Shown: in pieces, positions 1 to 64,000 of the stretch
Layout of the letters: every line of letters starts with the position of its first letter
How positions within the stretch are numbered: position 1 is the first letter of the stretch
Assembly: GCA_002172675.1 (NCBI GenBank)
Contig: NETF01000032.1
Coordinates: forward strand, 1-64,000
Source of the DNA: an unicellular cyanobacterium SU3
Lineage (GTDB): Bacteria; Cyanobacteriota; Cyanobacteriia; Cyanobacteriales; Microcystaceae
Reading direction: 5' to 3'
DNA: 64,000 bases
Translations under genes and position numbers: made by a program
Notes under the pieces: model-generated
The model's database searches: none
Told to the model about the DNA's origin: nothing
Seen by the model: only the letters and a program-made list of their open reading frames with translations

Positions 1-183
1 GGCTAGTAGAGGGCTAACTACACCCCCTTGGGGGGTTCCTTGTTCTGGAAATTCTGGGCTAACTCCAGCCTTTAGACATCTCCAAAGACCGAGCTTAATA
101 GCTAATGGAGCTATGACCCTTTCCATAGACTCGTTTTTATTCGTTCCATCCGTTTGATTGTTTGTTCCTTTAGATGTAGCCAT
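1..183 (-). pseudogene. Group II intron reverse transcriptase/maturase, probably internally deleted, partial
   Basis: The frame opens with ATG at 183 and runs through the window edge. Residues about 33-61 include LKAGVSPEFPEQ followed by GTPQGGVVSPLLA, the RT domain 4 block of intron-encoded proteins, which act in splicing and retrohoming. In full-length relatives this block lies some 200 or more residues from the N-terminus, after the GVDG and AD-containing RT blocks. Here only about 40 residues precede it, and they include an N-terminal-looking stretch (MATSKGTNNQTDGTNKNES). The simplest reading is an in-frame deletion removing RT blocks 0-3. The YADD block would lie outside the window. Confidence 0.7.
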
Positions 184-572
184 TTCGACTATCGGAAACC
201 TATGGCGATGCTATTCTTAGGAGTATTAGTTAGCAGGTTTAATTGCTCCGATGAGGTCAGAATCTCTTTAGAGGCTGCTTTCTGCCTGGAGGTAAGTCGC
301 TTTTTTAGGCTCGGTTTCATCATAGGAACTCCCTATTAGCACCAGTGTCACTTAGCAGTCAGTGTCTGATTGCACCCTGTTACCAGCTTCAGCCTCCCAA
401 ATTCCGAGTTGGGTCACTGTGGTCAGATAAGGAGTCACATCTCGCCTTGATGGGGAGGACTTTCACCTCCATCAATTGGATAGTTATTAGGTTTTCAAGG
501 TTATATTTGTCTTACCTAACCCTGGTCATACCCTTCTATTCTCTAGAAGCTCCTACCAGGAACGAATCGCAC
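1..572 (-). mobile_element. Group II intron, 5' part (cut by window edge)
   Basis: Read on the minus strand, the intron appears to begin at 572 with GTGCGATTCG, matching the GUGYG 5' end of bacterial group II introns. About 390 nt of structured, non-coding sequence follow (including GGTGAAAGTCC, typical of domain I), and then an open frame at 183 carrying a reverse-transcriptase motif. The 5' junction lies 24 nt after the ilvC stop codon, so the insertion leaves ilvC intact. Domains V-VI and the 3' junction lie outside the window. The class looks chloroplast-like from the 5' end and the RT motif; this is inference. Confidence 0.82.
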
Positions 573-595
573 ACCCCTGCCTCCTTTAACCTCCG

Positions 596-1591
596 TTACT
601 TTTCTTTTAACCAACTAAACATAGCCCGTAAATCTTTACCGACTTTTTCAATGGGGTGTTCAGCTTCTTGACGACGCATCGCGGTAAACCCTGGTTTACC
701 GGATTGATTTTCTAAAACAAATTCCCGAGCAAATTGACCGGATTGAATTTCGCTAAGAACTTGTTTCATTTCGGCGCGAGTTTCATCGGTGACGATACGA
801 GGTCCTCTGGTTAAGTCTCCATATTCTGCGGTATTGGAAATACTATCGCGCATTTTAGCCAGTCCACCCTCTACGATCAAATCCACAATTAATTTGACTT
901 CGTGGAGACATTCAAAATAAGCTAATTCAGGCTGATAACCGGCTGCGACGAGGGTTTCAAACCCTGACTTAATGAGTGCCGATAAACCGCCACAGAGTAC
1001 CACCTGTTCCCCAAATAAATCCGTTTCTGTTTCTTCTCTGAAGCTAGTTTCAAGAATACCGGCGCGAGTTCCTCCGATGCCTTTTGCATAGGCCATAGCG
1101 CGATCGCGGGCTTGTCCACTGGCATCTTGATAAACGGCGAATAAACAGGGAACCCCTTCCCCTTGTTCATAGGTACGACGCACTAAATGGCCCGGTCCTT
1201 TTGGGGCAACCATTACCACGTCTACGGTTTTGGGGGGAACAATTTGACCAAAGTGAATGTTAAAGCCATGAGCAAAGGATAAAACCTTGCCCTCTCTCAA
1301 ATTGGGTTGGATTTCTTCTTGATAGACTGTTTTTTGAACTTCATCAGGCAACAAAATCATGATCCAATCAGCAGCACTGGCTGCATCGGCGACACTAAGA
1401 ACTTTTAGCCCTGCTTCTTCAGCTTGTTTTCTTGATTTGCTGCCTGGATACAGCCCCACTACCACATTGATGCCACTGTCTTTTAAATTAAGGGCGTGGG
1501 CATGACCTTGAGAACCATAACCAATAATGGCCACGGTTCTATCTGCTAATAAATCAAGGTTGGCATCTGCATCGTAATACATCCGAGCCAT
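596..1591 (-). CDS. ilvC: Ketol-acid reductoisomerase (NADP+)
   Basis: IlvC converts acetolactate or acetohydroxybutyrate to the dihydroxy acid in valine, leucine and isoleucine synthesis, with NADPH and Mg2+, in the cytoplasm. The 331 residues match the short class I form. The Rossmann loop [15 protein letters not shown] is at 22-36, the NADPH phosphate loop (PGSKSR) near 50, the GPGHLVRR block near 132, and the metal-binding region [11 protein letters not shown] near 186-196. The start is ATG at 1591. It is last in a minus-strand series after accB with a 123-nt gap, and is followed at once by a group II intron. The protein looks intact. Confidence 0.97.
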
Positions 1592-1714
1592 GAGGCTGTC
1601 TCCTAACTTTCTTACAAACTTTCCATTATATAATCTATAGGCCCTGGGGTGCGGATTTCGGGATTTTGTAATCTTTCTTTTGTCTTTGAGAATGAGAGGA
1701 CTTTTGTCTTGCCA

Positions 1715-2185
1715 TTAACTTGGATTAACCCACATTAAAGTTTGACCATATTCTACCGGTTCGCCGTTGGCTACTGCAATCTCCATCACTTCTCCTGTGA
1801 CTTCAGCTTCAATTTCATTCATCAATTTCATCGCTTCGATAATACAGACGGTTTGAGTATTACTGACGCGATCGCCCACGTCTACAAAGGGGGGTTCATC
1901 GGGGGCAGGGGCGCGATAAAAGGTTCCTACCATCGGGGAGGTAATAGCTACCCATTTTTTTTCGGCTGGAGACGGGGGGGTTTCTGGGGGTGGAGTCGGT
2001 GGGGCAGGGGTTGACGAAGGTGGGGCTACGGTTTCGGAGGCTATGGGGGCTACGGTTTGAATTTTGGTGGTAGCGTCTCGACGAACATTTAACTCAAAGG
2101 TTTCTGTTTTTAGGCTAACTTCGGCAATATCGGTGTGAGCGATCGCCCCTAATAAATCTCGTAGTTCATTAAAATTAATTGACAC
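1715..2185 (-). CDS. accB: Biotin carboxyl carrier protein of acetyl-CoA carboxylase
   Basis: AccB carries the biotin that moves CO2 from biotin carboxylase (AccC) to the carboxyltransferase (AccAD) in the first step of fatty-acid synthesis. The 156 residues hold an N-terminal helix region (1-40), a Pro/Ala/Thr-rich flexible linker (about 46-75), and a C-terminal biotinyl domain (79-156). The biotinylation site is EAMKLM, with Lys120 as the modified residue. The start codon is GTG at 2185. It follows efp on the same strand with a 65-nt gap; the efp-accB pairing is common in cyanobacteria. Confidence 0.96.
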   Translation of the reverse strand: MSINFNELRDLLGAIAHTDIAEVSLKTETFELNVRRDATTKIQTVAPIASETVAPPSSTPAPPTPPPETPPSPAEKKWVAITSPMVGTFYRAPAPDEPPFVDVGDRVSNTQTVCIIEAMKLMNEIEAEVTGEVMEIAVANGEPVEYGQTLMWVNPS

Positions 2186-2219
2186 AGATTATCTATCCCA
2201 TAATCGTTGATCAAACAGA

Positions 2220-2241
2220 GGTTGTCTCCCTAGGGACAACC
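2220..2241 (-). other. Hairpin between efp and accB
   Basis: GGTTGTC and GACAACC arms (2220-2226 and 2235-2241) with a short inner stem form a stable hairpin in the gap between the efp stop and the accB start. There is no clear T-tract after it on the minus strand, so it may be a processing or attenuation site and not a full terminator. Confidence 0.4.
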
Positions 2242-2250
2242 GTTCGGGCT

Positions 2251-2811
2251 TTAAGTTTCTCGTCCTAAATAGGAACCATCACGGGTATCGACTTTAATTT
2301 TTTCCCCAATGGAGATAAACAGAGGAACCATGACTTGCGCCCCGGTTTCGACAATAGCGGGTTTGGTTCCGCCGGTTGCGGTATCCCCTTTTACTCCTGG
2401 ATCGGTGTCGGTTACTTCTAAAATAACTGAGGTTGGTAGTTGTACCTCTAAGACTGTATCGTTCCAGAAGAGAACATCGGCTTCCATTTCTTCTTTGATA
2501 TAGTTTACCGTTGTTCCCATTTGTTCAGGGCTTAAACGCACTTCTTCGTATGTTTCCATATCCATAAAGACGTATTGTTCCCCTTCTTTATAGGTATGTT
2601 GCATGGTGCGTTTTTCTAAAGTTGCTTGAGGAACGGTTTCCCCTGCGCGAAAAGTGCGCTCAACTACACTACCCGTCTGAGCATTTTTTAGTTTGGTTCG
2701 CACAAAAGCTGAACCTTTCCCCGGTTTGACGTGCAGGAATTCAACGACGCGCCATACTGAACCATCTAATTCAATGCTGGTACCAGTCCGAAAATCGTTA
2801 CTAGAAATCAT
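2251..2811 (-). CDS. efp: Translation elongation factor P
   Basis: EF-P binds ribosomes stalled on polyproline stretches and stimulates peptide-bond formation. The 186-residue length is standard for the three-domain protein. Domain I carries the tip loop KPGKGSAF at 29-36, with Lys32 at the position modified in many bacteria. The C-terminal part contains the OB-fold signature [19 protein letters not shown] near 142-160. ATG at 2811 is the start. It lies upstream of accB on the same strand. Polyproline proteins nearby include AccB itself, with its Pro-rich linker. Confidence 0.97.
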
Positions 2812-2896
2812 GAAAGGCTTTTAGAGCTTAGAAAGTCAAGATTTATTTTACAAGAGTTTGGCAACCCTGAGGTTAATTACCTCATATCTATTAACA

Positions 2897-3820
2897 TTAT
2901 CGAGACACCCTGGCGACGATCGCCCGATGACGGGGACTAATAGGAGTGATTTTAGGCGGTTCAAACCCTGCTTCAATTAGGGCTGTTTCTACATCTAAGG
3001 CAAAATATTGATCGAGGTAGGGTTCGGTACTTTTGAGTAAGGTTAAGATGTAGGGGGGCATTTTTTGGTAGGCTTCAGCGCGGGGGTTCATGTCCATTAG
3101 GGTGAAGTATCCCCCAGGTTTAAGGAGGCGACGAGCTTCTTTAAAAATAGCGATCGCTGCTGTTTGGGGGAGTTCGTGGTACAACAAAAAGGCTGACACG
3201 AGATCAAAGGAGGTTTCGGGTAAGTGGGTGGCTTCGGCAGCCCCGTGTACCCAGTTAATGGGTAGGTTTCGTTCTTGGCTTCGATATTGTGCAACAGCTA
3301 AATGATAGGCGGATAGGTCTAATCCTGTTACTTTTGCGTTGGGGTAGCGTTCTTGTAGGGGAAAGGTACTCATTCCTACGCTACAGCCGATATCTAAAAT
3401 AGCTTGAGGGTTTAAGGATAGTTGTTGTTGAAGAATGGAATGATAATTCTCTCGTAAACGGGGATCACCTTTAACGCCAGCGGATGGCCAAATGCTGGCA
3501 TGAACTGCATAAGCAGCAGATTCTACTTCTAAGGCAGATTCCCAACTTAAGTTTCCTGTCTCATAACCATGAAAGGAGCAAACATAATAGTCAGGATAAA
3601 TAAGGTTAGGATTTTCAACTTTTGCTAATTCTTCTTTCCAGTTATGTGCTTGCAGTTGACGGACATTGTCTCGCCAGGGAACCCCTATTTTTTCTGCACG
3701 ATTAATAATCATGTTTCGAGCTTGATATTTGGCTAGTTTAGCTAGGGGTTTGATGGATAAGATTCCATTGATGAGACGGGAGGCTAAACTGGGTTGGGAT
3801 TTATAGGAGGTAACAGTCAT
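2897..3820 (-). CDS. Class I SAM-dependent methyltransferase
   Basis: The C-terminal half is a methyltransferase fold: motif I ILDIGCSVGM at 141-150, an acidic end to strand 2 (GLDLS) near 165, motif II-like TSFDLVSAFLLYHELP near 203-218, and post-motif LLKPGGYFTLMDMNPR near 235-250. The N-terminal 130 residues (with a YPDYYVCSFHGYETGNLSW block) are conserved in cyanobacterial relatives but of unknown role. The arrangement resembles UbiE/menaquinone-type enzymes, but the substrate cannot be told from sequence. It precedes efp with an 85-nt gap and may share its transcript. Confidence 0.85.
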   Translation of the reverse strand: MTVTSYKSQPSLASRLINGILSIKPLAKLAKYQARNMIINRAEKIGVPWRDNVRQLQAHNWKEELAKVENPNLIYPDYYVCSFHGYETGNLSWESALEVESAAYAVHASIWPSAGVKGDPRLRENYHSILQQQLSLNPQAILDIGCSVGMSTFPLQERYPNAKVTGLDLSAYHLAVAQYRSQERNLPINWVHGAAEATHLPETSFDLVSAFLLYHELPQTAAIAIFKEARRLLKPGGYFTLMDMNPRAEAYQKMPPYILTLLKSTEPYLDQYFALDVETALIEAGFEPPKITPISPRHRAIVARVSR

Positions 3821-4064
3821 ACAATTCTCTTGATGTCGATTCTGACAGTAACCAAGTCGTATCGATGGTTACTCAAGTGTTTTCGTTTCTGATTTTACCA
3901 GTGAACAGTTAACAGTGGCCACTCAATTTAATTTACAATACTTTGCTCTCAACTTATTTTATATCATTACGAAAATAAATATATTTTGACAAATATTACG
4001 TTATTATTGAGCATAAATAACTAAGTTTCTTGTAGAATTTATAGAAGAAAATTACATTTTCTGT

Positions 4065-4337
4065 CTATCGTTCTCTTTTAATTAATTCACCTTGTAGGTA
4101 TTTATGTAAAATTTCTTGACTCAAATTCGCTATAGATTGACCAAGCTATAAAGAGAGTTTTTGAATTTTTTGACTATCTTCCACCGATAAAGTTACTTCT
4201 ATTTTTTGTTGATTGATTTGATGACTAGCATAGGTTTGATAACGCTTAATTTCTTGAGAGACATTGTCAACACTTCCCCATTCTTCTTTTTCAACACTTT
4301 CTAAAAGTTCTTTTTCTTCAGGATTAAGGGAGTTCAT
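4065..4337 (-). pseudogene. Antitoxin-like gene with in-frame stop
   Basis: The open part (4146-4337, 63 residues) begins MNSLNPEEKELLESVEKEEW and ends in a helix-turn-like segment, QQKIEVTLSVEDSQKIQKLSL. It is then stopped by TAG at 4146. The same frame continues for 26 more codons to 4065, reading QSIANLSQEILHKYLQGEL. That resembles the usual C-terminal end (ILHKYLQGEL) of CopG/BrnA-type antitoxins in cyanobacteria. A nonsense mutation therefore seems to have truncated a ribbon-helix-helix antitoxin. It lies 7 nt after the toxin-like frame (4345-4566) on the same strand. The family assignment is from memory of similar proteins. Confidence 0.6.
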
Positions 4338-4344
4338 GATTTAA

Positions 4345-4652
4345 TTAACCTCCTAAGTATTTTCTGGTCATTTTTCGACTAGGAATAATAGTTTTGAGAA
4401 ATATCTCTAAGTCATTTTCGACAAAGGGAATAAGATAAACATAATTGTCTATTCTAACAATAAAAATCTTTTGCTTGGGATATTTATCAGGGTTATCGTG
4501 TTTGATAACATCAAGAAGGTTTCCCTTTTCCATTGAGTTGATAATATCATCAAAAGTAATTCCTCTTTATCATCATCTCGATGGGAGAGGACATACTTTC
4601 TTAATTTTGGGCGGGACATTTGATAAAAATTAGGTTGATGATTCATCTTCAA
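4345..4652 (-). pseudogene. Chimeric remnant: DUF6887-like N-terminus joined out of frame to a toxin C-terminus
   Basis: Two unrelated pieces meet here. From ATG at 4652 (or 4646) the frame reads QPNFYQMSRPKLRKYVLSHR, like the small cyanobacterial DUF6887 proteins, to about 4570. In another frame, from 4566 to 4345, it reads RGITFDDIINSMEKGN and onward to FLKTIIPSRKMTRKYLGG. That is the C-terminal two thirds of a BrnT-like RNase toxin. A TAA at 4567-4569 separates the toxin frame from any upstream start, so only a shorter ORF from ATG 4533 remains. The toxin N-terminus appears replaced through a deletion fusing two neighbouring genes. Confidence 0.6.
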
Positions 4653-4807
4653 ACTCTATATTTCCATTCGTTAATATGATAAAGCTAAGGCTTTCACCTG
4701 CTAATATATAAATCTCATTTCGTTTTTCATCATAACGAAATAGATGAATGATGAATATCTGTGTAAAAGTTAGACAGGGTTTGACACATTCTCATGCAAC
4801 TCAGCAT
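4630..4807 (-). pseudogene. DUF6888-like small protein, frameshifted by a 7-bp duplication
   Basis: From ATG 4807 the frame reads MCQTLSNFYTDIH, then shifts. The other frame continues LFRYDEKRNEIYILAGESL and ends at TAA 4630. The break coincides with a tandem duplication of GATGAAT (plus strand 4743-4749 and 4750-4756). Removing one copy restores a single frame of about 57 residues that resembles the DUF6888 family, which typically sits next to DUF6887 in cyanobacteria. Its end overlaps the DUF6887-like start at 4646-4652. The family function is unknown. Confidence 0.62.
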
Positions 4808-4865
4808 TTGTTTGGGATTGGGTATCATTATTGTGTGATGAATTTGCCAATATTAGTAAAAGTTA

Positions 4866-6011
4866 TCAACGATTTTCTCCTAAATAACGTTGTACAATTT
4901 CTAAAATGCGATCGCTTGCTTTTCCATCTCCAAAGGGATTAACCGCATTGGCCATCTTTTCATAGGCTATTTTATCGCTTAATAATTCACTACTCTTACT
5001 AACAATATTTTGATAATCTGTGCCGACTAATTTAGCGGTTCCTGCGTCTACCGCTTCAGGACGTTCCGTCGTCTCCCGTAAGACTAACACAGGTTTACCC
5101 AAACTAGGGGCTTCTTCTTGCAAACCGCCAGAATCGGTTAATAATAGATAACAGCGTTGAATGGCCCCGACTAACTCCCCATAGTCCAAAGGTTCGGTTA
5201 AGAAGACTCTGGGATGATTGCCTAGAGATGCTTGGATAGGTTCTCTTACAGTCGGGTTGCGGTGCATGGGCAATAACAGGGCTGTATCGGGGAATTTGTC
5301 TAAAATGAGGTGAAATCCCTTTAAGATGTCTTCTAGAGGCTCTCCCCAGTTCTCTCGTCGATGAACGGTAGCCAATAGCACCCGATATTGATTCCAATTT
5401 AACCCTTTAATATCACAGTCGGGTTGTTTATCAGCAACGGTTAATAACGCATCGATGACTGTATTTCCTGTTAAATGTATGTCTCCTGTCACACCGGAAC
5501 GGTGTAAGTTTCCCACCGCTAAATGAGTTGGAGCAAAATGTAACTGGGTGAGTTGGGAAATGAGGCGACGGTTAGCTTCTTCGGGGTAGGGATTATAAAG
5601 ATTATCAGTTCTTAAGCCGGCTTCAACGTGGCCGATGGGAATTTGTTGATAAAATGCGGCTAAAGTGGCAGCAAATGCTGTGGTGGTGTCTCCTTGGACA
5701 ATCACACAATGGGGTTGAATTTTTTTCAAAATCCCTTCTAACCCTTGCAAACTGCGGTAGGTAATGTCTGTCAGGGTTTGTTTGGGTTGCATAATATTCA
5801 AGTCTTCATCTGCTGTTATTTCAAACAGTTGCATGACTTGTTCTACCATTTCCCGATGTTGTCCTGTTAAGATAACATGGGTTTCAAATGCTTCTGAATT
5901 ACGAAATTGTTGAATCACAGGAGCAAGTTTTATGGCTTCGGGACGGGTTCCAAGGGTGATACAAACTTTATAACGGGATGAAGTCATAAGTAGAACAGTT
6001 GAAGACTTCAT
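4866..6011 (-). CDS. wecB: UDP-N-acetylglucosamine 2-epimerase (non-hydrolysing)
   Basis: WecB interconverts UDP-GlcNAc and UDP-ManNAc, a precursor for surface polysaccharides. The 381 residues cover the full GT-B-like fold. Visible are TLGTRPEAIKLAPVI near 20-34, the QGDTTTAFAATLA block, HVEAGLRT, LPMHRNP, and the C-terminal UDP-binding stretch DSGGLQEEAPSLGKPVLV with ETTERPEA. ATG at 6011 is the track start; a second Met at 5987 gives the more usual N-terminus. It stands alone between degenerate genes, and could feed the glycan genes at 18-26 kb (inference). Confidence 0.95.
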   Translation of the reverse strand: MKSSTVLLMTSSRYKVCITLGTRPEAIKLAPVIQQFRNSEAFETHVILTGQHREMVEQVMQLFEITADEDLNIMQPKQTLTDITYRSLQGLEGILKKIQPHCVIVQGDTTTAFAATLAAFYQQIPIGHVEAGLRTDNLYNPYPEEANRRLISQLTQLHFAPTHLAVGNLHRSGVTGDIHLTGNTVIDALLTVADKQPDCDIKGLNWNQYRVLLATVHRRENWGEPLEDILKGFHLILDKFPDTALLLPMHRNPTVREPIQASLGNHPRVFLTEPLDYGELVGAIQRCYLLLTDSGGLQEEAPSLGKPVLVLRETTERPEAVDAGTAKLVGTDYQNIVSKSSELLSDKIAYEKMANAVNPFGDGKASDRILEIVQRYLGENR

Positions 6012-6175
6012 CTATTGTACTAGGTTATGGATTGATGTTATTTATAATCGAAATGTTTCATTCTGATTCTATTATTCTGCTAGTTTTTTAAATGTTTCAT
6101 CTCATAACCATAAATATATTTTTTTCAAATATTCTAACATAGTGTAATATGCCCCATGCTCAAAGGAGTTGATCA

Positions 6176-6604
6176 ATGAATTTATATGAAACTGATATTA
6201 ATGAATGGGTTGAACAACAGGTTAACTTAATTAAACAAAAACAATATGAGCAAGTAGACTGGGATAATATTATTGAGGAAATAGAAGACTTGAGCAAACG
6301 AGAAAGAGATAAATTTTTATCGGCGATTGGTCTAATTATTCATCATCTTCTTAAATGGGAATATCAATCCGAAAAACGTTCTAATTCGTGGTTAAATACC
6401 ATTCGCAGGGAACGAAATAATCTTACTTTTTATCTTGAAGACACCCCTTCTTTGAAAAAATATTGGACAGGCAAAGAATTTGAGAGAAATTATCGTCGTG
6501 CTAAAGCAGATGCAGTCAACGAAACAGGATTATCAGAATGGCATTTTCCTGAACATTGTCCCTATTCCGTTGAACAAATTAAGTCAGATTGGTTCCCTGA
6601 TTAA
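6176..6604 (+). CDS. DUF29 domain protein
   Basis: A 142-residue protein of the DUF29 family, which is abundant in cyanobacteria. It shows the family pattern YETDINEWVEQQVNLIK at the N-terminus, WDNIIEEIEDLSKRER, HHLLKWEYQ in the middle, and SEWHFPEHCPYSVEQI near the end. It is hydrophilic and helical, with no signal peptide or membrane segment. The function of the family is not established; members often occur near toxin-antitoxin genes or alone. It starts at ATG 6176, in a position isolated from other plus-strand genes. Confidence 0.88.
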   Translation: MNLYETDINEWVEQQVNLIKQKQYEQVDWDNIIEEIEDLSKRERDKFLSAIGLIIHHLLKWEYQSEKRSNSWLNTIRRERNNLTFYLEDTPSLKKYWTGKEFERNYRRAKADAVNETGLSEWHFPEHCPYSVEQIKSDWFPD

Positions 6605-6643
6605 TCAAAAACACATCTCGATTAAACTGAATTAATGATGGAT

Positions 6644-7042
6644 TTAAAATGTCCCTCTATTTAGTTGATTTCCAATTTCCATAATTCGACTGGGGCAAAT
6701 TTCGGACATCTTATAAGCAACTTCTGTACCCACTCTCACCATAGTTTGTTCATCCTTCATCTCTGCCATAGTTAAACTTCCTTGACTTAACCATCCTCCC
6801 ATTTCTTGGGTCATTTCACCTATCATTGTTTGCTGAAACTGTTCGGGAGATTGACTAGGAAGTTTACAAATTCTTTGAGCTAATTTATTAATTTGAGGTG
6901 AGGTAGGATAAGCTTGAGAAGAGATAGGGAATAGTCCGATGACTAAAGGCATTAACCATACACAACGACGTAACATATAAATAAACCCTAATGATAACAA
7001 CATTATACTTAATAGTTTAAGTGGAATTATCACCGTTGTCAT
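6644..7042 (-). CDS. Small exported or membrane-anchored hypothetical protein
   Basis: I do not recognise this protein. ATG at 7042 gives about 132 residues with a long hydrophobic start. An internal ATG at 6976 instead yields a neat signal peptide (MLRRCVWLMPLVIGLFPISS followed by QAYP), which may be the true start. The mature part is about 90 residues, helical and polar, with two cysteines (ICKLPS and EICPSR). The gene follows def closely on the same strand and probably shares its transcript. A GTG at 7054 would extend it but is less likely. Confidence 0.6.
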   Translation of the reverse strand: MTTVIIPLKLLSIMLLSLGFIYMLRRCVWLMPLVIGLFPISSQAYPTSPQINKLAQRICKLPSQSPEQFQQTMIGEMTQEMGGWLSQGSLTMAEMKDEQTMVRVGTEVAYKMSEICPSRIMEIGNQLNRGTF

Positions 7043-7057
7043 TGGTATTATCACTTA

Positions 7058-7564
7058 TTAGTTATTATTAACTAAATCTTCTTTATTTTCTACTCTATCA
7101 ATAAAAAGAATACCGTTAAGATGGTCTAATTCGTGCTGAAAAATTCGAGCTACAAAATCTGTAAATTCTTGCTGGTACAATTGACCGTAACGATCTAAAT
7201 ATTCTACTGTAATTTTTTGATATCTAGGAACTAAACCCCTAACTCCTGGAACACTCAAACATCCTTCCCAACCTTTAACTATTTCCTCAGAATGAGAGAT
7301 TAAACGGGGGTTAATCATAACCTTGGGTTCCATCAATGGTGCATCGGGATAACGGGGATTAGGATGAGAACAAACGATAAATAAACGATAAGATTGAGAA
7401 ACTTGGGGTGCAGCAATACCCACACCTTTTGCCTCCATTGCTGTGGTTAATAAGGTGTCAATAAGTTGTTGTAATTTTTCATCAGTTATATCGGTAACAC
7501 ATTGAGCTTGTTGTCTTAAGATAGGATTACCAACTTGAGCAATTTCTAAATTTTGGCTTATCAT
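7058..7564 (-). CDS. def: Peptide deformylase
   Basis: Def removes the formyl group from the N-terminal Met of new proteins. All three motifs are present in the 168 residues: GVGIAAPQ at 47-54, EGCLS at 100-104 with the metal-binding Cys102, and HELDH at 144-148 with metal ligands His144 and His148 and catalytic Glu145. ATG at 7564 is the start. It is divergent from the dnaA leader region, with the dnaA-side promoter beginning about 55 bp beyond its start. Confidence 0.96.
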   Translation of the reverse strand: MISQNLEIAQVGNPILRQQAQCVTDITDEKLQQLIDTLLTTAMEAKGVGIAAPQVSQSYRLFIVCSHPNPRYPDAPLMEPKVMINPRLISHSEEIVKGWEGCLSVPGVRGLVPRYQKITVEYLDRYGQLYQQEFTDFVARIFQHELDHLNGILFIDRVENKEDLVNNN

Positions 7565-7619
7565 AGATTTCTATCTATCTAAAAAGTTCTATATTTATTA
7601 TGACGTTTCTTTTGAATAA

Positions 7620-7648
7620 TTGGGAAACGTTCAAGAAACTGATATAAT
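7620..7648 (+). promoter_or_regulatory. Sigma-70-type promoter ahead of the dnaA repeats
   Basis: TTGGGA (7620-7625) and a perfect TATAAT (7643-7648) are separated by 17 nt. The -10 lies inside the first 173-bp repeat unit, but the -35 lies just outside it. The TATAAT copies at 7816 and 7989 therefore lack this -35 and are preceded by unrelated sequence. Transcripts from here would have a leader of about 420 nt before the dnaA start. Confidence 0.6.
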
Positions 7649-7730
7649 CTTACTTTTTAACCCCCCTGGTCCCTAACCTTTGTTTTGATATGTCACAAGA
7701 TTCTTCTGTTATTAAGACCTAATTTTAAGC

Positions 7731-7820
7731 ATGACTATTTCTACCCAATATATTTGGAATCAAGTGCTTGATCGTTTGAAAATACGATTAAATCCTACTG
7801 CTTATGAAACACTGATATAA
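7731..7820 (+). pseudogene. Truncated dnaA start, copy 1 of the tandem repeat
   Basis: ATG at 7731 begins the same 27 codons as dnaA ([11 protein letters not shown]...). It then crosses the repeat junction and ends LI-stop, for 29 residues in total. It keeps the native dnaA translation start context. If translated, it would be a leader peptide made from the dnaA mRNA; it contains only part of DnaA domain I. Confidence 0.7.
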
Positions 7821-7903
7821 TCTTACTTTTTAACCCCCCTGGTCCCTAACCTTTGTTTTGATATGTCACAAGATTCTTCTGTTATTAAGACCTAATTTTA
7901 AGC

Positions 7904-7993
7904 ATGACTATTTCTACCCAATATATTTGGAATCAAGTGCTTGATCGTTTGAAAATACGATTAAATCCTACTGCTTATGAAACACTGATATAA
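7904..7993 (+). pseudogene. Truncated dnaA start, copy 2 of the tandem repeat
   Basis: Identical to the ORF at 7731-7820 and shifted by 173 bp. It has 29 codons from the duplicated dnaA start, ending at the TAA created by the repeat junction. It ends 84 bp before the true dnaA start at 8077. Confidence 0.7.
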
Positions 7994-8076
7994 TCTTACT
8001 TTTTAACCCCCCTGGTCCCTAACCTTTGTTTTGATATGTCACAAGATTCTTCTGTTATTAAGACCTAATTTTAAGC

Positions 8077-9447
8077 ATGACTATTTCTACCCAATATATT
8101 TGGAATCAAGTGCTTGATCGTTTGAAAATACGATTAAATCCTACTGCTTATGAAACTTGGATTGCTTCAGCAACAGTACAAAGTTTTCAAGATAATTGTT
8201 TAGTTATTCAAGTAGAAAATCCTTTTATTCTTAATCATTTACAAAGAACTTATTACTCTCTGATAGTAGAAGAAGTGGAAACAATTGTCGGTTATCCAAT
8301 TTCTGTAAAATTAACCACTTCCCAAGAACAAAATTTAAGAATTGTTGATAAAAATAACGAGAATATTTTATCAGATAAACTACAAAATAACAGTGAACAA
8401 GAATCCCCAAAACTGAGTCAATTAAATCCGCGTTATAATTTTTCTCGCTTTGTAGTTGGTCCGACAAATAGAATGGCTCATGCTGCGTCTTTAGCGGTTG
8501 CTGAGTCGCCGGGACGGGAATTTAATCCGTTATTTTTATGTGGTGGAGTAGGATTAGGAAAAACCCATTTAATGCAAGCGATCGCCCATTATCGTCTAGA
8601 ATTATATCCTAATGCGAATGTTTTTTATGTTTCTACGGAACAATTTACTAATGATTTAATTGCCTCTATTCGTCAAGATAGTATGGAAAATTTTCGAGAA
8701 CATTATCGCACTGCAGACATTTTATTAGTAGATGATATTCAATTTATCGAAGGAAAAGAATATACTCAAGAGGAATTTTTTCATACTTTTAATACGTTAC
8801 ATGAAGGAGGTAAACAAGTGGTCATTGCGTCTGATCGTCCCCCTAAAAGAATTCCTAGTTTACAAGATAGATTAGTGTCTCGTTTTTCTATGGGATTAAT
8901 TGCTGATATTCAAGTTCCTGATTTAGAAACAAGGATGGCAATTTTACAAAAAAAAGCAGAATATGAAAACATTAGATTACCCCGTGATGTCATTGAATAT
9001 ATTGCTACTAATTATACATCTAATATCAGGGAATTAGAAGGCGCATTAATTCGTACTGTTACTTACATTTCCATTTCAGGATTATCGATGACAGTAGAAA
9101 ATATTGCTCCTGTATTAAATCCCCCAATGGAGCAAATTCCCGTTTCTCCTGATGTTATCATCAAAATTATTGCTGAGAATTTTAATGTTTCTATTGAAGA
9201 TTTAAAAGGCAGTTCACGCCGTCGAGAAATTAGTTCAGCGAGGCAAATAGGAATGTATCTAATGCGTCAACATACAGATTTAAGTTTACCCAGAATAGGG
9301 GAAGAATTTGGAGGAAAAGATCATACAACCGTGTTATATAGTTGTGATAAAATTTCTAAATTACAAAAAAAAGATTGGGATTTGTCTCAACAATTATCCG
9401 AGTTAAGCGATCGCATTAATATAGCTAGTCGAAATCAAGAAAAGTAG
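8077..9447 (+). CDS. dnaA: Chromosomal replication initiator protein DnaA
   Basis: DnaA binds the replication origin as an ATP-dependent oligomer and opens the DNA. The 456 residues show domain I (1-80), a short polar linker (about 85-115), and the AAA+ domain with Walker [10 protein letters not shown] near 156-164 and Walker B ILLVDD at 215-220. The C-terminal helix-turn-helix domain carries the DnaA signature [14 protein letters not shown] near 410-425. The start at 8077 lies in the third copy of a tandem repeat that also carries two truncated copies of the N-terminus upstream. No DnaA-box cluster was recognised nearby, so the origin is not placed here. Confidence 0.98.
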
Positions 9448-9509
9448 GGTGGGTTAGACGATGATAATTTGTGTTATAAAGAGTATCTAAAAATCCGTCG
9501 TAACCCACC
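9448..9509. repeat. Inverted-repeat element after dnaA
   Basis: GGTGGGTTA (9448-9456) is matched by TAACCCACC (9501-9509), and the match extends imperfectly inward (ACG/CGT). It starts at the dnaA stop codon. Short GGTGGGTTA inverted repeats of this kind are common in cyanobacterial intergenic DNA and resemble miniature transposon ends. It could also fold in the dnaA transcript end. Confidence 0.5.
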
Positions 9510-9591
9510 GTTTTAGTTAAAACTGAATATAAAAGAAGCGATAGCATTAATGAGGGTTTTGTGCAATTCTCTTTTATTAATTTTATTGTAG

Positions 9592-9753
9592 ATTGGCATA
9601 GAAAAAAGCGATCGCACTCAATTAAACCTCTCGATTATTCAACAAGCCTTAACCACTTTACAAGCCCATGATATCATCAAAAAAAATGAAGATTATTATA
9701 GTTATACCGTTGAATTAATGAGACGTTGGGTTAGCTTAAATGTACCCAAATAA
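9592..9753 (+). pseudogene. C-terminal remnant of a large ATPase-type protein
   Basis: With no start codon, an open frame runs from after TAG 9589 to TAA 9751. It reads LNLSIIQQALTTLQAHDIIK, then YYSYTVELMRRWVSLNVPK. The pattern of a winged-helix-like end followed by VELMRRW is typical of the C-terminus of cyanobacterial AAA/NACHT-like ATPases. The rest of the gene is missing. A HIP1 octamer lies inside. It fills most of the 344-bp gap between dnaA and the amidase gene. Confidence 0.5.
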
Positions 9754-9791
9754 CCTATAATTAGGATTAAAGTTATAAACATTTTTAAAAC

Positions 9792-11201
9792 ATGAATTCG
9801 GTTGAATTAGCCTTTACGCCAGCCCTAAAATTAGCCCAATTAATCCGCGATCGCAGCATTTCTCCTTTAGAATTAACCCAACTTTACCTAAACCGAATTG
9901 AAACCTATAATCCTCAATTGGGTAGCTTTTTTTTCGTAGCAGCAGAAGCGGCCATTCAAGAAGCTAAAGAAAAAACCGAACAATTAATCAATACGCCTGA
10001 TCTAAAGTATTTACCTCCTTTTTTTGGAGTTCCCACAGCTATTAAAGACCTCAATGCAGTGGCAAAAATGCCTCTCAGTTATGGTGTAGTTGCCCTCAAA
10101 AATAATATTGCCAGTTACGACGACGGAGTCACCACGCGCATCAAAGGGGCAGGATTTATCATTTTAGGCAAAACCGCCACCTCTCAACTGGGATCATTTC
10201 CCTTTACAGAACCTCCAGGCTTTTCTCCTGCCCGTAACCCCTGGCATTTGGATTACACTCCAGGGGGGTCCAGTGGAGGAGCCGCGTCGGCTGTAGCAGG
10301 GGGTTTATGCGGTATTGCCCAAGGGTCTGATGGTGGGGGGTCTGTTCGAGGTCCGGCTGCTTGTTGTGGCTTAGTGGGCATCAAACCGGCAAGGGGAAGG
10401 GTCTCTCATGCCCCTGTAGGAGACTATCAAGGTGGCATTTCTAGCAATGGACCGTTAGCCCGAACGGTAGCTGATGCAGCAGCTTTATTAGATGTTATGT
10501 CAGGTTATATAACGGGTGATCCCTATTGGTTGCCTTCTCATGAAATCTCTTTTTTAGAAGCAACAAAACAAGTTTCTCCTTCATTAAAAATTGCTTTTTG
10601 TGACCATATTCCTCCTTTTACCCAAAGCGAAACCATTGTTAAAGAAACGATACAAAAAACTACTAAATTATTAGAGTCATTAGGTCATTCTTTGGAAATA
10701 AAATGTCCTTCAGTAGAATCATTAATTGAACCATTTACAATAATTTGGCAATCGGGAATCGGGGCATCAGGACTGCCTCCATCGGTGTTAAGTCCTCTCA
10801 ATCGTTGGTTTAAAGAACAAAACATAAGTGCAGGAGACTATTTACAAGCAGTTCATCAGATGCAGATTTTTTCCCGTCAAATAGTGGCATTTTTTGATGA
10901 TTTTGATGTGTTACTCTTACCAGTTTATTTACATCAACCGATAAAAGTAGGAGAATGGTCTCATTTGCCCCCTCAAGAAACCTTAGAAAAAATCATGAAT
11001 TGGATTGCTCCTTGTCCTGCGTTTAATGCCAGTGGTTTACCGGCGATGACGTTACCAATGGCACAGGATGAAAAAGGTTTACCAATCGGCATTCAATTAG
11101 TCGGAAAACCTGCCGATGAATTCACTTTAATTCGCTTAGCTGCTCAGTTAGAAAAAGCTAATGATTTATCCTTGTCTGTTCCATCTTCTGTTAAGAGTTA
11201 A
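9792..11201 (+). CDS. Amidase (amidase-signature family)
   Basis: A member of the Ser-Ser-Lys amidase family, which hydrolyses amides to acid plus ammonia. The 469 residues contain the signature: Lys85 in AIKDLN, the GGSSGGAASAVAGG block at 158-171 (Ser160/161), and the likely nucleophile Ser184 in DGGGSVRGPAA. It is related to GatA. However, no gatB or gatC is nearby and the C-terminal part differs, so a stand-alone amidase is more likely; the substrate is unknown. It starts at ATG 9792 after an ATPase-tail remnant. Confidence 0.88.
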   Translation: MNSVELAFTPALKLAQLIRDRSISPLELTQLYLNRIETYNPQLGSFFFVAAEAAIQEAKEKTEQLINTPDLKYLPPFFGVPTAIKDLNAVAKMPLSYGVVALKNNIASYDDGVTTRIKGAGFIILGKTATSQLGSFPFTEPPGFSPARNPWHLDYTPGGSSGGAASAVAGGLCGIAQGSDGGGSVRGPAACCGLVGIKPARGRVSHAPVGDYQGGISSNGPLARTVADAAALLDVMSGYITGDPYWLPSHEISFLEATKQVSPSLKIAFCDHIPPFTQSETIVKETIQKTTKLLESLGHSLEIKCPSVESLIEPFTIIWQSGIGASGLPPSVLSPLNRWFKEQNISAGDYLQAVHQMQIFSRQIVAFFDDFDVLLLPVYLHQPIKVGEWSHLPPQETLEKIMNWIAPCPAFNASGLPAMTLPMAQDEKGLPIGIQLVGKPADEFTLIRLAAQLEKANDLSLSVPSSVKS

Positions 11202-11215
11202 ATTTTAAGAAAACT

Positions 11216-11327
11216 GTAGGGTGTATTAGCTTAGTATAATACACCAGAACATAACATTTGGGTGCGTTACGGCATAAAAAATGAAAGAAATGACCAAAAT
11301 CACTGTAGTGAGCCTAACGCACCCTAC
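11216..11327. repeat. MITE-like inverted-repeat element between amidase and dnaE
   Basis: The ends are imperfect inverted repeats: GTAGGGTGTATTAG at 11216 and the complement of CTAACGCACCCTAC ending at 11327. An internal GGGTGCGTTACGGC repeats the same motif. The 112-bp element has no coding capacity. It sits between the convergent amidase and dnaE genes and may also act in transcript ends. Confidence 0.55.
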
Positions 11328-11353
11328 TTAATATTTCGTTTAGGAAAAGTCGC

Positions 11354-13975
11354 TTAGAGCATCACTTGTTTTAAGTCTAAATTCTTCTCAAAAATCTCAT
11401 CAATGGGTAACATTTCATCCTCCATTGTCATAAATTTATGGTCTTTGGTAGCTCGAATAGTTGCCCCATCTTCGAGATAATATTCAAAGATTTCTTGTTC
11501 GCCTCTATTATGCCATTGGGCAATGGGTTGAGTATAAACAAAACCATTTTTGTCTACTGTATAAACAGTACAATTAATATTTTCTTCAACTATTTTACCA
11601 ATAGGCATCGGTCCATATTCAACTGTTAAAATTTCTGTATCATAACTCAAACAATATTCAGCAAACTTGATCATCTGCTCAAATAAATCTTCTGCAATGG
11701 CTTGAGATACGCCATTTTTAGTTGCCCCATCGATAAAAATCTCTCGATGCTTGGTCATTTCTGCAATTTTTTTCTTACCCATTGCTCGACGCAATAAGTC
11801 AGCTTCTCCTAAAGAATAGCCGGCTAAATCTTGCGCCATTTTCATAATTTGCTCCTGGTAAACTAATACTGCATAGGTTTCTTTTAAAATGGGTTCTAAT
11901 AGTTTATGTTGATAAACAATCTCTTCTCGTCCATGTTTACGATTGATAAATTTAGGGATTAATCCTGCATCCAATGGACCGGGACGATAGAGGGCTAAAA
12001 TCGAAGAAATATCTTCTATTCCCGATGGTTTTAAGTCTTTGACAATCTGTTTCATTCCTGATGATTCTAACTGAAAGATCCCTTCTAAGTCTCCTTTTTC
12101 TAACAATTTGTGAGTTTTTTCGACATCGGGGGGCAACTTTTTAGCTGTTCCTTTGGCAATAATTTCTAGGGCTTTTCTCTCATCTAAAGGTAATTGATCT
12201 AAGTCTAATTCAAATCCTTGGTTTTGTTTAATTAAGTCAGCCGTTCTTTGAATTGTAGTTAAATTTCTTAAGCCCAAAAAGTCCATTTTTAATAATCCCA
12301 AGGACTCTAAATCTTCCATATAATATTGAGTAATTACTGCCCCATCATTATTCTTTTGTAAAGGGACAACTTGATCTAAAGGTTCAGAAGAAATAACCAC
12401 TCCTGCTGCATGAACTCCAAAGGTTTTATTCGTTCCTTCGATACGAATAGCCATATCAACCCAACGATGAACTTGAGGATCATTTTCATACCTTTCTTTA
12501 AATTCTGGGGTTGGGGTTTCCTCGGAAACCATGACTTTTAATTTGGTTGGTTTACCCCTTGAAACAGGGATCATTTTTGTCATTTTATCTGATTCAGCAT
12601 AAGGAATATCTAATACCCTGGCTACATCTTTTAACACTGCTTTTGATGTCATGCGGTTAAAGGTAATAATTTGAGCAACATTAGCTTCTCCATACTTTCT
12701 TGTGACATATTTAATCATTTCGTCCCGTCTTTCGATACAAAAATCTGTATCAACATCAGGCATAGATTTCCTTTCAGGATTTAGAAATCGCTCAAATAAT
12801 AAACCATGATGAACCGGATCAATATTGGTTATTTTTAAACAATAAGCGACCAAAGAACCTGCAGCTGATCCCCTACCAGGACCCACAGGAATACGGTTGT
12901 CTCTGGCATATTTAATATAGTCCCATACCACCAAAAAATAGGTTGAAAAACCCATGCGTTGCAGCATTTTTAATTCATATTCTAACCGTTCCCGATATTC
13001 ATCAGGAATTTCACTGCGAGAGCGACACTTTAACCGTTCTAATAATCCCTGCCAAGCAATTTCTTCTACATAACTATCAGGATTATGTCCAGCAGGAACG
13101 GGATAGTTAGGAATTCTAGGTTCTCCTAAAATTTTATAAGGTTCAATCTTTTCTGCTACTTCCAAAGTGTTATTAATGGCTTCTTCTATGACATTCTCAG
13201 GGAGATGATCACGGAATAATAAGCGCATTTCATCAGCAGATTTTAAATATTCAGTACCACTATATCTAAGACGTTTCTCATCAGTAATGAGTTTAGCGGT
13301 TTGAATACATAATAATGCGTCATGTGCCTCAACATCATAACAAGAGATAAAATGAGAATCATTGGTCGCCACAATTTTAATACCTAAGTCATGGGCAATT
13401 TTAGCAATAGCAATATTAACAATTCTATCCTCAACAGAACCGTGATCTTGAATTTCTAAATAAAAGTCATCTTTAAATAGTTTTTGATACCATTTAGCAA
13501 TGGCTTTTGCTTCTTTGACATCTCCTGCTAAAATTCGTTGAGGTATTTCTCCCCCTAAACAAGCACTGGTGACAATTAAGCCTTCATGGTATTCTTCTAA
13601 TAGTTCTTTATTGATACAAGGACGGGCAAAAATACCTTTTCCTTGCATTCCATTTAGATGAGAAATTGTGGTTAATTTAACTAAATTTTTATAACCTTGG
13701 GTATTTTTAGCTAAAACAACTTGATGATATTTTTTATATTTTTTCTTCTCTTCAATATCTCCATTAATCACATACATTTCGTTACCAATAATGGGTTTTA
13801 CACCTTTATTTCGACACACTTTAATGAGTTCGATCGCCCCATACATTACACCATGATCTGTTAGTGCGATCGCTGGCATTTCTAATTCTACGGCGCGATC
13901 AATTAAAGCGTTTAATTGGGATGCACCATCGAGTAAACTATAATCACTGTGTATATGTAAACCGACGAAAGACAT
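11354..13975 (-). CDS. dnaE-N: DNA polymerase III alpha subunit, N-terminal part with split N-intein
   Basis: The first 774 residues are the N-terminal half of the replicative polymerase. They include a PHP domain from [11 protein letters not shown] at 7-17, the polymerase core with [11 protein letters not shown], and the catalytic block [12 protein letters not shown]. The extein stops at KFAEY and passes into a 99-residue N-intein beginning CLSYDTEIL (Cys775). As in other cyanobacteria, the C-intein and the rest of DnaE must come from a second gene elsewhere, and trans-splicing joins the halves. ATG at 13975 is the start; the gene stands alone on this strand. Confidence 0.97.
11357..11653 (-). 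other. DnaE split intein, N-terminal half
   Basis: Residues 775-873 of the dnaE-N product. Splicing block A starts with nucleophile Cys775 ([14 protein letters not shown]). Block B includes ATKDHKFMT with the conserved Thr and His. The chain ends NLDLKQVML, just after the usual N-intein boundary. There is no homing endonuclease domain. It belongs to the fast naturally split DnaE intein family of cyanobacteria. Confidence 0.95.
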
Positions 13976-14155
13976 AATAGTAATATTGTTAGATTAATTC
14001 TGAATAATAAGGACAACAATGAATCAGTCACGGTTTAAATGACTTAATAGGGATTTATATTATAGCGTTTATCTGATTTTTGAAAAAATCAAAAGTTTCT
14101 TTAAGTCAAAAAGTCTGACAATATTCTGTTGAAATAACTTAGTTAGTGTTCCTTA

Positions 14156-14593
14156 TTAATACAAATCAAATTGTATCATCTTAAGGTTAGGTTTAGATTT
14201 CATCCATTGCCAAGAAACAAGGTTTAATAGTAATCCAATAACAAAAAGAATCACCATTAAAAGAATTTGATACCAAGCAATAGGTGTGACAAATAAATCA
14301 GCTGTAATATGACTCAAATTTAACACAGAATATATAATCGTTATCCAAAAATGTCCAACTTTAAACTGTTTTGACTGAGTAAATAATGTGCCAATTATGG
14401 CAAACATCGGAACAATAAAAAAGAGTAACATTAGCCATAAAATCCAACTAATATTACTGCTATCATGGGAGTGAGCTATTGCTTGTCCATGAAAAAGAGG
14501 CATTAATCCTAGTTGCGTATGAAATAGGAGTCCTAAGAGAAAAGTTGCCCACAGGGTAATAATTTTAGTTTGATAATTAACTTTGGTATTCAT
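14156..14593 (-). CDS. Hypothetical four-helix membrane protein
   Basis: I do not recognise this 145-residue protein. Four hydrophobic segments are visible at about 12-30, 48-70, 82-100 and 106-128, giving a predicted integral inner-membrane protein with a short polar tail. The loop AHSHDSSN after the first segment is His-containing, but one motif is too little to claim metal binding. A hydrophobic small protein of this type could be a DUF-class membrane protein. It starts at ATG 14593 with AATCCTCCT-complement (AGGAGGATT) just upstream, a strong ribosome binding site. It has no clear operon partner. Confidence 0.65.
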   Translation of the reverse strand: MNTKVNYQTKIITLWATFLLGLLFHTQLGLMPLFHGQAIAHSHDSSNISWILWLMLLFFIVPMFAIIGTLFTQSKQFKVGHFWITIIYSVLNLSHITADLFVTPIAWYQILLMVILFVIGLLLNLVSWQWMKSKPNLKMIQFDLY

Positions 14594-14752
14594 CGATTTA
14601 ATCCTCCTGTATCTATTTTAGATAGTAGATTCAGAGGGGATTCAGTTTTGTAACAATTTGATAGAATAAATATAAGTATACTTGTTAAAATAGTCAATGA
14701 ATATTAATTCAAACTAAACAAAGGGTTAGAAACAATTATCTAGATTATCTAT

Positions 14753-15259
14753 TTAATGACTCAATCCACGATACATATTAATTTCTTTTTGTACAAGTTC
14801 TAAGGGAAGGTTTAGTATTTTTGATACTTTTTCTACTGTTAAACCTTCTTTAATTAATTCGGAAACTATCTCTAATTTAGCTTCTTGTTTAATTTTATTC
14901 TGTTGATTATTATTATCTGATAACTCTGTAAAACTATTATTCCTATCAACCTGGGAAATATTAACAATATCACAATTATGAAAATTAGAATAATGATATC
15001 GTTGTAAACTTGATTTTATATTAGACTTGCTAACGTCTTCTCCTAAAGCTTTTGATACCTTTTTCCATAATTGTCCTGCTATATCTTTAACATATTTTTC
15101 AGAACGATAGTTATTTTGAGCGATTTCTGCATATTTTTGATGTTCAAAGGTTCCTTCTAATATAGCTGTTTCGAGATCGTCTAAATGTTCACCGGTGTGG
15201 GAAAAGATAAGTTTATCTACTGTTGATATGAGGGATTGAACCTCGAATAGACTCATCAT
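14753..15259 (-). CDS. Stand-alone vMAP-type HTH protein
   Basis: The first 90 residues match the vWA-MoxR-associated protein (vMAP) N-terminal HTH domain. Seen are LEVQ-like helix 1, TGEHLDDLETAILEGTFEHQ, KYAEIAQNNYRSEKYVKDI as the helix-turn-helix, and GQLWKKVSKALGEDVSKSN. In most cyanobacterial proteins this domain is fused to NACHT/NB-ARC ATPase and WD40 or TPR repeats. Here it is followed only by an Asn/Gln-rich linker (about 105-125) and a helical tail (KLEIVSELIKEGLTVEKVSKI) resembling the end of Rpn-type transposase-like proteins. Its role is unknown; DNA binding is likely. Confidence 0.7.
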   Translation of the reverse strand: MMSLFEVQSLISTVDKLIFSHTGEHLDDLETAILEGTFEHQKYAEIAQNNYRSEKYVKDIAGQLWKKVSKALGEDVSKSNIKSSLQRYHYSNFHNCDIVNISQVDRNNSFTELSDNNNQQNKIKQEAKLEIVSELIKEGLTVEKVSKILNLPLELVQKEINMYRGLSH

Positions 15260-15551
15260 TGCCGTGTTTCCTCAAGATTAGTTGCATTTTCTGCATTACA
15301 TACTACAGCAACTTGCATAATAAGCTTTAAGGTATTTTTACATTTCTTTAAACTATGCTTAATGTTTCTTAAAACGAGGAAATCTGACTTTATATGACTT
15401 TTTTAGGCTTTAAAATTAAACTTTCAGGGAGATGTTTTTATCTATTATTTAATCAAAATAGTTATTAATGCTTATTCCGTATCATATCAGGGTGGGCTTT
15501 GAATGCAGCATCTTGTAAATTAAATATGTATAATTAATATGGCGAAATCAA

Positions 15552-15731
15552 ATGAGTTTCACTTTTGAGTGGGATGATCAACGACACACCGAAAATAAGG
15601 AAAAACATGGCGTGGATTCTGAAACCGCTCAATATGCTTTTTTTGATGACAACCGTTTGACAGCAAGAGTAAGTTGCCTTGTTAGGGGGTTTAGCCAAGA
15701 TGTTTGGTTGGATTGTAAATCCCTACCATGA
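15552..15731 (+). pseudogene. Truncated BrnT-type toxin gene
   Basis: From ATG 15552, about 40 codons match the BrnT RNase toxin N-terminus (FEWDDQRHTENKEKHGVDSE, then TAQYAFFDDNRL). The frame then runs into unrelated sequence and stops at 15729, giving 60 codons. The C-terminal half of BrnT, which holds core strands and catalytic residues, is absent, and no BrnA partner follows. It is a decayed toxin copy upstream of the convergent sqdB. Confidence 0.68.
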
Positions 15732-15732
15732 C

Positions 15733-15756
15733 AAAAGGTGGCTAAATTGCCACCCT
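15733..15756 (-). terminator. Likely terminator of sqdB
   Basis: On the minus strand after the sqdB stop, GGTGGC-AATTTA-GCCACC is followed by TTTTG. The arms are 15737-15742 and 15749-15754. It is short, with a weak T-tract, but correctly placed. Confidence 0.5.
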
Positions 15757-15779
15757 ATAATATAACTGTCAATGATCAC

Positions 15780-17036
<1,257 letters not shown>

Positions 17037-17082
17037 TTATCATCTTAGAGGGAACACTACCGCACTAATCTGTAATTTTAAT

Positions 17083-17460
17083 TTACTTCATACCCCAAGC
17101 TGCGATCGCCAAACTTAGCCAACCAAGGAGAAAGGCAGCCCCACCAATAGGCGTTATTGCCCCTAACCATTTGATCCCTGTTAAACTGAGGGCGTAAAGA
17201 CTGCCTGAAAAGATCACAACACCGATAATAAAGGCATATCCTGCACTGCTTAGGGTTATGGGTATGGTTTCTAGGCGAGTTAACAGTAAAGCCACTAAGA
17301 TTAAAGCTAGGGCGTGATACATTTGGTATTTTGTCCCTGTCTCAAATATTTCTAGGGAGCGATCGCTTAATTTATCTTTTAAAGCATGGCTGGCAAATGC
17401 GCCCCCTGCAACTGATAACCCTGCTAAAATTGAACCAACAAAAATAAACAGTTTGATCAT
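17083..17460 (-). CDS. DUF423 small membrane protein
   Basis: This 125-residue protein of the DUF423 (YgdD/TMEM256-like) family has four transmembrane helices, at about 4-22, 44-62, 70-90 and 98-120. Family marks include GAFASHALKDKLS near 21-33, TGTKYQMYHALALI near 42-55, and the ending FLLGWLSLAIAAWGMK. The function is not established. It lies 19 nt downstream of nfi on the same strand and probably shares its transcript. Confidence 0.88.
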   Translation of the reverse strand: MIKLFIFVGSILAGLSVAGGAFASHALKDKLSDRSLEIFETGTKYQMYHALALILVALLLTRLETIPITLSSAGYAFIIGVVIFSGSLYALSLTGIKWLGAITPIGGAAFLLGWLSLAIAAWGMK

Positions 17461-17479
17461 TTTTTAATTGTTAATTTGA

Positions 17480-18142
17480 TTACTTATCTGATGCTAACTT
17501 ATCTGCCCATCGGGTAGTTTCAGGTAAGCGATATTTTGTTAAACAAGCTATCACATAATCTAAGGCTGTGGGTAAACTAATTTTATGACCGATAGACACA
17601 TAAATCGGCTTAACATTAGTTCTTGATCTTAACACGATTCCTATAACTTCTTCTTTATCAATTAATGGTTTCCAACTACCTTTGTCTAAAGGAATGTCTT
17701 CATGTTTACCAACTAATAAAGATTTAGCGACACCAATAGTAGGAAGATCCATTAAAACCCCTAAATGGGAAGCAATACCTAACCGCCTAGGATGAGCTAT
17801 CCCTTGTCCATCACAGAGAATGAGATCAGGAATAATAGTCAGTTTTTCTATAGCTTTTAATAGTGCAGGAATTTCTCTAAACGATAAGAAGCCAGGAATA
17901 TAAGGAAAGGTTGTCGGTATTAAGGCTGTTTGACTTTCTACTAATTCTAAACTGGGGAATTTTAATACAACAACTGCTGCTTTAGTGAGCTTATAATTAT
18001 CTTTAAACCCTACATCCACCCCTGCTACATGATTAACTTTTTTAAATTTATCTGCTGCCATTACTTGTTGTCTTAACTGTTGTTGAATAATTTTGGCTTG
18101 ATCTAGAGATGTGGGATATAAGTATTTTTCATTTATTTCCAT
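17480..18142 (-). CDS. nfi: Endonuclease V (deoxyinosine 3'-endonuclease)
   Basis: Nfi cuts DNA one nucleotide 3' of deaminated bases such as hypoxanthine and starts their repair. The 220-residue length is standard. Conserved blocks are AGVDVGFK near 41-48 (first catalytic Asp), LSFREIPALL near 107, DLILCDGQGIAHPRRLGIA near 129-147 (second Asp), and IGVAKSLLVG. ATG 18142 is the start. It precedes the DUF423 gene with a 19-nt gap. Confidence 0.95.
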   Translation of the reverse strand: MEINEKYLYPTSLDQAKIIQQQLRQQVMAADKFKKVNHVAGVDVGFKDNYKLTKAAVVVLKFPSLELVESQTALIPTTFPYIPGFLSFREIPALLKAIEKLTIIPDLILCDGQGIAHPRRLGIASHLGVLMDLPTIGVAKSLLVGKHEDIPLDKGSWKPLIDKEEVIGIVLRSRTNVKPIYVSIGHKISLPTALDYVIACLTKYRLPETTRWADKLASDK

Positions 18143-18252
18143 TATTTTTTAGATAAATAATAGTCTTATATTTCAGTTTTGTAGTCAATAAATATTTTGT
18201 TGGAACTGCTTGATAAACATTATCCATAATGTCAATTTATCACCAATGGTTG

Positions 18253-19347
18253 TCAGAGCGACTGAGTGATAACTTTATTATATATTTCTAGGGTTTTGTT
18301 AGCTATGTGTGTCCAGTTCAGATAAGTTTCAGCAAAATTTCTCGCTGCTTTACTTCTTTTAATTTGTTCTTCGCGATTTTCTGCTAATTGTAAAATTGCA
18401 TTGACAAATCCATCTATATCCCCAATGTCTAATAATTCAGCAAAGTCATCTTTTGTATAATCTCGTAATCCTCCTACATCATTGGAAATCACAGGAAGAC
18501 CACAGGATATGGCTTCTACGAGAGCATTATTAGCAGTACAATCAAGAATTGGTAGGACTAACATACTTGCATTTTGATACAGTTTTCTTAAGCGATTATC
18601 AGAAATTCCTCCATACCAGTGGACTTGTTCATGCCGCGCAAGACTAATCAATTTTGAGGCAGTTTGTATTCGATTTTTTTGAGTAAGAAGAATATCAAAA
18701 TGAATATGAGGATTTTGTAAAAGAACTTTTTCAATAACTGCAGCTAAGGTATCTAAATCTCGAAGATGTTTTCCGGAAAATATACATCGGATAGATTCTT
18801 TATTATTTTGATTATCGTCTGATGGACAGAAAAAATTTGTATCTACGCCATGAGGAATAAAGAAGACTCGTCCAGGGAGATATTGTTCAAAGTACGAAAC
18901 TTCTCGATTACCAACTACTATTAAAGCATCTAAGTTAGTAATACTTTTCGGATGCTTATGAAGCAAACGCCACCATCCTGCAGGTTGATGAGATGTGCCG
19001 ATTATTTTACAAGATAAACGGTCTTTCCAATTAGGTAAAATTCCTAGTTGATCTTCAACATAAGTGACATGAATTAAATCAGGATGCCATTGTAAACTTT
19101 TGAAGATAGTCTTAATTTCTGCTGCGGTACTATCAAGAGCATAAATAGGACTACCTTTGGCTTTTTTTCCAACTCGTTCTACTATTGAACGCAAAATTTT
19201 TTTTTGGGGTTGTCCTAGATTTTGCCATACACTTTTATAAGTATCATGAGGAAGAAGAGTAGACATAGATTCACATAGTTGATCATAACCACTATGCTTA
19301 CCCATCCAATTAAAACGTCGTCTTAGCCAGAAAATTTTATGGTTCAT
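18253..19347 (-). CDS. Glycosyltransferase, GT4-like
   Basis: A 364-residue GT-B enzyme. The C-terminal half has the GT4 pattern: IRCIFSGKHLRDLDTLAAVI, QVHWYGGISDNRLRKLYQNA, and the donor-binding ALVEAISCGLPVISNDVGGL with the EX7E-type ending. The N-terminal acceptor domain holds HGVDTNFF at the domain joint. It likely adds a sugar from an NDP-sugar to a growing surface glycan. It is the last intact gene of the minus-strand sulfotransferase block. Confidence 0.85.
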   Translation of the reverse strand: MNHKIFWLRRRFNWMGKHSGYDQLCESMSTLLPHDTYKSVWQNLGQPQKKILRSIVERVGKKAKGSPIYALDSTAAEIKTIFKSLQWHPDLIHVTYVEDQLGILPNWKDRLSCKIIGTSHQPAGWWRLLHKHPKSITNLDALIVVGNREVSYFEQYLPGRVFFIPHGVDTNFFCPSDDNQNNKESIRCIFSGKHLRDLDTLAAVIEKVLLQNPHIHFDILLTQKNRIQTASKLISLARHEQVHWYGGISDNRLRKLYQNASMLVLPILDCTANNALVEAISCGLPVISNDVGGLRDYTKDDFAELLDIGDIDGFVNAILQLAENREEQIKRSKAARNFAETYLNWTHIANKTLEIYNKVITQSL

Positions 19348-19486
19348 ATCTCATTTAGTGTATAGACTGTTTATTCGGACTACATGAAAATAGTATCACA
19401 AAAAGTAAATCTCGATTTTATTATTATTTTATTCTTTAATAATTGAAATAACTCTTTTTATTTTACTCTTCATTTTATGAATCCTA

Positions 19487-19822
19487 TTATTTTTTTAGTA
19501 GACATTTTACTAATTTTGCTGATTGTTGCGGAGATGTTGTTGCGATTTTAAGACCTGAAGCAAGAGTATTTTCGTCAGCTTCAAGCCTCGTAATTGCGTC
19601 AAACAGGGCTGAAATATGGTTTTTTTGTTCTTGTTCAGAAAGATACTTATTTCCACTAATCGTAAACGTTGCCATTCCTTGGGTAAATAACGGTGATATT
19701 TTAATTTCATCCCTTACTGCACTCACCTGAGGATGACCTCTCAAAGCAAGATGGGTAATTGTTGTACCACTTCTACCTAGGCCAACAATAATATATCGAT
19801 TTAGTTTTTGTGTATCTTTCAT
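19487..19822 (-). pseudogene. Sulfotransferase, N-terminal fragment
   Basis: The 111 residues begin with a P-loop-like PAPS-binding motif, VGLGRSGTTITHLALRGHP, at 13-31, as in the other sulfotransferases of this block. They stop at KCLLKK, where families continue for another 150-200 residues. The 3' phosphate-binding (RDGRD-type) and later motifs are absent. The end falls at an A-rich run (CTAAAAAAATAA), compatible with a deletion or slippage. It is 26 nt after the next sulfotransferase gene. Confidence 0.65.
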
Positions 19823-19848
19823 GGGATTTTTATCCTTAAACTTTTATA

Positions 19849-20598
19849 CTAAATTTCGCTTTCATATCCTAATATACATAAAACTTGATCTGCTATTTCT
19901 TGAAAATAAATAGTTTCTTGTTTAGAAAAATATTTTTCCCAGTCTCCAGGTTTCCCTATCGACTTCTTCCGATATTTTATTAGTTGATGTTTTAATAAAT
20001 ATTTACTATTAAATATTTCAACCGCTTTCTGAATAATGTCTGGTGATACTTCTACTCCTAATCTCATCATTAAGCTTGCTAATGTTTCTTCTGGTATTGT
20101 CAATAAATCTTCATAGCGAATGATAGCAGTGGGTTGATGATTAAGCCAACTTTGAACATGAGATACCCACTCTGATACATGATCCTCTAAAAATCGAGAA
20201 AAAGGAGAAAGTTCTAATCGAGTTGATACTTTCTGAAGTCCTAGTTTACGACAAATTTTACTCGCAAAAGTTTTCTGAGGAGCATGGGGGTTCCCCTTAG
20301 CCCTAGACGATTTCTGTTTATAATAATAAGATAGCATCACATCACGGCCATCACGAACCATGTAAACAACGGGGGTTTGATCTTGTCCAGAAATGTTGAC
20401 ACTGTTTGTTCTAATAACTTTGCCCAGTTTAGCTTGATAGCTTGGATGGACTAGGTTGCCTTGAAGATAGGATTTTAGGTCTTCATCTTTAGATAAATGA
20501 TTGGGAGAATCGAAATCAAAGTATTCTGTGTTGAGGCAGTAGGCTAACAAATAGGCTAACCAAGTTGTCTGTGATTCAGGATATCCAATGACATACAT
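19849..20598 (-). CDS. Sulfotransferase, PAPS-dependent type with altered P-loop
   Basis: A 249-residue sulfotransferase-fold protein. The 3'-phosphate-binding motif VVYMVRDGRDVMLSYYY is near 76-92, and AIIRYEDLL near 158-166 matches the family. The C-terminal GKPGDWEKYF (215-224) matches the P-loop-like KG/RxGxxGDWKNxF motif of cytosolic-type sulfotransferases. However, the 5'-phosphosulfate loop, normally YPKSGTTW, reads YPESQTTW at 6-13, with Glu for Lys and Gln for Gly. It would transfer sulfate from PAPS to a hydroxyl group if active. The altered loop leaves activity uncertain. Confidence 0.82.
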   Translation of the reverse strand: MYVIGYPESQTTWLAYLLAYCLNTEYFDFDSPNHLSKDEDLKSYLQGNLVHPSYQAKLGKVIRTNSVNISGQDQTPVVYMVRDGRDVMLSYYYKQKSSRAKGNPHAPQKTFASKICRKLGLQKVSTRLELSPFSRFLEDHVSEWVSHVQSWLNHQPTAIIRYEDLLTIPEETLASLMMRLGVEVSPDIIQKAVEIFNSKYLLKHQLIKYRKKSIGKPGDWEKYFSKQETIYFQEIADQVLCILGYESEI

Positions 20599-20612
20599 AT
20601 TACTTGAATATA

Positions 20613-21377
20613 TTATTGATCAAGAAATTCTTCATAATAGGTTCCTTTTAAGGTATCACAAACTGCTTCATAATTTTCAATAATATCTTCCAGATTATCA
20701 GAATTCATTTTCACGATATCAGTGTTTAATGGATAAAAAGATTCTACGTCTAAAAACTCTAAAATTCTTGCTATTTCATTTTCTCGATCACTAATCAAGG
20801 ATTCATAAGTAATTTCAATACTCTCCATGTTTTGACACCAATTACGATAATAAGATACCTTTTTTTCTATATTTTCCAGATCACTCTTAAGATTATTAAT
20901 GTCAACAGTGATTTTTATAATTGGTAAATTCTTATCAGAAGAATAAATTCCCCTTGTTTGAGCAGTTTTTCTAGAAACAAGTGTTTTAAGTATATTAACC
21001 CTGATATTATGAATAACCTTTACATTATTGTTTTTAACCCATTGCAGAACTTCGGGTAACATAGCATCTTGTGAATACATAAACTTAAACCCAATGGCTT
21101 TAACGTCCATTGAAGATGTATAAATTTCTGTTAAATATCTATTAATAAGTTTTGTTCTGAAAAACTTATGATTGATTTGCCTGGTCAAAGATTTTTTTCT
21201 ATATTTTTCATATCCAATTTCAAAGTGTTTCGCAACCTTAGATCGCTTAGATCGGTTTACAAGATTTTTTTGAAATAATTCAGAGTAACACTCTATTTGG
21301 GGATGACTCAATAGTAAATGAGTCAGAAAAGTAGAGCCTGTACGTTGTGTTGTCAGAATAATAAATTGAATAGTCAT
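20613..21377 (-). CDS. Sulfotransferase (Stf0-like)
   Basis: A 254-residue sulfotransferase with the N-terminal PAPS loop FIILTTQRTGSTFLTHLLLS at 5-24 and SHPQIECYSELFQ, like the Stf0 trehalose-sulfotransferase group. MDVKAIGFKFMYSQ and VKVIHNIRVNILKTLVSRK supply the 3'-phosphate region, and EITYESLI the later helix. The substrate is unknown. It is followed 14 nt later by the next sulfotransferase, so the two are probably cotranscribed. Confidence 0.85.
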   Translation of the reverse strand: MTIQFIILTTQRTGSTFLTHLLLSHPQIECYSELFQKNLVNRSKRSKVAKHFEIGYEKYRKKSLTRQINHKFFRTKLINRYLTEIYTSSMDVKAIGFKFMYSQDAMLPEVLQWVKNNNVKVIHNIRVNILKTLVSRKTAQTRGIYSSDKNLPIIKITVDINNLKSDLENIEKKVSYYRNWCQNMESIEITYESLISDRENEIARILEFLDVESFYPLNTDIVKMNSDNLEDIIENYEAVCDTLKGTYYEEFLDQ

Positions 21378-21384
21378 TCGTATT

Positions 21385-22221
21385 TTAATTTAATGTTTTT
21401 TGATAGCCATATTTTACCAGTAAATAATCAGCAAAAGAAGCCGCTATTAATTTATCAGTGTTGGTAAATTTATTTTCCCATTGTCCAACTCCTTTGTTGG
21501 TAATCTGAGATTTTTGTGAAACATCACGAGAACCGGCTTCCCACGTCGGAATATCATGTTTTTTTTGTCCGTAATTCAAAACATCCTCTGACCAAGGTTC
21601 GTCTATAAAATCTAAAACTTTTTCTAGAATGTACCGAGGTTCTTTAACTAAGTCTTCATAACGAATTTGACAGACATCTAACTTATACTCTTGTTGCCAC
21701 TTTTCAAATTGCGTTATCCAACAACACCATCTTCTTAAAGCATTCAGACCAGTATTTCTAATTTTTCTTTGATTGTTTCCAAAGTTTAAGTTTTTTCCCC
21801 AGACATCTTTTTCTTTGTAGGATGAACAAGCGACATCGCGACCATCCCGAATAATATGAATATATTTGCTATTAGGAAATAATTTAATAAGAAAAGGAAT
21901 TTCTGTAATGTGGTCAGGGGTTTTTTCTAGCCATCTTTTTTTGCCTTTTGCTTGAGCATAAGAATTTAAAATTTTAGAAAATGTTTCTCCTATGATTAAA
22001 GCTACATTATCTTCAGATAATCCACTAAAGTTAGCAACTGGGCCGCGTTTATCTTCGACTAAAGAATAATATAAATCTTTAAAAGAAGTTATGTTGCCGT
22101 AACTGCTAGCTGTCCAGGGACATTCTGGTCCCACAGCTAAGTTAGGATGAGAATCTAACATAATTCTCAGTAGTGTTGTACCAGAGCGTGGAACACCCAC
22201 GATAAATAATGCTAGTGACAT
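21385..22221 (-). CDS. Sulfotransferase
   Basis: A 278-residue protein with a complete set of sulfotransferase motifs: LFIVGVPRSGTTLLRIMLDS at 5-24, YIHIIRDGRDVACSSYKEKD near 120-139 for the 3'-phosphate, QIRYEDLVKEP near 186-196, and a C-terminal GVGQWENKF near 244-252. It resembles bacterial heparan/tyrosylprotein-type sulfotransferases that act on polysaccharides or proteins. It is 7 nt upstream of the Stf0-like gene (overlapping operon). Confidence 0.87.
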   Translation of the reverse strand: MSLALFIVGVPRSGTTLLRIMLDSHPNLAVGPECPWTASSYGNITSFKDLYYSLVEDKRGPVANFSGLSEDNVALIIGETFSKILNSYAQAKGKKRWLEKTPDHITEIPFLIKLFPNSKYIHIIRDGRDVACSSYKEKDVWGKNLNFGNNQRKIRNTGLNALRRWCCWITQFEKWQQEYKLDVCQIRYEDLVKEPRYILEKVLDFIDEPWSEDVLNYGQKKHDIPTWEAGSRDVSQKSQITNKGVGQWENKFTNTDKLIAASFADYLLVKYGYQKTLN

Positions 22222-22300
22222 CGGTATTAAAGTAAGTTTAGTTTTTAGAAAAACAGTATCCTGCGTATACTATCAGAATAATTGTAACAATTTTAAATTT

Positions 22301-22756
22301 TTAGGACTTGTTTAAAAAGTATTTGCCTTTCAGTAACATTATCAAATTTATAGAAAAAAATTTCGATTTAAACAATAGTTGCTTATGGCGTTCTAGCCAA
22401 TGGTAATCAATTCGTTCTACAAATAATTGTCGTAAACTGCTAGTGCTAATGATATTAATCTGACGTTTATCCAAACCATACAACATAATCCAGTTAGCTG
22501 ATAATTTTTTGGCTTCTTGCCAATCGTTCCAAACCTCACGTATTCCTCTTTGTTTTTGATAAGGCACAACTAATAAATCCCATGAACCATTTAGTATGGA
22601 CTTATCACCAATCAAGTCAATGTGTACATTTGGATAAAGTAGCCTCAATTCGTCTCTGAGTTGCTCCCAAACCCAAATTTCATGAGTGTCACGAACAGCA
22701 ATCTTAGTTAAGGTGGTAATTCCCGCTTTTTCCAAACGATAACTTAAATAGATCAA
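22301..22756 (-). CDS. Hypothetical protein in glycan cluster
   Basis: I do not recognise this 151-residue protein. It is mixed alpha/beta (HIDLIGDKSILN, WDLLVVPYQKQRGIREVWNDW), with no signal peptide or transmembrane helix. It might be a partial glycosyltransferase-like domain. The start appears to be TTG at 22756, supported by an AGAGAGGAAAA Shine-Dalgarno stretch before it; no early ATG exists. It begins 11 nt after the CgeB-like gene, so it belongs to the same operon. Confidence 0.55.
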   Translation of the reverse strand: MIYLSYRLEKAGITTLTKIAVRDTHEIWVWEQLRDELRLLYPNVHIDLIGDKSILNGSWDLLVVPYQKQRGIREVWNDWQEAKKLSANWIMLYGLDKRQINIISTSSLRQLFVERIDYHWLERHKQLLFKSKFFSINLIMLLKGKYFLNKS

Positions 22757-22767
22757 AATTTTCCTCT

Positions 22768-23763
22768 CTAGTTTAAAATGATATCTAGTATAGTCTCTGC
22801 TCGATGGTTATAAGTATGCTCATTTAACACTCGTTGACGAGCGCGTTGACTTACTTGCTCTCTTTGTATTGGAGAGTCAATATAGTATTTTACTTTGCGT
22901 TTTAATTCCTCAATCGACTCAAAAACAATTATCTCCTCTCCAATTTCAAAAAACTTGCCCAAGTCTGGTTTAGATTCTGTAATTACAAAACAACCGCAAG
23001 CAGCAGCTTCAAATATGCGCTCACTAAGACCATTTACTTGAAATTTTTTACTTTGCAAGTTGACGGTTATTTTAGAGGCATTATAAATTTTGGTTCTTTT
23101 TAAACCGTAAATAGGCTCATTACTAGCAAACTGCTTTAATTTTTCGCTGATTTCCCAACCAGGCCCCCATAGACGTAAATTATAGTTTGCCAATGATTCA
23201 AATAACGTAATTCTATTAGAATGAGGAGTTCCCAAAAAGCAAACATCAGCACCATATTTGTGTTGATCAGCTTCATTTAATGTTAAAATGCAATGTTCTT
23301 CTGGGTCACAACAAACACCTAAATGATGAACCTTTAAATCAGAAAACGATGCTTGAAGTAAAGGAACTAAGTAAGAATCTTGACAAAAAAAATGATCATA
23401 AATTGAAATACTTTCTGATTGATATCCACGCCACAAGTAAAGATTTTTTTCCCAAATAGCTAGTTTGCAACCAATCTGATTTTTAAGTTTTTGCAAAGTC
23501 TGAGATGTTAATCCCCAATTAGAACCATAGATCAGAATAATGTCAGGGTTAAACTCTTTAGCTTTTCTATAAAATCGATGATTAAATAATCGAATAGATT
23601 GGTTAATCATACTTCTGTAATTGATTCGTTCAAAAAAAGGCAAATCTTCCCCTACGGCAAAGAGTTTAGTATCCCATCCTAAATTAATGAATGCTTTTCT
23701 AAGCAGTAAACCTGAATCACTTGACCGAATCCCAATTGCAGAAAGTATTAATATTTTAGCCAT
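22768..23763 (-). CDS. CgeB-like glycosyltransferase
   Basis: A 331-residue GT-B glycosyltransferase of the CgeB/DUF3880 type. An N-terminal Rossmann half contains DIILIYGSNWGLTSQTL. The C-terminal half contains DVCFLGTPHSNRITLFESLA, LRLWGPGWE, the donor site GLSERIFEAAACGCFVITES near 245-264, and a final QRVLNEHTYNHRAETIL. Proteins of this type glycosylate spore or surface glycans and maturation products. It is in the middle of the block, between a sulfotransferase and an unknown protein. Confidence 0.85.
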   Translation of the reverse strand: MAKILILSAIGIRSSDSGLLLRKAFINLGWDTKLFAVGEDLPFFERINYRSMINQSIRLFNHRFYRKAKEFNPDIILIYGSNWGLTSQTLQKLKNQIGCKLAIWEKNLYLWRGYQSESISIYDHFFCQDSYLVPLLQASFSDLKVHHLGVCCDPEEHCILTLNEADQHKYGADVCFLGTPHSNRITLFESLANYNLRLWGPGWEISEKLKQFASNEPIYGLKRTKIYNASKITVNLQSKKFQVNGLSERIFEAAACGCFVITESKPDLGKFFEIGEEIIVFESIEELKRKVKYYIDSPIQREQVSQRARQRVLNEHTYNHRAETILDIILN

Positions 23764-23815
23764 TTTTATATAAAATAAATCATAATGTTACTTAATATGA
23801 ATTTTTTAAAATTAT

Positions 23816-24595
23816 TTAGAGGTTTTGTAGTTTTTCCTCCTCAGTTTCAGCAATCTTTACTAGCTCCTGATAAAGTTCGCCATATTGTACATTCTGGATG
23901 TGATCAATCTGAAATTCATCCCTTAGATTTTCTTCAAAAAAATCATCTCCTTCACTGTTGAGTGATAACGTGTGAGCAATGTGGCGTACTGCTGAACGAT
24001 AACGCTCTGACTCCCAATCAAAATTAATAATGGGAAACGGATTCTTTCGATATAAAGAAATGAGTTGGTAATTGTATTGAAACCACAATTCTTTCCAGTT
24101 CACCTTGCGATTAATTTTTAATATCCCTGCTTGTTGTCTTTTTTCCAGAGACGATACTACGCTCATCGGATGACGAAACGTTCCTATAAAAGTTGTATTC
24201 GGGTCGAGCCATGCTGATAAACAAAAAAGCATTCGAGGATCTTTAATTCCCCAAATCTTATCTGAATCTCTCATCTGTTGCTTAAATTCTTTGATTTGTT
24301 GCTGTAAAACAGAGGGGATTGATTGAACCTGCACTGGCTCATACCAAGAACCACCATTAGCAGAAAGGAGTTGATCGTTAATACTGATAACAGTAGAACT
24401 TTCTTGATTCCCTTTCTTATTAAATTTATTGCTATTGGAAACTTGACCTACATAAAGTCCATATTGTTTAAGCATCCCAGTTAAACAGGAAGTTCCACTG
24501 CGATGCATACCAAGAATAAGTACACTATGGTAAACCGAATCACCTAATCCGAATTTTTGAGAAAACCAAGAGTTGAGATTAAAAGAGAACTTCAT
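23816..24595 (-). CDS. Sulfotransferase family protein
   Basis: A 259-residue protein with a clear N-terminal PAPS loop, VLILGMHRSGTSCLTGMLKQ, near 26-45. IWGIKDPRMLFCLSAWL near 114-130 and FIGTFRHPMSVVSSLEKRQ near 136-154 correspond to the 3'-phosphate region. This GMHRSGTS subgroup is common next to glycosyltransferases in cyanobacterial and other glycan clusters. The substrate is not known. It lies 78 nt downstream of the ABC ATPase. Confidence 0.85.
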   Translation of the reverse strand: MKFSFNLNSWFSQKFGLGDSVYHSVLILGMHRSGTSCLTGMLKQYGLYVGQVSNSNKFNKKGNQESSTVISINDQLLSANGGSWYEPVQVQSIPSVLQQQIKEFKQQMRDSDKIWGIKDPRMLFCLSAWLDPNTTFIGTFRHPMSVVSSLEKRQQAGILKINRKVNWKELWFQYNYQLISLYRKNPFPIINFDWESERYRSAVRHIAHTLSLNSEGDDFFEENLRDEFQIDHIQNVQYGELYQELVKIAETEEEKLQNL

Positions 24596-24673
24596 ATATT
24601 ATATAGAACAATATTGATTGAATTTGTTTTTAACTGCAAAGATTTTAAAAATTATTTACTTTACAACACAATT

Positions 24674-25873
24674 TTACTTCTGAATCTTCCAGTTTCCAGA
24701 GATTTGTACAAATGCGTAACCGAAAAAATCGCCAGCGACTCTAAACTTTTTATAGTTGTAATATTTGACTAAAACCTCTCCAATACCTTCAGTTTGAATG
24801 CCCAATGATATGGAATAGTTGCCAGGATTCAAATTTATTGAACCCAAATTGATAGAAATCTGCATCTTTTCTCCAGAGTTTGCTATTTCTAGGTTTTGGT
24901 AATGAGAATTACATTGGGCGATATTTTGTAACTCTTCGCCTAAAATAGTGATTCCAACACTAGGAAACCTAATATCAGGGTCGATTGTAGCATGAATATG
25001 AACTATCAGTTCATCTAAATAATTAATTTCATCAATGCCTTTGACACCATTGCTCTCTAGTTCTATTTCGTGAATAATTGCTTGACCATTACCAGTTACA
25101 ATACCTTCTTCTTCTCCTTGAAAATAAGAATAAAACTTATCGATTCCTCTAGGAACATCTTTTCCTTGAAAAACGGGGTTTCCATGATTCATGACTAAAA
25201 TATCAGAACAAACACGGTTAATTTGGGGCATACTATGGGAAACTAAAATAACCGCAGCATTTTTCATCATCTTATAAATGCTGTTAAAACACTTAGCTCG
25301 GAAGCCTACGTCTCCCACTGCTAGGACTTCATCTAAGAGTAAGACATCAGGTTCCATTTGTGCAGCAACGGCAAAACCAAGACGAACTTTCATACCAGAA
25401 CTGTAATTAACAACTGGTGTATCAATAAATTCTTCTAGCTCAGAAAAATCAATAATAGCATCTAGTTTCTTATCAATTTCAGACCTAGTAAATCCTAAAA
25501 CTGCACCTCGACTATAAATATTTTCTCTACCTGTTAAAATTGGATTAAAACCTGCACTTAATTCAATTAATGCGCCTATTTTTCCCCGAAGTTCGATTCT
25601 TCCTTTATCGGGTTTTATTAGTCCATTGAGGATTTTTAAGAGGGTACTTTTTCCGGCTCCATTTGGGCCAATCAATCCTAAACATTCCCCTCGGCGTAAC
25701 TCAAAAGAAACATCATTCACAGACCAAAACTCGTCTTGTCTGAGTGTATGTTCATATTTTCGAGCCGTCACTTCTGACATGATATCCTGTACACCATACC
25801 AGAGAGACCGTTTGAGATCACGACAAAATTTTTTGGACACATGGTCAACTTTAACTAGGACTTCATCAGTCAT
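24674..25873 (-). CDS. Wzt-like ABC transporter ATPase with C-terminal glycan-binding domain
   Basis: A 399-residue ATPase of polysaccharide ABC exporters (Wzt/TagH/RfbE type). Walker A GLIGPNGAGKSTLLKIL lies near 71-87, the ABC signature VNYSSGMKVRLGFAVA near 155-170, Walker B DVLLLDEVLAVGD near 175-187, and the switch His in VSHSMPQ. Residues about 250-399 form the extra beta-sandwich domain that binds the non-reducing end of the glycan in Wzt. The partner permease (Wzm) is not in this window. It is first in the minus-strand glycan block. Confidence 0.93.
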   Translation of the reverse strand: MTDEVLVKVDHVSKKFCRDLKRSLWYGVQDIMSEVTARKYEHTLRQDEFWSVNDVSFELRRGECLGLIGPNGAGKSTLLKILNGLIKPDKGRIELRGKIGALIELSAGFNPILTGRENIYSRGAVLGFTRSEIDKKLDAIIDFSELEEFIDTPVVNYSSGMKVRLGFAVAAQMEPDVLLLDEVLAVGDVGFRAKCFNSIYKMMKNAAVILVSHSMPQINRVCSDILVMNHGNPVFQGKDVPRGIDKFYSYFQGEEEGIVTGNGQAIIHEIELESNGVKGIDEINYLDELIVHIHATIDPDIRFPSVGITILGEELQNIAQCNSHYQNLEIANSGEKMQISINLGSINLNPGNYSISLGIQTEGIGEVLVKYYNYKKFRVAGDFFGYAFVQISGNWKIQK

Positions 25874-26209
25874 ATAACACTAATCTCCTTATTAATATGT
25901 CGGATTCAAAAATAGAGGTCTGTTTATCTAAAGTTTGTCACTATACTTACAGTATTAAAAGTCAGATATAAGGCAGACTTGATCTTGCTTAATAAAATAT
26001 CACAAACTTAGCAAAATGGCTAAATAATTATTTAATTAACCTATCATACTACAAAAAATTTACTGTTTTGAAAGGATAGTAGCCTTGTAACATCGAAGCA
26101 ATATGCCAACTGAACAATGAACCAATGAACCACTGATCATTATTCTGACTCCATGACTTCTAATCCTCCTGATATCATAGAAATTGATTGTCGATCATAG
26201 AGGTAAGCA
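25874..26209. other. Divergent intergenic region between glycan block and DUF751 gene
   Basis: These 336 bp must hold the promoter of the minus-strand glycan block and of the plus-strand DUF751 gene. The sequence is AT-rich, with AT-rich tracts near 25965-26055. No repeat or RNA structure stands out. A 15-codon ORF (26153-26200) ends 9 nt before the DUF751 start; there is no evidence that it is translated. Confidence 0.4.
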
Positions 26210-26413
26210 ATGGGAGAATTCTTTGAGAATGTGGCACGTTATCCCCGTTATCTGATTAGCTTCACGTTAGGGGTGTTTTTAGTGTTTTTTGAGTGGATTA
26301 AACCCTTATTTAAAAATCCTGTCAGTGCGATCGCTGTTGGCGGTATGGGTATAGGGGTCTTTTCTTTACTTTATTTTACCTTACGAGCAATGTTAGGATT
26401 ATCTACTGTTTAG
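26210..26413 (+). CDS. DUF751 small membrane protein
   Basis: This 67-residue protein of the DUF751 family is found in cyanobacteria and plastids. Features are MGEFFENVARYPRYLISF at the start, a hydrophobic helix at about 15-30, FEWIKPLFKNPVSA, and a second helix at about 43-62. It is predicted to be a two-helix membrane protein, probably thylakoid-located, of unknown function. GAGGTAAGCA before ATG 26210 gives a good ribosome binding site. It is followed by a hairpin terminator. Confidence 0.88.
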   Translation: MGEFFENVARYPRYLISFTLGVFLVFFEWIKPLFKNPVSAIAVGGMGIGVFSLLYFTLRAMLGLSTV

Positions 26414-26443
26414 AAGTTAAGATAATCAGAAGTTAAGATAATC

Positions 26444-26475
26444 AGGCCAATAAAAATTGGCCTTAACTTTGTTTT
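26444..26475 (+). terminator. Terminator between DUF751 and PEP-CTERM genes
   Basis: AGGCCAAT-AAAA-ATTGGCCT (arms 26444-26451 and 26456-26463) is followed on the plus strand by TAACTTTGTTTTT. Given the convergent flanking genes, it may serve both directions. Confidence 0.75.
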
Positions 26476-27275
26476 TAACTCTCAGAGGTTCTTTTTCTGA
26501 GAATCCCTAACATAGCCATTACTCCCAACCCTGACAACAGAGAAGGTTCGGGAACTCCTACACTGTCATTGGGAATAGCTGGTTCGGAGGGTTCTGGTAA
26601 TCTTAAAACCGTTTGAGCTAGAACAACCATGTCATTATAATCTTGGTCACTCTGTGACGCTTTTCTATCCTCAAAACCGATGATATAGTCGTCTTCTGTA
26701 AATGGAATATTGATATCATTCAAGAGCAGTTCTTCACCTTCTCCTTGATACATTAGTGCTTGAGGAACTCCCTTGTAAATGTCATTACTGAGGAAAGTTT
26801 TGGATGGCTTTTCAAGGTTACGACTTAGGTAAAAACTAACTGGTCCCCCTAAATCATAACTCATATCACCGATTAAAAGCTTACTCTCTGAGGTTATGGT
26901 TGCTGAAAGCTGATTTCCTACTGTTGCATCTCCATCAAAAATTTCAAAATACCTGTTACTGTCATATAGGCCGAATGTATTCCTAGAAGCCAGTCCTGCG
27001 TCTTCGAGGATTAAAGAAAAATTCAGATCCAACATCCCTTGGGTGGGAACATCAATGACAAGGTTATTCCTCAAGTTAGAGGAACCGATTGTTCCAGTAA
27101 CAGTGGTTTCCTCAAGAAAACTGTCAAGACTTTGCGCTGATGCAGGGGTAGATGAGGATGAGATAAATCCCACCCCTAATGCAGCAAAAAAAGTTAGAGA
27201 AACAAATACGGGATCTCGGTTGAGTCGGTTTCTCAAACTTCGTAAAGCAATAAAAGGATAGTGCATAGTAGACAT
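26475..27275 (-). CDS. PEP-CTERM secreted protein with DUF4114 domain
   Basis: A 266-residue exported protein. A long signal peptide (hydrophobic about 24-40, ending TPASAQ) leads into a beta-rich body. A DUF4114-like stretch, IGFEDRKASQSDQDYNDMVV, is near 200-219. The C-terminal sorting signal is VPEPSLLSGLGVMAMLGILRK: VPEP motif, hydrophobic helix, basic tail. PEP-CTERM proteins are sorted by an exosortase and released to the cell surface, often along with exopolysaccharide production. This fits the adjacent glycan block, although no exosortase gene is seen here. Confidence 0.9.
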   Translation of the reverse strand: MSTMHYPFIALRSLRNRLNRDPVFVSLTFFAALGVGFISSSSTPASAQSLDSFLEETTVTGTIGSSNLRNNLVIDVPTQGMLDLNFSLILEDAGLASRNTFGLYDSNRYFEIFDGDATVGNQLSATITSESKLLIGDMSYDLGGPVSFYLSRNLEKPSKTFLSNDIYKGVPQALMYQGEGEELLLNDINIPFTEDDYIIGFEDRKASQSDQDYNDMVVLAQTVLRLPEPSEPAIPNDSVGVPEPSLLSGLGVMAMLGILRKRTSES

Positions 27276-27525
27276 AATGATGACAAAAGATAGGTTTTAG
27301 CTTGGTTCTTTAAAAAACAAGCTGGTTATTTACCCTCGAATAACTTTAATTAACCTATCTTTTCCTGTCAAGGTCACAAATAGTGGAATTCTCTTAAGAT
27401 TATGAGAAATTTGATCACAATAGACATGGAATAAAGTAGAAAAACATGGAAAAATGTGGAAACCGTAACATACTGTGGAGACTGTATGTAGTCAAAGATA
27501 ATGGATTTAGTTAGGATTGAATGTC

Positions 27526-28365
27526 ATGACGAGTCGCACTTATCAAACCACCGGCATTATATTAAAAGGGATGGCTTTTCAAGAAGCTGATCGCTTAGTA
27601 ACCCTTTTGTCTCGTGAGTATGGGTTAATTCGGGCTATTGTCCCCGGTGCCAGAAAACAAAAATCAAAACTTAGGGGACGATGCGAATTATTTGTTATCA
27701 ATGAGTTTTTGATTGCTAAAGGGCGATCGCTTGATAAAATTACGCAGGCCGAAACCTTAGAATCTTATCCAGGGTTAAGCAAGGACTTAGGAAAGCTCGC
27801 AGCAGCCCAATATTTAGCGGAATTGGTTTTAAATTTGGCGTTAGATGAGCAACCTCAACCAGAACTTTATGAACTGTTAAATGAGCATTTACGACGGTTG
27901 GAAAAGATGTCCATTGCTGAAAGTTTATATGGATATTTAGCTCAAGCTGTTTTTCACTTATTGGCGATCGCGGGTATTGGCCCTCAGGTTCATTGTTGTT
28001 GCGTTACACAAGAAGAATTAACCCCTAATTTTAATGATCCTAGTTGGCGTGTTGGCTTTAGTTTTGATGCAGGGGGACTTATTAATTTAAGAATTCGAGA
28101 TCAAGAAAAAAATAATCCTAATCCGATTGTTTTACCGATTATTAATCATAGATTAAAAGCCACAGAATTAACTTTATTACAACACCTCAATCAATCAGTT
28201 TTACCTCATCCAGGCAAAATTTTACCCTCAACTATTCTTGATAGTGATTTTACCGTTCCTTGGTTAGAAGTCGAGCATATATTAAGAAATTATGCCCAAT
28301 ATCAACTAGGACGTTCTTTCCGTTCTGTTACTTTAATTGATAGTTTACCTGAAGCTGAATTTTAG
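27526..28365 (+). CDS. recO: DNA repair protein RecO
   Basis: RecO helps RecR load RecA onto gapped DNA during recombination repair. The 279 residues from ATG 27526 show the N-terminal OB fold ([40 protein letters not shown]), a central helical domain ([15 protein letters not shown]) and a C-terminal part with HCCCV. TTG at 27517 would add three residues and is less likely. Its final 16 codons are duplicated downstream at 29059-29109. Confidence 0.93.
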
Positions 28366-28372
28366 AGAATTT

Positions 28373-28755
28373 TTAACGAACAACTTCAATAGAAATGCCT
28401 ATCTTTAATTGGCCCCAAACTTTGTCCGTAGTGACGGCGGTATTATTTAGCTGTTGAGCTAACCCTAAACAAGCCCTATCTCCTAAAGATAAGCCTAAAT
28501 GACGAGTAAGAGGACGCAGACGGGCGCAAGATAAAGCTGATACCTCATCAAACACATGACTTCAATATTGAGATAAGAAAGCACTAATTTAATTTCTGGT
28601 TCCGGGACTTTTTTTTCTATGAGTTTGGCGATCGCTTCACTGAGGTTAACGGCACTAATAACAGACTCACCTAAAATGTCACTAACCCGATTGTTTCCTG
28701 GTTCTTGATTAAGAACAGCAAGGACAGCCGAAGCATCAAGGACATAGTTACTCAT
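28373..28755 (-). pseudogene. PIN-domain (VapC-type) toxin, frameshifted
   Basis: From ATG 28755 the frame reads SNYVLDASAVLAVLNQEPGN, with catalytic Asp in LDAS and Glu in NLSEAI, up to LSYLNIEV. A shift near 28556 then moves the rest to another frame: FDEVSALSCARLRPLTRHLG, LSLGDRACLGLAQQLN (catalytic Asp) and the C-terminus to 28373. One missing T (GTCATGTG instead of GTCATTGTG) would explain it. All catalytic residues survive in the two frames, so the defect is recent, or a sequencing error. The start overlaps the vapB stop. Confidence 0.75.
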
Positions 28756-28999
28756 TTTCAGCTTCTTGACGACGTTCTTCAATCAATTCAGTGCTTAAGT
28801 CTTGATTTTTAGTATAACGGGTGACAATTTCCTGAGCGCGACGTAAGGCTTCAGTCCGAGGCAAAATGCGTATAGTTCCTTCTTCGAGAGTGAGAATAAC
28901 ATCGTCCCCTGTATTGAGGGCTAAAGCGCGACGATATTCAGCCGGAATAACAATACGCCCTCCATCGGTGATCTTGGTCGTTGTTCTTTTCTGTGTCAC
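28748..28999 (-). CDS. VapB-like AbrB-family antitoxin
   Basis: This 83-residue antitoxin has the AbrB/MazE swapped-hairpin DNA-binding fold: TKITDGGRIVIPAEYRRALALNTGDDVIL at about 8-36 (split across strands), then TEALRRAQEIV and a helical tail for toxin binding. GTG at 28999 is the start. Its stop overlaps the ATG of the PIN toxin by 8 bp, the usual translational coupling of VapBC pairs. The locus would autoregulate in the normal case. The partner toxin is frameshifted here. Confidence 0.85.
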   Translation of the reverse strand: MTQKRTTTKITDGGRIVIPAEYRRALALNTGDDVILTLEEGTIRILPRTEALRRAQEIVTRYTKNQDLSTELIEERRQEAENE

Positions 29000-29058
29000 A
29001 AGTTTTATTTATGGCATTATCTATATATTTGTCATTTTAACTTAATTTACTTAATGTT

Positions 29059-29120
29059 GTCTTTTCGTTCTGTTACTTTGATTGATAGTTTACCTGAAGC
29101 TAAATTTTAGAAAAATTTTA
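29059..29120 (+). repeat. Duplicated 3' end of recO
   Basis: The segment TCGTTCTGTTACTTTGATTG and its continuation match the last 16 codons of recO (28316-28376), reading [13 protein letters not shown]-stop with a few substitutions, and extends past the stop into TTTTA. The vapBC-like module lies exactly between the two copies. This suggests it was inserted with duplication of the recO tail. Confidence 0.85.
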
Positions 29121-29218
29121 TTAAGTAAAAGTATAAGAATCGTTAAGTATTATTGCAAAAACAAGCAATATTTAAAGAATATGGGACGATTAAAAATACA
29201 ACTTTATCAAATTAGAAG

Positions 29219-29938
29219 ATGAACTATTCTATTCAAAAAGATAACAAGACGAACCAATACGAATACTTGATATCTTTATCTTTAAGACAAATTTTATATT
29301 TAGAACAAAGTTTTATAGTGCTAAGAGATAATAAGTTGTATAAACTTGCACTATTACTCTTGAATCATTATAAAAAAGCCACTGAATTGATTGATATACT
29401 ACTAGAGTTAGTCCCTATTAACACTATCGATAGTATTGACAAATTAATTTATCAATTAAATACTACCATTAATAATCCTGAGATAACCATTTCACAACAA
29501 TTTCAAAAAGAAGCATCTAAATTATTAAAGCTTTGCATTCAATTAAAAAAAACACTAAATGTAGAAACAATTACTCATTCTGATAATATCATTAACCAAG
29601 TTACTAGTTTCCTTCCTAACCTTAATACAGCTTTCCACGCTATAAATAACCAAAAGAATTTAACTTTAGCAAAAAACATCAGAAGAGATATAGAGTTGTA
29701 TATTGAGAAGTTTGAAAATATAAATGACGAATCAAGAGATTTTATGTGGTTTTTACAAAACTCATTCTATAAAATCAAATATGATTTAAAAGGAATGTCA
29801 AATCCTGTTAAAGTTTTGAGCGGATTAATTATAGCCTCGCCTTTTCACATACTTGCTCCTTTCTTTTTATCATTTTTATTAAATAGTATGAAAGAAAATA
29901 TTAAACCAATTTTCATTAATAATATAACAATAAAATAG
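29219..29938 (+). CDS. Hypothetical helical protein, possible 5' half of a split gene
   Basis: I do not recognise this 239-residue protein. It is Asn/Lys/Ile-rich and largely helical (YEYLISLSLRQILYLEQSF, LLNHYKKATELIDILLEL), ending in a hydrophobic segment, LSGLIIASPFHILAPFFLSF, at 199-218. The following ORF (29959) in another frame begins with a membrane segment. The intervening DNA reads NNKIDEFIALLM in that frame, so the two may be one frameshifted gene. Low GC and an isolated position suggest accessory DNA. Confidence 0.55.
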   Translation: MNYSIQKDNKTNQYEYLISLSLRQILYLEQSFIVLRDNKLYKLALLLLNHYKKATELIDILLELVPINTIDSIDKLIYQLNTTINNPEITISQQFQKEASKLLKLCIQLKKTLNVETITHSDNIINQVTSFLPNLNTAFHAINNQKNLTLAKNIRRDIELYIEKFENINDESRDFMWFLQNSFYKIKYDLKGMSNPVKVLSGLIIASPFHILAPFFLSFLLNSMKENIKPIFINNITIK

Positions 29939-29958
29939 ATGAATTTATTGCCTTATTA

Positions 29959-30291
29959 ATGTTATCAGCTATGGCAGGGTCTTCAGGAAGTGTGATTAGT
30001 ATTATCAGCCGATTAGATGAATATCGTAGTTCTGAATATGATGAAACTATATTTCCTATTGTTGTCGGGGCTTTTAAACCAATGATTGGGGCGTTTATGG
30101 GAATGTTTCTATTTGCTTTTCTTAATTCACAGTTATTACCTGTTCTACTTCCTGAAGAGCCTGAAAATAAATGGTTTGCTGTAATGTCTTTAAGTTTTTT
30201 AATTGGTTTTAGTGAAAGATTTGCCAATGATTTAATTAGTCAAGCTGAAAATAAAGTATCCTTAAATCCTCAAGAAAATTTAGAAAAGTAA
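29959..30291 (+). CDS. Hypothetical membrane protein, possible 3' half of a split gene
   Basis: The 110 residues contain SAMAGSSGSVISIISRLDEY, two hydrophobic stretches (GAFKPMIGAFMGMFLFAFLN; WFAVMSLSFLIGFSERFAND) and a polar tail. The pattern GS.GS.ISII.R.D and GF.ERFA occurs in cyanobacterial membrane proteins of unknown role. The frame is open upstream of the ATG to about 29935. This supports the idea that the protein was originally joined to the preceding ORF, but this is not proven. Confidence 0.5.
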   Translation: MLSAMAGSSGSVISIISRLDEYRSSEYDETIFPIVVGAFKPMIGAFMGMFLFAFLNSQLLPVLLPEEPENKWFAVMSLSFLIGFSERFANDLISQAENKVSLNPQENLEK

Positions 30292-30460
30292 TTCACTCAG
30301 TTAGTACTTTAAACTGGTTTCTATTAGATTTGACGATCACGTTCCTATCCACTCTATTTAATATTTTATTTATATCTGACATTTCTATTATAAACTTTCC
30401 CCCAATTTCATATAATTAAGGTCAAGAGCAAAACAGATACTATAAATTATAACTACTACT

Positions 30461-33340
30461 GTGACAGAACCTAAAAGCTACAAAGACACCGTAAACTTAC
30501 CCAAAACTGATTTTAGTATGCGTGCTAATTCGGTGAAGAAAGAACCCGAATTACAGAAATTTTGGGCGGATAATCAAATTTATGAGAAATTATCCCAAGA
30601 AAACCCCGAAGAGGTATTTGTACTTCATGATGGACCACCCTACGCTAACGGTTCTCTGCACATGGGCCATGCGTTAAACAAAACCCTCAAAGACATTATC
30701 AATAAATATAAGCTATTGCGAGGTTATAAAGTTCGTTATGTTCCCGGTTGGGACTGTCACGGACTCCCCATCGAACTCAAAGTATTACAAAGTATGAAGT
30801 CGAAAGAGAGGGAAGGGTTAACCCCTCTCAAATTACGCCATAAAGCCCGTGATTTTGCCCTTAAAACCCAACAAGAACAGGCAAAAGGTTTCAAACGGTT
30901 CGGGGTGTGGGGAGACTGGGAAAACCCCTATTTAACCCTAACTCCTGAATACGAAGCAGCACAAATTGGGGTCTTTGGGGAAATGGTCTTAAAAGGATAC
31001 ATTTATCGGGGACTGAAACCCGTTCATTGGAGTCCCAGTTCTCAAACCGCTTTAGCTGAGGCAGAATTAGAATATCCTGAAGGTCATACATCAAGAAGTA
31101 TTTTTGCTGCCTTTCCTATCATTAACGCTTCAAAAGATGTAGCAGAAACTTTAAAACCCTTCTTAAATAATTTGGGGGTTGCTATCTGGACTACAACCCC
31201 TTGGACCCTTCCAGGAAACTTAGCGGTTGCCCTTAATCCTGAACTCAATTATGCTGTGGTAGAACAGCATTCTGATGTTTGTAACTATCGGTATTTAATT
31301 GTGGCTGCTGATTTAGTAGAACGTTTATCAACTACTTTTGAAACCGAGTTAACCGTAAAAGCAACTATCCCAGGAAAAGCCTTAGAACATACGATTTATC
31401 GTCATCCTTTATATGATAGAGAGAGTGAAATTCTTATCGGCGGTGATTATGTTACCACCGAGTCAGGAACCGGTTTAGTTCATACTGCACCGGGTCATGG
31501 ACAAGAAGATTATATGGTAGGACAACGGTACGGTTTAGGGGTTTTGTCTCCTGTGGATGCTAAAGGAAACTTTACCGAAGAAGCTGGACAATTTGCCGGG
31601 TTAAATGTTCTCAAAGATGCCAACGAAGTCATTATTAATGAATTGAAAGAAAAAGGTTCATTATTAAAAGAAGAAGCCTATCAACATAAATATCCTTATG
31701 ATTGGCGGACTAAAAAACCAACTATTTTTAGAGCAACCGAACAATGGTTTGCTTCTGTAAAAGGATTTCGTGACGCTGCACTAACGGCGATTAAAACAGT
31801 CCAATGGATTCCAGCACAAGGAGAAAATAGAATTACGCCAATGGTTAGCGATCGCTCAGATTGGTGTATTTCTCGTCAACGGAATTGGGGTGTACCGATT
31901 CCTGTATTTTATCATCAAGAAACCAATGAACCTTTACTAACAGAAGAAACCATTAACCATATTCAGACAATTTTTGCTGAAAAAGGCTCAGACGCTTGGT
32001 GGGAGATGTCTGTAGAAGAGTTATTACCTGAGAAATATAAAGCAAATGCCCACAACTATCGTAAAGGAACTGATACGATGGATGTATGGTTTGACTCTGG
32101 ATCTTCTTGGGCTTCAGTAGCAAAACAACGACCAGAATTAAAGTATCCTGCTGATATTTATTTAGAAGGAAGTGATCAACATCGGGGTTGGTTTCAGTCT
32201 AGTTTATTAACCAGTGTAGCTGTCAATGGAATTGCCCCTTATAAGACAGTATTAACTCATGGTTTCACCTTAGATGAAAAAGGATATAAGATGAGTAAAT
32301 CGTTGGGAAATACTGTTGATCCTAATGTGGTCATTAATGGGGGTAAAAATCAGAAGCAAGAACCGCCTTATGGCGCAGATGTGTTAAGGTTATGGGTGTC
32401 ATCGGTAGATTATTCTTCAGATGTACCTTTGGGTAAAACCATCCTGAAACAGTTATCGGATATCTATCGCAAGATTCGCAATACAGCAAGATTTTTATTG
32501 GGTAACTTACACGACTTTGATCCAAAGAAACATACAGTTAAGTATGAGGAATTACCCGAATTAGACCGTTATATGTTGCATCGTATCAGCGAAGTCTTTT
32601 CAGAAGTAACCGATGCGTTTGAAACTTATCAATTCTTCCGTTTCTTCCAAACGGTACAAAATTTCTGTGTAGTAGATTTATCTAATTTCTATCTTGATAT
32701 TGCCAAAGATAGACTTTATATTTCTCATCCTGAGTCCATGCGTCGTCGTAGTTGTCAAACTGTATTAGCAGTAGCTATTGAAAATTTAGCCAAAGCGATC
32801 GCTCCTGTATTATGTCACATGGCCGAAGATATTTGGCAATTCTTACCCTACGAAACTCCTGAAAAATCCGTTTTTCAAGCTGGATGGGTTCAAACATCAA
32901 AACAGTGGGAAAACCCAGAATTATCGGCTTCCTGGACAAAAATCAGGGCAATGAGAAACGAAGTAAACAACGCCCTAGAATTAGCCAGAAAAGAGAAAGC
33001 GATCGGTTCATCTTTAGATGCGAAAGTATTACTTTATGTCTCAGACCAAGACTTAAGACAAAAACTGGAAAAATTTAATCCTACTGATAGTTTAACAGGA
33101 AATCATGTGGATGAATTACGCTATTTTGTCTTAGGCTCTCAAGTAGATTTAGTTGATAGTTTAGACAGCATTAAAAAAGCAGACTATCAAAGTGAGTCTG
33201 AGTTAGTTTCTGTGGGAGTTATTAAAGCAGAAGGAGAGAAATGCGATCGCTGTTGGAACTATTCAACAAAGGTAGGAGAATTTAAAGATGATCCTACGAT
33301 TTGCGAACGCTGTAATGCTGCTTTAGTTGGCGAATTTTAG
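30461..33340 (+). CDS. ileS: Isoleucyl-tRNA synthetase
   Basis: IleS charges tRNA-Ile and edits misactivated valine. The 959 residues include the HIGH-type HMGH at 67-70 in PYANGSLHMGHAL, the editing (CP1) domain with TTTPWTLPGNLAVA, and KMSKS at 610-614. The C-terminal zinc finger CDRC...CERC (about 928-950) is typical of bacterial IleS type 1. The start is GTG at 30461. The stop is followed by a strong hairpin terminator. Confidence 0.98.
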   Translation: MTEPKSYKDTVNLPKTDFSMRANSVKKEPELQKFWADNQIYEKLSQENPEEVFVLHDGPPYANGSLHMGHALNKTLKDIINKYKLLRGYKVRYVPGWDCHGLPIELKVLQSMKSKEREGLTPLKLRHKARDFALKTQQEQAKGFKRFGVWGDWENPYLTLTPEYEAAQIGVFGEMVLKGYIYRGLKPVHWSPSSQTALAEAELEYPEGHTSRSIFAAFPIINASKDVAETLKPFLNNLGVAIWTTTPWTLPGNLAVALNPELNYAVVEQHSDVCNYRYLIVAADLVERLSTTFETELTVKATIPGKALEHTIYRHPLYDRESEILIGGDYVTTESGTGLVHTAPGHGQEDYMVGQRYGLGVLSPVDAKGNFTEEAGQFAGLNVLKDANEVIINELKEKGSLLKEEAYQHKYPYDWRTKKPTIFRATEQWFASVKGFRDAALTAIKTVQWIPAQGENRITPMVSDRSDWCISRQRNWGVPIPVFYHQETNEPLLTEETINHIQTIFAEKGSDAWWEMSVEELLPEKYKANAHNYRKGTDTMDVWFDSGSSWASVAKQRPELKYPADIYLEGSDQHRGWFQSSLLTSVAVNGIAPYKTVLTHGFTLDEKGYKMSKSLGNTVDPNVVINGGKNQKQEPPYGADVLRLWVSSVDYSSDVPLGKTILKQLSDIYRKIRNTARFLLGNLHDFDPKKHTVKYEELPELDRYMLHRISEVFSEVTDAFETYQFFRFFQTVQNFCVVDLSNFYLDIAKDRLYISHPESMRRRSCQTVLAVAIENLAKAIAPVLCHMAEDIWQFLPYETPEKSVFQAGWVQTSKQWENPELSASWTKIRAMRNEVNNALELARKEKAIGSSLDAKVLLYVSDQDLRQKLEKFNPTDSLTGNHVDELRYFVLGSQVDLVDSLDSIKKADYQSESELVSVGVIKAEGEKCDRCWNYSTKVGEFKDDPTICERCNAALVGEF

Positions 33341-33348
33341 TAACATTT

Positions 33349-33376
33349 AAGGTGCGTTGATAACGCACCTTTTTAT
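33349..33376 (+). terminator. ileS terminator
   Basis: AAGGTGCGTT-GAT-AACGCACCTT (33349-33358 and 33362-33371) is followed by TTTATT. It lies 9 nt after the ileS stop and is a textbook intrinsic terminator. Confidence 0.88.
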
Positions 33377-33472
33377 TATATGAGTGGAATTAACCTCACA
33401 TCTTGCACCTGACAAGACAAAGTTCCAAACCGTGTTCATAAAACCAGGGATTTAATAACTTTAATCTCCTGA

Positions 33473-33688
33473 GAAGAGAGATGTGAGATCAACTTAAAAA
33501 ATGATAATTTACTGGATCTCGCTGAGCAAATAAATAAGACAGTAGAAAACCAAGGAGGATGGTGGAAAGTTCCTTTTGGGTGGGTAATTACAGCGATCGC
33601 AATTTCGATGGGTGCGCCATTTTGGTTTGATATTCTCAGCCGAATTGTTAACGTCCGCAATGCAAATAAAAACAAAGACGACCAATAG
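33473..33688 (+). pseudogene. C-terminal remnant of a membrane protein
   Basis: An open frame without a start codon reads NLLDLAEQINKTVENQGGWW, then PFGWVITAIAISMGAPFWFD and ILSRIVNVRNA to TAG 33686. The GW.ITA.A.SMGAPFWFD..S..VNVRNA pattern is the usual end of a conserved cyanobacterial membrane protein of unknown function. A stop codon lies just upstream and the N-terminal part is missing. A HIP1 octamer is inside the coding part. Confidence 0.6.
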
Positions 33689-33722
33689 CTATCCATTAAT
33701 TCTAAAAATTATTAACTGTTAA

Positions 33723-34667
33723 TTATTCATTATTCATTAATAAAAGGCAATCCCAAACTAAACGAGGTTGAACATAACTTAAAAGTTGCTTTTTAGCTGC
33801 TTCTAATTTTTCTAACAACCTCCTATCTTGTGATGTTTGCCAATGAGAATATTGAAGATAATTAATTAACCATAACTGTGCATTACTATCTAATTCTGTG
33901 GTAATTTCTTTGGCTAATTGTAAAGCATCTAAAGGAGTTTCGGGCAGATTTTTTAACTTTTGTTTGAGTTCAAACGGGATAGTTTGTAACTGTTCCCAAG
34001 CTGCGATCGCTTCTCCGGGACTTCCTTGACTTAAACCAATAATATCAGGATGATTAATAATTTCTTCGTAACCCAATCGACCTAAAATAGTCTTTAAATT
34101 AGCATCAGAAAGACGATAAAAAGGAATTTTTTGACAACGAGAAACTAAAGTGGGTAATAAAGAATCAGCACTCGGTGCAATTAAAATTAATGTGGCTTTT
34201 CCCGGTTCTTCTAAGGTTTTTAATAAGCCATTAGCAGCAGCTTCGTTCATGGTTTCGGCGGCTTCTATAACCACCACACAGCGAGACGCTTCTAAGGGAG
34301 GACGACTTAAAAATTGAGTAATATCACGAATTTGTTCAATGCGAACTTGAGGAGGTGCTTTACGTTTTAGTCCTGTTTCTTCTGCTTCTTTCGGGGTCAA
34401 TAATTGTCCCTGATGTTGATAAGTGGGTTCAACCCAATAGAAGTCTGGATGATTACCTTCAAGTATCCGTTTTTTGACCCTCGCTTGCGTTTCCTCTGGT
34501 AAACCTAAAGATAATAATAATTGAGTGAAACATTTAGCCCCCAAAGCTCGTCCAACCCCATTAGGGCCAGCAAAAAGATAGGCAGGAGCAATACGATTTT
34601 TAGCGATCGCCTGTTGTAATAAAGCAACCGCACCAGGTTGTCCTATCAGTTGTCGAAAATGATTCAT
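33723..34667 (-). CDS. holB: DNA polymerase III subunit delta'
   Basis: Delta' is the non-hydrolysing AAA+ subunit of the clamp loader. The 314 residues include FAGPNGVGRALGAKCF near 32-47, where the Walker Lys is replaced by Arg as expected of a stator subunit. NGLLKTLEEPGKATLILIAP and LLPTLVSRCQKIPF near 160-178 supply the SRC motif contacting the neighbouring ATP site. The C-terminal collar domain follows. It is divergent from the gene at 34721, with a 53-bp gap. Confidence 0.9.
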   Translation of the reverse strand: MNHFRQLIGQPGAVALLQQAIAKNRIAPAYLFAGPNGVGRALGAKCFTQLLLSLGLPEETQARVKKRILEGNHPDFYWVEPTYQHQGQLLTPKEAEETGLKRKAPPQVRIEQIRDITQFLSRPPLEASRCVVVIEAAETMNEAAANGLLKTLEEPGKATLILIAPSADSLLPTLVSRCQKIPFYRLSDANLKTILGRLGYEEIINHPDIIGLSQGSPGEAIAAWEQLQTIPFELKQKLKNLPETPLDALQLAKEITTELDSNAQLWLINYLQYSHWQTSQDRRLLEKLEAAKKQLLSYVQPRLVWDCLLLMNNE

Positions 34668-34720
34668 TTTTATAAGATGGCCGCAGTCTAGTTAATAATC
34701 TATCTCTAGGAATAACGTTT

Positions 34721-35068
34721 ATGGCTCGCTATACATCTTCTTTCGTCGCTAATGCTACGGTAGAACAGGTTCCTACCCTACTGACTGAAGTATTAGAATC
34801 CTGTGATTTTGGTATTGTCTATCAAGCAACTGATTATTTGATGGCCAAAGAAACCCCTGGAAAAGTCCCCTTTTCTAAGATAGTCAGTATCGAAATTTTA
34901 ATCGAAAGTACCGTCGCTAAAAAAAATGAGATTCCCGTCACCTTCGTCGTGAAAAATGACGAACTCCCCTTAAATCCTAATAATCATTGTCAACAACGAT
35001 TTCAAGAACTACAAACTGCTTTAAAGGAAAGTCAACAATGGCGTGCTATTACTGCTGTCCCTAGTTAA
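34721..35068 (+). CDS. Conserved cyanobacterial hypothetical protein
   Basis: I do not recognise a function for this 115-residue protein. It is a compact alpha/beta domain without signal peptide or membrane segments. Visible stretches are YTSSFVANATVEQVPTLLTE, DYLMAKETPGKVPFSKIVSIE and PVTFVVKNDELPLNPNNHCQ. The start ATG 34721 is divergent from holB. Its stop overlaps the convergent FHA gene by 4 bp. Confidence 0.75.
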   Translation: MARYTSSFVANATVEQVPTLLTEVLESCDFGIVYQATDYLMAKETPGKVPFSKIVSIEILIESTVAKKNEIPVTFVVKNDELPLNPNNHCQQRFQELQTALKESQQWRAITAVPS

Positions 35069-35520
35069 TCATATTCTTTAGTATCGTCATCATAATCCAT
35101 CATCGCGGGGTCAATGAGGGTAATATCAAAGGGATCATTGCTGGGTAGGGTGGGGAATTTATCTCGTTGACGATACTGATAAATAGCAAATACCTGAGGT
35201 CCGAAAACAATTTCATCCCCATCTTGGAGATCGTGGGATGCTTGCTTAATCTTAGTTTGATTGATTAACAAGCCATTAACACTCCGTTTCCCTTCTAGAT
35301 CCCCATCAACAATGCTATAGTAACTTGAGCCATCTTCTCGAATGCGTCGATACAGGGTAGCATGATGGCGAGAGACGAACTGAGAACGAAGACGAATATC
35401 GCAATCGTGAGAACGACCTAAACTATAGGTAGGTTCTCGCAAAAGTATTTCTTGTCTGCCTTTATCATCCTCGATAATCAAGAAATGTTCTCGTTGAGGG
35501 AGTACAGATTTTTCAGCCAT
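35065..35520 (-). CDS. FHA-domain protein
   Basis: A 151-residue protein whose forkhead-associated domain binds phosphothreonine peptides. The core YSLGRSHDCDIRLRSQFVSRHHATLY (split as YSLGRSHDCDIRL and SQFVSRHHATLY) carries the GR, S and H residues of the fold, followed by DGDLEGKRSVNGLLINQ with the NG motif. ATG 35520 is chosen over TTG 35538. FHA proteins usually act in Ser/Thr kinase signalling; no kinase is nearby. Confidence 0.9.
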   Translation of the reverse strand: MAEKSVLPQREHFLIIEDDKGRQEILLREPTYSLGRSHDCDIRLRSQFVSRHHATLYRRIREDGSSYYSIVDGDLEGKRSVNGLLINQTKIKQASHDLQDGDEIVFGPQVFAIYQYRQRDKFPTLPSNDPFDITLIDPAMMDYDDDTKEYD

Positions 35521-35668
35521 CGCTAAACCAAGTTTCAATTAAAGTGCTTACAATTATCTAAGGAAAGGGAACCAACTCACACGATGTTAACCTTTTCTAT
35601 CATGGTTGTTGATCTGTTTTGCTAAGGTTAACACCCCACTCAAAACCTTTGACCATTTTCTCATGCTT

Positions 35669-38008
35669 TTACTGGCGAAATTGATAACGAAGGAGTAAAG
35701 AATTAGTTACCACTGTTACCGAACTAAACGCCATTAAACCAGCGGCCAGTGCAGGACTGAGGATCACCCCGAAACTGGGTAATAAAATTCCTGCAGCAAT
35801 AGGAATGGCTAGTGTATTATAGCCTAAAGCCCACATTAGATTTTGACGAATTTTTCTAAATGTCCCTAAACTAAGGTCCATAGCCGTGATGACATCGGCA
35901 AGGCGATCGCTCATTAGTACAATATCGGCGGTTTCCATGGCCACTTGGGTCGATCCTTGTAAAGATATTCCTAAATTTGCTTGGGCTAAAGCTGGTGCGT
36001 CATTAATTCCATCCCCTACCATAGCCACTGTTTTACTTTTCTGCAACTCCTCAACCATGGCTGCTTTGCCACTGGGAGGGATTTCGGCAAATACTTGATC
36101 AATACCTAACTGAGTGGCAATGGTTTGAGCAACTTGAGGATGATCCCCCGTTAATAAGATCACTTCTAAGCCCCGTTTTTGCAATTCTGAGACAGTTTTC
36201 TTGGCATCAGGTCGAAGATTATCTTTGAGGGCTAAAACTCCTTTTATCGACCCTTCTACCCCTAAATAAACCACCGTCTTTCCTGCTTGAGTTAACTCGT
36301 CAATTCTATTTTTTTGGTCTTTCTCAACCATTAAACCTTTTTCTTTTAACCATCCCTCATTCCCTAACCAGACGGTTTTCCCTTCTACGATCGCTTGAAC
36401 TCCTGATCCGGCTTCGGTTTGAAAATCTTCAGCTTGAAGCAAAGAGAATCCTTCTTGTTCGGCTTTTTCTAAAATGGCTAACCCTAGGGGATGATTCGCC
36501 CCACTTTCAACCGTTGCTGCTAACTGTAACAAAGATTGAGGATTCATGCCGTCAAAGGTAAAATAATCAGTGACGGTAGGATGACCCACGGTAAGGGTTC
36601 CGGTTTTATCAAAGATAACCCCTTCGAGTTGATGAACTTTTTCGAGGACATCTCCCCCTTTTATTAATAGTCCCCGTTCCGAACCGATACTGGTTCCCAC
36701 TAAAATCGCTGTGGGAGTGGCCAAACCCAACGCACAAGGACAGGCCACGACTAACACAGCGATCGCTAATTTCAAACTCAATAATAATGGAGAGGTTGAC
36801 CCCATGGCCATCTCCGTATGACTAGGGTTTAATACTTGGGGATATAAATTTGTTCCTATCGTGAACCAAAAGAGAAAGGTCAATGAAGCTAACCCCATCA
36901 CTCCGTAAGCGAAATATCCTGCTACCGTATCTGCTAACTGTTGAATGGGGGCCTTACGAGTTTGTGCTGTTTCCACTGAAGCGATAATCTGGGCTAAGGT
37001 TGTATTTTCTCCGACTTCCGTGGTTTTGAGAGTAATGACCCCAGACTGGTTAAGGGTTCCTGCGATCGCTTTATCTCCCATTTCTTTGGCTACGGGAACG
37101 GATTCCCCTGTTACCAACGATTCATCAATGGCTGTTTTTCCTTTAACAATCTCCCCATCAATGGGTATTTTTTCCCCTGGCAAGACTTTGACATATTCTC
37201 CAACTCGAACTTGTTCGACAGGAATTTCTATGCTAGAACTATCTTCAGAAAAGGGATCACCTACCAATCGGGCCATGGTTGGTTGTAAGGCCATTAATGC
37301 TTCTAAAGCCGAAGAAGCACGGTTTCTGGCTTGTTTTTCGAGGGTGCGGCCCAGAAGAATAAACCCTAACAACATCACCGGTTCATCAAAAAAGCATTCC
37401 CAACCCAAACTAGGAACAAGAAAGGCCACACAGCTAGTAATGTAAGCACTGAGGGTTCCTAAACCCACTAACGTATTCATGTTAGCCATCCCGTGGGATA
37501 ATCCTCGCCAACCATCAATAATAATCTCTCGGCCAGGAATTAATAAGGCTAAAGTTGCTAGTCCCCAATGAAACCATAAATTACTAATAATCGGTATTGT
37601 CGGCCCGCCAAAATGTTCTAAATGGCCTAATGTTGAAAATATTAATAAAATGGTTGCGGTAATCAGATTAATTTTTTGTTGTTTTGCTTCTTCTTCTCGT
37701 CGCTGACTTTGATTAAGATGAACTTGCTGAGGGGTTAAAGTTTGTGCGCTACGAATATCTGAAGGAAAGCCTATTTTTGTTAATTTTTCGGCTAAAGTGT
37801 CGGGTTTAACTGTTTCGGGTTCATAGTCAATGACAGCTACTTCTGTTATTAAATTAACGCAAGCAGAAAGGACTCCAGACTGTTGAGTCAGTTGTCTTTC
37901 TACTGCACTCACACAACCTGCACATTTCATCCCTTGTACATCTAGGGTAACGGTTTCTACGGAGGGTTGAGAGGTTTTTGATTCTGGTTTTGAAGAGAGT
38001 TGTATCAT
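35669..38008 (-). CDS. ctaA: Copper-transporting P-type ATPase, CtaA-like
   Basis: A 779-residue P1B ATPase. The N-terminal heavy-metal domain has GMKCAGCV at 26-33 with the CxxC pair. Then come the membrane metal site ACPCALGLATPTA, the phosphorylation site FDKTGTLTVG, and the hinge GDGINDAPALAQA. The HMA form GMKCAGCVSAVERQL matches cyanobacterial CtaA, which supplies copper towards plastocyanin and cytochrome oxidase. PacS carries a different first domain (GMRCAACA). The assignment to CtaA over PacS is likely but not certain. Confidence 0.9.
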   Translation of the reverse strand: MIQLSSKPESKTSQPSVETVTLDVQGMKCAGCVSAVERQLTQQSGVLSACVNLITEVAVIDYEPETVKPDTLAEKLTKIGFPSDIRSAQTLTPQQVHLNQSQRREEEAKQQKINLITATILLIFSTLGHLEHFGGPTIPIISNLWFHWGLATLALLIPGREIIIDGWRGLSHGMANMNTLVGLGTLSAYITSCVAFLVPSLGWECFFDEPVMLLGFILLGRTLEKQARNRASSALEALMALQPTMARLVGDPFSEDSSSIEIPVEQVRVGEYVKVLPGEKIPIDGEIVKGKTAIDESLVTGESVPVAKEMGDKAIAGTLNQSGVITLKTTEVGENTTLAQIIASVETAQTRKAPIQQLADTVAGYFAYGVMGLASLTFLFWFTIGTNLYPQVLNPSHTEMAMGSTSPLLLSLKLAIAVLVVACPCALGLATPTAILVGTSIGSERGLLIKGGDVLEKVHQLEGVIFDKTGTLTVGHPTVTDYFTFDGMNPQSLLQLAATVESGANHPLGLAILEKAEQEGFSLLQAEDFQTEAGSGVQAIVEGKTVWLGNEGWLKEKGLMVEKDQKNRIDELTQAGKTVVYLGVEGSIKGVLALKDNLRPDAKKTVSELQKRGLEVILLTGDHPQVAQTIATQLGIDQVFAEIPPSGKAAMVEELQKSKTVAMVGDGINDAPALAQANLGISLQGSTQVAMETADIVLMSDRLADVITAMDLSLGTFRKIRQNLMWALGYNTLAIPIAAGILLPSFGVILSPALAAGLMAFSSVTVVTNSLLLRYQFRQ

Positions 38009-38283
38009 ATTTGACTATCATCGGCGATCAGTATGTTTGGCTGATCCATTAGTATTGTTTCTTCAATTCTAGGGTAACGATAAATTTTCAACTCTCAGTA
38101 AGCCTGAAATTTATGTTTTCCTTATATTTTGCATCTGAGAACAATTAAATTAATACTTATCAATTTAAGTTAACTTTCAATTCGCTACAAAGATAATTGA
38201 ATTGAAGTAGGGTAAGCATTGCCCGCTTTACTATAATATTGAGAAAGAGTTATTTACCATAATTGTTTTATTTTTTATTTTAT

Positions 38284-38322
38284 AAGAAAGGGAAGATACT
38301 TGTTAAATATCTTCCCTTTCTT
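38284..38322 (-). terminator. desB terminator
   Basis: A 15-bp perfect stem (38284-38298 and 38308-38322; AAGAAAGGGAAGATA and its complement) with a 9-nt loop lies after the desB stop on the minus strand. It is the longest terminator-like hairpin in the window. The rest of the 38009-38365 gap shows no gene. Confidence 0.78.
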
Positions 38323-38365
38323 ATTAATTCAACCGTTTTTTGTGACTATAAAAAAGAATTAAAGC

Positions 38366-39415
38366 TTAAAACTTTCTAGATTCACAATAAACTTTACCCC
38401 CTTCATCAGGAACTACATGACAAATATTGTAACCCCGAATAAACGCCTCTAAAATGGAGTAATCTGACTTACGATAATACTCTCCTAAAACAGGTTTAAT
38501 GGCTTCTGTTGCCGTTTTTAAATGATAGTGAGGCATGGTTAAAAAGATATGATGAGCAACATGAGTTCCAATATTATGATGGATATCATTGATAAATCCA
38601 TAATCATGATCTACCGTAGATAATGCGCCTTTCAAGAAATACCAATCTTTGCCACGATACCAAGGAACATCAGGATCAGTATGATGTAAAAAGGTCACTA
38701 AATCTAACCACATCACAAAAACAATATAAGGACCTAGATAGTATTTAAGTAACCATAAAAAGCCAAATTGATAGGTTAAAAATCCTAATAAACCTACCAT
38801 TAAAGTCCAACAAATGGTACTGGTTAAAATATCCCATTTTTCAGACGGACGAAAGAGATCACTCTTAGGATCAAAATGACTGCCTTTTCTTCCAGGAGAA
38901 CGCTTAAATAAATAAAGAGGATACAAGAATAAGATCAGTTTAAAACGGGCAAACTTTTCTATCCATCCCATCTCATTATATTTAGATTCTGTGATAGGAT
39001 ACCAACTTTCATCTGTATCAATATTACCGGTATTTTTATGATGAGTGCGATGACTAATACGCCAACCATGAAACGGCACTAAAATGGGCGTATGAGACAG
39101 ATGACCAATGAGATTATTTAACCATTTGTAGCGAGAAAAAGAACCATGACCACAATCATGTCCAACGACAAATAAAGCCCAAAACATGGTTCCTTGCATG
39201 ACCCAAAAAATCGGCCAAAAAAACCAAGAATCTAATGAATACGCGATCGCATAGAGAACACAAACGACAAAAACATCCCAAAAAAAATAAGCCAGGGATT
39301 TAATGGCAGATGATTCAAAACAATGGGGAGGAATAGCTTCTCTAATATCTTGTAACGTAAAAGGAAGGTCGACCACTTTTGGTTCTGGTCGCTTCACAGT
39401 CATGGGTTGCTGCAT
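38366..39415 (-). CDS. desB: Acyl-lipid omega-3 desaturase (DesB-type)
   Basis: The 349 residues carry the three His boxes of membrane desaturases: HDCGH at 86-90, HRTHH at 122-126, and HVAHH near 287. They also hold four hydrophobic regions. The N-terminus and the DESWYPITE stretch match cyanobacterial omega-3 (delta-15) desaturases, which add the third double bond and are usually cold-induced. DesA (delta-12) enzymes share the fold, so the position of the double bond is inferred. Its product acts in thylakoid and plasma membranes using ferredoxin. Confidence 0.88.
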   Translation of the reverse strand: MQQPMTVKRPEPKVVDLPFTLQDIREAIPPHCFESSAIKSLAYFFWDVFVVCVLYAIAYSLDSWFFWPIFWVMQGTMFWALFVVGHDCGHGSFSRYKWLNNLIGHLSHTPILVPFHGWRISHRTHHKNTGNIDTDESWYPITESKYNEMGWIEKFARFKLILFLYPLYLFKRSPGRKGSHFDPKSDLFRPSEKWDILTSTICWTLMVGLLGFLTYQFGFLWLLKYYLGPYIVFVMWLDLVTFLHHTDPDVPWYRGKDWYFLKGALSTVDHDYGFINDIHHNIGTHVAHHIFLTMPHYHLKTATEAIKPVLGEYYRKSDYSILEAFIRGYNICHVVPDEGGKVYCESRKF

Positions 39416-39582
39416 TCGCTGTTGGATCTCCTTATTTAAAGCTTGTGTACAGAAAAACTTAATTTTTCTTAATCTTACCTATTATACTATTAGCAGTTGA
39501 CATACTCTACTGTTACAAGTTACTACCTCGAGAAGATTTGTTTTATATAGCGTTGGAATCAATTTTTCCAATTTAAAAAATT

Positions 39583-39607
39583 AAAGGGCGCAAAACTTGC
39601 GCCCTTT
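39583..39607 (-). terminator. Terminator after the RHH protein gene
   Basis: AAAGGGCGCAA-AAC-TTGCGCCCTTT (39583-39593 and 39597-39607) is an 11-bp perfect stem. On the minus strand it is followed by AATTTTTTAAATT, so it terminates the 39655-39906 gene. Confidence 0.8.
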
Positions 39608-39654
39608 ATGGCTTGTGGACTGTTTATCGAAACGACAACAAAAGTCACTATCCT

Positions 39655-39906
39655 TTAATCGTTCCATTCTCCTCGTGGTGGTAATGGAGGATTTCGACGA
39701 AACGTACGGGTTAAATCATCATCTCTGTTTCGTTCTCCATTTAACCACTGTTTAATCGCTGTTTCAATAATGCGACTAGGGTCATTTGTCAGGTGTTGGA
39801 GTTGTTCGAGGACTTCTGCATCAAGGTTAATAGAGATTTCTACTTTATCAGCGTTTCGCTGCGTAGAGGTCGCATTATCGTTCATAGGTTTCTTCCAATC
39901 TTCCAT
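39655..39906 (-). CDS. Ribbon-helix-helix antitoxin-like protein
   Basis: The 83 residues contain a typical RHH core, VEISINLDAEVLEQLQHL at about 22-39, then IIETAIKQWLNGE, as in CopG/CcdA-type antitoxins and small repressors. The tail RRNPPLPPRGEWND is proline-rich. No toxin gene lies next to it, so it may be an orphan antitoxin or a stand-alone regulator. A start at Met8 is also possible. Confidence 0.65.
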   Translation of the reverse strand: MEDWKKPMNDNATSTQRNADKVEISINLDAEVLEQLQHLTNDPSRIIETAIKQWLNGERNRDDDLTRTFRRNPPLPPRGEWND

Positions 39907-40023
39907 TTCCTATTGTACAAGTAAGGGAATTGCTTTAGGTTTTTGAGCATTAAAATTTGTGACATTTCACAGAAAGAACTCAATCTAGCTTACTTGGAGA
40001 TTTTTCTCGGCATTTGCCTTGAA

Positions 40024-40266
40024 TTATGGGCGTTCGATTAACTGTTTCCGATTTCCTTTAACCCGTTCTTCCATATCCTCCACTTGAGCATCTCGTTGCT
40101 TACTGGGTTTCTCAAAGTCAGTATTTGGGGTAAAACTTAAGAAAATGTTGTTAACGTGGGTACGGACATTTTTGCTGACGGTACTTAGGGGTTTGGGTAA
40201 AAAACTGTCCCCAACAGCAACGAAAATTAACCCTAATACTAAGATGATCGATCCTAATGGTTTCAT
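40024..40266 (-). CDS. Hypothetical small membrane-anchored protein
   Basis: I do not recognise this 80-residue protein. An N-terminal hydrophobic helix (LGSIILVLGLIFVAVGDSFL, 4-23) is followed by a polar, charged tail (FEKPSKQRDAQVEDMEERVKG, split). This suggests one membrane anchor with a soluble domain. It ends about 117 nt upstream of the RHH gene on the same strand. Confidence 0.5.
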   Translation of the reverse strand: MKPLGSIILVLGLIFVAVGDSFLPKPLSTVSKNVRTHVNNIFLSFTPNTDFEKPSKQRDAQVEDMEERVKGNRKQLIERP

Positions 40267-40589
40267 ATTTCTACTTCACGGAGTCACAAATCTGATAACA
40301 TTAGTATTCCCTAAATGCTATTCATATTAGACATTGGTAGTTAAGTCAGGAGTCTCCGAGTCTCCGAGTCAGGAGAGGCGATAAATCTGCAATTGTTAAA
40401 TTGTCATTCACAGGAACGATGAATCTAAAACTTATAAACCCCCCATATTATTTTGGGGGGTTACTTATTGCCAAAAGTTCGGGGTAGACAGATAATAAAG
40501 CTAATTTTGAGCAAAAAATCTGATAGGTGGATCTCAGTATTCGCTATCAATTCATCTTTTTTTAGGAGAACTCCAGGAAAAATCTGATT
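40267..40589. other. Divergent intergenic region before psbZ
   Basis: The 323 bp separate a minus-strand small gene from psbZ. They hold a direct repeat (GAGTCTCC twice near 40351-40368) and a strong hairpin, AACCCCCC (40437-40444) with GGGGGGTT (40455-40462). The hairpin could terminate transcription or stop read-through into psbZ. The psbZ promoter must lie between it and 40590. No gene is seen. Confidence 0.45.
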
Positions 40590-40778
40590 ATGTCTATTAT
40601 CTTCCAACTTGTCTTAACTGCCCTTGTTTTCTTTTCCTTTGTCATGGTGGTTGCCGTTCCCGTCGCTTATGCTTCTCCCCAAAACTGGGACCAGTCTAAG
40701 CCTTTATTGTACGTTGGGTCTGCCATTTGGATCGGTTTAGTGTTGTTAGTGGCTGTTTTAAACTTCCTAGTAGTTTAA
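40590..40778 (+). CDS. psbZ: Photosystem II reaction centre protein Z
   Basis: PsbZ (Ycf9) is a two-helix subunit at the edge of photosystem II that stabilises its association with antenna proteins. The 62 residues fit the family length exactly. Two helices lie at about 5-26 and 41-60, joined by the loop [13 protein letters not shown], with VPVAYASP after helix 1. GGAG (AGGAGAACTCCAGG) lies upstream of ATG 40590. The gene is followed by a strong terminator and then ribH, a common neighbour in cyanobacteria. Confidence 0.97.
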
Positions 40779-40799
40779 TAATTATCCCACAGCATCACG

Positions 40800-40838
40800 C
40801 CCCATCTTTAGCTATGCTTAGAGGTGGGGATTTTTTTG
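40800..40838 (+). terminator. psbZ terminator
   Basis: CCCCATCTTTAGC...GAGGTGGGG folds into an imperfect stem (CCCC at 40800-40803, GGGG at 40826-40829), followed by ATTTTTTT. It separates psbZ from ribH, 21 nt after the psbZ stop. Confidence 0.82.
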
Positions 40839-40860
40839 TAGAACATTAAAAGCTAAGATT

Positions 40861-41412
40861 ATGACCATTTTTGAGGGAACCTTTACCCAAGATCCATCCG
40901 CTTTACGTTTTGCCATCGTTATCGGTCGTTTTAATGATTTAGTAACCGATAAACTCTTAGGGGGGTGTCAAGACTGTTTAAAGCGTCATGGCATTGATGT
41001 TAACCCCCACGGAACTCAAGTGGACTATATCTGGGTTCCTGGTAGTTTTGAAGTTCCGTTAGTCGCCCGTCAATTAGCCTTATCGGGCAATTATGATGCT
41101 ATTATCTGTTTAGGGGCAATTATTCGTGGCCATACCCCCCATTTCGATTATGTGGCAGCAGAAGCAGCGAAAGGGATCGCGGCCGTTGGCTTTCAAACAG
41201 GAACCCCGGTGGTGTTCGGTATTTTAACCACCGATACCATGCAGCAAGCATTAGAAAGGGCTGGTATTAAGAGTAATTTAGGCTGGAATTATGCCCTAAA
41301 TGCCTTAGAAATGGCCAGTTTAATGGGTCAATTACGAGGCGAAGTCAAACCGAATAATTCTCAAGCGTCTTTACCAGTGTCTCAAATGAAAAACCCGATG
41401 ATTTCAGAATAA
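40861..41412 (+). CDS. ribH: 6,7-dimethyl-8-ribityllumazine synthase
   Basis: RibH forms lumazine, the penultimate step of riboflavin synthesis, as an icosahedral or pentameric complex. The 183 residues contain [19 protein letters not shown] near 17-35, [10 protein letters not shown] near 59-68, [17 protein letters not shown] near 89-105 with catalytic His, and [17 protein letters not shown] near 121-137. The C-terminal extension after residue 160 is variable. ATG 40861 is the start. Confidence 0.96.
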
Positions 41413-41448
41413 ACTGGGTTCGGAGTTCATGGTTCGGGGTAACATTGT

Positions 41449-41949
41449 ATGTCAGATTTATATGTTTCTTGGGAAGAGTATCACCAGCATATTGAAACGT
41501 TAGCAGTGAAAATTTATCAATCTCAATGGCAATTTGATCAAATTGTTTGTATTGCTAAAGGAGGGTTAAGAGTTGGGGATATTCTCAGTCGTCTTTATGA
41601 TATTCCCTTGGCGATCTCTGCTGCTTCTTCTTATGGGGGAAAAGATAACCGTTCCCGTGAAGAACTTACCATTGGCGAACATTTAGCCATGACGAATGGA
41701 ACATTAGGATCTCGTATTTTATTAGTAGATGATTTGGTAGATTCTGGGGTAAGCTTACAAGCAGTCTCTCAATGGTTACATGATTATTCTTCCCATCTTC
41801 AAGAACTCCGTACCGCCGTAATATGGTATAAAAGTTGTTCTCAGTTTCAACCAGATTATTATGTAGAATATTTATCGAATAATCCCTGGATTCATCAACC
41901 TTTTGAACGCTATGAAACCATCAATCTAAAAGACTTATCTTCATCCTAA
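41449..41949 (+). CDS. Type I phosphoribosyltransferase
   Basis: A 166-residue PRTase with the PRPP-binding loop RILLVDDLVDSGVSLQAV near 86-103 and the early lysine motif IVCIAKGGLRVGDILSR. The overall pattern (ICLAKGGLR..D, SYGG near 65) resembles archaeal/cyanobacterial hypoxanthine or xanthine phosphoribosyltransferases used in purine salvage. The base specificity cannot be fixed. It lies 36 nt after ribH and may be cotranscribed. Confidence 0.85.
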   Translation: MSDLYVSWEEYHQHIETLAVKIYQSQWQFDQIVCIAKGGLRVGDILSRLYDIPLAISAASSYGGKDNRSREELTIGEHLAMTNGTLGSRILLVDDLVDSGVSLQAVSQWLHDYSSHLQELRTAVIWYKSCSQFQPDYYVEYLSNNPWIHQPFERYETINLKDLSSS

Positions 41950-42057
41950 GTTTTAAGTCAGTGATTAAGATTTATTGTCTGTCTTAAAGCTTTACTGCCA
42001 ACCCAAATCCTAAAAAATATGTCATACTAATTGGTAAGATGCAATTCAACGTTAATC

Positions 42058-42174
42058 ATGAAAAAAATTGATATTTTTGTAATCATTCTTAACATTGTAT
42101 TGTTGAGTTGCCTGTTACTACTGATCAAAATCATTTACCGTAAAATTATTGTCAAAAATTACAGTGAAAAGTAA
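42058..42174 (+). CDS. Small single-helix membrane ORF overlapping the metal-sensor gene
   Basis: ATG 42058 opens a 38-codon frame: MKKIDIFVIILNIVLLSCLL, then LLIKIIYRKIIVKNYSEK. It has a single strongly hydrophobic helix flanked by basic residues, as in many small cyanobacterial membrane proteins. It overlaps the beginning of the CsoR-family gene in a different frame. Without comparative data it could also be a chance ORF. Confidence 0.35.
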   Translation: MKKIDIFVIILNIVLLSCLLLLIKIIYRKIIVKNYSEK

Positions 42175-42514
42175 AGCATTGACTCAAACTAAAATAGAAC
42201 CAACCCATACCCATAGTCACGGTAACGGAACCCCCCATAAGCACGTTCATAGTGAGGCTTCTTTAAAACAAATTATAAACCGTCTATCTCGCATTGAAGG
42301 ACATATTCGGGGCGTAAAAACAATGGTTTCAGAAAGTCGTCCTTGTCCCGAAGTTTTGATTCAATTAGCTGCAGTTAGAGGAGCAATTGATCGGGTATCT
42401 CGTCTTATTTTAGACGAACATTTGAATGAATGTGTTGCCCGTGCTGCTAAAGAAGGTAACATAGAAGAGGAATTAGAAGAATTAAAAGCAGCTTTAGATC
42501 GATTTTTGCCCTAG
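42164..42514 (+). CDS. CsoR/RcnR-family metal sensor, InrS-like
   Basis: This DUF156 metal-sensing repressor of about 116 residues has the first helix RLSRIEGHIRGVKTMV. The metal-site residues are Cys in RPCPEV, and His and Cys in ILDEHLNECV. The His-rich N-terminus (PTHTHSHGNGTPHKHVH) matches the nickel sensor InrS of Synechocystis, which controls a Ni exporter. The start is ambiguous: GTG 42164 or TTG 42149, both overlapping the small ORF. No target exporter gene is adjacent. Confidence 0.85.
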   Translation: MKSKALTQTKIEPTHTHSHGNGTPHKHVHSEASLKQIINRLSRIEGHIRGVKTMVSESRPCPEVLIQLAAVRGAIDRVSRLILDEHLNECVARAAKEGNIEEELEELKAALDRFLP

Positions 42515-42551
42515 AGAAATTATGAGAAGCTTTGTTAGTTAATAGTTAGGG

Positions 42552-43397
42552 ATGAATAATAATCTATTAGCCAGTAAAACCCTTCCTCTTTATAATAAAA
42601 GAATTTTAATAACAGCACCTCGTAATTATATTTCCCGTTTTGCAACTGAAATCATTAATTATGGGGGACTTCCTATTATTATGCCTACCATTGAAACTTG
42701 TTATTTATCTTCCTATGAAAAATTAGATTACTGTTTAAAAAATATTACTCAATTTAATTATATTGCTTTTACCAGTCGCAACGGAATTAATGGGGTTATC
42801 AGTCGCATAGAAACTTTAAATATTCCCTTATCTTGTTTCGATAACTGTCAATTAATTGCTATTGGAAAAGATGCCGAAAGATTAGAAGAAATGGGCTTAA
42901 ATGTTGCTATCATTCCAGAGGAACCTAGTCCCCAAGGTATTGTATCAGAACTCGCTAAAATTCCTAACATTGAGCAACAAAGTATCTTAGTGCCTATTCC
43001 TCAAGTTATGGGTATTTCTGAACCTGATATTATTCCTAATTTTATCACAGCATTGGAAACATTAGGCATGAAAATAACTCCCGTTTATGCTTATAAAACT
43101 CGATGTTTAGAGGCTTCTTTATATAATATTGAAATTGAGTTAATTAAACAGGGACAAATTGATGTTATTGCTTTTAGTAGTACCGCAGAAATAGAAAGTT
43201 TTTTGCAATTAGTCCAAAATACTCAACTCTCTAAAAAATGTTTAATTGCTTGTTTTGGTCCTTACACAGCAGGTAATGCTAAAAAATTAGGATTAACCGT
43301 TGATATTGTTGGGAAAGACTATCATTCCTTTACGGGATTCGTTGAAACGATGGCCGACTATTTAACCGACTCTAATAGTTCGGAAATCTACGCCTAA
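42552..43397 (+). CDS. hemD: Uroporphyrinogen-III synthase
   Basis: HemD closes and inverts ring D of hydroxymethylbilane, feeding heme, chlorophyll, bilins and cobalamin. The 281 residues form two alternating alpha/beta domains: RILITAPRNYISRFATEI (16-33), YIAFTSRNGINGVISRI (74-90), LIAIGKDAERLEEMGLNVA, DVIAFSSTAEIESFLQL, and LIACFGPYTAGNAKKLGL near the end. Sequence conservation in this family is low, but this pattern is characteristic. It stands 38 nt after the metal-sensor gene. Confidence 0.9.
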   Translation: MNNNLLASKTLPLYNKRILITAPRNYISRFATEIINYGGLPIIMPTIETCYLSSYEKLDYCLKNITQFNYIAFTSRNGINGVISRIETLNIPLSCFDNCQLIAIGKDAERLEEMGLNVAIIPEEPSPQGIVSELAKIPNIEQQSILVPIPQVMGISEPDIIPNFITALETLGMKITPVYAYKTRCLEASLYNIEIELIKQGQIDVIAFSSTAEIESFLQLVQNTQLSKKCLIACFGPYTAGNAKKLGLTVDIVGKDYHSFTGFVETMADYLTDSNSSEIYA

Positions 43398-43471
43398 ACA
43401 GTGTTTAAAACCGAAATAGTATAAAGAAAACATGAGCTAATATAGACAGTGAAGAGAGACAAAACCAGTCA

Positions 43472-43509
43472 AACTTCACAAGATAAGAGAAAGTTCTAAA
43501 TCGGAGGTT
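43472..43509 (+). promoter_or_regulatory. Possible RNA thermometer before hsp20
   Basis: AACTTC (43472-43477) can pair with GAGGTT (43504-43509) in the hsp20 leader, covering the Shine-Dalgarno GGAGG ahead of ATG 43517. A short hairpin that hides the ribosome site is how the Synechocystis hsp17 thermometer works. The pairing here includes a G-U pair and is predicted by eye only. Confidence 0.35.
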
Positions 43510-43516
43510 AATATAT

Positions 43517-43963
43517 ATGGCACTTGTACGTTGGGAACCTTTCAGAGAAATTGACTCTCTACAAAAAGAAATGAATCGTTTATTCGATAGTTTCTCTCCC
43601 AGTGGTTTAAGTAACGGTGACTTCAATAAATTATCCTTCGTTCCTGCAGCAGAAATGAACGAAACAGAAGAAGCAATCGACCTTAAACTAGAAATTCCTG
43701 GGTTAGAAGCAAAAGATTTAGACGTTGAAGTTCAAGCGGACTCTGTTAGCATTAAAGGAGAACGGAAATCAGAAGAAAAAACCGAAGAAAACGGTACAAC
43801 CCGAACTGAATTTCGTTATGGTAAATTCCATCGAGTCATTCCTTTACCTAGCCGAGTACAAAACAACAATGTAACGGCAGACTATAAAGATGGTATCCTT
43901 CATCTAAATCTGCCTAAAGCAGAAGAAGAACGCAATAAAGTCGTGAAAGTCAATATTGGATAA
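43517..43963 (+). CDS. hspA: Small heat-shock protein, Hsp20 family
   Basis: A 148-residue alpha-crystallin chaperone that holds unfolding proteins and stabilises thylakoid membranes in cyanobacteria. MALVRWEPFREIDSLQKEMN is the standard N-terminus. The alpha-crystallin domain runs from EMNETEEAIDLKLEIPGLEA to DGILHLNLPKAEE, and the C-terminal extension is NKVVKVNIG. The gene has GGAGG at the usual distance and a candidate thermometer in the leader, and it ends at a hairpin terminator. Confidence 0.95.
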   Translation: MALVRWEPFREIDSLQKEMNRLFDSFSPSGLSNGDFNKLSFVPAAEMNETEEAIDLKLEIPGLEAKDLDVEVQADSVSIKGERKSEEKTEENGTTRTEFRYGKFHRVIPLPSRVQNNNVTADYKDGILHLNLPKAEEERNKVVKVNIG

Positions 43964-43972
43964 ACTCACTAG

Positions 43973-44000
43973 GGGTCAACACAGTTGACCCTTTAACTTT
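43973..44000 (+). terminator. Terminator between hspA and SDR gene
   Basis: GGGTCAAC-ACA-GTTGACCC (43973-43980 and 43984-43991) lies just after the hspA stop and is followed by TTTAACTTT. The SDR gene ends here on the other strand, so it may work in both directions. Confidence 0.75.
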
Positions 44001-44688
44001 ACTGTACTGTTAAAGATTGGCCATTGTTTTTGGCTGTTAAGTTTAATATAAAAGGAATAGCTTTTCGAGACCACTGGGAAGGAGACTCAAAAGTTAGGGC
44101 GTTGTCTCCCCAACAAGTTTGTAACATTTCTGTATTAATAATTCCTGGATTCAAAGCGATGATAGCGATGCCGTTAGGTACTTCTTGTGCTAATCCTTGA
44201 GATAAGCCTTCAATCGCCCATTTACTGGTACAGTAAGGCACCACCTCTGGGGATGTAGAACGTCCCCATCCTGAACTAAAATTGATAACAACCCCTTTGT
44301 TCTCTTCAATCATTGAAGGTAAAAAAACTCGAATTGTTCTCGCTACTCCGTTAATATTAATATCAGTTAGTTGAGAAAATTCTTGGTCACTAATTTCCCA
44401 CAAAGGTAAAGGTTGATTGATAACCGCTGCATTATTAATTAAAAAATCAGGAGTTCCCCATTTCTCAATCACTTTTTCACCCCATCTTTGCACCTGTTGA
44501 TTACTGGATAAATCCACCACATCAAATTGATGTTTCGGGTATAAATGATTAAGTGTTTCAATTTCATCAACCGAACGACCACATCCAATTAAGGTATGCC
44601 CCCTCTCAATCAATCCTTCACATAATGCTCTTCCTAGTCCCTTAGTTACCCCTGTAACTACAATTTTCAATGATTTGTTTGGTTTCAA
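43999..44688 (-). CDS. Short-chain dehydrogenase/reductase
   Basis: A 229-residue classical SDR. The NAD(P)-binding loop is TGVTKGLGRALCEG near 12-25, the NNAAV motif near 86-90, and YCTSKWA near 151-157 supplies the catalytic Tyr and Lys. IVINFSSGWGR supplies the Ser, and NPGIINTEM follows. The start appears to be TTG at 44688 (or TTG at residue 7); there is no early ATG. The substrate is unknown. Confidence 0.88.
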   Translation of the reverse strand: MKPNKSLKIVVTGVTKGLGRALCEGLIERGHTLIGCGRSVDEIETLNHLYPKHQFDVVDLSSNQQVQRWGEKVIEKWGTPDFLINNAAVINQPLPLWEISDQEFSQLTDININGVARTIRVFLPSMIEENKGVVINFSSGWGRSTSPEVVPYCTSKWAIEGLSQGLAQEVPNGIAIIALNPGIINTEMLQTCWGDNALTFESPSQWSRKAIPFILNLTAKNNGQSLTVQ

Positions 44689-44773
44689 TGTTTACTCTCT
44701 ATAATCTTCAATTTTTACACACTGGATTATTATAATAATCCAGTGTTAATTATCATTGTTTCTACGCCTTTCA

Positions 44774-45514
44774 TTACTGACTCAAAGCCTTCAAAAAACT
44801 TTGCATACTGGCAAAAATGCCTGATTTTTTAGGTTGAGGTTGATCACTATTCTCCTCTTCTCCTTTCAAGGCATTATTCACTAAAGTGTCCAAAGCTTCG
44901 CCCATTGGCTTTTGGTTTTGTTCAGCAATTAATTCATAGCCCTCTTCTTTTTCTAAATACACCAACCAAGGAGAAGGATAAGAACGCAACACCACCACCC
45001 CATCTAAAGGTCGAAAATAATAAACCGATTCTAAGGTACTAATAAACCGTTCTCTAAGTTGCCGGGCTGCGTAACCAATACCCACAATAGACACATCTTC
45101 TAACTGAGGAATAAGCAGAATAACTGGACGATGGCCGGCTAAATTACACAATTTTTCCACGGTTTCCACTTCCACCGAAGAGGGACTGACTAATAAAAAA
45201 GCTTCATCCCCGTCAGAAATCTTCTTTTCTACAGAAGTAGCCCGACTACCCAAGTCAGTTACCTGAAAAGGTGTTTCTCCCCAGTCTCGTCTAGCTAACG
45301 CTGCAGCCCCCGTATCGGGAAAGATCACTTTTAACCCCGATTCTTGTCCCTCGAATAAGGTGGTAAACTCTAAGGCTAAGGGTTGGCCTTGTAAGGCAAT
45401 TTCTGGGATAACAATTTCTAAGCATATCCGTCCGACCCCTGCATCTAGGGCGAGTTTGGCTGCTTCTTTGGCTTGGGTTACGGCCTGTTCTAAACTGTTG
45501 GGAACTTCAACCAT
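44774..45514 (-). CDS. DUF1995 family protein
   Basis: A 246-residue DUF1995 protein, found in cyanobacteria and plastids. Features are PNSLEQAVTQAKEAAKLAL, an IPE..GQ.L.LE. block, ADVIVVSPSSVE-like FLLVSPSSVEVETVEKL near 103-119, and GVVVLRSYPSPWLVY near 173-187. Plastid relatives are tied to chlorophyll synthesis and thylakoid biogenesis, but the role here is not fixed. No signal peptide is seen. The C-terminal tail is acidic, then KKSGIF. Confidence 0.85.
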   Translation of the reverse strand: MVEVPNSLEQAVTQAKEAAKLALDAGVGRICLEIVIPEIALQGQPLALEFTTLFEGQESGLKVIFPDTGAAALARRDWGETPFQVTDLGSRATSVEKKISDGDEAFLLVSPSSVEVETVEKLCNLAGHRPVILLIPQLEDVSIVGIGYAARQLRERFISTLESVYYFRPLDGVVVLRSYPSPWLVYLEKEEGYELIAEQNQKPMGEALDTLVNNALKGEEENSDQPQPKKSGIFASMQSFLKALSQ

Positions 45515-45658
45515 GATAGGGTTCTTAAAGAGCGATCGCTATTATTGTACAAGAGTACGAGACAATGGTATCTTGAATAATTAATAATTAATAATAAACA
45601 ATTAATACTTACTCATTATTCAGTGACTGGTAACTGATAACTAATCACTGATTAAAGT

Positions 45659-46345
45659 TTATCTTCTTCCTTGACCAAATAGTATTTTTTTAGAGTCTTC
45701 TGTAATGGTTGCTTCTGTTTTTAAATTTTTCGCTATTTCATAAGCTTTTTTAACAGCCGAACGATTTTGTATACTTTCAAACCATCTTTTAAGATTAGGA
45801 AAATCTGATAAATTTTGCTGCTGTTGTTGATGGGGTACTATCCAAGGATAAACAGCCATGTCTGCAATAGAATAGTCTTTTGCTATATATTCTCTATCTT
45901 TTAACTGTTCCTCTAATACCCCGTAAAGTCGTTCTGTTTCTTTGACATACCGATTAATAGCATAGGGAACTTTTTCAGGAGCGTACTGACTAAAATGATG
46001 ATTTTGACCTAACATCGGTCCAAGTCCTCCCATTTGCCAAAATAACCATTGCATAACGTCCATTTCACCCCGTATCTCTGTGGGCAAAAATTGTTGAGTT
46101 TTCTTCGCTAAATAGAATAAAATAGCCCCGGATTCAAAAATACTAATCGGTTGACCGCCATCTTGTGGAGAATGATCAACAATTGCAGGAATCCGATTAT
46201 TAGGAGAAATTTCCAAGAATTCAGGAGAAAATTGTTCTCCTTTGCCAATATTAATTAATTTAATTTCATAGTCGAGTTGAGCTTCTTCTAGAAAAATAGT
46301 AATTTTATGACCGTTAGGGGTTGTCCAATAGTAAAGATCAATCAT
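45659..46345 (-). CDS. Glutathione S-transferase, YfcG/Ure2-like
   Basis: A 228-residue GST. The N-terminal thioredoxin-like domain holds WTTPNGHKITIFLEEAQLDY and FLEISPNNRIPAIVDH with the cis-Pro, and SIFESGAILFYLAKK with the glutathione-binding Glu-Ser. The helical domain has MQWLFWQMGGLGPMLGQNHH and SIADMAVYPWIV. The nu-class YfcG and Ure2 group shows this NG.KI pattern. A likely role is thiol-disulfide or peroxide metabolism. Confidence 0.9.
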   Translation of the reverse strand: MIDLYYWTTPNGHKITIFLEEAQLDYEIKLINIGKGEQFSPEFLEISPNNRIPAIVDHSPQDGGQPISIFESGAILFYLAKKTQQFLPTEIRGEMDVMQWLFWQMGGLGPMLGQNHHFSQYAPEKVPYAINRYVKETERLYGVLEEQLKDREYIAKDYSIADMAVYPWIVPHQQQQQNLSDFPNLKRWFESIQNRSAVKKAYEIAKNLKTEATITEDSKKILFGQGRR

Positions 46346-46418
46346 AGTTTGTTTTTTGTTGTTATATTACCGAAGTAGGAACAATTAATGCAATTGTCCC
46401 TACCAATTTATTGAAGAT

Positions 46419-48668
46419 TTAAGGAACTTTCAACTCAACTAATTTGTCTTCTGGTAAAAAGCTGCGGAATTTACCATGATCAGCAAAGACAGCAACTAAA
46501 TGTAACCAAGCATCCGGTTCTTTGTGTAAGTCACCCCAAGGAATGGCAACCTCTAAACATTGATTAAAGGCTACCTCAATACGATGATTTTTCGGATGCC
46601 AATCATTACTATGCCAAGCTTGTTGTAACCAAGCCGACTGAGTAACTAAATTAATCCCGACATGATGATGGAAAGTATAGTTAAGTGGGGCTTCATCAGG
46701 AACATCTCCTAACGGTACGGTACTGGTAAACACATCAGTATCGGCGTAGTACCAAAGTAAATGTAACTCATTGGGTAAATCCCGACCCGGTTGCGTCCCC
46801 ATTTTTACATCAAACCGTAGATAAAAATTGAGATGATCCGTACCATAATAAATACGTTGCACGGTACTGGCTTTGTGCATGGTTCCGGTTGATCCCCCAA
46901 TTTCGATGCGTCCGGCTTTTTCCCAGTCTTCTTCATCGGGATAACCATTGATCACCGGTTGAATGAAACCAGCAGGGGGGCGATCGCCTTTGTTGGTATG
47001 ATCATCCAAGGGTTCGTATAAATTATCGGGAATGGGTTCACCGAGGGCTGAATAAACACCCCGTAAATGTTCACGGTAGAGTTCATCAAACAACGCCCCA
47101 TGACTCGAAGAATGCCCTTCTCCGAACCACCAACACCAGTCTGAACCTTCAGCAGCATATAAGGCTTCCCACGCTTCAGGATTGCTTTTTTCGGTGGCTT
47201 CAGGGTGTTTTTCCATCATGTCACGGGCTTCAGTTAAGAGATCCCAAGCTTTATTTTTTACCGGATCACCGATCCAGGTGCTAAAGCTACCATCTACCCA
47301 GGAACCACTGTGTAATTTGTGCGCTGGAATTTCTACTTTTGGGGGGAACTTCTCAATAAATTCCGAAACAGTGACTAATTGAATATCATCAATTTCACTT
47401 AATTGAGAATATAAGGCTCTGAGGAAGTGTAAGCCATCATCGGGATAATATTCCCAACAGTTTTCCCCGTCTAAAGCGATGGTGACTAACCAGGGATCTT
47501 CGAGGGTCGTTTCTTCGCTTTCTTGACGTGCAACCAAAGAACGAGAGATAGCTTGTAAATGACCGAGAAAATCAGAAGCTGCGTGCTTGGGTTCCATGCC
47601 ACTATAACTAAAGCCAATTAAATCCGATAAACGGTGATCTCGGAAGACAATGGCTAAATCTCCATAGTCTGTTTTGAGACGATAGGGAAGATACATCCGA
47701 TGAGGATCACAAACGTTTCCGGTTTCATCGCGATAAAAATAATGTTCTACACTCCACCCTAAGACAGATTCATCGGAACATAACCAATTAAATTTTTCCT
47801 GGGCGACATAGGGTAAAATAGCAGGACTCACGGACTGTTCTGAGGGCCAGAGTCCTTTGGGTTCGCAGCCAAAGCGATCGCGATACATTTCTTTGGCTTT
47901 GCGTAGATGTAGGGGAATGTCTTGAGGATATTGGAACCGTTTTTCCGGTAACTGCATCTCAGGAATAGCTACCTGTCCCGAGTTGGTATCCGCTAATAAG
48001 GGGAGAATAGGGTGAGTATAGGGGGTTGTCATTAATTCTAACTGCCCCGAATCCTGCATTTTTTTGTGTTGGGGGATAATCTGACCAATAATTTCGCGAT
48101 GTTTAGCGATGATTTTTTGGCGATCGTCTAAAGAGAAGCCTTTACCTTTTTCAAACCAGGCTGCAATTTCGGGATCTTTTTCTCTAAAAATGGGATCGAT
48201 CCACGCTAAGTTATGCCAAGCTAAAAGGTCACTATAATCGTGAACAGTCCAATTTTCCATACACCAGTCTCGCCCGTTATCATGCTTCTGTAAATTCAAT
48301 TCAGAATAGCGATAATAAGGATCAATTAAGGTGCGATGGTGGGCATCGAAAAAGTGGTCAAAAATAAATCCTTTGTCTTCGTCCGTTAGATCAATAGCAG
48401 AGGTTAAGGTTAAGGCCATGTAGCGATCGAGTGCCTTTCCTTGGCTATAATCTTCTAACTGTAGAATTAAAGAAGGAACTAAGTTGACGGTTTGATGTAG
48501 CTTAGGAAACTCTTCTAAAACAAGAATTAGGTCTAAATAATCTTTGATACCGTGTAAGCGGGCCCAGGGCATACGATACTGTCCATTAGGATCATCAATC
48601 GCTTCACGGGATTTATACAAAGGTTGATGTTGATGCCAAATAAATGCAACGTATAGAGGATGAGCCAT
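46419..48668 (-). CDS. Glycoside hydrolase family 57
   Basis: A 749-residue GH57 alpha-glucan enzyme. ATG 48668 gives the family start MAHPLYVAFIWHQHQPLYKS; the upstream ATG 48776 adds an atypical tail. Visible features include WENWTVHDYSDL-type early motifs, GLWPSEQSV (catalytic Glu region), ALDGENCWEYY with the catalytic Asp, GSWVDGSFSTWIG, and a C-terminal beta domain (TVQRIYYGTDHLNFYLRFDV). It probably acts on glycogen or related alpha-glucans in the cytoplasm. Confidence 0.9.
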   Translation of the reverse strand: MAHPLYVAFIWHQHQPLYKSREAIDDPNGQYRMPWARLHGIKDYLDLILVLEEFPKLHQTVNLVPSLILQLEDYSQGKALDRYMALTLTSAIDLTDEDKGFIFDHFFDAHHRTLIDPYYRYSELNLQKHDNGRDWCMENWTVHDYSDLLAWHNLAWIDPIFREKDPEIAAWFEKGKGFSLDDRQKIIAKHREIIGQIIPQHKKMQDSGQLELMTTPYTHPILPLLADTNSGQVAIPEMQLPEKRFQYPQDIPLHLRKAKEMYRDRFGCEPKGLWPSEQSVSPAILPYVAQEKFNWLCSDESVLGWSVEHYFYRDETGNVCDPHRMYLPYRLKTDYGDLAIVFRDHRLSDLIGFSYSGMEPKHAASDFLGHLQAISRSLVARQESEETTLEDPWLVTIALDGENCWEYYPDDGLHFLRALYSQLSEIDDIQLVTVSEFIEKFPPKVEIPAHKLHSGSWVDGSFSTWIGDPVKNKAWDLLTEARDMMEKHPEATEKSNPEAWEALYAAEGSDWCWWFGEGHSSSHGALFDELYREHLRGVYSALGEPIPDNLYEPLDDHTNKGDRPPAGFIQPVINGYPDEEDWEKAGRIEIGGSTGTMHKASTVQRIYYGTDHLNFYLRFDVKMGTQPGRDLPNELHLLWYYADTDVFTSTVPLGDVPDEAPLNYTFHHHVGINLVTQSAWLQQAWHSNDWHPKNHRIEVAFNQCLEVAIPWGDLHKEPDAWLHLVAVFADHGKFRSFLPEDKLVELKVP

Positions 48669-49130
48669 TATCAGTTTTAATCTCTTTGGTTGTGATGAGT
48701 AGTAGCAAAAGTGAGTGATTAGTGAAGGTAGATACCTCCATCTATGTAATGGCTTGGGAGAATTAAGCCTGTACATCGACCAACGGTCAGAGCAGGCTCC
48801 GTCGTTGTACGGCGGAGTAATCTCTGACTCAGTTCTCTATCTAAACTGTGAGAACCAGCCTTTTTTAAACACCCAGACTTGAACTGCTATACCTTATAGA
48901 TTAACCTGAAACCTCCCCTTATTTATGGGAGAATAGGGTCACATTTTTATTAACTATGATCTAGTTTGTAAGCATTCAGCATTCAGCAGTCAGCGTTCAG
49001 CATTTTTAAGCCGATGACTGACTGCTTACTAATTTAAGTTTATTTGTTTTGGTGCAAGATATCAGTATGACTAACTTAAACGATAACAGAGTAAACATCC
49101 ACCGGTTTCCAGGGCGGGTGAAGCTTCAAT
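48669..49130 (-). other. Intergenic region with nested hairpin between hpsC-like and GH57 genes
   Basis: The 462 bp lie between two same-strand genes and contain no ORF of interest. Read as RNA, GTCAGAG (48786-48792) pairs with CTCTGAC (48822-48828) around an inner CTCCGTCG/CGGCGGAG stem. This nested hairpin lies about 120 nt upstream of GH57. An ATTCAGC-rich short repeat sits near 48974-49003. They could be a terminator or leader structure. Confidence 0.45.
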
Positions 49131-50573
49131 TTATTTCGTCAGTTCTACAAGAATGATGGCATCGTCAAACTTAGCCGGATCAGCTTGTGGTGCGAGTACA
49201 CCATCAGTTGCAAACTCAACAAAATAGAGAACTTGATTATCAGCAAGGGAGAAGTAGTAAGTAGAGCCATCAGAAGTTTCTTTAATTAAGTTTTTTGTCT
49301 TTAATTTATTAATGACACTGGTATATGCTGAGTTGGAGAGGTCATCATTAATTATAGAACTGAGGGTTGAATAGGCGCTGTCGTTGCTGGTAAATTTAAC
49401 CTTTCCAGTTTGATTAACCGTGACTGTAAGTGTAGATGAGTCATGGCTACAACTGCTTATCTCTTTAATTTGCGTTAGTACATCCACTGGTGGGTCGCCA
49501 TCTGGTACAGTAAAATCTACTACAGATCCTGACGCTTCTCCCGTAGCTGTTCCAACGCTACTGCCTGATTTATCGAAAGAGGTTTCAACATCTTGGCTAG
49601 TATTGCTAGGATCACCTTGGCAGGGTATGTTGGCATGAATAACATTCAATTTTGCCTTACCACTTTCTTTTAATTTAATCACCTGTCCATTGACCGAAAA
49701 ATCAGGTACTCCTTCTCCACCACTACCAATAACTTTAGAACGAGCATGAACCATGGTAGCGACATTGTACTCCATTTTGTCGGCGTAACGGGATTTGCCT
49801 TCTAAAATGTCATTTTTACCGTAGCCTAAATGCGCGAATTCATCCAAACTTGTACCAACAACATTCAATTGAACTAATTGTTTATCTTCTTGGACACAAA
49901 CAAAAAACCCTTTTACCTCTGCTTCTTTTTGGGGGAGACGATACCATTCCTTTCCTTGGTTATCGGTAGCAATATAAGTATTAGGATCTACCGTATTAGG
50001 GGGCAAATTTTGGCATTGTTTTTGGTTAGTATCTAAATTTGTTACCATCATATCTACAAGGGCGTTACTCCGCCATCCATCAGGGTTTTTGGTATTCCGT
50101 ACCCCGTCGTCTGGTTTTTTGTATTCTCCATCTTCTTTAAAATCTGGTCCAAAACGTCGAATTACCGCCGAACCGCGCCAAATGTCATCACTAGCCACTT
50201 CATCAACATAATAAACAACTCGTTCATAAACCCCATCGATTTTCAAAGCCAAAATAGGAATTTTGGGATTAGCTTTTCCTTCAACATATTTTTCGTAAAA
50301 GGTTGGAGCAACATTATAAATTTCTGCTTGGTCGGTTTCAATGGTTTTAGCACTACGAATTTCTTCTGAGATAAATTCGGCTGCCCTATTCATGTCATAT
50401 TGCATTTGGCCTGTCGCATTGGCCACTTTATTTTCTCGTAAAATTGTCACTAAACCGAATCCTGCAACCATAATAACCACAAGAGTCATCGCGGCAGCAA
50501 TCATTAATTCGGCTAACGTCCAACCAGCAGAAGGACGATATTTTTGTAAAAGTTTTAAATAGATTTTTAACAT
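49131..50573 (-). CDS. Pseudopilin, HpsC/PilW-like
   Basis: A 480-residue protein with a type IV prepilin leader: the cut site is G|WTLAELMIAAAMTLVVIMVA, with Glu at +5. A long hydrophobic helix and a large beta-rich C-terminal domain follow, with Cys in SSCSH. It matches HpsC of the hormogonium polysaccharide/minor-pilin loci (like Synechocystis slr2017-type). ATG 50573 is chosen; TTG 50606 overlaps the previous gene. It would sit in the inner membrane as a minor pilin of a T4P-like apparatus. Confidence 0.75.
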   Translation of the reverse strand: MLKIYLKLLQKYRPSAGWTLAELMIAAAMTLVVIMVAGFGLVTILRENKVANATGQMQYDMNRAAEFISEEIRSAKTIETDQAEIYNVAPTFYEKYVEGKANPKIPILALKIDGVYERVVYYVDEVASDDIWRGSAVIRRFGPDFKEDGEYKKPDDGVRNTKNPDGWRSNALVDMMVTNLDTNQKQCQNLPPNTVDPNTYIATDNQGKEWYRLPQKEAEVKGFFVCVQEDKQLVQLNVVGTSLDEFAHLGYGKNDILEGKSRYADKMEYNVATMVHARSKVIGSGGEGVPDFSVNGQVIKLKESGKAKLNVIHANIPCQGDPSNTSQDVETSFDKSGSSVGTATGEASGSVVDFTVPDGDPPVDVLTQIKEISSCSHDSSTLTVTVNQTGKVKFTSNDSAYSTLSSIINDDLSNSAYTSVINKLKTKNLIKETSDGSTYYFSLADNQVLYFVEFATDGVLAPQADPAKFDDAIILVELTK

Positions 50574-50581
50574 AATTTTTC

Positions 50582-51193
50582 TTAAATATCTGTTATTTTT
50601 TTGCAATTAGCATCGCCGTCCAGTGATCCAGAAGTATCTCCTGTGTAAATTCCGGTTCTCATAATACCTAGTCCATCACTAATAACGAGACATCTTTTTT
50701 CTCCTGTTCCTTGTGATGGTTCAACAACAATAGTTCCCCTATTGATTGTGTTACCTTTAAAAGAAAAAGCAATTTCATTACTACTTAAATTACTTTTGAC
50801 GACAATATTTTTAGGTAATTCTCGTTCAACTGAGCCTAAACACCCTTTATTTGTGGCAGCAGTAGGATCTTTAATATCGACAGTGGGGGGATCAGCATCC
50901 TTATCAATGACAATGGTGCATTGTTTAGAGTTACGGATAGCTTGTTTTTGGGCATCTTGCAGGGCTAGTTGAATTTGATCAATTCCTTGTTTAACTTGAT
51001 CGCCTTGTAACATTCCCATCAAGCTAGGAGTGCCGATCGCAGCTAAGATGCCAGTAATTACAGCAGCAATGATGACTTCTAGGAGGGTAACGCCTTGGTT
51101 TGGATTAGGGTGAGAAACCGCACTCAGCAACAGCGGCCGGAATAACCTCGGTGTAATTTTCGGCGATGATTGATGTGTTTCCGGATTCGTCAT
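50582..51193 (-). CDS. FimT/GspH-like pseudopilin
   Basis: The product has the prepilin motif NQG|VTLLEVIIAAVITGILA and a GspH/FimT-type C-terminal domain (QGDQVKQGIDQIQLALQDAQ, KQAIRNSKQ). The start is uncertain: ATG 51193 gives a leader of about 35 residues but overlaps the hpsB-like gene by 89 bp; GTG 51295 is unlikely, and a TTG near the leader is possible. FimT proteins help DNA uptake and pilus assembly; here it is the middle of a three-pseudopilin run. Confidence 0.72.
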   Translation of the reverse strand: MTNPETHQSSPKITPRLFRPLLLSAVSHPNPNQGVTLLEVIIAAVITGILAAIGTPSLMGMLQGDQVKQGIDQIQLALQDAQKQAIRNSKQCTIVIDKDADPPTVDIKDPTAATNKGCLGSVERELPKNIVVKSNLSSNEIAFSFKGNTINRGTIVVEPSQGTGEKRCLVISDGLGIMRTGIYTGDTSGSLDGDANCKKITDI

Positions 51194-51860
51194 CGCGTAG
51201 TTGGTCGCTGTCGTCATCTGATTGGTTGGGATCGGTGGGTTCATAGGGTTCTCCGACTCGGTAATAAACTTGTAGAACTTGGTGTGATGTGGCACTATCG
51301 ACGGTCATGATTCGTACAAGACGATAGTCTTTATTGATAAGACTTTCGCTATCACGAACAATTTGAACGATCGCTCTTTTGCCATTAAATTCAATGGTTG
51401 AACTCTCTGAAGTAAATACCTGATTAGGATCAATGGCTGGATCAGATTTAGTACCAGTATCGGTATCTTTTTTTAACCAATGGTCCAATTCTCTAACCAA
51501 ATAAGCCCCAAAACGGACATCTTCCATATTTAAAGAAGAAGGATCACACACGGTTGATTCATCCGTAGTATCGACAGGGTGAGGATCTTCCGCATTACCT
51601 TCCCACTTTTTGAGATGGTCGAGATTCATGTTACTAGCCGTAGCTTGTAATTTTTCAACATCTTGTTGAATGATAAAGTTGGCTTGGGCTTGTCTTTCTG
51701 ATTTAACTCGCATGACAGCATTAATGGTCATCGCTTGTAGGGTTCCCATCAAGAAAGCGGAGGACACTAAAATAGCGATGGTAACTTCAAAGAGACTAAA
51801 CCCTTGATCACTTTTTGGTTTTGAGCGACTCAGTATGAGAGTTAATAGTAGTTTGTTCAT
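51105..51860 (-). CDS. Pseudopilin, HpsB/PilV-like
   Basis: A 251-residue prepilin with leader KPKSDQG|FSLFEVTIAILVSSAFLMG, then a polar, Asp-rich domain (DLDHLKKWEGN, YRVGEPYEPTDPNQSDDDSD). It resembles HpsB/PilV of cyanobacterial minor-pilin operons. It is the first of three pseudopilin genes downstream of two HpsA-like genes on the same strand. Its end overlaps the FimT-like gene. The variable, Ser/Asp-rich tail suggests a surface-facing domain. Confidence 0.75.
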   Translation of the reverse strand: MNKLLLTLILSRSKPKSDQGFSLFEVTIAILVSSAFLMGTLQAMTINAVMRVKSERQAQANFIIQQDVEKLQATASNMNLDHLKKWEGNAEDPHPVDTTDESTVCDPSSLNMEDVRFGAYLVRELDHWLKKDTDTGTKSDPAIDPNQVFTSESSTIEFNGKRAIVQIVRDSESLINKDYRLVRIMTVDSATSHQVLQVYYRVGEPYEPTDPNQSDDDSDQLRDDESGNTSIIAENYTEVIPAAVAECGFSP

Positions 51861-52281
51861 GGTATTAACGTCAGCTCTGGTGAAGCTTCTGAGTGGATGT
51901 TTTAGATAACAAAGGAGGGGTAGGCACAGATTCTCACCTTAAGTTTTCCCATTTTTCGGTTGAAATTATCGTTGTGCTGGTTGTTTGACAGCTACTTTTC
52001 ACTTAAATAGACAAATTTTTTAAGTAAAAAAACAAAGGGGACGTTGAAGATTTTTATAGAAAAAATCTCCGATATCTTCCCCCTCCCCTTTTTTTCCAAG
52101 TCTTCTGGGACTAAAGCAATAGCGACTCAACTGAAAAACCTGATAAAAAGCACAGGATTTACTGTTTGACTATTTGCTTCTTTAAAGCGTCCCTTTGAAC
52201 TATTTTTTTCCTTCGCGGTCAATCCGTGTCCCTAGCTTATTATGGGGTACAAATCAAGTCTTTAAGAGGTTGATTCGCTGC
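51861..52281 (-). other. Intergenic region between HpsA-like 2 and pseudopilins
   Basis: 421 bp without a supported gene. A hairpin at about 52048-52068 (AGATTTTT / AAAAATCT) is followed by CT-rich and T-rich tracts on the plus strand, and could be a weak terminator or processing site. The gap is larger than expected inside one operon, so the pseudopilins may have their own promoter here. Confidence 0.4.
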
Positions 52282-53970
52282 TTAGTGATATTGTTTGGTT
52301 TTGACACTAGCAGGCTGTCCAATGGTCATAGGTGGTATAACATCTGGTGTTTCAAGTCCTAGATCTGACCATTCTCCAGTTTGTACGACATGAGCACCAG
52401 AACTACTGTTAGAGCTACAGTTTGTATCCCAGTTGTTGACAAAAGCTGTGCCATTAAGACCTCCTTTTCCATCCCCTGTTCCAGCAACTCCCAGACCCGC
52501 TAAGGGAGACCAGAGAAATGTATGGAGTTTTTTGTTTCCGTTTAAACAAACAGAGGTGGTGGTGTGTCCCCAAATCTGGAAATCCACTGGCTTACAATCA
52601 CCAGTACAATCAGGAGTATCTTTTATTTTTGCAATGCTACTTAGGTCTTCATTACCAACATGGGCGATCTCAGCATTTTTGTCGATATTACCGTGAAGAT
52701 GGAAAATGACTCGCTGACGCTTACCGTTTGCATCAAGGGTTCTAGCCACAATCCCTAAATTTTTGAGGTCTTTGGTAATCTCATAATCATAAACACAGAT
52801 GGTTTGGCCATCAGGGGTGGTTTCGGTGCGACTGGCTGTATCACCAGGTCGAGGAAAAACATTCAAATCGGTCCCATTAAGGGTGCTTGATACTTGGGGT
52901 CCGCAACTAGAGGTAGAGGCAACTGCGGCCTTACCAAACAGATGATTAAAGCCTTTATCGAAAACGCCATTCATCCATTTTGCAACGGTGGGTAAGGGAT
53001 TATAAGCTGTGGTGCTACTGCCTCCTATCTTATTAATATTCTTTACAAGAGCAGTATCGATATTAACGGGAGTAACACCAGCAGCCGTAATCTTTTCGGC
53101 GTATGTTTGATCTAATTTTGTCTTATCAGGGAACTTGTGTGCTGCCACTATAGGTGCTTTAAAAGTTGTTCCTGCGGAAAGTTCTCCATCTGTGATTGCT
53201 TCGTTTAAACCTCCTGTAACTAATGTATTAATTTCAGTGATCTTAGTGTCGTTATCGCTGATGCTACAATCATCGCCACCACTACCAATCCAGACATGGG
53301 CAGCAACGATATCATCTACACCACTGGCTTTTTCAACCCATAACCCTGGGCTATCTTGGATATCGGGAGGGGTTTCGCTAAGGGGTATTTTGACAACTAA
53401 TTTAGTGGGGGCTTCTTTTAAGTCATTACCTACATTAGCCTTTGCTTCAATGGTTAATTCTCCCATTTTTTGTCCAGCGATCGCTGGTTGATAATCTGTG
53501 AATCTGAATTGCCCTTTATCAGGATTGGATGGGTCCATCTGTAACCATTGGTATTCTGTACTGTTTGTTGCAACGTACTGACCAATTTCCCCTTTGCTTT
53601 CTTGAACTTTGGCGTTAAGTTGTGTCTCTGTTAAACTTTGACCGTCACAAGTAGTTTTAATTTTTGTTTTGATTTGAGATTCTACGTCTGCACTCTGCCA
53701 ATCGTTGAGAGGTTTTTCTGCCAAAAAGGGATATTTCCCAAGAAGATATTGTATTCTGGCAACGGCAACTCCTGCAGTCCCTTGGCCTTGAGTCGTGGCT
53801 GCTTGAACACCTACTTTTTCGGTTTCGCTACTACTTCTGACTAACATGGCAACTCCTGTCGCTGCCATAATCACCCCGGCAATTAAAACAAATCCCATAG
53901 CAAAACCTTTGTTGTTTCTATGGGAGAAACGAGAGAGAAATAAAAAAGTCTCTGTATATCTTTTATTCAT
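52282..53970 (-). CDS. HpsA-like surface protein, copy 2
   Basis: A 562-residue HpsA-family protein. An N-terminal prepilin-like helix (NKGFAMGFVLIAGVIMAATG) leads into an SSSETEKV...QYLLGKYPFLAEKPLNDW block, and then a beta-rich region with conserved IWVGSGGDDCS and GHTTTSVCLNGNKKLH. HpsA and the Synechocystis slr2018-type proteins act in motility and polysaccharide secretion with minor pilins. It is a paralogue of the gene at 54631 and has a homologous upstream region. ATG 53970 is the start. Confidence 0.8.
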   Translation of the reverse strand: MNKRYTETFLFLSRFSHRNNKGFAMGFVLIAGVIMAATGVAMLVRSSSETEKVGVQAATTQGQGTAGVAVARIQYLLGKYPFLAEKPLNDWQSADVESQIKTKIKTTCDGQSLTETQLNAKVQESKGEIGQYVATNSTEYQWLQMDPSNPDKGQFRFTDYQPAIAGQKMGELTIEAKANVGNDLKEAPTKLVVKIPLSETPPDIQDSPGLWVEKASGVDDIVAAHVWIGSGGDDCSISDNDTKITEINTLVTGGLNEAITDGELSAGTTFKAPIVAAHKFPDKTKLDQTYAEKITAAGVTPVNIDTALVKNINKIGGSSTTAYNPLPTVAKWMNGVFDKGFNHLFGKAAVASTSSCGPQVSSTLNGTDLNVFPRPGDTASRTETTPDGQTICVYDYEITKDLKNLGIVARTLDANGKRQRVIFHLHGNIDKNAEIAHVGNEDLSSIAKIKDTPDCTGDCKPVDFQIWGHTTTSVCLNGNKKLHTFLWSPLAGLGVAGTGDGKGGLNGTAFVNNWDTNCSSNSSSGAHVVQTGEWSDLGLETPDVIPPMTIGQPASVKTKQYH

Positions 53971-54275
53971 GATTTTCGTCCTAACATGATTATTAAATAT
54001 TGGTAGTGTTTAGCACCAACTACAACAATATAGATCCAGTTTTGATCCCCTGGATTTGTCGGTTATTATGGAAAATGCAGTGACAAATAGCAGTGATTTA
54101 ATGGGGATCATTCAGTGATATTGATCACTTCTCTATTATTACCGCTAATTTATTAAATAAAAACAGTAAGATTAAGGATTTTTTAGCGTATAATATTCAG
54201 TAAATTTTGCCTAAAAAATTTCGATTAATTTAAGTTTAAGTATTAAATAAGTAATATTACTGAGAATATCTAGCC
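53971..54275 (-). promoter_or_regulatory. Upstream region of HpsA-like 2 (duplicated)
   Basis: About 285 bp are clearly homologous to 56389-56690 before the other copy. Shared blocks include GTGATATTG.TCACTTCTCTATTATT, AATAAAAACAGTAA, and a 19-nt exact block ATAATATTCAGTAAATTTT (plus strand 54190-54208), which on the coding strand reads AAAATTTACTGAATATTAT. It lies 220 bp from the start in both genes, a likely promoter or operator. Confidence 0.6.
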
Positions 54276-54630
54276 GAAAATAAACGTTACGGTTAAGACG
54301 AAACAGGAATACAGTTACACAGGTTTGTTTGCAAATATTTATAGCAGTACGAAAATAGATGAGGACATTTTTTGTATCTTTTCATTATCATTCCGAAAGA
54401 ATAAGACATCTCATAAAAGTCTTAATCAGAATGCGTAGTGCTATAGTTGATTGTGTTTCTGTCCGACTACTTAAATATCCCTTTATTTTAGACAAAATAC
54501 TACTGTAGAGACGTTTGATGAACGTCTCTACAAAAGGGGGTATTAAAACAGGATTTTTTATGACGATCTTGTTGAAAAAAATTTAACTCCGAACTAGCGA
54601 TGATCAATCAACCACTGATTCGCGATCGCT
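54276..54630. repeat. Intergenic region with a perfect 12-bp inverted repeat
   Basis: This stretch of 355 bp between the two HpsA-like genes contains TGTAGAGACGTT (54504-54515) paired exactly with AACGTCTCTACA (54521-54532) around a TGATG loop. It resembles small mobile or regulatory palindromes in cyanobacteria. It lies about 500 bp upstream of the HpsA-like 2 start, so a role as terminator of HpsA-like 1 is also possible. No gene is seen. Confidence 0.55.
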
Positions 54631-56388
54631 TTATTGATATTGTTCAGTTTTGACACTAGCAGGTTGTCCAACAGTTAGAGGTGGTGTAGCATCTGGTGTT
54701 TCGAGTCCAAGGTCTAACCATTCTCCAGTTTGTACTACGTGTGCGCCACTTTTAGCATCTGAGCTACAGCTTTCATTCCAAGTATTAACGAAGGCAGTGC
54801 CGTTAAGACCTCCTTTTCCATTGCCTGATCCCTTGACTCCCATATCAGCTTGGGGGGCCCAAAGGAAAGCATGAAGTTTTTTGTTTCCGTTTAGACACAC
54901 AGAGGTAGTAGTATGTCCCCAAACTTGAAAATCTACAGGCTTACAGGAACTGGTACAGTCAGGAACATCTTTAATTTTTGAGGTAGGTTTATTGGGACCA
55001 GTTGTTACAGTGGGATTACCAAGATCGTTATTGCCAATATGAGCAATTTCTGTATTATTCCCAATATTTCCTTCAAGGTGAAAAATGACTCGTTGACGAT
55101 TTCCTTCTGCATTAACTGTTCTGACTACAATCCCCATACCACCTAAGTCTTTGGTAATCTTATAATCATAAATACACAGAGTCCTACCATCGTCCATGAT
55201 TTGGGTACGAGTGGCAGTATCACCAGGTCGAGGAAAAACATAAAAACCTGAGCCATTTTTATTAGCTAATACCTGAGTTCCACAACCAGAGGTAGAAGCA
55301 ACTGCAGCACGACCAAATATATTATTTAAGGCGTTCTGCCCAAATCCATTCATAAATCTTGCAAAAGTGGATAAGGGGTTATGAGATTTCTTTTCTGGAT
55401 ATCCACCCAAAGCATCAGAATTACTCAAAAGATCACTACTAATATCAATAGGAGTGACACCAGCATCAGTGATTTGTTGAGCGTATGTTTCACTTAACAC
55501 CGTTTCATCAGGAAACTTATGTTCAGCGACTTGGGTAGGCTTAAAATTAGGATCTGCTAGAAGTTCTCCATCTCGAATGGCTTCGCTGATACCTCCTCCG
55601 TTTCGATGATCAGTAACTGGATAGTCTGCTATATTACCAAAAACTTTCGTATTAATTGCAGCAACCTGATCTGCATCATCAGTTACACTACAATCATCGC
55701 CACCACTCCCAATCCAGACATTGGCAGCAACAATATCATCTAAACCACTACCGTTTTTAACCCATAACCCAGGACTTGCTGCTGCATCAATCTCCGCATT
55801 ATTTTCATTGAGGGGTATTGTGACAGTTAATTTACTGGGAGCTTCTTTTAAGTCGTTACCTACATTTGCCTTCGCTTCGATGGTTAATGTAGCCATCTTT
55901 TCCCCTGCTATGGCTGGATCAAACGCTACAAATCTAAACTTACCTTCGTTAGAATTAGAGGGATTCATCTCTAACCATTGATATTCCCCACTACTTTTTT
56001 GAATATAACCACCAATTTCATTTGTACTAGCTGTAACTTTTGCGTCTATCTCTGAATCCTCTACACAACTATTTTCTAGTTGTTCTCTTATTTCGGATGT
56101 GACATCTGCGTTTTGCCAATTATCCATCGGCATTTCTGCTAAAAAGGGATATTTCCCTAAGAGATATTGCATTCTAGAAATGGCAACCTCTGCGACGGTT
56201 TTACCTTTGGCAGTGGCTTCTTGAGCTACTATTTTTTCTGTTTCGCTGCTACTTTTGAGTAACATGACGGCTCCAGTACCTGCCATGAGAACTCCGACAC
56301 ATAAAACAAATCCTAAAGCAAATCCTTTGTTGCTTCTACGGGAAAGGCGAGAAAGAAACAAAAAAGTTTCTGTGTATCTGGTATTCAT
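54631..56388 (-). CDS. HpsA-like surface protein, copy 1
   Basis: A 585-residue paralogue of the gene at 52282, about two thirds identical in many stretches. The N-terminal helix is NKGFALGFVLCVGVLMAGTG, followed by SSSETEKI and QYLLGKYPFLAEMPMDNW. Later blocks are IWVGSGGDDCS, QVLANKNGSGFYVFPRPGD, GHTTTSVCLNGNKKLH, and a C-terminal DATPPLTVGQPASVKTEQYQ. Its 23 extra residues lie in insertions near 250-275. It is first in a minus-strand hps-like series. Confidence 0.8.
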   Translation of the reverse strand: MNTRYTETFLFLSRLSRRSNKGFALGFVLCVGVLMAGTGAVMLLKSSSETEKIVAQEATAKGKTVAEVAISRMQYLLGKYPFLAEMPMDNWQNADVTSEIREQLENSCVEDSEIDAKVTASTNEIGGYIQKSSGEYQWLEMNPSNSNEGKFRFVAFDPAIAGEKMATLTIEAKANVGNDLKEAPSKLTVTIPLNENNAEIDAAASPGLWVKNGSGLDDIVAANVWIGSGGDDCSVTDDADQVAAINTKVFGNIADYPVTDHRNGGGISEAIRDGELLADPNFKPTQVAEHKFPDETVLSETYAQQITDAGVTPIDISSDLLSNSDALGGYPEKKSHNPLSTFARFMNGFGQNALNNIFGRAAVASTSGCGTQVLANKNGSGFYVFPRPGDTATRTQIMDDGRTLCIYDYKITKDLGGMGIVVRTVNAEGNRQRVIFHLEGNIGNNTEIAHIGNNDLGNPTVTTGPNKPTSKIKDVPDCTSSCKPVDFQVWGHTTTSVCLNGNKKLHAFLWAPQADMGVKGSGNGKGGLNGTAFVNTWNESCSSDAKSGAHVVQTGEWLDLGLETPDATPPLTVGQPASVKTEQYQ

Positions 56389-56690
56389 AATGTTCGTCCT
56401 AAAGTTACTATAAAATATTGGTAGTATTCAGCATCAACTACGACAATATAGAGCTAGTTTTTACCCCCTAGCTCTGGTGCTTATTATCAAAGAGTTAGTC
56501 ACCAATAGCAGTGATTGAATGGGGATAATTTAGTGATATTGGTCACTTCTCTATTATTCCTGTGAATCTATCAAATAAAAACAGTAAAATCAAGGATTTT
56601 TGACTCTATAATATTCAGTAAATTTTGTATAAAAAATATTGATTAAGTTAAATTTAGGTATTGACTACGTAATCTTACTGAGATTACTTG
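56389..56690 (-). promoter_or_regulatory. Upstream region of HpsA-like 1 (duplicated)
   Basis: Homologous to 53971-54275, with the 19-nt identical block at 56608-56626, again 220 bp from the start codon. Such conservation of a non-coding stretch in two copies points to a functional promoter or binding site. The -10-like TATTAT sits inside the block on the minus strand. Confidence 0.6.
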
Positions 56691-56970
56691 TTTCCTGGGA
56701 ATGACAGTTAAAGGAATTGCTATCTTATGCCAATTCTCTAAAGTTATTAGAGACTTAACTTGTCGTCTTGGTGCGCGTTCCCTTGCGCCTTACGAAGGCG
56801 CGGGGTCGCACCGCATTGCGAGGGGTAATATAAACAGTAAGCTTTGATTGTTACTAAAAATACTCCGAAGCAATCTAAGAAATATATTTATGTTCGACTA
56901 CTTATTATAGACATAGAGATTGCTTCATTCCGCTATCGCTACATTCGCAATGACAATGCAGTATTTGGTA
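56691..56970. repeat. Intergenic repeat elements with nested hairpin
   Basis: GGTGCG (56770-56775) and CGCACC (56807-56812) flank GCGCCTT-ACG-AAGGCGC (56785-56801), a nested palindrome that folds strongly. A second stretch, GATTGCTTCATTCCGC...CGCAATGAC near 56920-56956, is typical of short cyanobacterial repeats. No gene is seen in this region, which lies between the caspase-like gene and HpsA-like 1. Confidence 0.5.
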
Positions 56971-58641
56971 TTAGTTAGAGGTACGATTAAGACGTTTTTG
57001 CCAGTTTATTTTTGCTTCTTGTGCTATTGGATAGACTTGAGTGTCATTTGGTACTAATTCGATGGTTTCAATGGCTAAAATCAATTGTCCTTGTTGCGCC
57101 CTGATTTGAGCTAATTGATAAATAGTTTTACTTAATTGTTCAATTAATTTTCGGGCATGATGATAGCCTAATTCTTGTTTATCTAAGTGTTTTAAAAGTC
57201 TAATGGCTCGATTATAAGATGATGCTTGGTTGGGTTCAATTAAAGATAGTGCAGCTTCAATTAAAACTTGATTATCTTGTTGTTTTTGACTGAGATGTTG
57301 CCATTCTTTTAAAGATTGTTGTGCTAAATTATAGAGTTGTTGGTTATCGGGAGGAACCAATTTGACGGCTGCGATCGCTGCTTGAAAATCCCCTATGATA
57401 GCCCTTCCTTGAGCTATATCTACGATCATTTGACTCCATTGACTAATTTTGTCCTGAGCTTGCTGATACAGGGCTGTATGGGGCTGTATTTGTCGAGCAT
57501 AGTTAATAGCTTCATTCAACTGTGATGCTTGCTGCACACTTAAAGAGATTTTGCCATAGTCTAAAATTTGTTGATTTTCCTGTATTTTTTGGTAATTAAT
57601 AGTAGTAAGATGTTGACGGATTTTTAGAGACATCCACCACAAAATGAATATTGCTCCTATTATTCCACATATCCATAATAAGTATTTTTTTATAGGTGAC
57701 TTTTGTGGAGTTTGAGTCGTTCTTTTTGACGTTGAAAAGACAGAAGATACAGCAGGAGAAATCGGTTGATTGTTAGTTTCTGTTGGAGGGATATTTAATG
57801 ATAGTTGGGGGTTAAAAGAGGGTTGTGGAACTTTGGGTAAAATGAGAGTGTTTGTAGCGGTTTGAATCGGTTTTTGTGGGATTTTAAAAGATAGATTTTT
57901 ATTTTCTTGAGTTTGTACTACTTGCTTTTCAGATGAAGGTAGTAAGGGTTTATGACGAACTTTTTCAGGACTAATAATAATGGGAAGAGCGATGGCTGGA
58001 AATTTTTTTTGATGGGAAGGATTTAATCTTTCTTTTAAGTAAGAGTCTAGCTTATGAAGGGTTAAATGATGACTATAGTAGCGCAAAGCTTCAGTTAAAG
58101 CACTCATAAAAATACTTTTTTCTGCACTAATACTTTGATAAACATGGGAACGACAGGAAAAAATTAAAGAAATATCTTTTTTTTGAGCTAAATCTAATGT
58201 CATCTGACCTAGTTTACCATCTTTTAAAGGGTTTTGTAGGTCTAAAATAATTAGTAAGTTTTGGCTATTATATTGTAATTTTTCAAAAAGCGATCGCACT
58301 TTTATTGCTGTTTGGGGAATACTGTTTAAGCTACTATCAATAGGTAGTAAATAGTCTTCTCCTTGATAATTAATACTATATCCTTGAAAGAAAAACCAAC
58401 AATATTCAACTTTAATTAAACTATCATTAATCCATTGCAAAATGTTATCTCTGTTAGGATAAGTTGAGCGTTTTCCTGGGGAGGGGGAGGTATCAGTTAA
58501 TAATAATAATTGATGAGATGGGATATTAACTTCTTCAAAGAAATAGCGATAAAGTGCTTGTGCGCTATTTTCAGATCCCGTTAAGGGTTGATAATGTAAA
58601 TAGTTTTCTATTCCGATACTTATAGCACGAAAATTATTCAT
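56971..58641 (-). CDS. Caspase-fold protein with substituted catalytic dyad
   Basis: The N-terminal 220 residues follow the peptidase C14/orthocaspase layout: MNNFRAISIGIENYLHY, LTDTSPSPGKRSTYPNRDNI, WFFFQGYSINYQGEDYLLPI, and LLIILDLQNPLKDGKLGQMT. The usual GHG (catalytic His) reads GYS, and the usual DxCxS (catalytic Cys) reads DLQNP, so the protein looks inactive. A transmembrane helix (LLWICGIIGAIFILWWM near 325) and a C-terminal domain with three repeated A..I..V..D.Q.Y..A segments follow. It may bind partners as a pseudo-enzyme. Confidence 0.72.
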   Translation of the reverse strand: MNNFRAISIGIENYLHYQPLTGSENSAQALYRYFFEEVNIPSHQLLLLTDTSPSPGKRSTYPNRDNILQWINDSLIKVEYCWFFFQGYSINYQGEDYLLPIDSSLNSIPQTAIKVRSLFEKLQYNSQNLLIILDLQNPLKDGKLGQMTLDLAQKKDISLIFSCRSHVYQSISAEKSIFMSALTEALRYYSHHLTLHKLDSYLKERLNPSHQKKFPAIALPIIISPEKVRHKPLLPSSEKQVVQTQENKNLSFKIPQKPIQTATNTLILPKVPQPSFNPQLSLNIPPTETNNQPISPAVSSVFSTSKRTTQTPQKSPIKKYLLWICGIIGAIFILWWMSLKIRQHLTTINYQKIQENQQILDYGKISLSVQQASQLNEAINYARQIQPHTALYQQAQDKISQWSQMIVDIAQGRAIIGDFQAAIAAVKLVPPDNQQLYNLAQQSLKEWQHLSQKQQDNQVLIEAALSLIEPNQASSYNRAIRLLKHLDKQELGYHHARKLIEQLSKTIYQLAQIRAQQGQLILAIETIELVPNDTQVYPIAQEAKINWQKRLNRTSN

Positions 58642-58824
58642 AATAATGATGATTTTTTCTTTGTTTCCCCATTTTATTTATGAGACTTATTAAATAAACA
58701 TACCGTTCCCCATTTTTTTCGTAAAATATTAAATTAATCTAAAGTGGTAGACACTAATGAATAGACAATCGAAAATGGACAATAGTAAGAAATGCTATAT
58801 AAATTAATTATTAATTACTAATTA

Positions 58825-59385
58825 TTAATTATTTTTAGTCCATTCTTCTGGTTGTCTGTCTACTGCATACTGAAAGTTTTTCGGAACTAAATTAATGGTA
58901 ATTTCTTCTGATGATGAGGAAGGGGGATCAATTTGAGCATATAAAAATTCTCCTTGAAAATTTGGCTTCCCTAAAATTATTTTATGTTGTTTATTATTAT
59001 CAAGTTCAATCGTAATTATTCCTAATGGTTTATCTAAACCGTACTCTTTTTTCTCATTTTTAGGAACAGTTAAACTTCTTTCACTTTCATTAGTAACTAA
59101 CAGATTAGTCAAAAAAGAAATAACTGCATCATTAGCTACTGTATTTTTAGGTGTTTTCATTTGCCACGGTTGATTTTCATCAGTGGTTTTCTCAAATTTA
59201 TAGGTTTGATCTTCGGTTTCAATTGTTAACGCTTTAATTTCGTTTTCATCAAAGGTAAATAGTTGTTTATTTGTTGCTTCAATTTGTTCTTGTTGGGGAT
59301 TGATTTGTAATTCATAAATATAAACACCAACCCCTAGAATGATGGCAATTCCTAATAAAATCCATGTTGTGTTTTTTAACTTCAT
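58825..59385 (-). CDS. DUF4340 domain protein
   Basis: A protein of about 186 residues with an N-terminal transmembrane helix (NTTWILLGIAIILGVGVYIY) and an extracytoplasmic DUF4340 domain: FDENEIKALTIETEDQTYKF, TPKNTVANDAVISFLTNLL, EYGLDKPLGIITIEL, and KIILGKPNFQGEFLYAQI. ATG 59385 is chosen; GTG 59424 overlaps the previous gene. DUF4340 proteins regularly accompany GldG-like ABC systems, as here, 23 nt after gldG. Confidence 0.85.
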   Translation of the reverse strand: MKLKNTTWILLGIAIILGVGVYIYELQINPQQEQIEATNKQLFTFDENEIKALTIETEDQTYKFEKTTDENQPWQMKTPKNTVANDAVISFLTNLLVTNESERSLTVPKNEKKEYGLDKPLGIITIELDNNKQHKIILGKPNFQGEFLYAQIDPPSSSSEEITINLVPKNFQYAVDRQPEEWTKNN

Positions 59386-59408
59386 GATTAACCTATTAAT
59401 TATTAATT

Positions 59409-61286
59409 TTATCTTCTTCGCCACCAGGTGATTCCAGCAGCAATTAAACCTAATAAGGGAAATACAGCTAATGACAATATAGTGATTATATTAGCTTGTG
59501 AAGGAGATAAGTTAAGTCTTCTATCTTTTGCTTCTCTAGGACGAATTGATAAAGGTTGTTCATCTTGATTACTTAACCATTGTACAGAGTTCAAAAAGAC
59601 ATCTCCATTTAATTGTTGATTAAATAAACTATCAGTAGCAAAGGTTGAATTACCAATAACAACTAAACGAGATTCTATTGTTTCTTGTTCAGCATTACTA
59701 TTTTGCTCATTCTCAGAAGCGTTAGAAGTATTTTCTTCTTGTTCAGAATTGTTACTATTTTCTGTTTCCTCTGTGTTTAAATCAGATTGATTATTGATAG
59801 TGTTGTTATTTTCTTCACTTTGGTTATTCTCTTGTTTTTGTTCAGGGTTATTATTATCTTCTGTTTCTTCTTTGTTTAAATCAGATTGATTATTAACAGT
59901 GTTATTATTTTCGTCAGTGTTGTTTTTCTCTGGTTCATTATTTTCTAAACTTTCTTGGTTATCTTGTGCGTTTGTATTATCTTCTTTTGTCTGATTATTG
60001 ACAGTTTGTTTATCAATGGTACGGGTTAAAGCAACCCCTAAATCAAAAGGTCCGGGAATATCTTCTTCAGGATCAAAAATAACTTCTTCTGATTCTAAAT
60101 TACTTTCGGCCCACATTTGTTCGCTGGTGACTAATAAAGAGGTTGCTTCGACATTTTCTACTTCAACCGTATCAACGGGACGAGATATGGGATAAAAAGA
60201 AATACTATTGGCAAACTCTTCTGTAATCGGATGGTTTCCGTAGTTGGTAATAAAGGGAGTTGTGGGTCCTAAACCGACGACATTTCCTGACCCTGAACCA
60301 TCTATAATGATACGATTATCTAGTTGAATTCCCCAGTCTTCTAAGATAGTTTCTAATCCTGCATCTGCGTTAGGATCTAATAGTAAAAATAAGTTCCCCC
60401 CTTGTTGAGAATATTTTTGTAATGTTGCTACTTCTTGGTCAAATAATTCCCGTTTGGGACTAGCAATAATAATGACATCTGCATCATCAGGAATACCAGC
60501 ATTTTCTATTAGGTTTAAGGGTTTTACTTCATACCCTTTACTTTCAAGACTATTGGTTGCTTCTGATAAACTTCCTTCAGGAGAGGGTTCTAATGAATAT
60601 TCTCCATGGCCTTGTAAAATATAAACCCTTGGAATGTAGTCTTTTTTGATTTTTTCAATTGCATTGGTTAACTTTATTTCTGATAAGGGTTCTTTTTGGT
60701 TGAAAACGATCAGGGTTTGAACTAATTGTTTTTTATCTCCATATTCTAGGTAGACATCCCCTAATGATTGAACATTAAACTGTTGCGTGAGTCCAACTTT
60801 TATATCAGGATCGACTAATTCAAATTCAAAGTTATCATTGTAACGTTGATAGTTTTCTAATAAGTCTTCATCTTGGGGAGTTATTTCTTTATCGAAAACA
60901 TAGACTTTAGTCGGTTTATCGAGATTTTTAACAATTTCTTGAGTTTCTGGGGATAAGGTATATAGTTGGTTTTCGGTTAAATCAATACGGGGAGAATAAC
61001 GAACGGCAATAAAATTAATCAATCCCAATATAACAACTAAAGATAAAACTGAAACAAACGCATTTGTTCCTGTTTGGGTTGATCTTTTTTGCCAAAAACT
61101 TCTCCCTGTTATTAAGAGATAAAGTAACCAGATAAATAAGCAAATACCTCCGACAATCACTAAACTGAGATAAAGAATACTCAGAGTTTTAGTGATAAAA
61201 ATCGGGACTAAACCCGCAACAGTTAGAATTAGTCCAGGAATAAATAAATATTTGAGAATTATTTTATAATTACTTATTTTTTTCAT
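59409..61286 (-). CDS. GldG-like component of an ABC transporter, with Asn/Gln-rich insert
   Basis: A 625-residue membrane protein. Three N-terminal transmembrane helices lead to an extracytoplasmic IFT52/GldG-like domain: PRVYILQGHGEYSLEPSPEG, ADVIIIASPKRELFDQEV, and GGNLFLLLDPNADAGLETIL. A C-terminal helix ends AGITWWRRR. Residues about 424-535 are an Asn/Gln/Glu-rich insert with 33-residue repeats. GldG partners with GldF and GldA in gliding bacteria; in cyanobacteria the role is not known. It overlaps nothing and lies 13 nt after the permease gene. Confidence 0.85.
   Translation of the reverse strand: MKKISNYKIILKYLFIPGLILTVAGLVPIFITKTLSILYLSLVIVGGICLFIWLLYLLITGRSFWQKRSTQTGTNAFVSVLSLVVILGLINFIAVRYSPRIDLTENQLYTLSPETQEIVKNLDKPTKVYVFDKEITPQDEDLLENYQRYNDNFEFELVDPDIKVGLTQQFNVQSLGDVYLEYGDKKQLVQTLIVFNQKEPLSEIKLTNAIEKIKKDYIPRVYILQGHGEYSLEPSPEGSLSEATNSLESKGYEVKPLNLIENAGIPDDADVIIIASPKRELFDQEVATLQKYSQQGGNLFLLLDPNADAGLETILEDWGIQLDNRIIIDGSGSGNVVGLGPTTPFITNYGNHPITEEFANSISFYPISRPVDTVEVENVEATSLLVTSEQMWAESNLESEEVIFDPEEDIPGPFDLGVALTRTIDKQTVNNQTKEDNTNAQDNQESLENNEPEKNNTDENNNTVNNQSDLNKEETEDNNNPEQKQENNQSEENNNTINNQSDLNTEETENSNNSEQEENTSNASENEQNSNAEQETIESRLVVIGNSTFATDSLFNQQLNGDVFLNSVQWLSNQDEQPLSIRPREAKDRRLNLSPSQANIITILSLAVFPLLGLIAAGITWWRRR
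59740..59960 (-). repeat. Tandem repeat coding for the GldG insert
   Basis: Within gldG, a 99-bp unit (33 codons) is repeated with the shared block TTTAAATCAGATTGATTATT starting at 59776 and 59875. It codes for NNQSDLNKEETEDNNNPEQ-like units. The Asn/Gln/Glu bias resembles prion-like or flexible linkers. Unequal crossing-over could change copy number. Confidence 0.8.
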
Positions 61287-61299
61287 GTTTTATAATCGT

Positions 61300-62085
61300 T
61301 TAAGAACGTTGATAACGTAATGCTTCTATTGATTGTGCGGTCAAGAAAATCCCTAATAAAATATAACTGGCAAATAAGACTAAACTACTAATATCTAAAA
61401 CTCCTCTGACTAAATCAGTGTAACGATCAAAGAGAGAAAGATAGGATAAAATACTTTTAAAAGGGTCTTGTAAATTAGCAGCGATCACATCCATAATCCA
61501 TAAAAATAATATTAAAATAAAGGTCAATATATAAGCTAAAATTCCACTATCCGTTAGAGAAGAAATGAACATTCCCAAAGAAAGAATAGCCGTAGCAACT
61601 AAAATTAATGATCCATGAGATAACAAAATAATGTTTAAATTAACTGGAGGACTCGCATTACTAAAGATAATAATTTCATAAATCCAAAAGGGTATCATTA
61701 ACACAATAAAAAAGGCTAAAACCCCTAACAATTTTCCTATGGCAACCACCCAGTTAGTGACGGGAGAAGTTGCTAATAACTCTAAGGTTCCTCGTTTTCT
61801 TTCCTCGGAATATAATCCCATGGACAAAGCAGGTAATAAGACTAATAAAAGAGAAATAATTACCCCAAAAAAACTATCGATAAATTGACTAGGAACATCT
61901 ACAGGAGTGGATAACTGACCACTTTGCTCTAAAAACGAGAGAGTTTGTAAAATTTCTTCTAAAATGGCACTAAAAAAGAAGCCACCAATTAACCAGAAAA
62001 CAGCAGCAATAATATAAGCAAACGGAGATGTAAAATAACTTTGAAATTCTTTGCGAAAAATAGCAGTTAAATTTGTTAGTATCAT
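61300..62085 (-). CDS. ABC transporter permease, GldF-like
   Basis: A 261-residue ABC-2-type permease with six hydrophobic segments. It starts TAIFRKEFQSYFTSPFAYII and contains LYSEERKRGTLELLATSPVT near 93-112, the hallmark of this ABC-2 family, then ILLSHGSLILVATAILSLGM and a C-terminal helix. It pairs with the ATPase at 62097 (12-nt gap) and the GldG protein after it. The substrate is unknown. Confidence 0.9.
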   Translation of the reverse strand: MILTNLTAIFRKEFQSYFTSPFAYIIAAVFWLIGGFFFSAILEEILQTLSFLEQSGQLSTPVDVPSQFIDSFFGVIISLLLVLLPALSMGLYSEERKRGTLELLATSPVTNWVVAIGKLLGVLAFFIVLMIPFWIYEIIIFSNASPPVNLNIILLSHGSLILVATAILSLGMFISSLTDSGILAYILTFILILFLWIMDVIAANLQDPFKSILSYLSLFDRYTDLVRGVLDISSLVLFASYILLGIFLTAQSIEALRYQRS

Positions 62086-62096
62086 CTCAAAAATAA

Positions 62097-63092
62097 TTAT
62101 AAAGTTTGTTCAGTGTTAGCCGTTTCTAAGGGGTTTTCTTCTGGTGTTTCTATTGATGATTCTTCAGTAATTACATTTAAGAAAACATCTTCTAGAGTTG
62201 CACGAGTTCGTTTCATTTCATATAAGTCTAATCCTTGATTAATAATTAAAGCAGCAATATCTTTTCCTATTTCTTGATTCGAGTCTGTGGTCAACAATAA
62301 AAGATGACGTTTTGTTTGACTATTGGATTTAATTTCTAATTGAGTTATACCAGGAATATCTTTTAATATTGGTTCTAAAGTGAAGATATCCCCTTCTATT
62401 TCGATTTCATAACCTCCTTTTGCTGTTAAATGAGACATTAAGTTATCAGGGGTATCTGTTGCTACGACTTTACCCCCATTGATGATAGTAACGCGATCGC
62501 AAGTCATACTGACTTCTGGTAAGATATGAGTCGATAAGAGGATGGTATGTTCTCCTGCTAAACTTTTAATCAGGTTGCGTACTTCAATAATTTGTTTAGG
62601 ATCAAGTCCCACTGTCGGTTCGTCTAAAATGATAACAGGGGGATCATGAACAATGGCTTGAGCGATACCGACTCGTTGTTTATAACCCTTAGATAGCTTA
62701 CGGATCAAAACTTTGCGCTTATCTTCAAGTTGACAGCGTTCTATGGACCAATTTACCCTAGAATTGCGATCGCCTGATGGAACTCCTTTAATTCTGGCCA
62801 CGAACTTCAAAAACCCTTCTACTGTCATATCAGGGTAAAGGGGAGGGGTTTCGGGAAGATAACCGATATTTTTTCTGACTTTTAGGGACTGTTCATGAAC
62901 ATCGTACCCTGCTACTTTAGCAGTTCCGGCCGTAGCAGGAATATAACCGCTTAAAATACGCATGGTGGTGGTTTTTCCTGCACCATTTGGCCCTAAAAAT
63001 CCGAGAATTTCTCCTTTTTCTACGGAAAAATCCACATCTTCAATGGCTACAGTTGACCCATAAATTTTACTTAAGTGTTCGACTTCAATCAT
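62097..63092 (-). CDS. ABC transporter ATPase, GldA-like
   Basis: A 331-residue ATPase. Walker A GFLGPNGAGKTTTMRIL lies near 32-48, the signature LSKGYKQRVGIAQAI near 136-150, Walker B PPVIILDEPTVGLDP near 153-167, and the switch His in LLSTHILPE. The C-terminal extension (RATLEDVFLNVITEES and a Glu-rich tail) is usual for ABC-2 importer/exporter ATPases of the GldA/YhaQ class. First in the gld-like minus-strand set. Confidence 0.93.
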   Translation of the reverse strand: MIEVEHLSKIYGSTVAIEDVDFSVEKGEILGFLGPNGAGKTTTMRILSGYIPATAGTAKVAGYDVHEQSLKVRKNIGYLPETPPLYPDMTVEGFLKFVARIKGVPSGDRNSRVNWSIERCQLEDKRKVLIRKLSKGYKQRVGIAQAIVHDPPVIILDEPTVGLDPKQIIEVRNLIKSLAGEHTILLSTHILPEVSMTCDRVTIINGGKVVATDTPDNLMSHLTAKGGYEIEIEGDIFTLEPILKDIPGITQLEIKSNSQTKRHLLLLTTDSNQEIGKDIAALIINQGLDLYEMKRTRATLEDVFLNVITEESSIETPEENPLETANTEQTL

Positions 63093-63249
63093 GAATTGAT
63101 CAGCAGTGAAACATCAATTTATAGTCTAATAATAATAGATTAAGTAGAGTGTACTTAGTAGACTATTGGTTAAACTTAAAAGTTTCAGCGAGTGAACAGT
63201 TAACCAAAATTGTTTTAATGGTCACTGTTCACTGATAACTGTTCACTGA

Positions 63250-63858
63250 CTAAGGTTTAATTTCCACTGATAGAGAAGTTTGAGTCTGTTGATAAACAGG
63301 AACTACTGTTGCGCTAACTCCCTGATTTTTTAGTTCTTGTACTCGTTTTTCTGCTTGTTGAGAGTGTTGAAACATTCCTGCGTGAATCACCCCTTCACTT
63401 TGACGGATAAAGGCCATGGGTTCAATGGTTTTAACTTGAGATAAGACTGATGGGTTGTTACCTGCTACTTCAACGCGATAAAAACTAGGATCTCTGTTAG
63501 GTTGGGGGTTAATGGTTCTTATTTCAGAGGTGGGGGGTTCATTATCGAGGGTTTGAGCCGGTAACGTTTGGGGCGCTTCAAAGGTATATTCTTTAACAGG
63601 GTTTGAACTATCATCAGGGGTTATTACTTCGATAGACATAGAAGGAACAGGTTCAGAAGAAGACTGAGGACTTACCATTTTTGGTAAAGGAGGTGGCGGT
63701 AACTCACGGTTAGACGTAGTTTGTGCCAATGTAAGCGAGGTTGAACTTACCGTTAATAGTAAACAACCTATCCCAGTTGAAGACTGTCTTAAAAAGGAAA
63801 GGAACCAAGTTCTAGATTGAGTAGTCCTTTGATTTAAGCGATCACTAATTGTAAACAT
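63250..63858 (-). CDS. SPOR-like exported protein
   Basis: A protein of about 202 residues. ATG 63858 gives a signal-anchor-like start (SFLRQSSTGIGCLLLTVSST) with a likely cut near SLTLAQ. A Pro-rich spacer (PPPPLPKMVSPQ) follows. The C-terminal SPOR-like domain is VIHAGMFQHSQQAEKRVQELKNQGVSATVVPVY, a septal glycan-binding fold (split as VIHAGMFQHSQQAEKRVQEL and following). It would reach the periplasm and bind peptidoglycan. GTG 63888 is a less likely start. Confidence 0.7.
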   Translation of the reverse strand: MFTISDRLNQRTTQSRTWFLSFLRQSSTGIGCLLLTVSSTSLTLAQTTSNRELPPPPLPKMVSPQSSSEPVPSMSIEVITPDDSSNPVKEYTFEAPQTLPAQTLDNEPPTSEIRTINPQPNRDPSFYRVEVAGNNPSVLSQVKTIEPMAFIRQSEGVIHAGMFQHSQQAEKRVQELKNQGVSATVVPVYQQTQTSLSVEIKP

Positions 63859-64000
63859 AATATAAACCTTAAATAAACACATCCTCACACCGTCAACAGC
63901 AAAATTTTTTTTGTTGTCTTCGGTTTAGTTATTCATCATTGTAATACTGAAAATGTTAGCCTAGAAACAGTCTATAGTTAATTGTTCGCTTTTTAAGAAA

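Follow-up and report, generated by a model that had tools for sequence, protein, structure and literature searches.

The window analysed here, a 64-kb stretch of DNA, comes from the genome of Crocosphaera, a unicellular, nitrogen-fixing cyanobacterium, and so the unicellular origin guessed from the letters alone was right. On its minus strand lie two PilX/ComZ-like genes in tandem, B and A, followed by three smaller genes that all encode prepilin-type N-termini (Table 1). A and B are 60-63% identical, and they are the sole two matches in their own genome. The cassette order X-V-H-W (PilX-, PilV-, GspH- and PilW-like) is kept in Crocosphaera and in relatives at the family and order level, and the PilW-like protein is itself conserved in relatives; the three pseudopilins that the sequence-only reading had assigned to the pair do belong with it. 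The true start of the GspH/ComGD-like gene is probably internal to its open reading frame. Flanking the locus are a glycosidase ORF, presumably of the family-57 type, ABC-type genes and a gene for a caspase-domain protein.

Table 1. Coordinates of genes and promoter elements in the window
Feature	Position	Strand	Remarks
Gene B, PilX/ComZ-like minor pilin, upstream copy	54631..56388	-	585 aa; intact ORF
Gene A, second PilX/ComZ-like copy	52282..53970	-	562 aa; intact ORF
X2 relic, remnant of the 3' end of an earlier PilX-like second gene	51875..51988	-	in the gap that separates the PilV-like gene from gene A
PilV-like minor pilin	51105..51860	-	251 aa; GFSLFEV prepilin motif; weak PilV/PRK10557/N_methyl matches
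GspH/ComGD-like minor pilin	50582..51295	-	237-aa ORF; N_methyl and TIGR02532 above cut-off
PilW/HpsC-like minor pilin	49131..50570 (ORF to 50606)	-	479 aa from conserved MLKIY start
CRP-type site 1, gene B	56532..56547	-	AGTGACCAATATCACT; at -159
CRP-type site 1, gene A	54114..54129	-	AGTGATCAATATCACT; at -159
Degenerate second CRP site, gene B	56510..56525	-	22 bp downstream of site 1; right half TCACT kept
Degenerate second CRP site, gene A	54092..54107	-	22 bp downstream of site 1
Putative -10 box, gene B	56483..56488	-	GATAAT; 59 bp from start of site 1
Putative -10 box, gene A	54065..54070	-	CATAAT; 59 bp from start of site 1
Putative extended -10 / J-box-like element (GGGaAtacT), gene B	56553..56561	-	AGGAATAAT; just upstream of site 1
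Equivalent place before gene A	54135..54143	-	GGTAATAAT
Identical 21-nt block, gene B copy	56607..56627	-	conservation unremarkable
Identical 21-nt block, gene A copy	54189..54209	-	conservation unremarkable

The upstream regions of the two genes can be aligned over ~310 bp at 78% identity. The promoters have diverged by 22%, as against 52% at synonymous sites of the same gene pair, which argues that the whole promoter is under selection; the idea that it was duplicated with the gene and then maintained is borne out. Synonymous divergence between A and B is near saturation (dS 0.90) with dN/dS ~0.28. Neither frame is broken, and B groups with its counterparts in genomes G006, G003 and G004 while A falls outside that group. 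Thus, the duplication is old and both copies are constrained by purifying selection. One copy could instead be a decaying leftover without a separate role, the promoters being alike because the duplication was recent; tandem duplication does recur in the family (e.g. in G020 and G012), but the divergence, the intact frames and the branching of A make this very improbable. Copy A sits in the slot of an older paralogue, X2, of which a 3' relic is left behind. The relic is found by blastn against the corresponding loci of G008 (E 4e-16), G004 (8e-12) and G006 (1e-8), and by tblastn at 46% identity over 37 aa, a score that 0 of 200 shuffles equalled.

Several features place the products of A and B among PilX/GspK-class minor pilins. 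A prepilin-type leader is present, with NKGFALGFVLCVGVLMAGTGAVMLL after a basic stretch, and DUF7305 is found in 28 of 34 homologues; PilX_N (2/34) and GspK (1/34) are matched by a few homologues and by neither A nor B. The structure model of B, of medium confidence (pLDDT 73), consists of a long N-terminal pilin helix (residues 23-79) and a solenoid (202-558). VIA-align superimposes this model on ice-binding solenoids with Z 11-12 over ~188 residues, and on ComZ of Thermus thermophilus (6qvi) with Z 11.3 over 329 residues at 13 A rmsd, hence not as one rigid body; the next group scores Z 4.3. Foldseek found no significant match in the PDB, and a sequence comparison gave no similar solved structure. 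The solenoid is a predicted match to ice-binding proteins and to ComZ, the Thermus tip DNA receptor. ComZ combines a GspK-like pilin domain with an ice-binding-type solenoid, and its location at the pilus tip has been argued (PMC6561018). By analogy, the size of the inserted domain suggests a tip location for A and B too. The ComZ gene is likewise clustered with minor pilins, although it belongs to a different phylum and its sequence similarity to A and B is undetectable. The type II secretion and type IV pilus proteins GspK and PilX belong to the same class of tip-forming minor (pseudo)pilins, with a different inserted domain.

The pair had been called HpsA-like, and that label survives for the N-terminal helix and for nothing beyond it. 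If it were correct throughout, the two genes and the three pseudopilins could form an HpsA/HpsB-D-type system exporting a motility polysaccharide, as in filamentous hormogonia. In Nostoc punctiforme, hpsA-D also has a large protein with a similar N-terminal helix ahead of three pseudopilins, and its HpsC is weakly related to the PilW-like protein, which matches HpsC at 31.9 bits (cut-off 200) and ComGF as well; all 13 homologues of the PilW-like protein match HpsC weakly too (4e-11 being the best E of the set). HpsA is reached by 4 of the 34 homologues of A and B, with a best E of 4.7e-5. However, the curated HpsA model (NCBIfam NF038301, cut-off 400 bits) is unmatched by A and B and has no hit anywhere in the genome at E<=1, whereas 37 of the 59 genomes sampled from the class contain a match above cut-off. 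In a profile comparison (hhalign), the similarity is confined to residues 3-72 (87%, E 4e-6), and the C-terminal part taken alone gives a probability of 0.2%. HpsA is also far larger (1500-3000 aa, compared with 562-585), and its middle domain is found instead in a Synechocystis Slr2018-type protein. Finally, no glycosyltransferase adjoins the genes, contrary to what an hps locus would lead one to expect, and the Nostoc genes are under SigJ/SigF control rather than preceded by a CRP-type site. An HpsA-type system is thus improbable, and with neither the HpsA model matched nor a glycosyltransferase at hand, polysaccharide release is not the leading reading. PilT-family genes are present in the genome, and the locus is likely to act in a type IV pilus. 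It is well supported that we have here a known kind of system in a new instance rather than an HpsA slime-secretion pair.

Attention had been drawn to a 19-nt identical block 220 bp from each start. The block is indeed shared, but it is 21 nt long and starts 219 bp from the ATG in both copies (TATAATATTCAGTAAATTTTG on the plus strand). Such a run is expected at 78% identity: in a shuffle test the mean longest run was 18.4 and P(>=21) was 0.26. It is also conserved below the promoter average among Crocosphaera orthologues, and as the key control element it can be discarded.

The most conserved part of the promoter lies ~60 bp nearer the gene, and is a GTGA-N6-TCAC palindrome that occurs exactly twice in the window, at the equal position before A and B. 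In both copies it reads AGTGA-N6-TCACT and matches 8 of 10 positions of the CRP consensus TGTGAN6TCACA, with the GTGA/TCAC core intact and flanks A...T in place of T...A; the published sycrp1 site also has A...T flanks. The right half of the second site of gene B is strongly kept (TCACTG column identity 0.97). In 9 of 9 Crocosphaera promoters, the half-site lies 22-23 bp and the -10 box 59-60 bp from site 1, a spacing that stays fixed though the leader between this module and the ATG varies from ~159 to 312 nt. Reading site 1 by itself as a class I site was abandoned in view of the second half-site.

Homologous genes from five genera have the core at a distance of no more than 300 bp in 25 of 37 cases, compared with 2 of 188 control genes, a contrast that overstates the independent evidence because the homologues are related. 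Promoters across these genera do not align; the second site is again 22-23 bp downstream, and the homologues' sites are near-perfect TGTGA-N6-TCACA. One of them, in G062, is an exact copy of the published slr0442 site, TGTGATCCAGATCACA (PMC2633013). Stand-alone PilX1-type genes have no such site. A whole-genome scan returned 13 similar sites, several inside genes, against 3 for the reversed control, and no further obvious pilus gene among them.

A regulator suited to these sites is encoded in the genome. It is an orthologue of SyCRP1 (G000:C110:122046-122759), 67-72% identical to that of a Synechocystis-like genus, and it retains the GEM..EE..RS pocket and RETVTR motifs, which in E. coli CRP belong to the cAMP pocket and the recognition helix. 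Of 18 genomes, 16 encode an orthologue with both motifs; G003 and G016, which have none, also have no intact site. In G010 the CRP gene is present and the palindrome appears only in a changed form, CGGGATTGAGATCCCA.

The palindrome might instead be the operator of a repressor or of another CRP/FNR-family regulator, blocking transcription that starts there from a group 3 sigma promoter lying ahead of it, GTTTTT-N15-GGGAATAAT. The genome does contain other CRP-family genes. An element like GGGAATAAT, which is present in G001, G003, G010 and G016, stands directly upstream of site 1 and is conserved in Crocosphaera, G010 and G016; it resembles the SigJ J-box, GGGaAtacT (PMC6495340), and a start 10 bp past it would land in the palindrome. 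On the other hand, the near-perfect CRP sites of the homologues, the known slr0442 site before one of them and an arrangement of second site and -10 box that suits activation all speak against this alternative, which we consider possible but rather unlikely.

The explanation we favour, and hold to be likely, is that A and B are duplicated PilX/ComZ tip-pilin genes of a minor-pilin cassette, each most likely activated by cAMP-CRP and each presenting an outward adhesin or receptor solenoid. In this scheme, the first gene of a type IV pilus cassette (tip pilin, then PilV-, GspH- and PilW-like pilins) was duplicated together with its promoter. The SyCRP1 orthologue would bind AGTGA-N6-TCACT and the weaker tandem half-site 22 bp downstream; the latter, centred near -41.5, would make the promoter class II-like, with the -10 box ~95-100 bp upstream of the ATG. 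After cleavage by prepilin peptidase, the products would join the three minor pilins in a tip complex, turning the ice-binding-type solenoid outward to surfaces, neighbouring cells or DNA. Since the second copy would have replaced X2 in the slot ahead of the three pilins, the minor pilins are probably driven by A, and B is probably transcribed as a unit of its own; with A accompanied and B alone, the pair may supply two alternative tip proteins under one signal. Attachment, aggregation, twitching or DNA capture are candidate roles, and a link between the cAMP signal and the way cells attach or move is probable.

A broader proposal, which is speculative and unlikely as a whole, is that unicellular cyanobacteria have a family of ComZ-like tip receptors whose duplicates each keep a private tandem-site cAMP-CRP promoter, and that in Crocosphaera the overlapping sigma-J/F start swaps promoters and tips. 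If so, cAMP would exchange one tip protein for another (A with minor pilins, B alone) and alter the grip of the pilus. Which minor pilins make up the tip complex of cyanobacteria, and in what way differing minor pilins set the function of the pilus, were named as open questions in a 2025 review (PMC12288463). The predicted fold and putative common regulator site in five genera define a candidate tip-receptor family, and reduce the question here to a single transcription factor with its 16-bp site and a pair of paralogues.

Two Synechocystis systems are close to this one. Slr0442, named as the minor pilin PilX2 and placed under LexA or SyCRP1/2 (PMC12313861), is a predicted SyCRP1/2 target; it has a CRP-type site upstream and belongs to the same family as the homologues in G062, G064 and G061, which were equated with Slr0442 by site and size rather than by the 6803 sequence itself. 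Those PilX2-type genes are stand-alone, whereas in the present locus tandem duplicates, each with its own site, precede three pilins. The pilA9-slr2019 operon, reportedly under SyCRP1 control and required for motility and flocculation, likewise joins GspH-, PilV- and PilW-like pilins to a large pilin-like protein. The published pilA9 CRP-site pattern matched no genome searched; the slr2015-2019 locus was located through a published primer. Gene order there is H-V-W-large-ABC (locus L087), in contrast to X-V-H-W, and its Slr2018-type protein matches HpsA and not the PilX-like family.

On the minus strand of the window, the two large genes, the homologous DNA upstream of each and three prepilin-like genes are all found as the sequence-only reading had them. 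In transcriptional order the five genes are gene B (585 aa), gene A (562 aa), then the PilV-like (V), GspH-like (H) and PilW-like (W) genes. The B and A proteins are 60-63% identical, and there is no third relative in the genome. Their earlier description as HpsA-like (HpsA is the large protein of hps polysaccharide loci) holds no further than the N-terminal helix. The curated HpsA model has no match to either protein. When compared by profile against twelve HpsA proteins, the A/B-type protein aligns through its pilin-type helix (residues 3-72) and nowhere else; HpsA identity is rejected apart from that helix. In the same comparison the HpsA body does match a protein of Slr2018 type, encoded by a Synechocystis-like genome, so the relative of HpsA is the pilA9-slr2019 system and not the PilX/ComZ-like family (X) of A and B. 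The domain that this Slr2018-type protein has in common with HpsA (hhalign 92%, E 7e-7) suggests kinship between the hps and pilA9-slr2019 systems.

Features in the window and in compared loci
Feature	Position	Remarks
Gene B	54631-56388	minus strand
Gene A	52282-53970	minus strand
X2 3' relic	51875-51988	between A and PilV-like gene
PilV-like/GspH-like ORF overlap	51105-51295	up to 190 nt, different frames
Peptidase_C14 (caspase-domain) gene	56971-58641	directly upstream of gene B
DUF4340-like, GldG-like, ABC permease and ABC ATPase genes	58825-63092	upstream of cassette
X2 relic in genome G008	L044, about 2436-2549	between X1 and PilV-like gene
Slr2018-type protein	L087:4216-6576	pilA9-slr2019 locus
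Tandem PilX-like genes in genome G020	L093:5568-9426	near-identical

DUF7305 is present in 28 of 34 X homologues, and individual homologues match PilX_N, GspK or an ice-binding-like adhesive domain. The gene B product is modelled (pLDDT 73) as a long N-terminal helix with sheets after it; in this predicted structure, residues 202-558 resemble ice-binding-protein solenoids (Z 11-12 across ~188 residues). The competence pilin ComZ is matched at Z 11.3 over 329 residues, with 13 A rmsd and no single rigid-body fit, and the next structural group reaches only Z 4.3. The product is predicted to be a pilin plus a solenoid fold, the combination found in ComZ, which joins a GspK-like pilin domain to an ice-binding-type solenoid; its pilus-tip location has been argued on structural grounds and its DNA binding demonstrated (PMC6561018). 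The A and B products may build the pilus tip together with the three minor pilins, and the solenoid could work as an adhesin or a DNA receptor.

The 64-kb window contains just two GTGA-N6-TCAC cores, one before B and one before A. In both copies the core belongs to a CRP-type palindrome, AGTGA-N6-TCACT, at -159 in the stretch around AATAATAGAGAAGTGACCAATATCAC. Published cyanobacterial CRP sites have the form TGTGA-N6-TCACA, and the site of sycrp1 itself is AGTGA-N6-TCACT (PMC2633013). In 9/9 Crocosphaera promoters, a second TCAC lies 22-23 bp downstream of this first site and a -10-like box begins 59-60 bp after its start, a spacing kept even where insertions push the whole module farther from the ATG; the second site is likewise 22-23 bp downstream in other genera. 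With this spacing, the second site falls near -41.5 relative to the inferred start, an arrangement that general knowledge of CRP promoters marks as class II-like, and cAMP-CRP would activate both B and A. The main rival inside the same picture comes from the element GGGAATAAT, which is conserved, with near variants, directly adjoining the first site on its upstream side and resembles the SigJ J-box (PMC6495340); it could mark a second start, blocked by CRP. The proposed activation from the tandem sites concerns a different part of the upstream DNA from the identical block proposed earlier. That block is indeed present before both ATGs, at a length of 21 nt rather than 19 and starting 219 bp from the ATG. 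As a control element it is ruled out, since a longest run of 21 nt is ordinary at 78% identity over ~320 bp (P=0.26) and its pairwise identity among 8-9 Crocosphaera copies (0.59-0.62) is below the mean of the upstream alignment (0.65). The two best-conserved stretches of that alignment are around AATAATAGAGAAGTGACCAATATCAC (0.83) and TCACTG (0.96-0.97).

Among 37 homologues, collected from Crocosphaera and from further genera in its family and order (five genera, with non-alignable upstream regions), the core lies within 300 bp of the gene start in 25, versus 2/188 other genes of the same loci (Fisher p ~6e-22, overstated because kinship is ignored). Those lacking it are mostly in-cassette second genes, stand-alone PilX1-type genes and the genes of genomes G003, G010, G016, G034 and G037. 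Of the 18 genomes examined, 16 encode a regulator of the type of SyCRP1, the cAMP receptor protein of Synechocystis, with the RETVTR recognition helix and the residues of the cAMP pocket; it is missing from G003 (79% complete, so maybe an assembly gap) and G016. These two likewise have no intact site, and regulator and site were possibly lost together; in G010 the regulator gene is present and the site is altered. Degraded CRP-type sites can be seen before the PilX-like genes of G003 (L042) and G016 (L049). The published slr0442 site has an exact match upstream of one homologue; Slr0442 has been named minor pilin PilX2 and is listed with the proteins under LexA or SyCRP1/2 control (PMC12313861).

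In G004, G006 and G016 the cassette reads X1-X2-V-H-W, where X2 is an older paralogue without a CRP site. Its 3' end survives in the window as a relic, so A now fills the slot of X2; G008 has such a relic too, and X2 loss seems recurrent. In the tree, A tentatively branches next to, but not within, the clade formed by B and its orthologues (support 92/65). The values for A versus B (dS ~0.9, dN/dS 0.28) indicate an old duplication with both genes constrained. Duplication of the promoter along with the gene is borne out, and selection on it is supported by a divergence between the copies of 22%, well below the 52% at synonymous sites. A may serve the three minor pilins, with B as a separate unit.

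The sequence itself shows the cassette, the duplication, the site with its spacing, the gene for the regulator and the relic. Already known are minor pilins, ComZ-type tip pilins and, in Synechocystis, the control of minor pilins by SyCRP1; new, at the sequence level, are the family-wide link of a putative CRP site to ComZ-like tip pilins, the tandem geometry of these putative sites and the duplicated pair carrying its own promoters in Crocosphaera. The duplication-with-site pattern recurs: G012 has two copies, each with a site, and G020, probably a Synechocystis relative, has tandem copies, each with its own CRP-type site, which by their sequences arose separately and recently through the same kind of duplication.

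The V/H overlap is seen again in Crocosphaera loci with the full cassette, and the PilV-like gene probably encodes the GspH-like leader within its 3' end. A homologous caspase-domain gene occupies the same position in G002, G004 and G006. The DUF4340-like/GldG-like/ABC set, which resembles a GldA/F/G-type transporter, adjoins the cassette in other Crocosphaera too.
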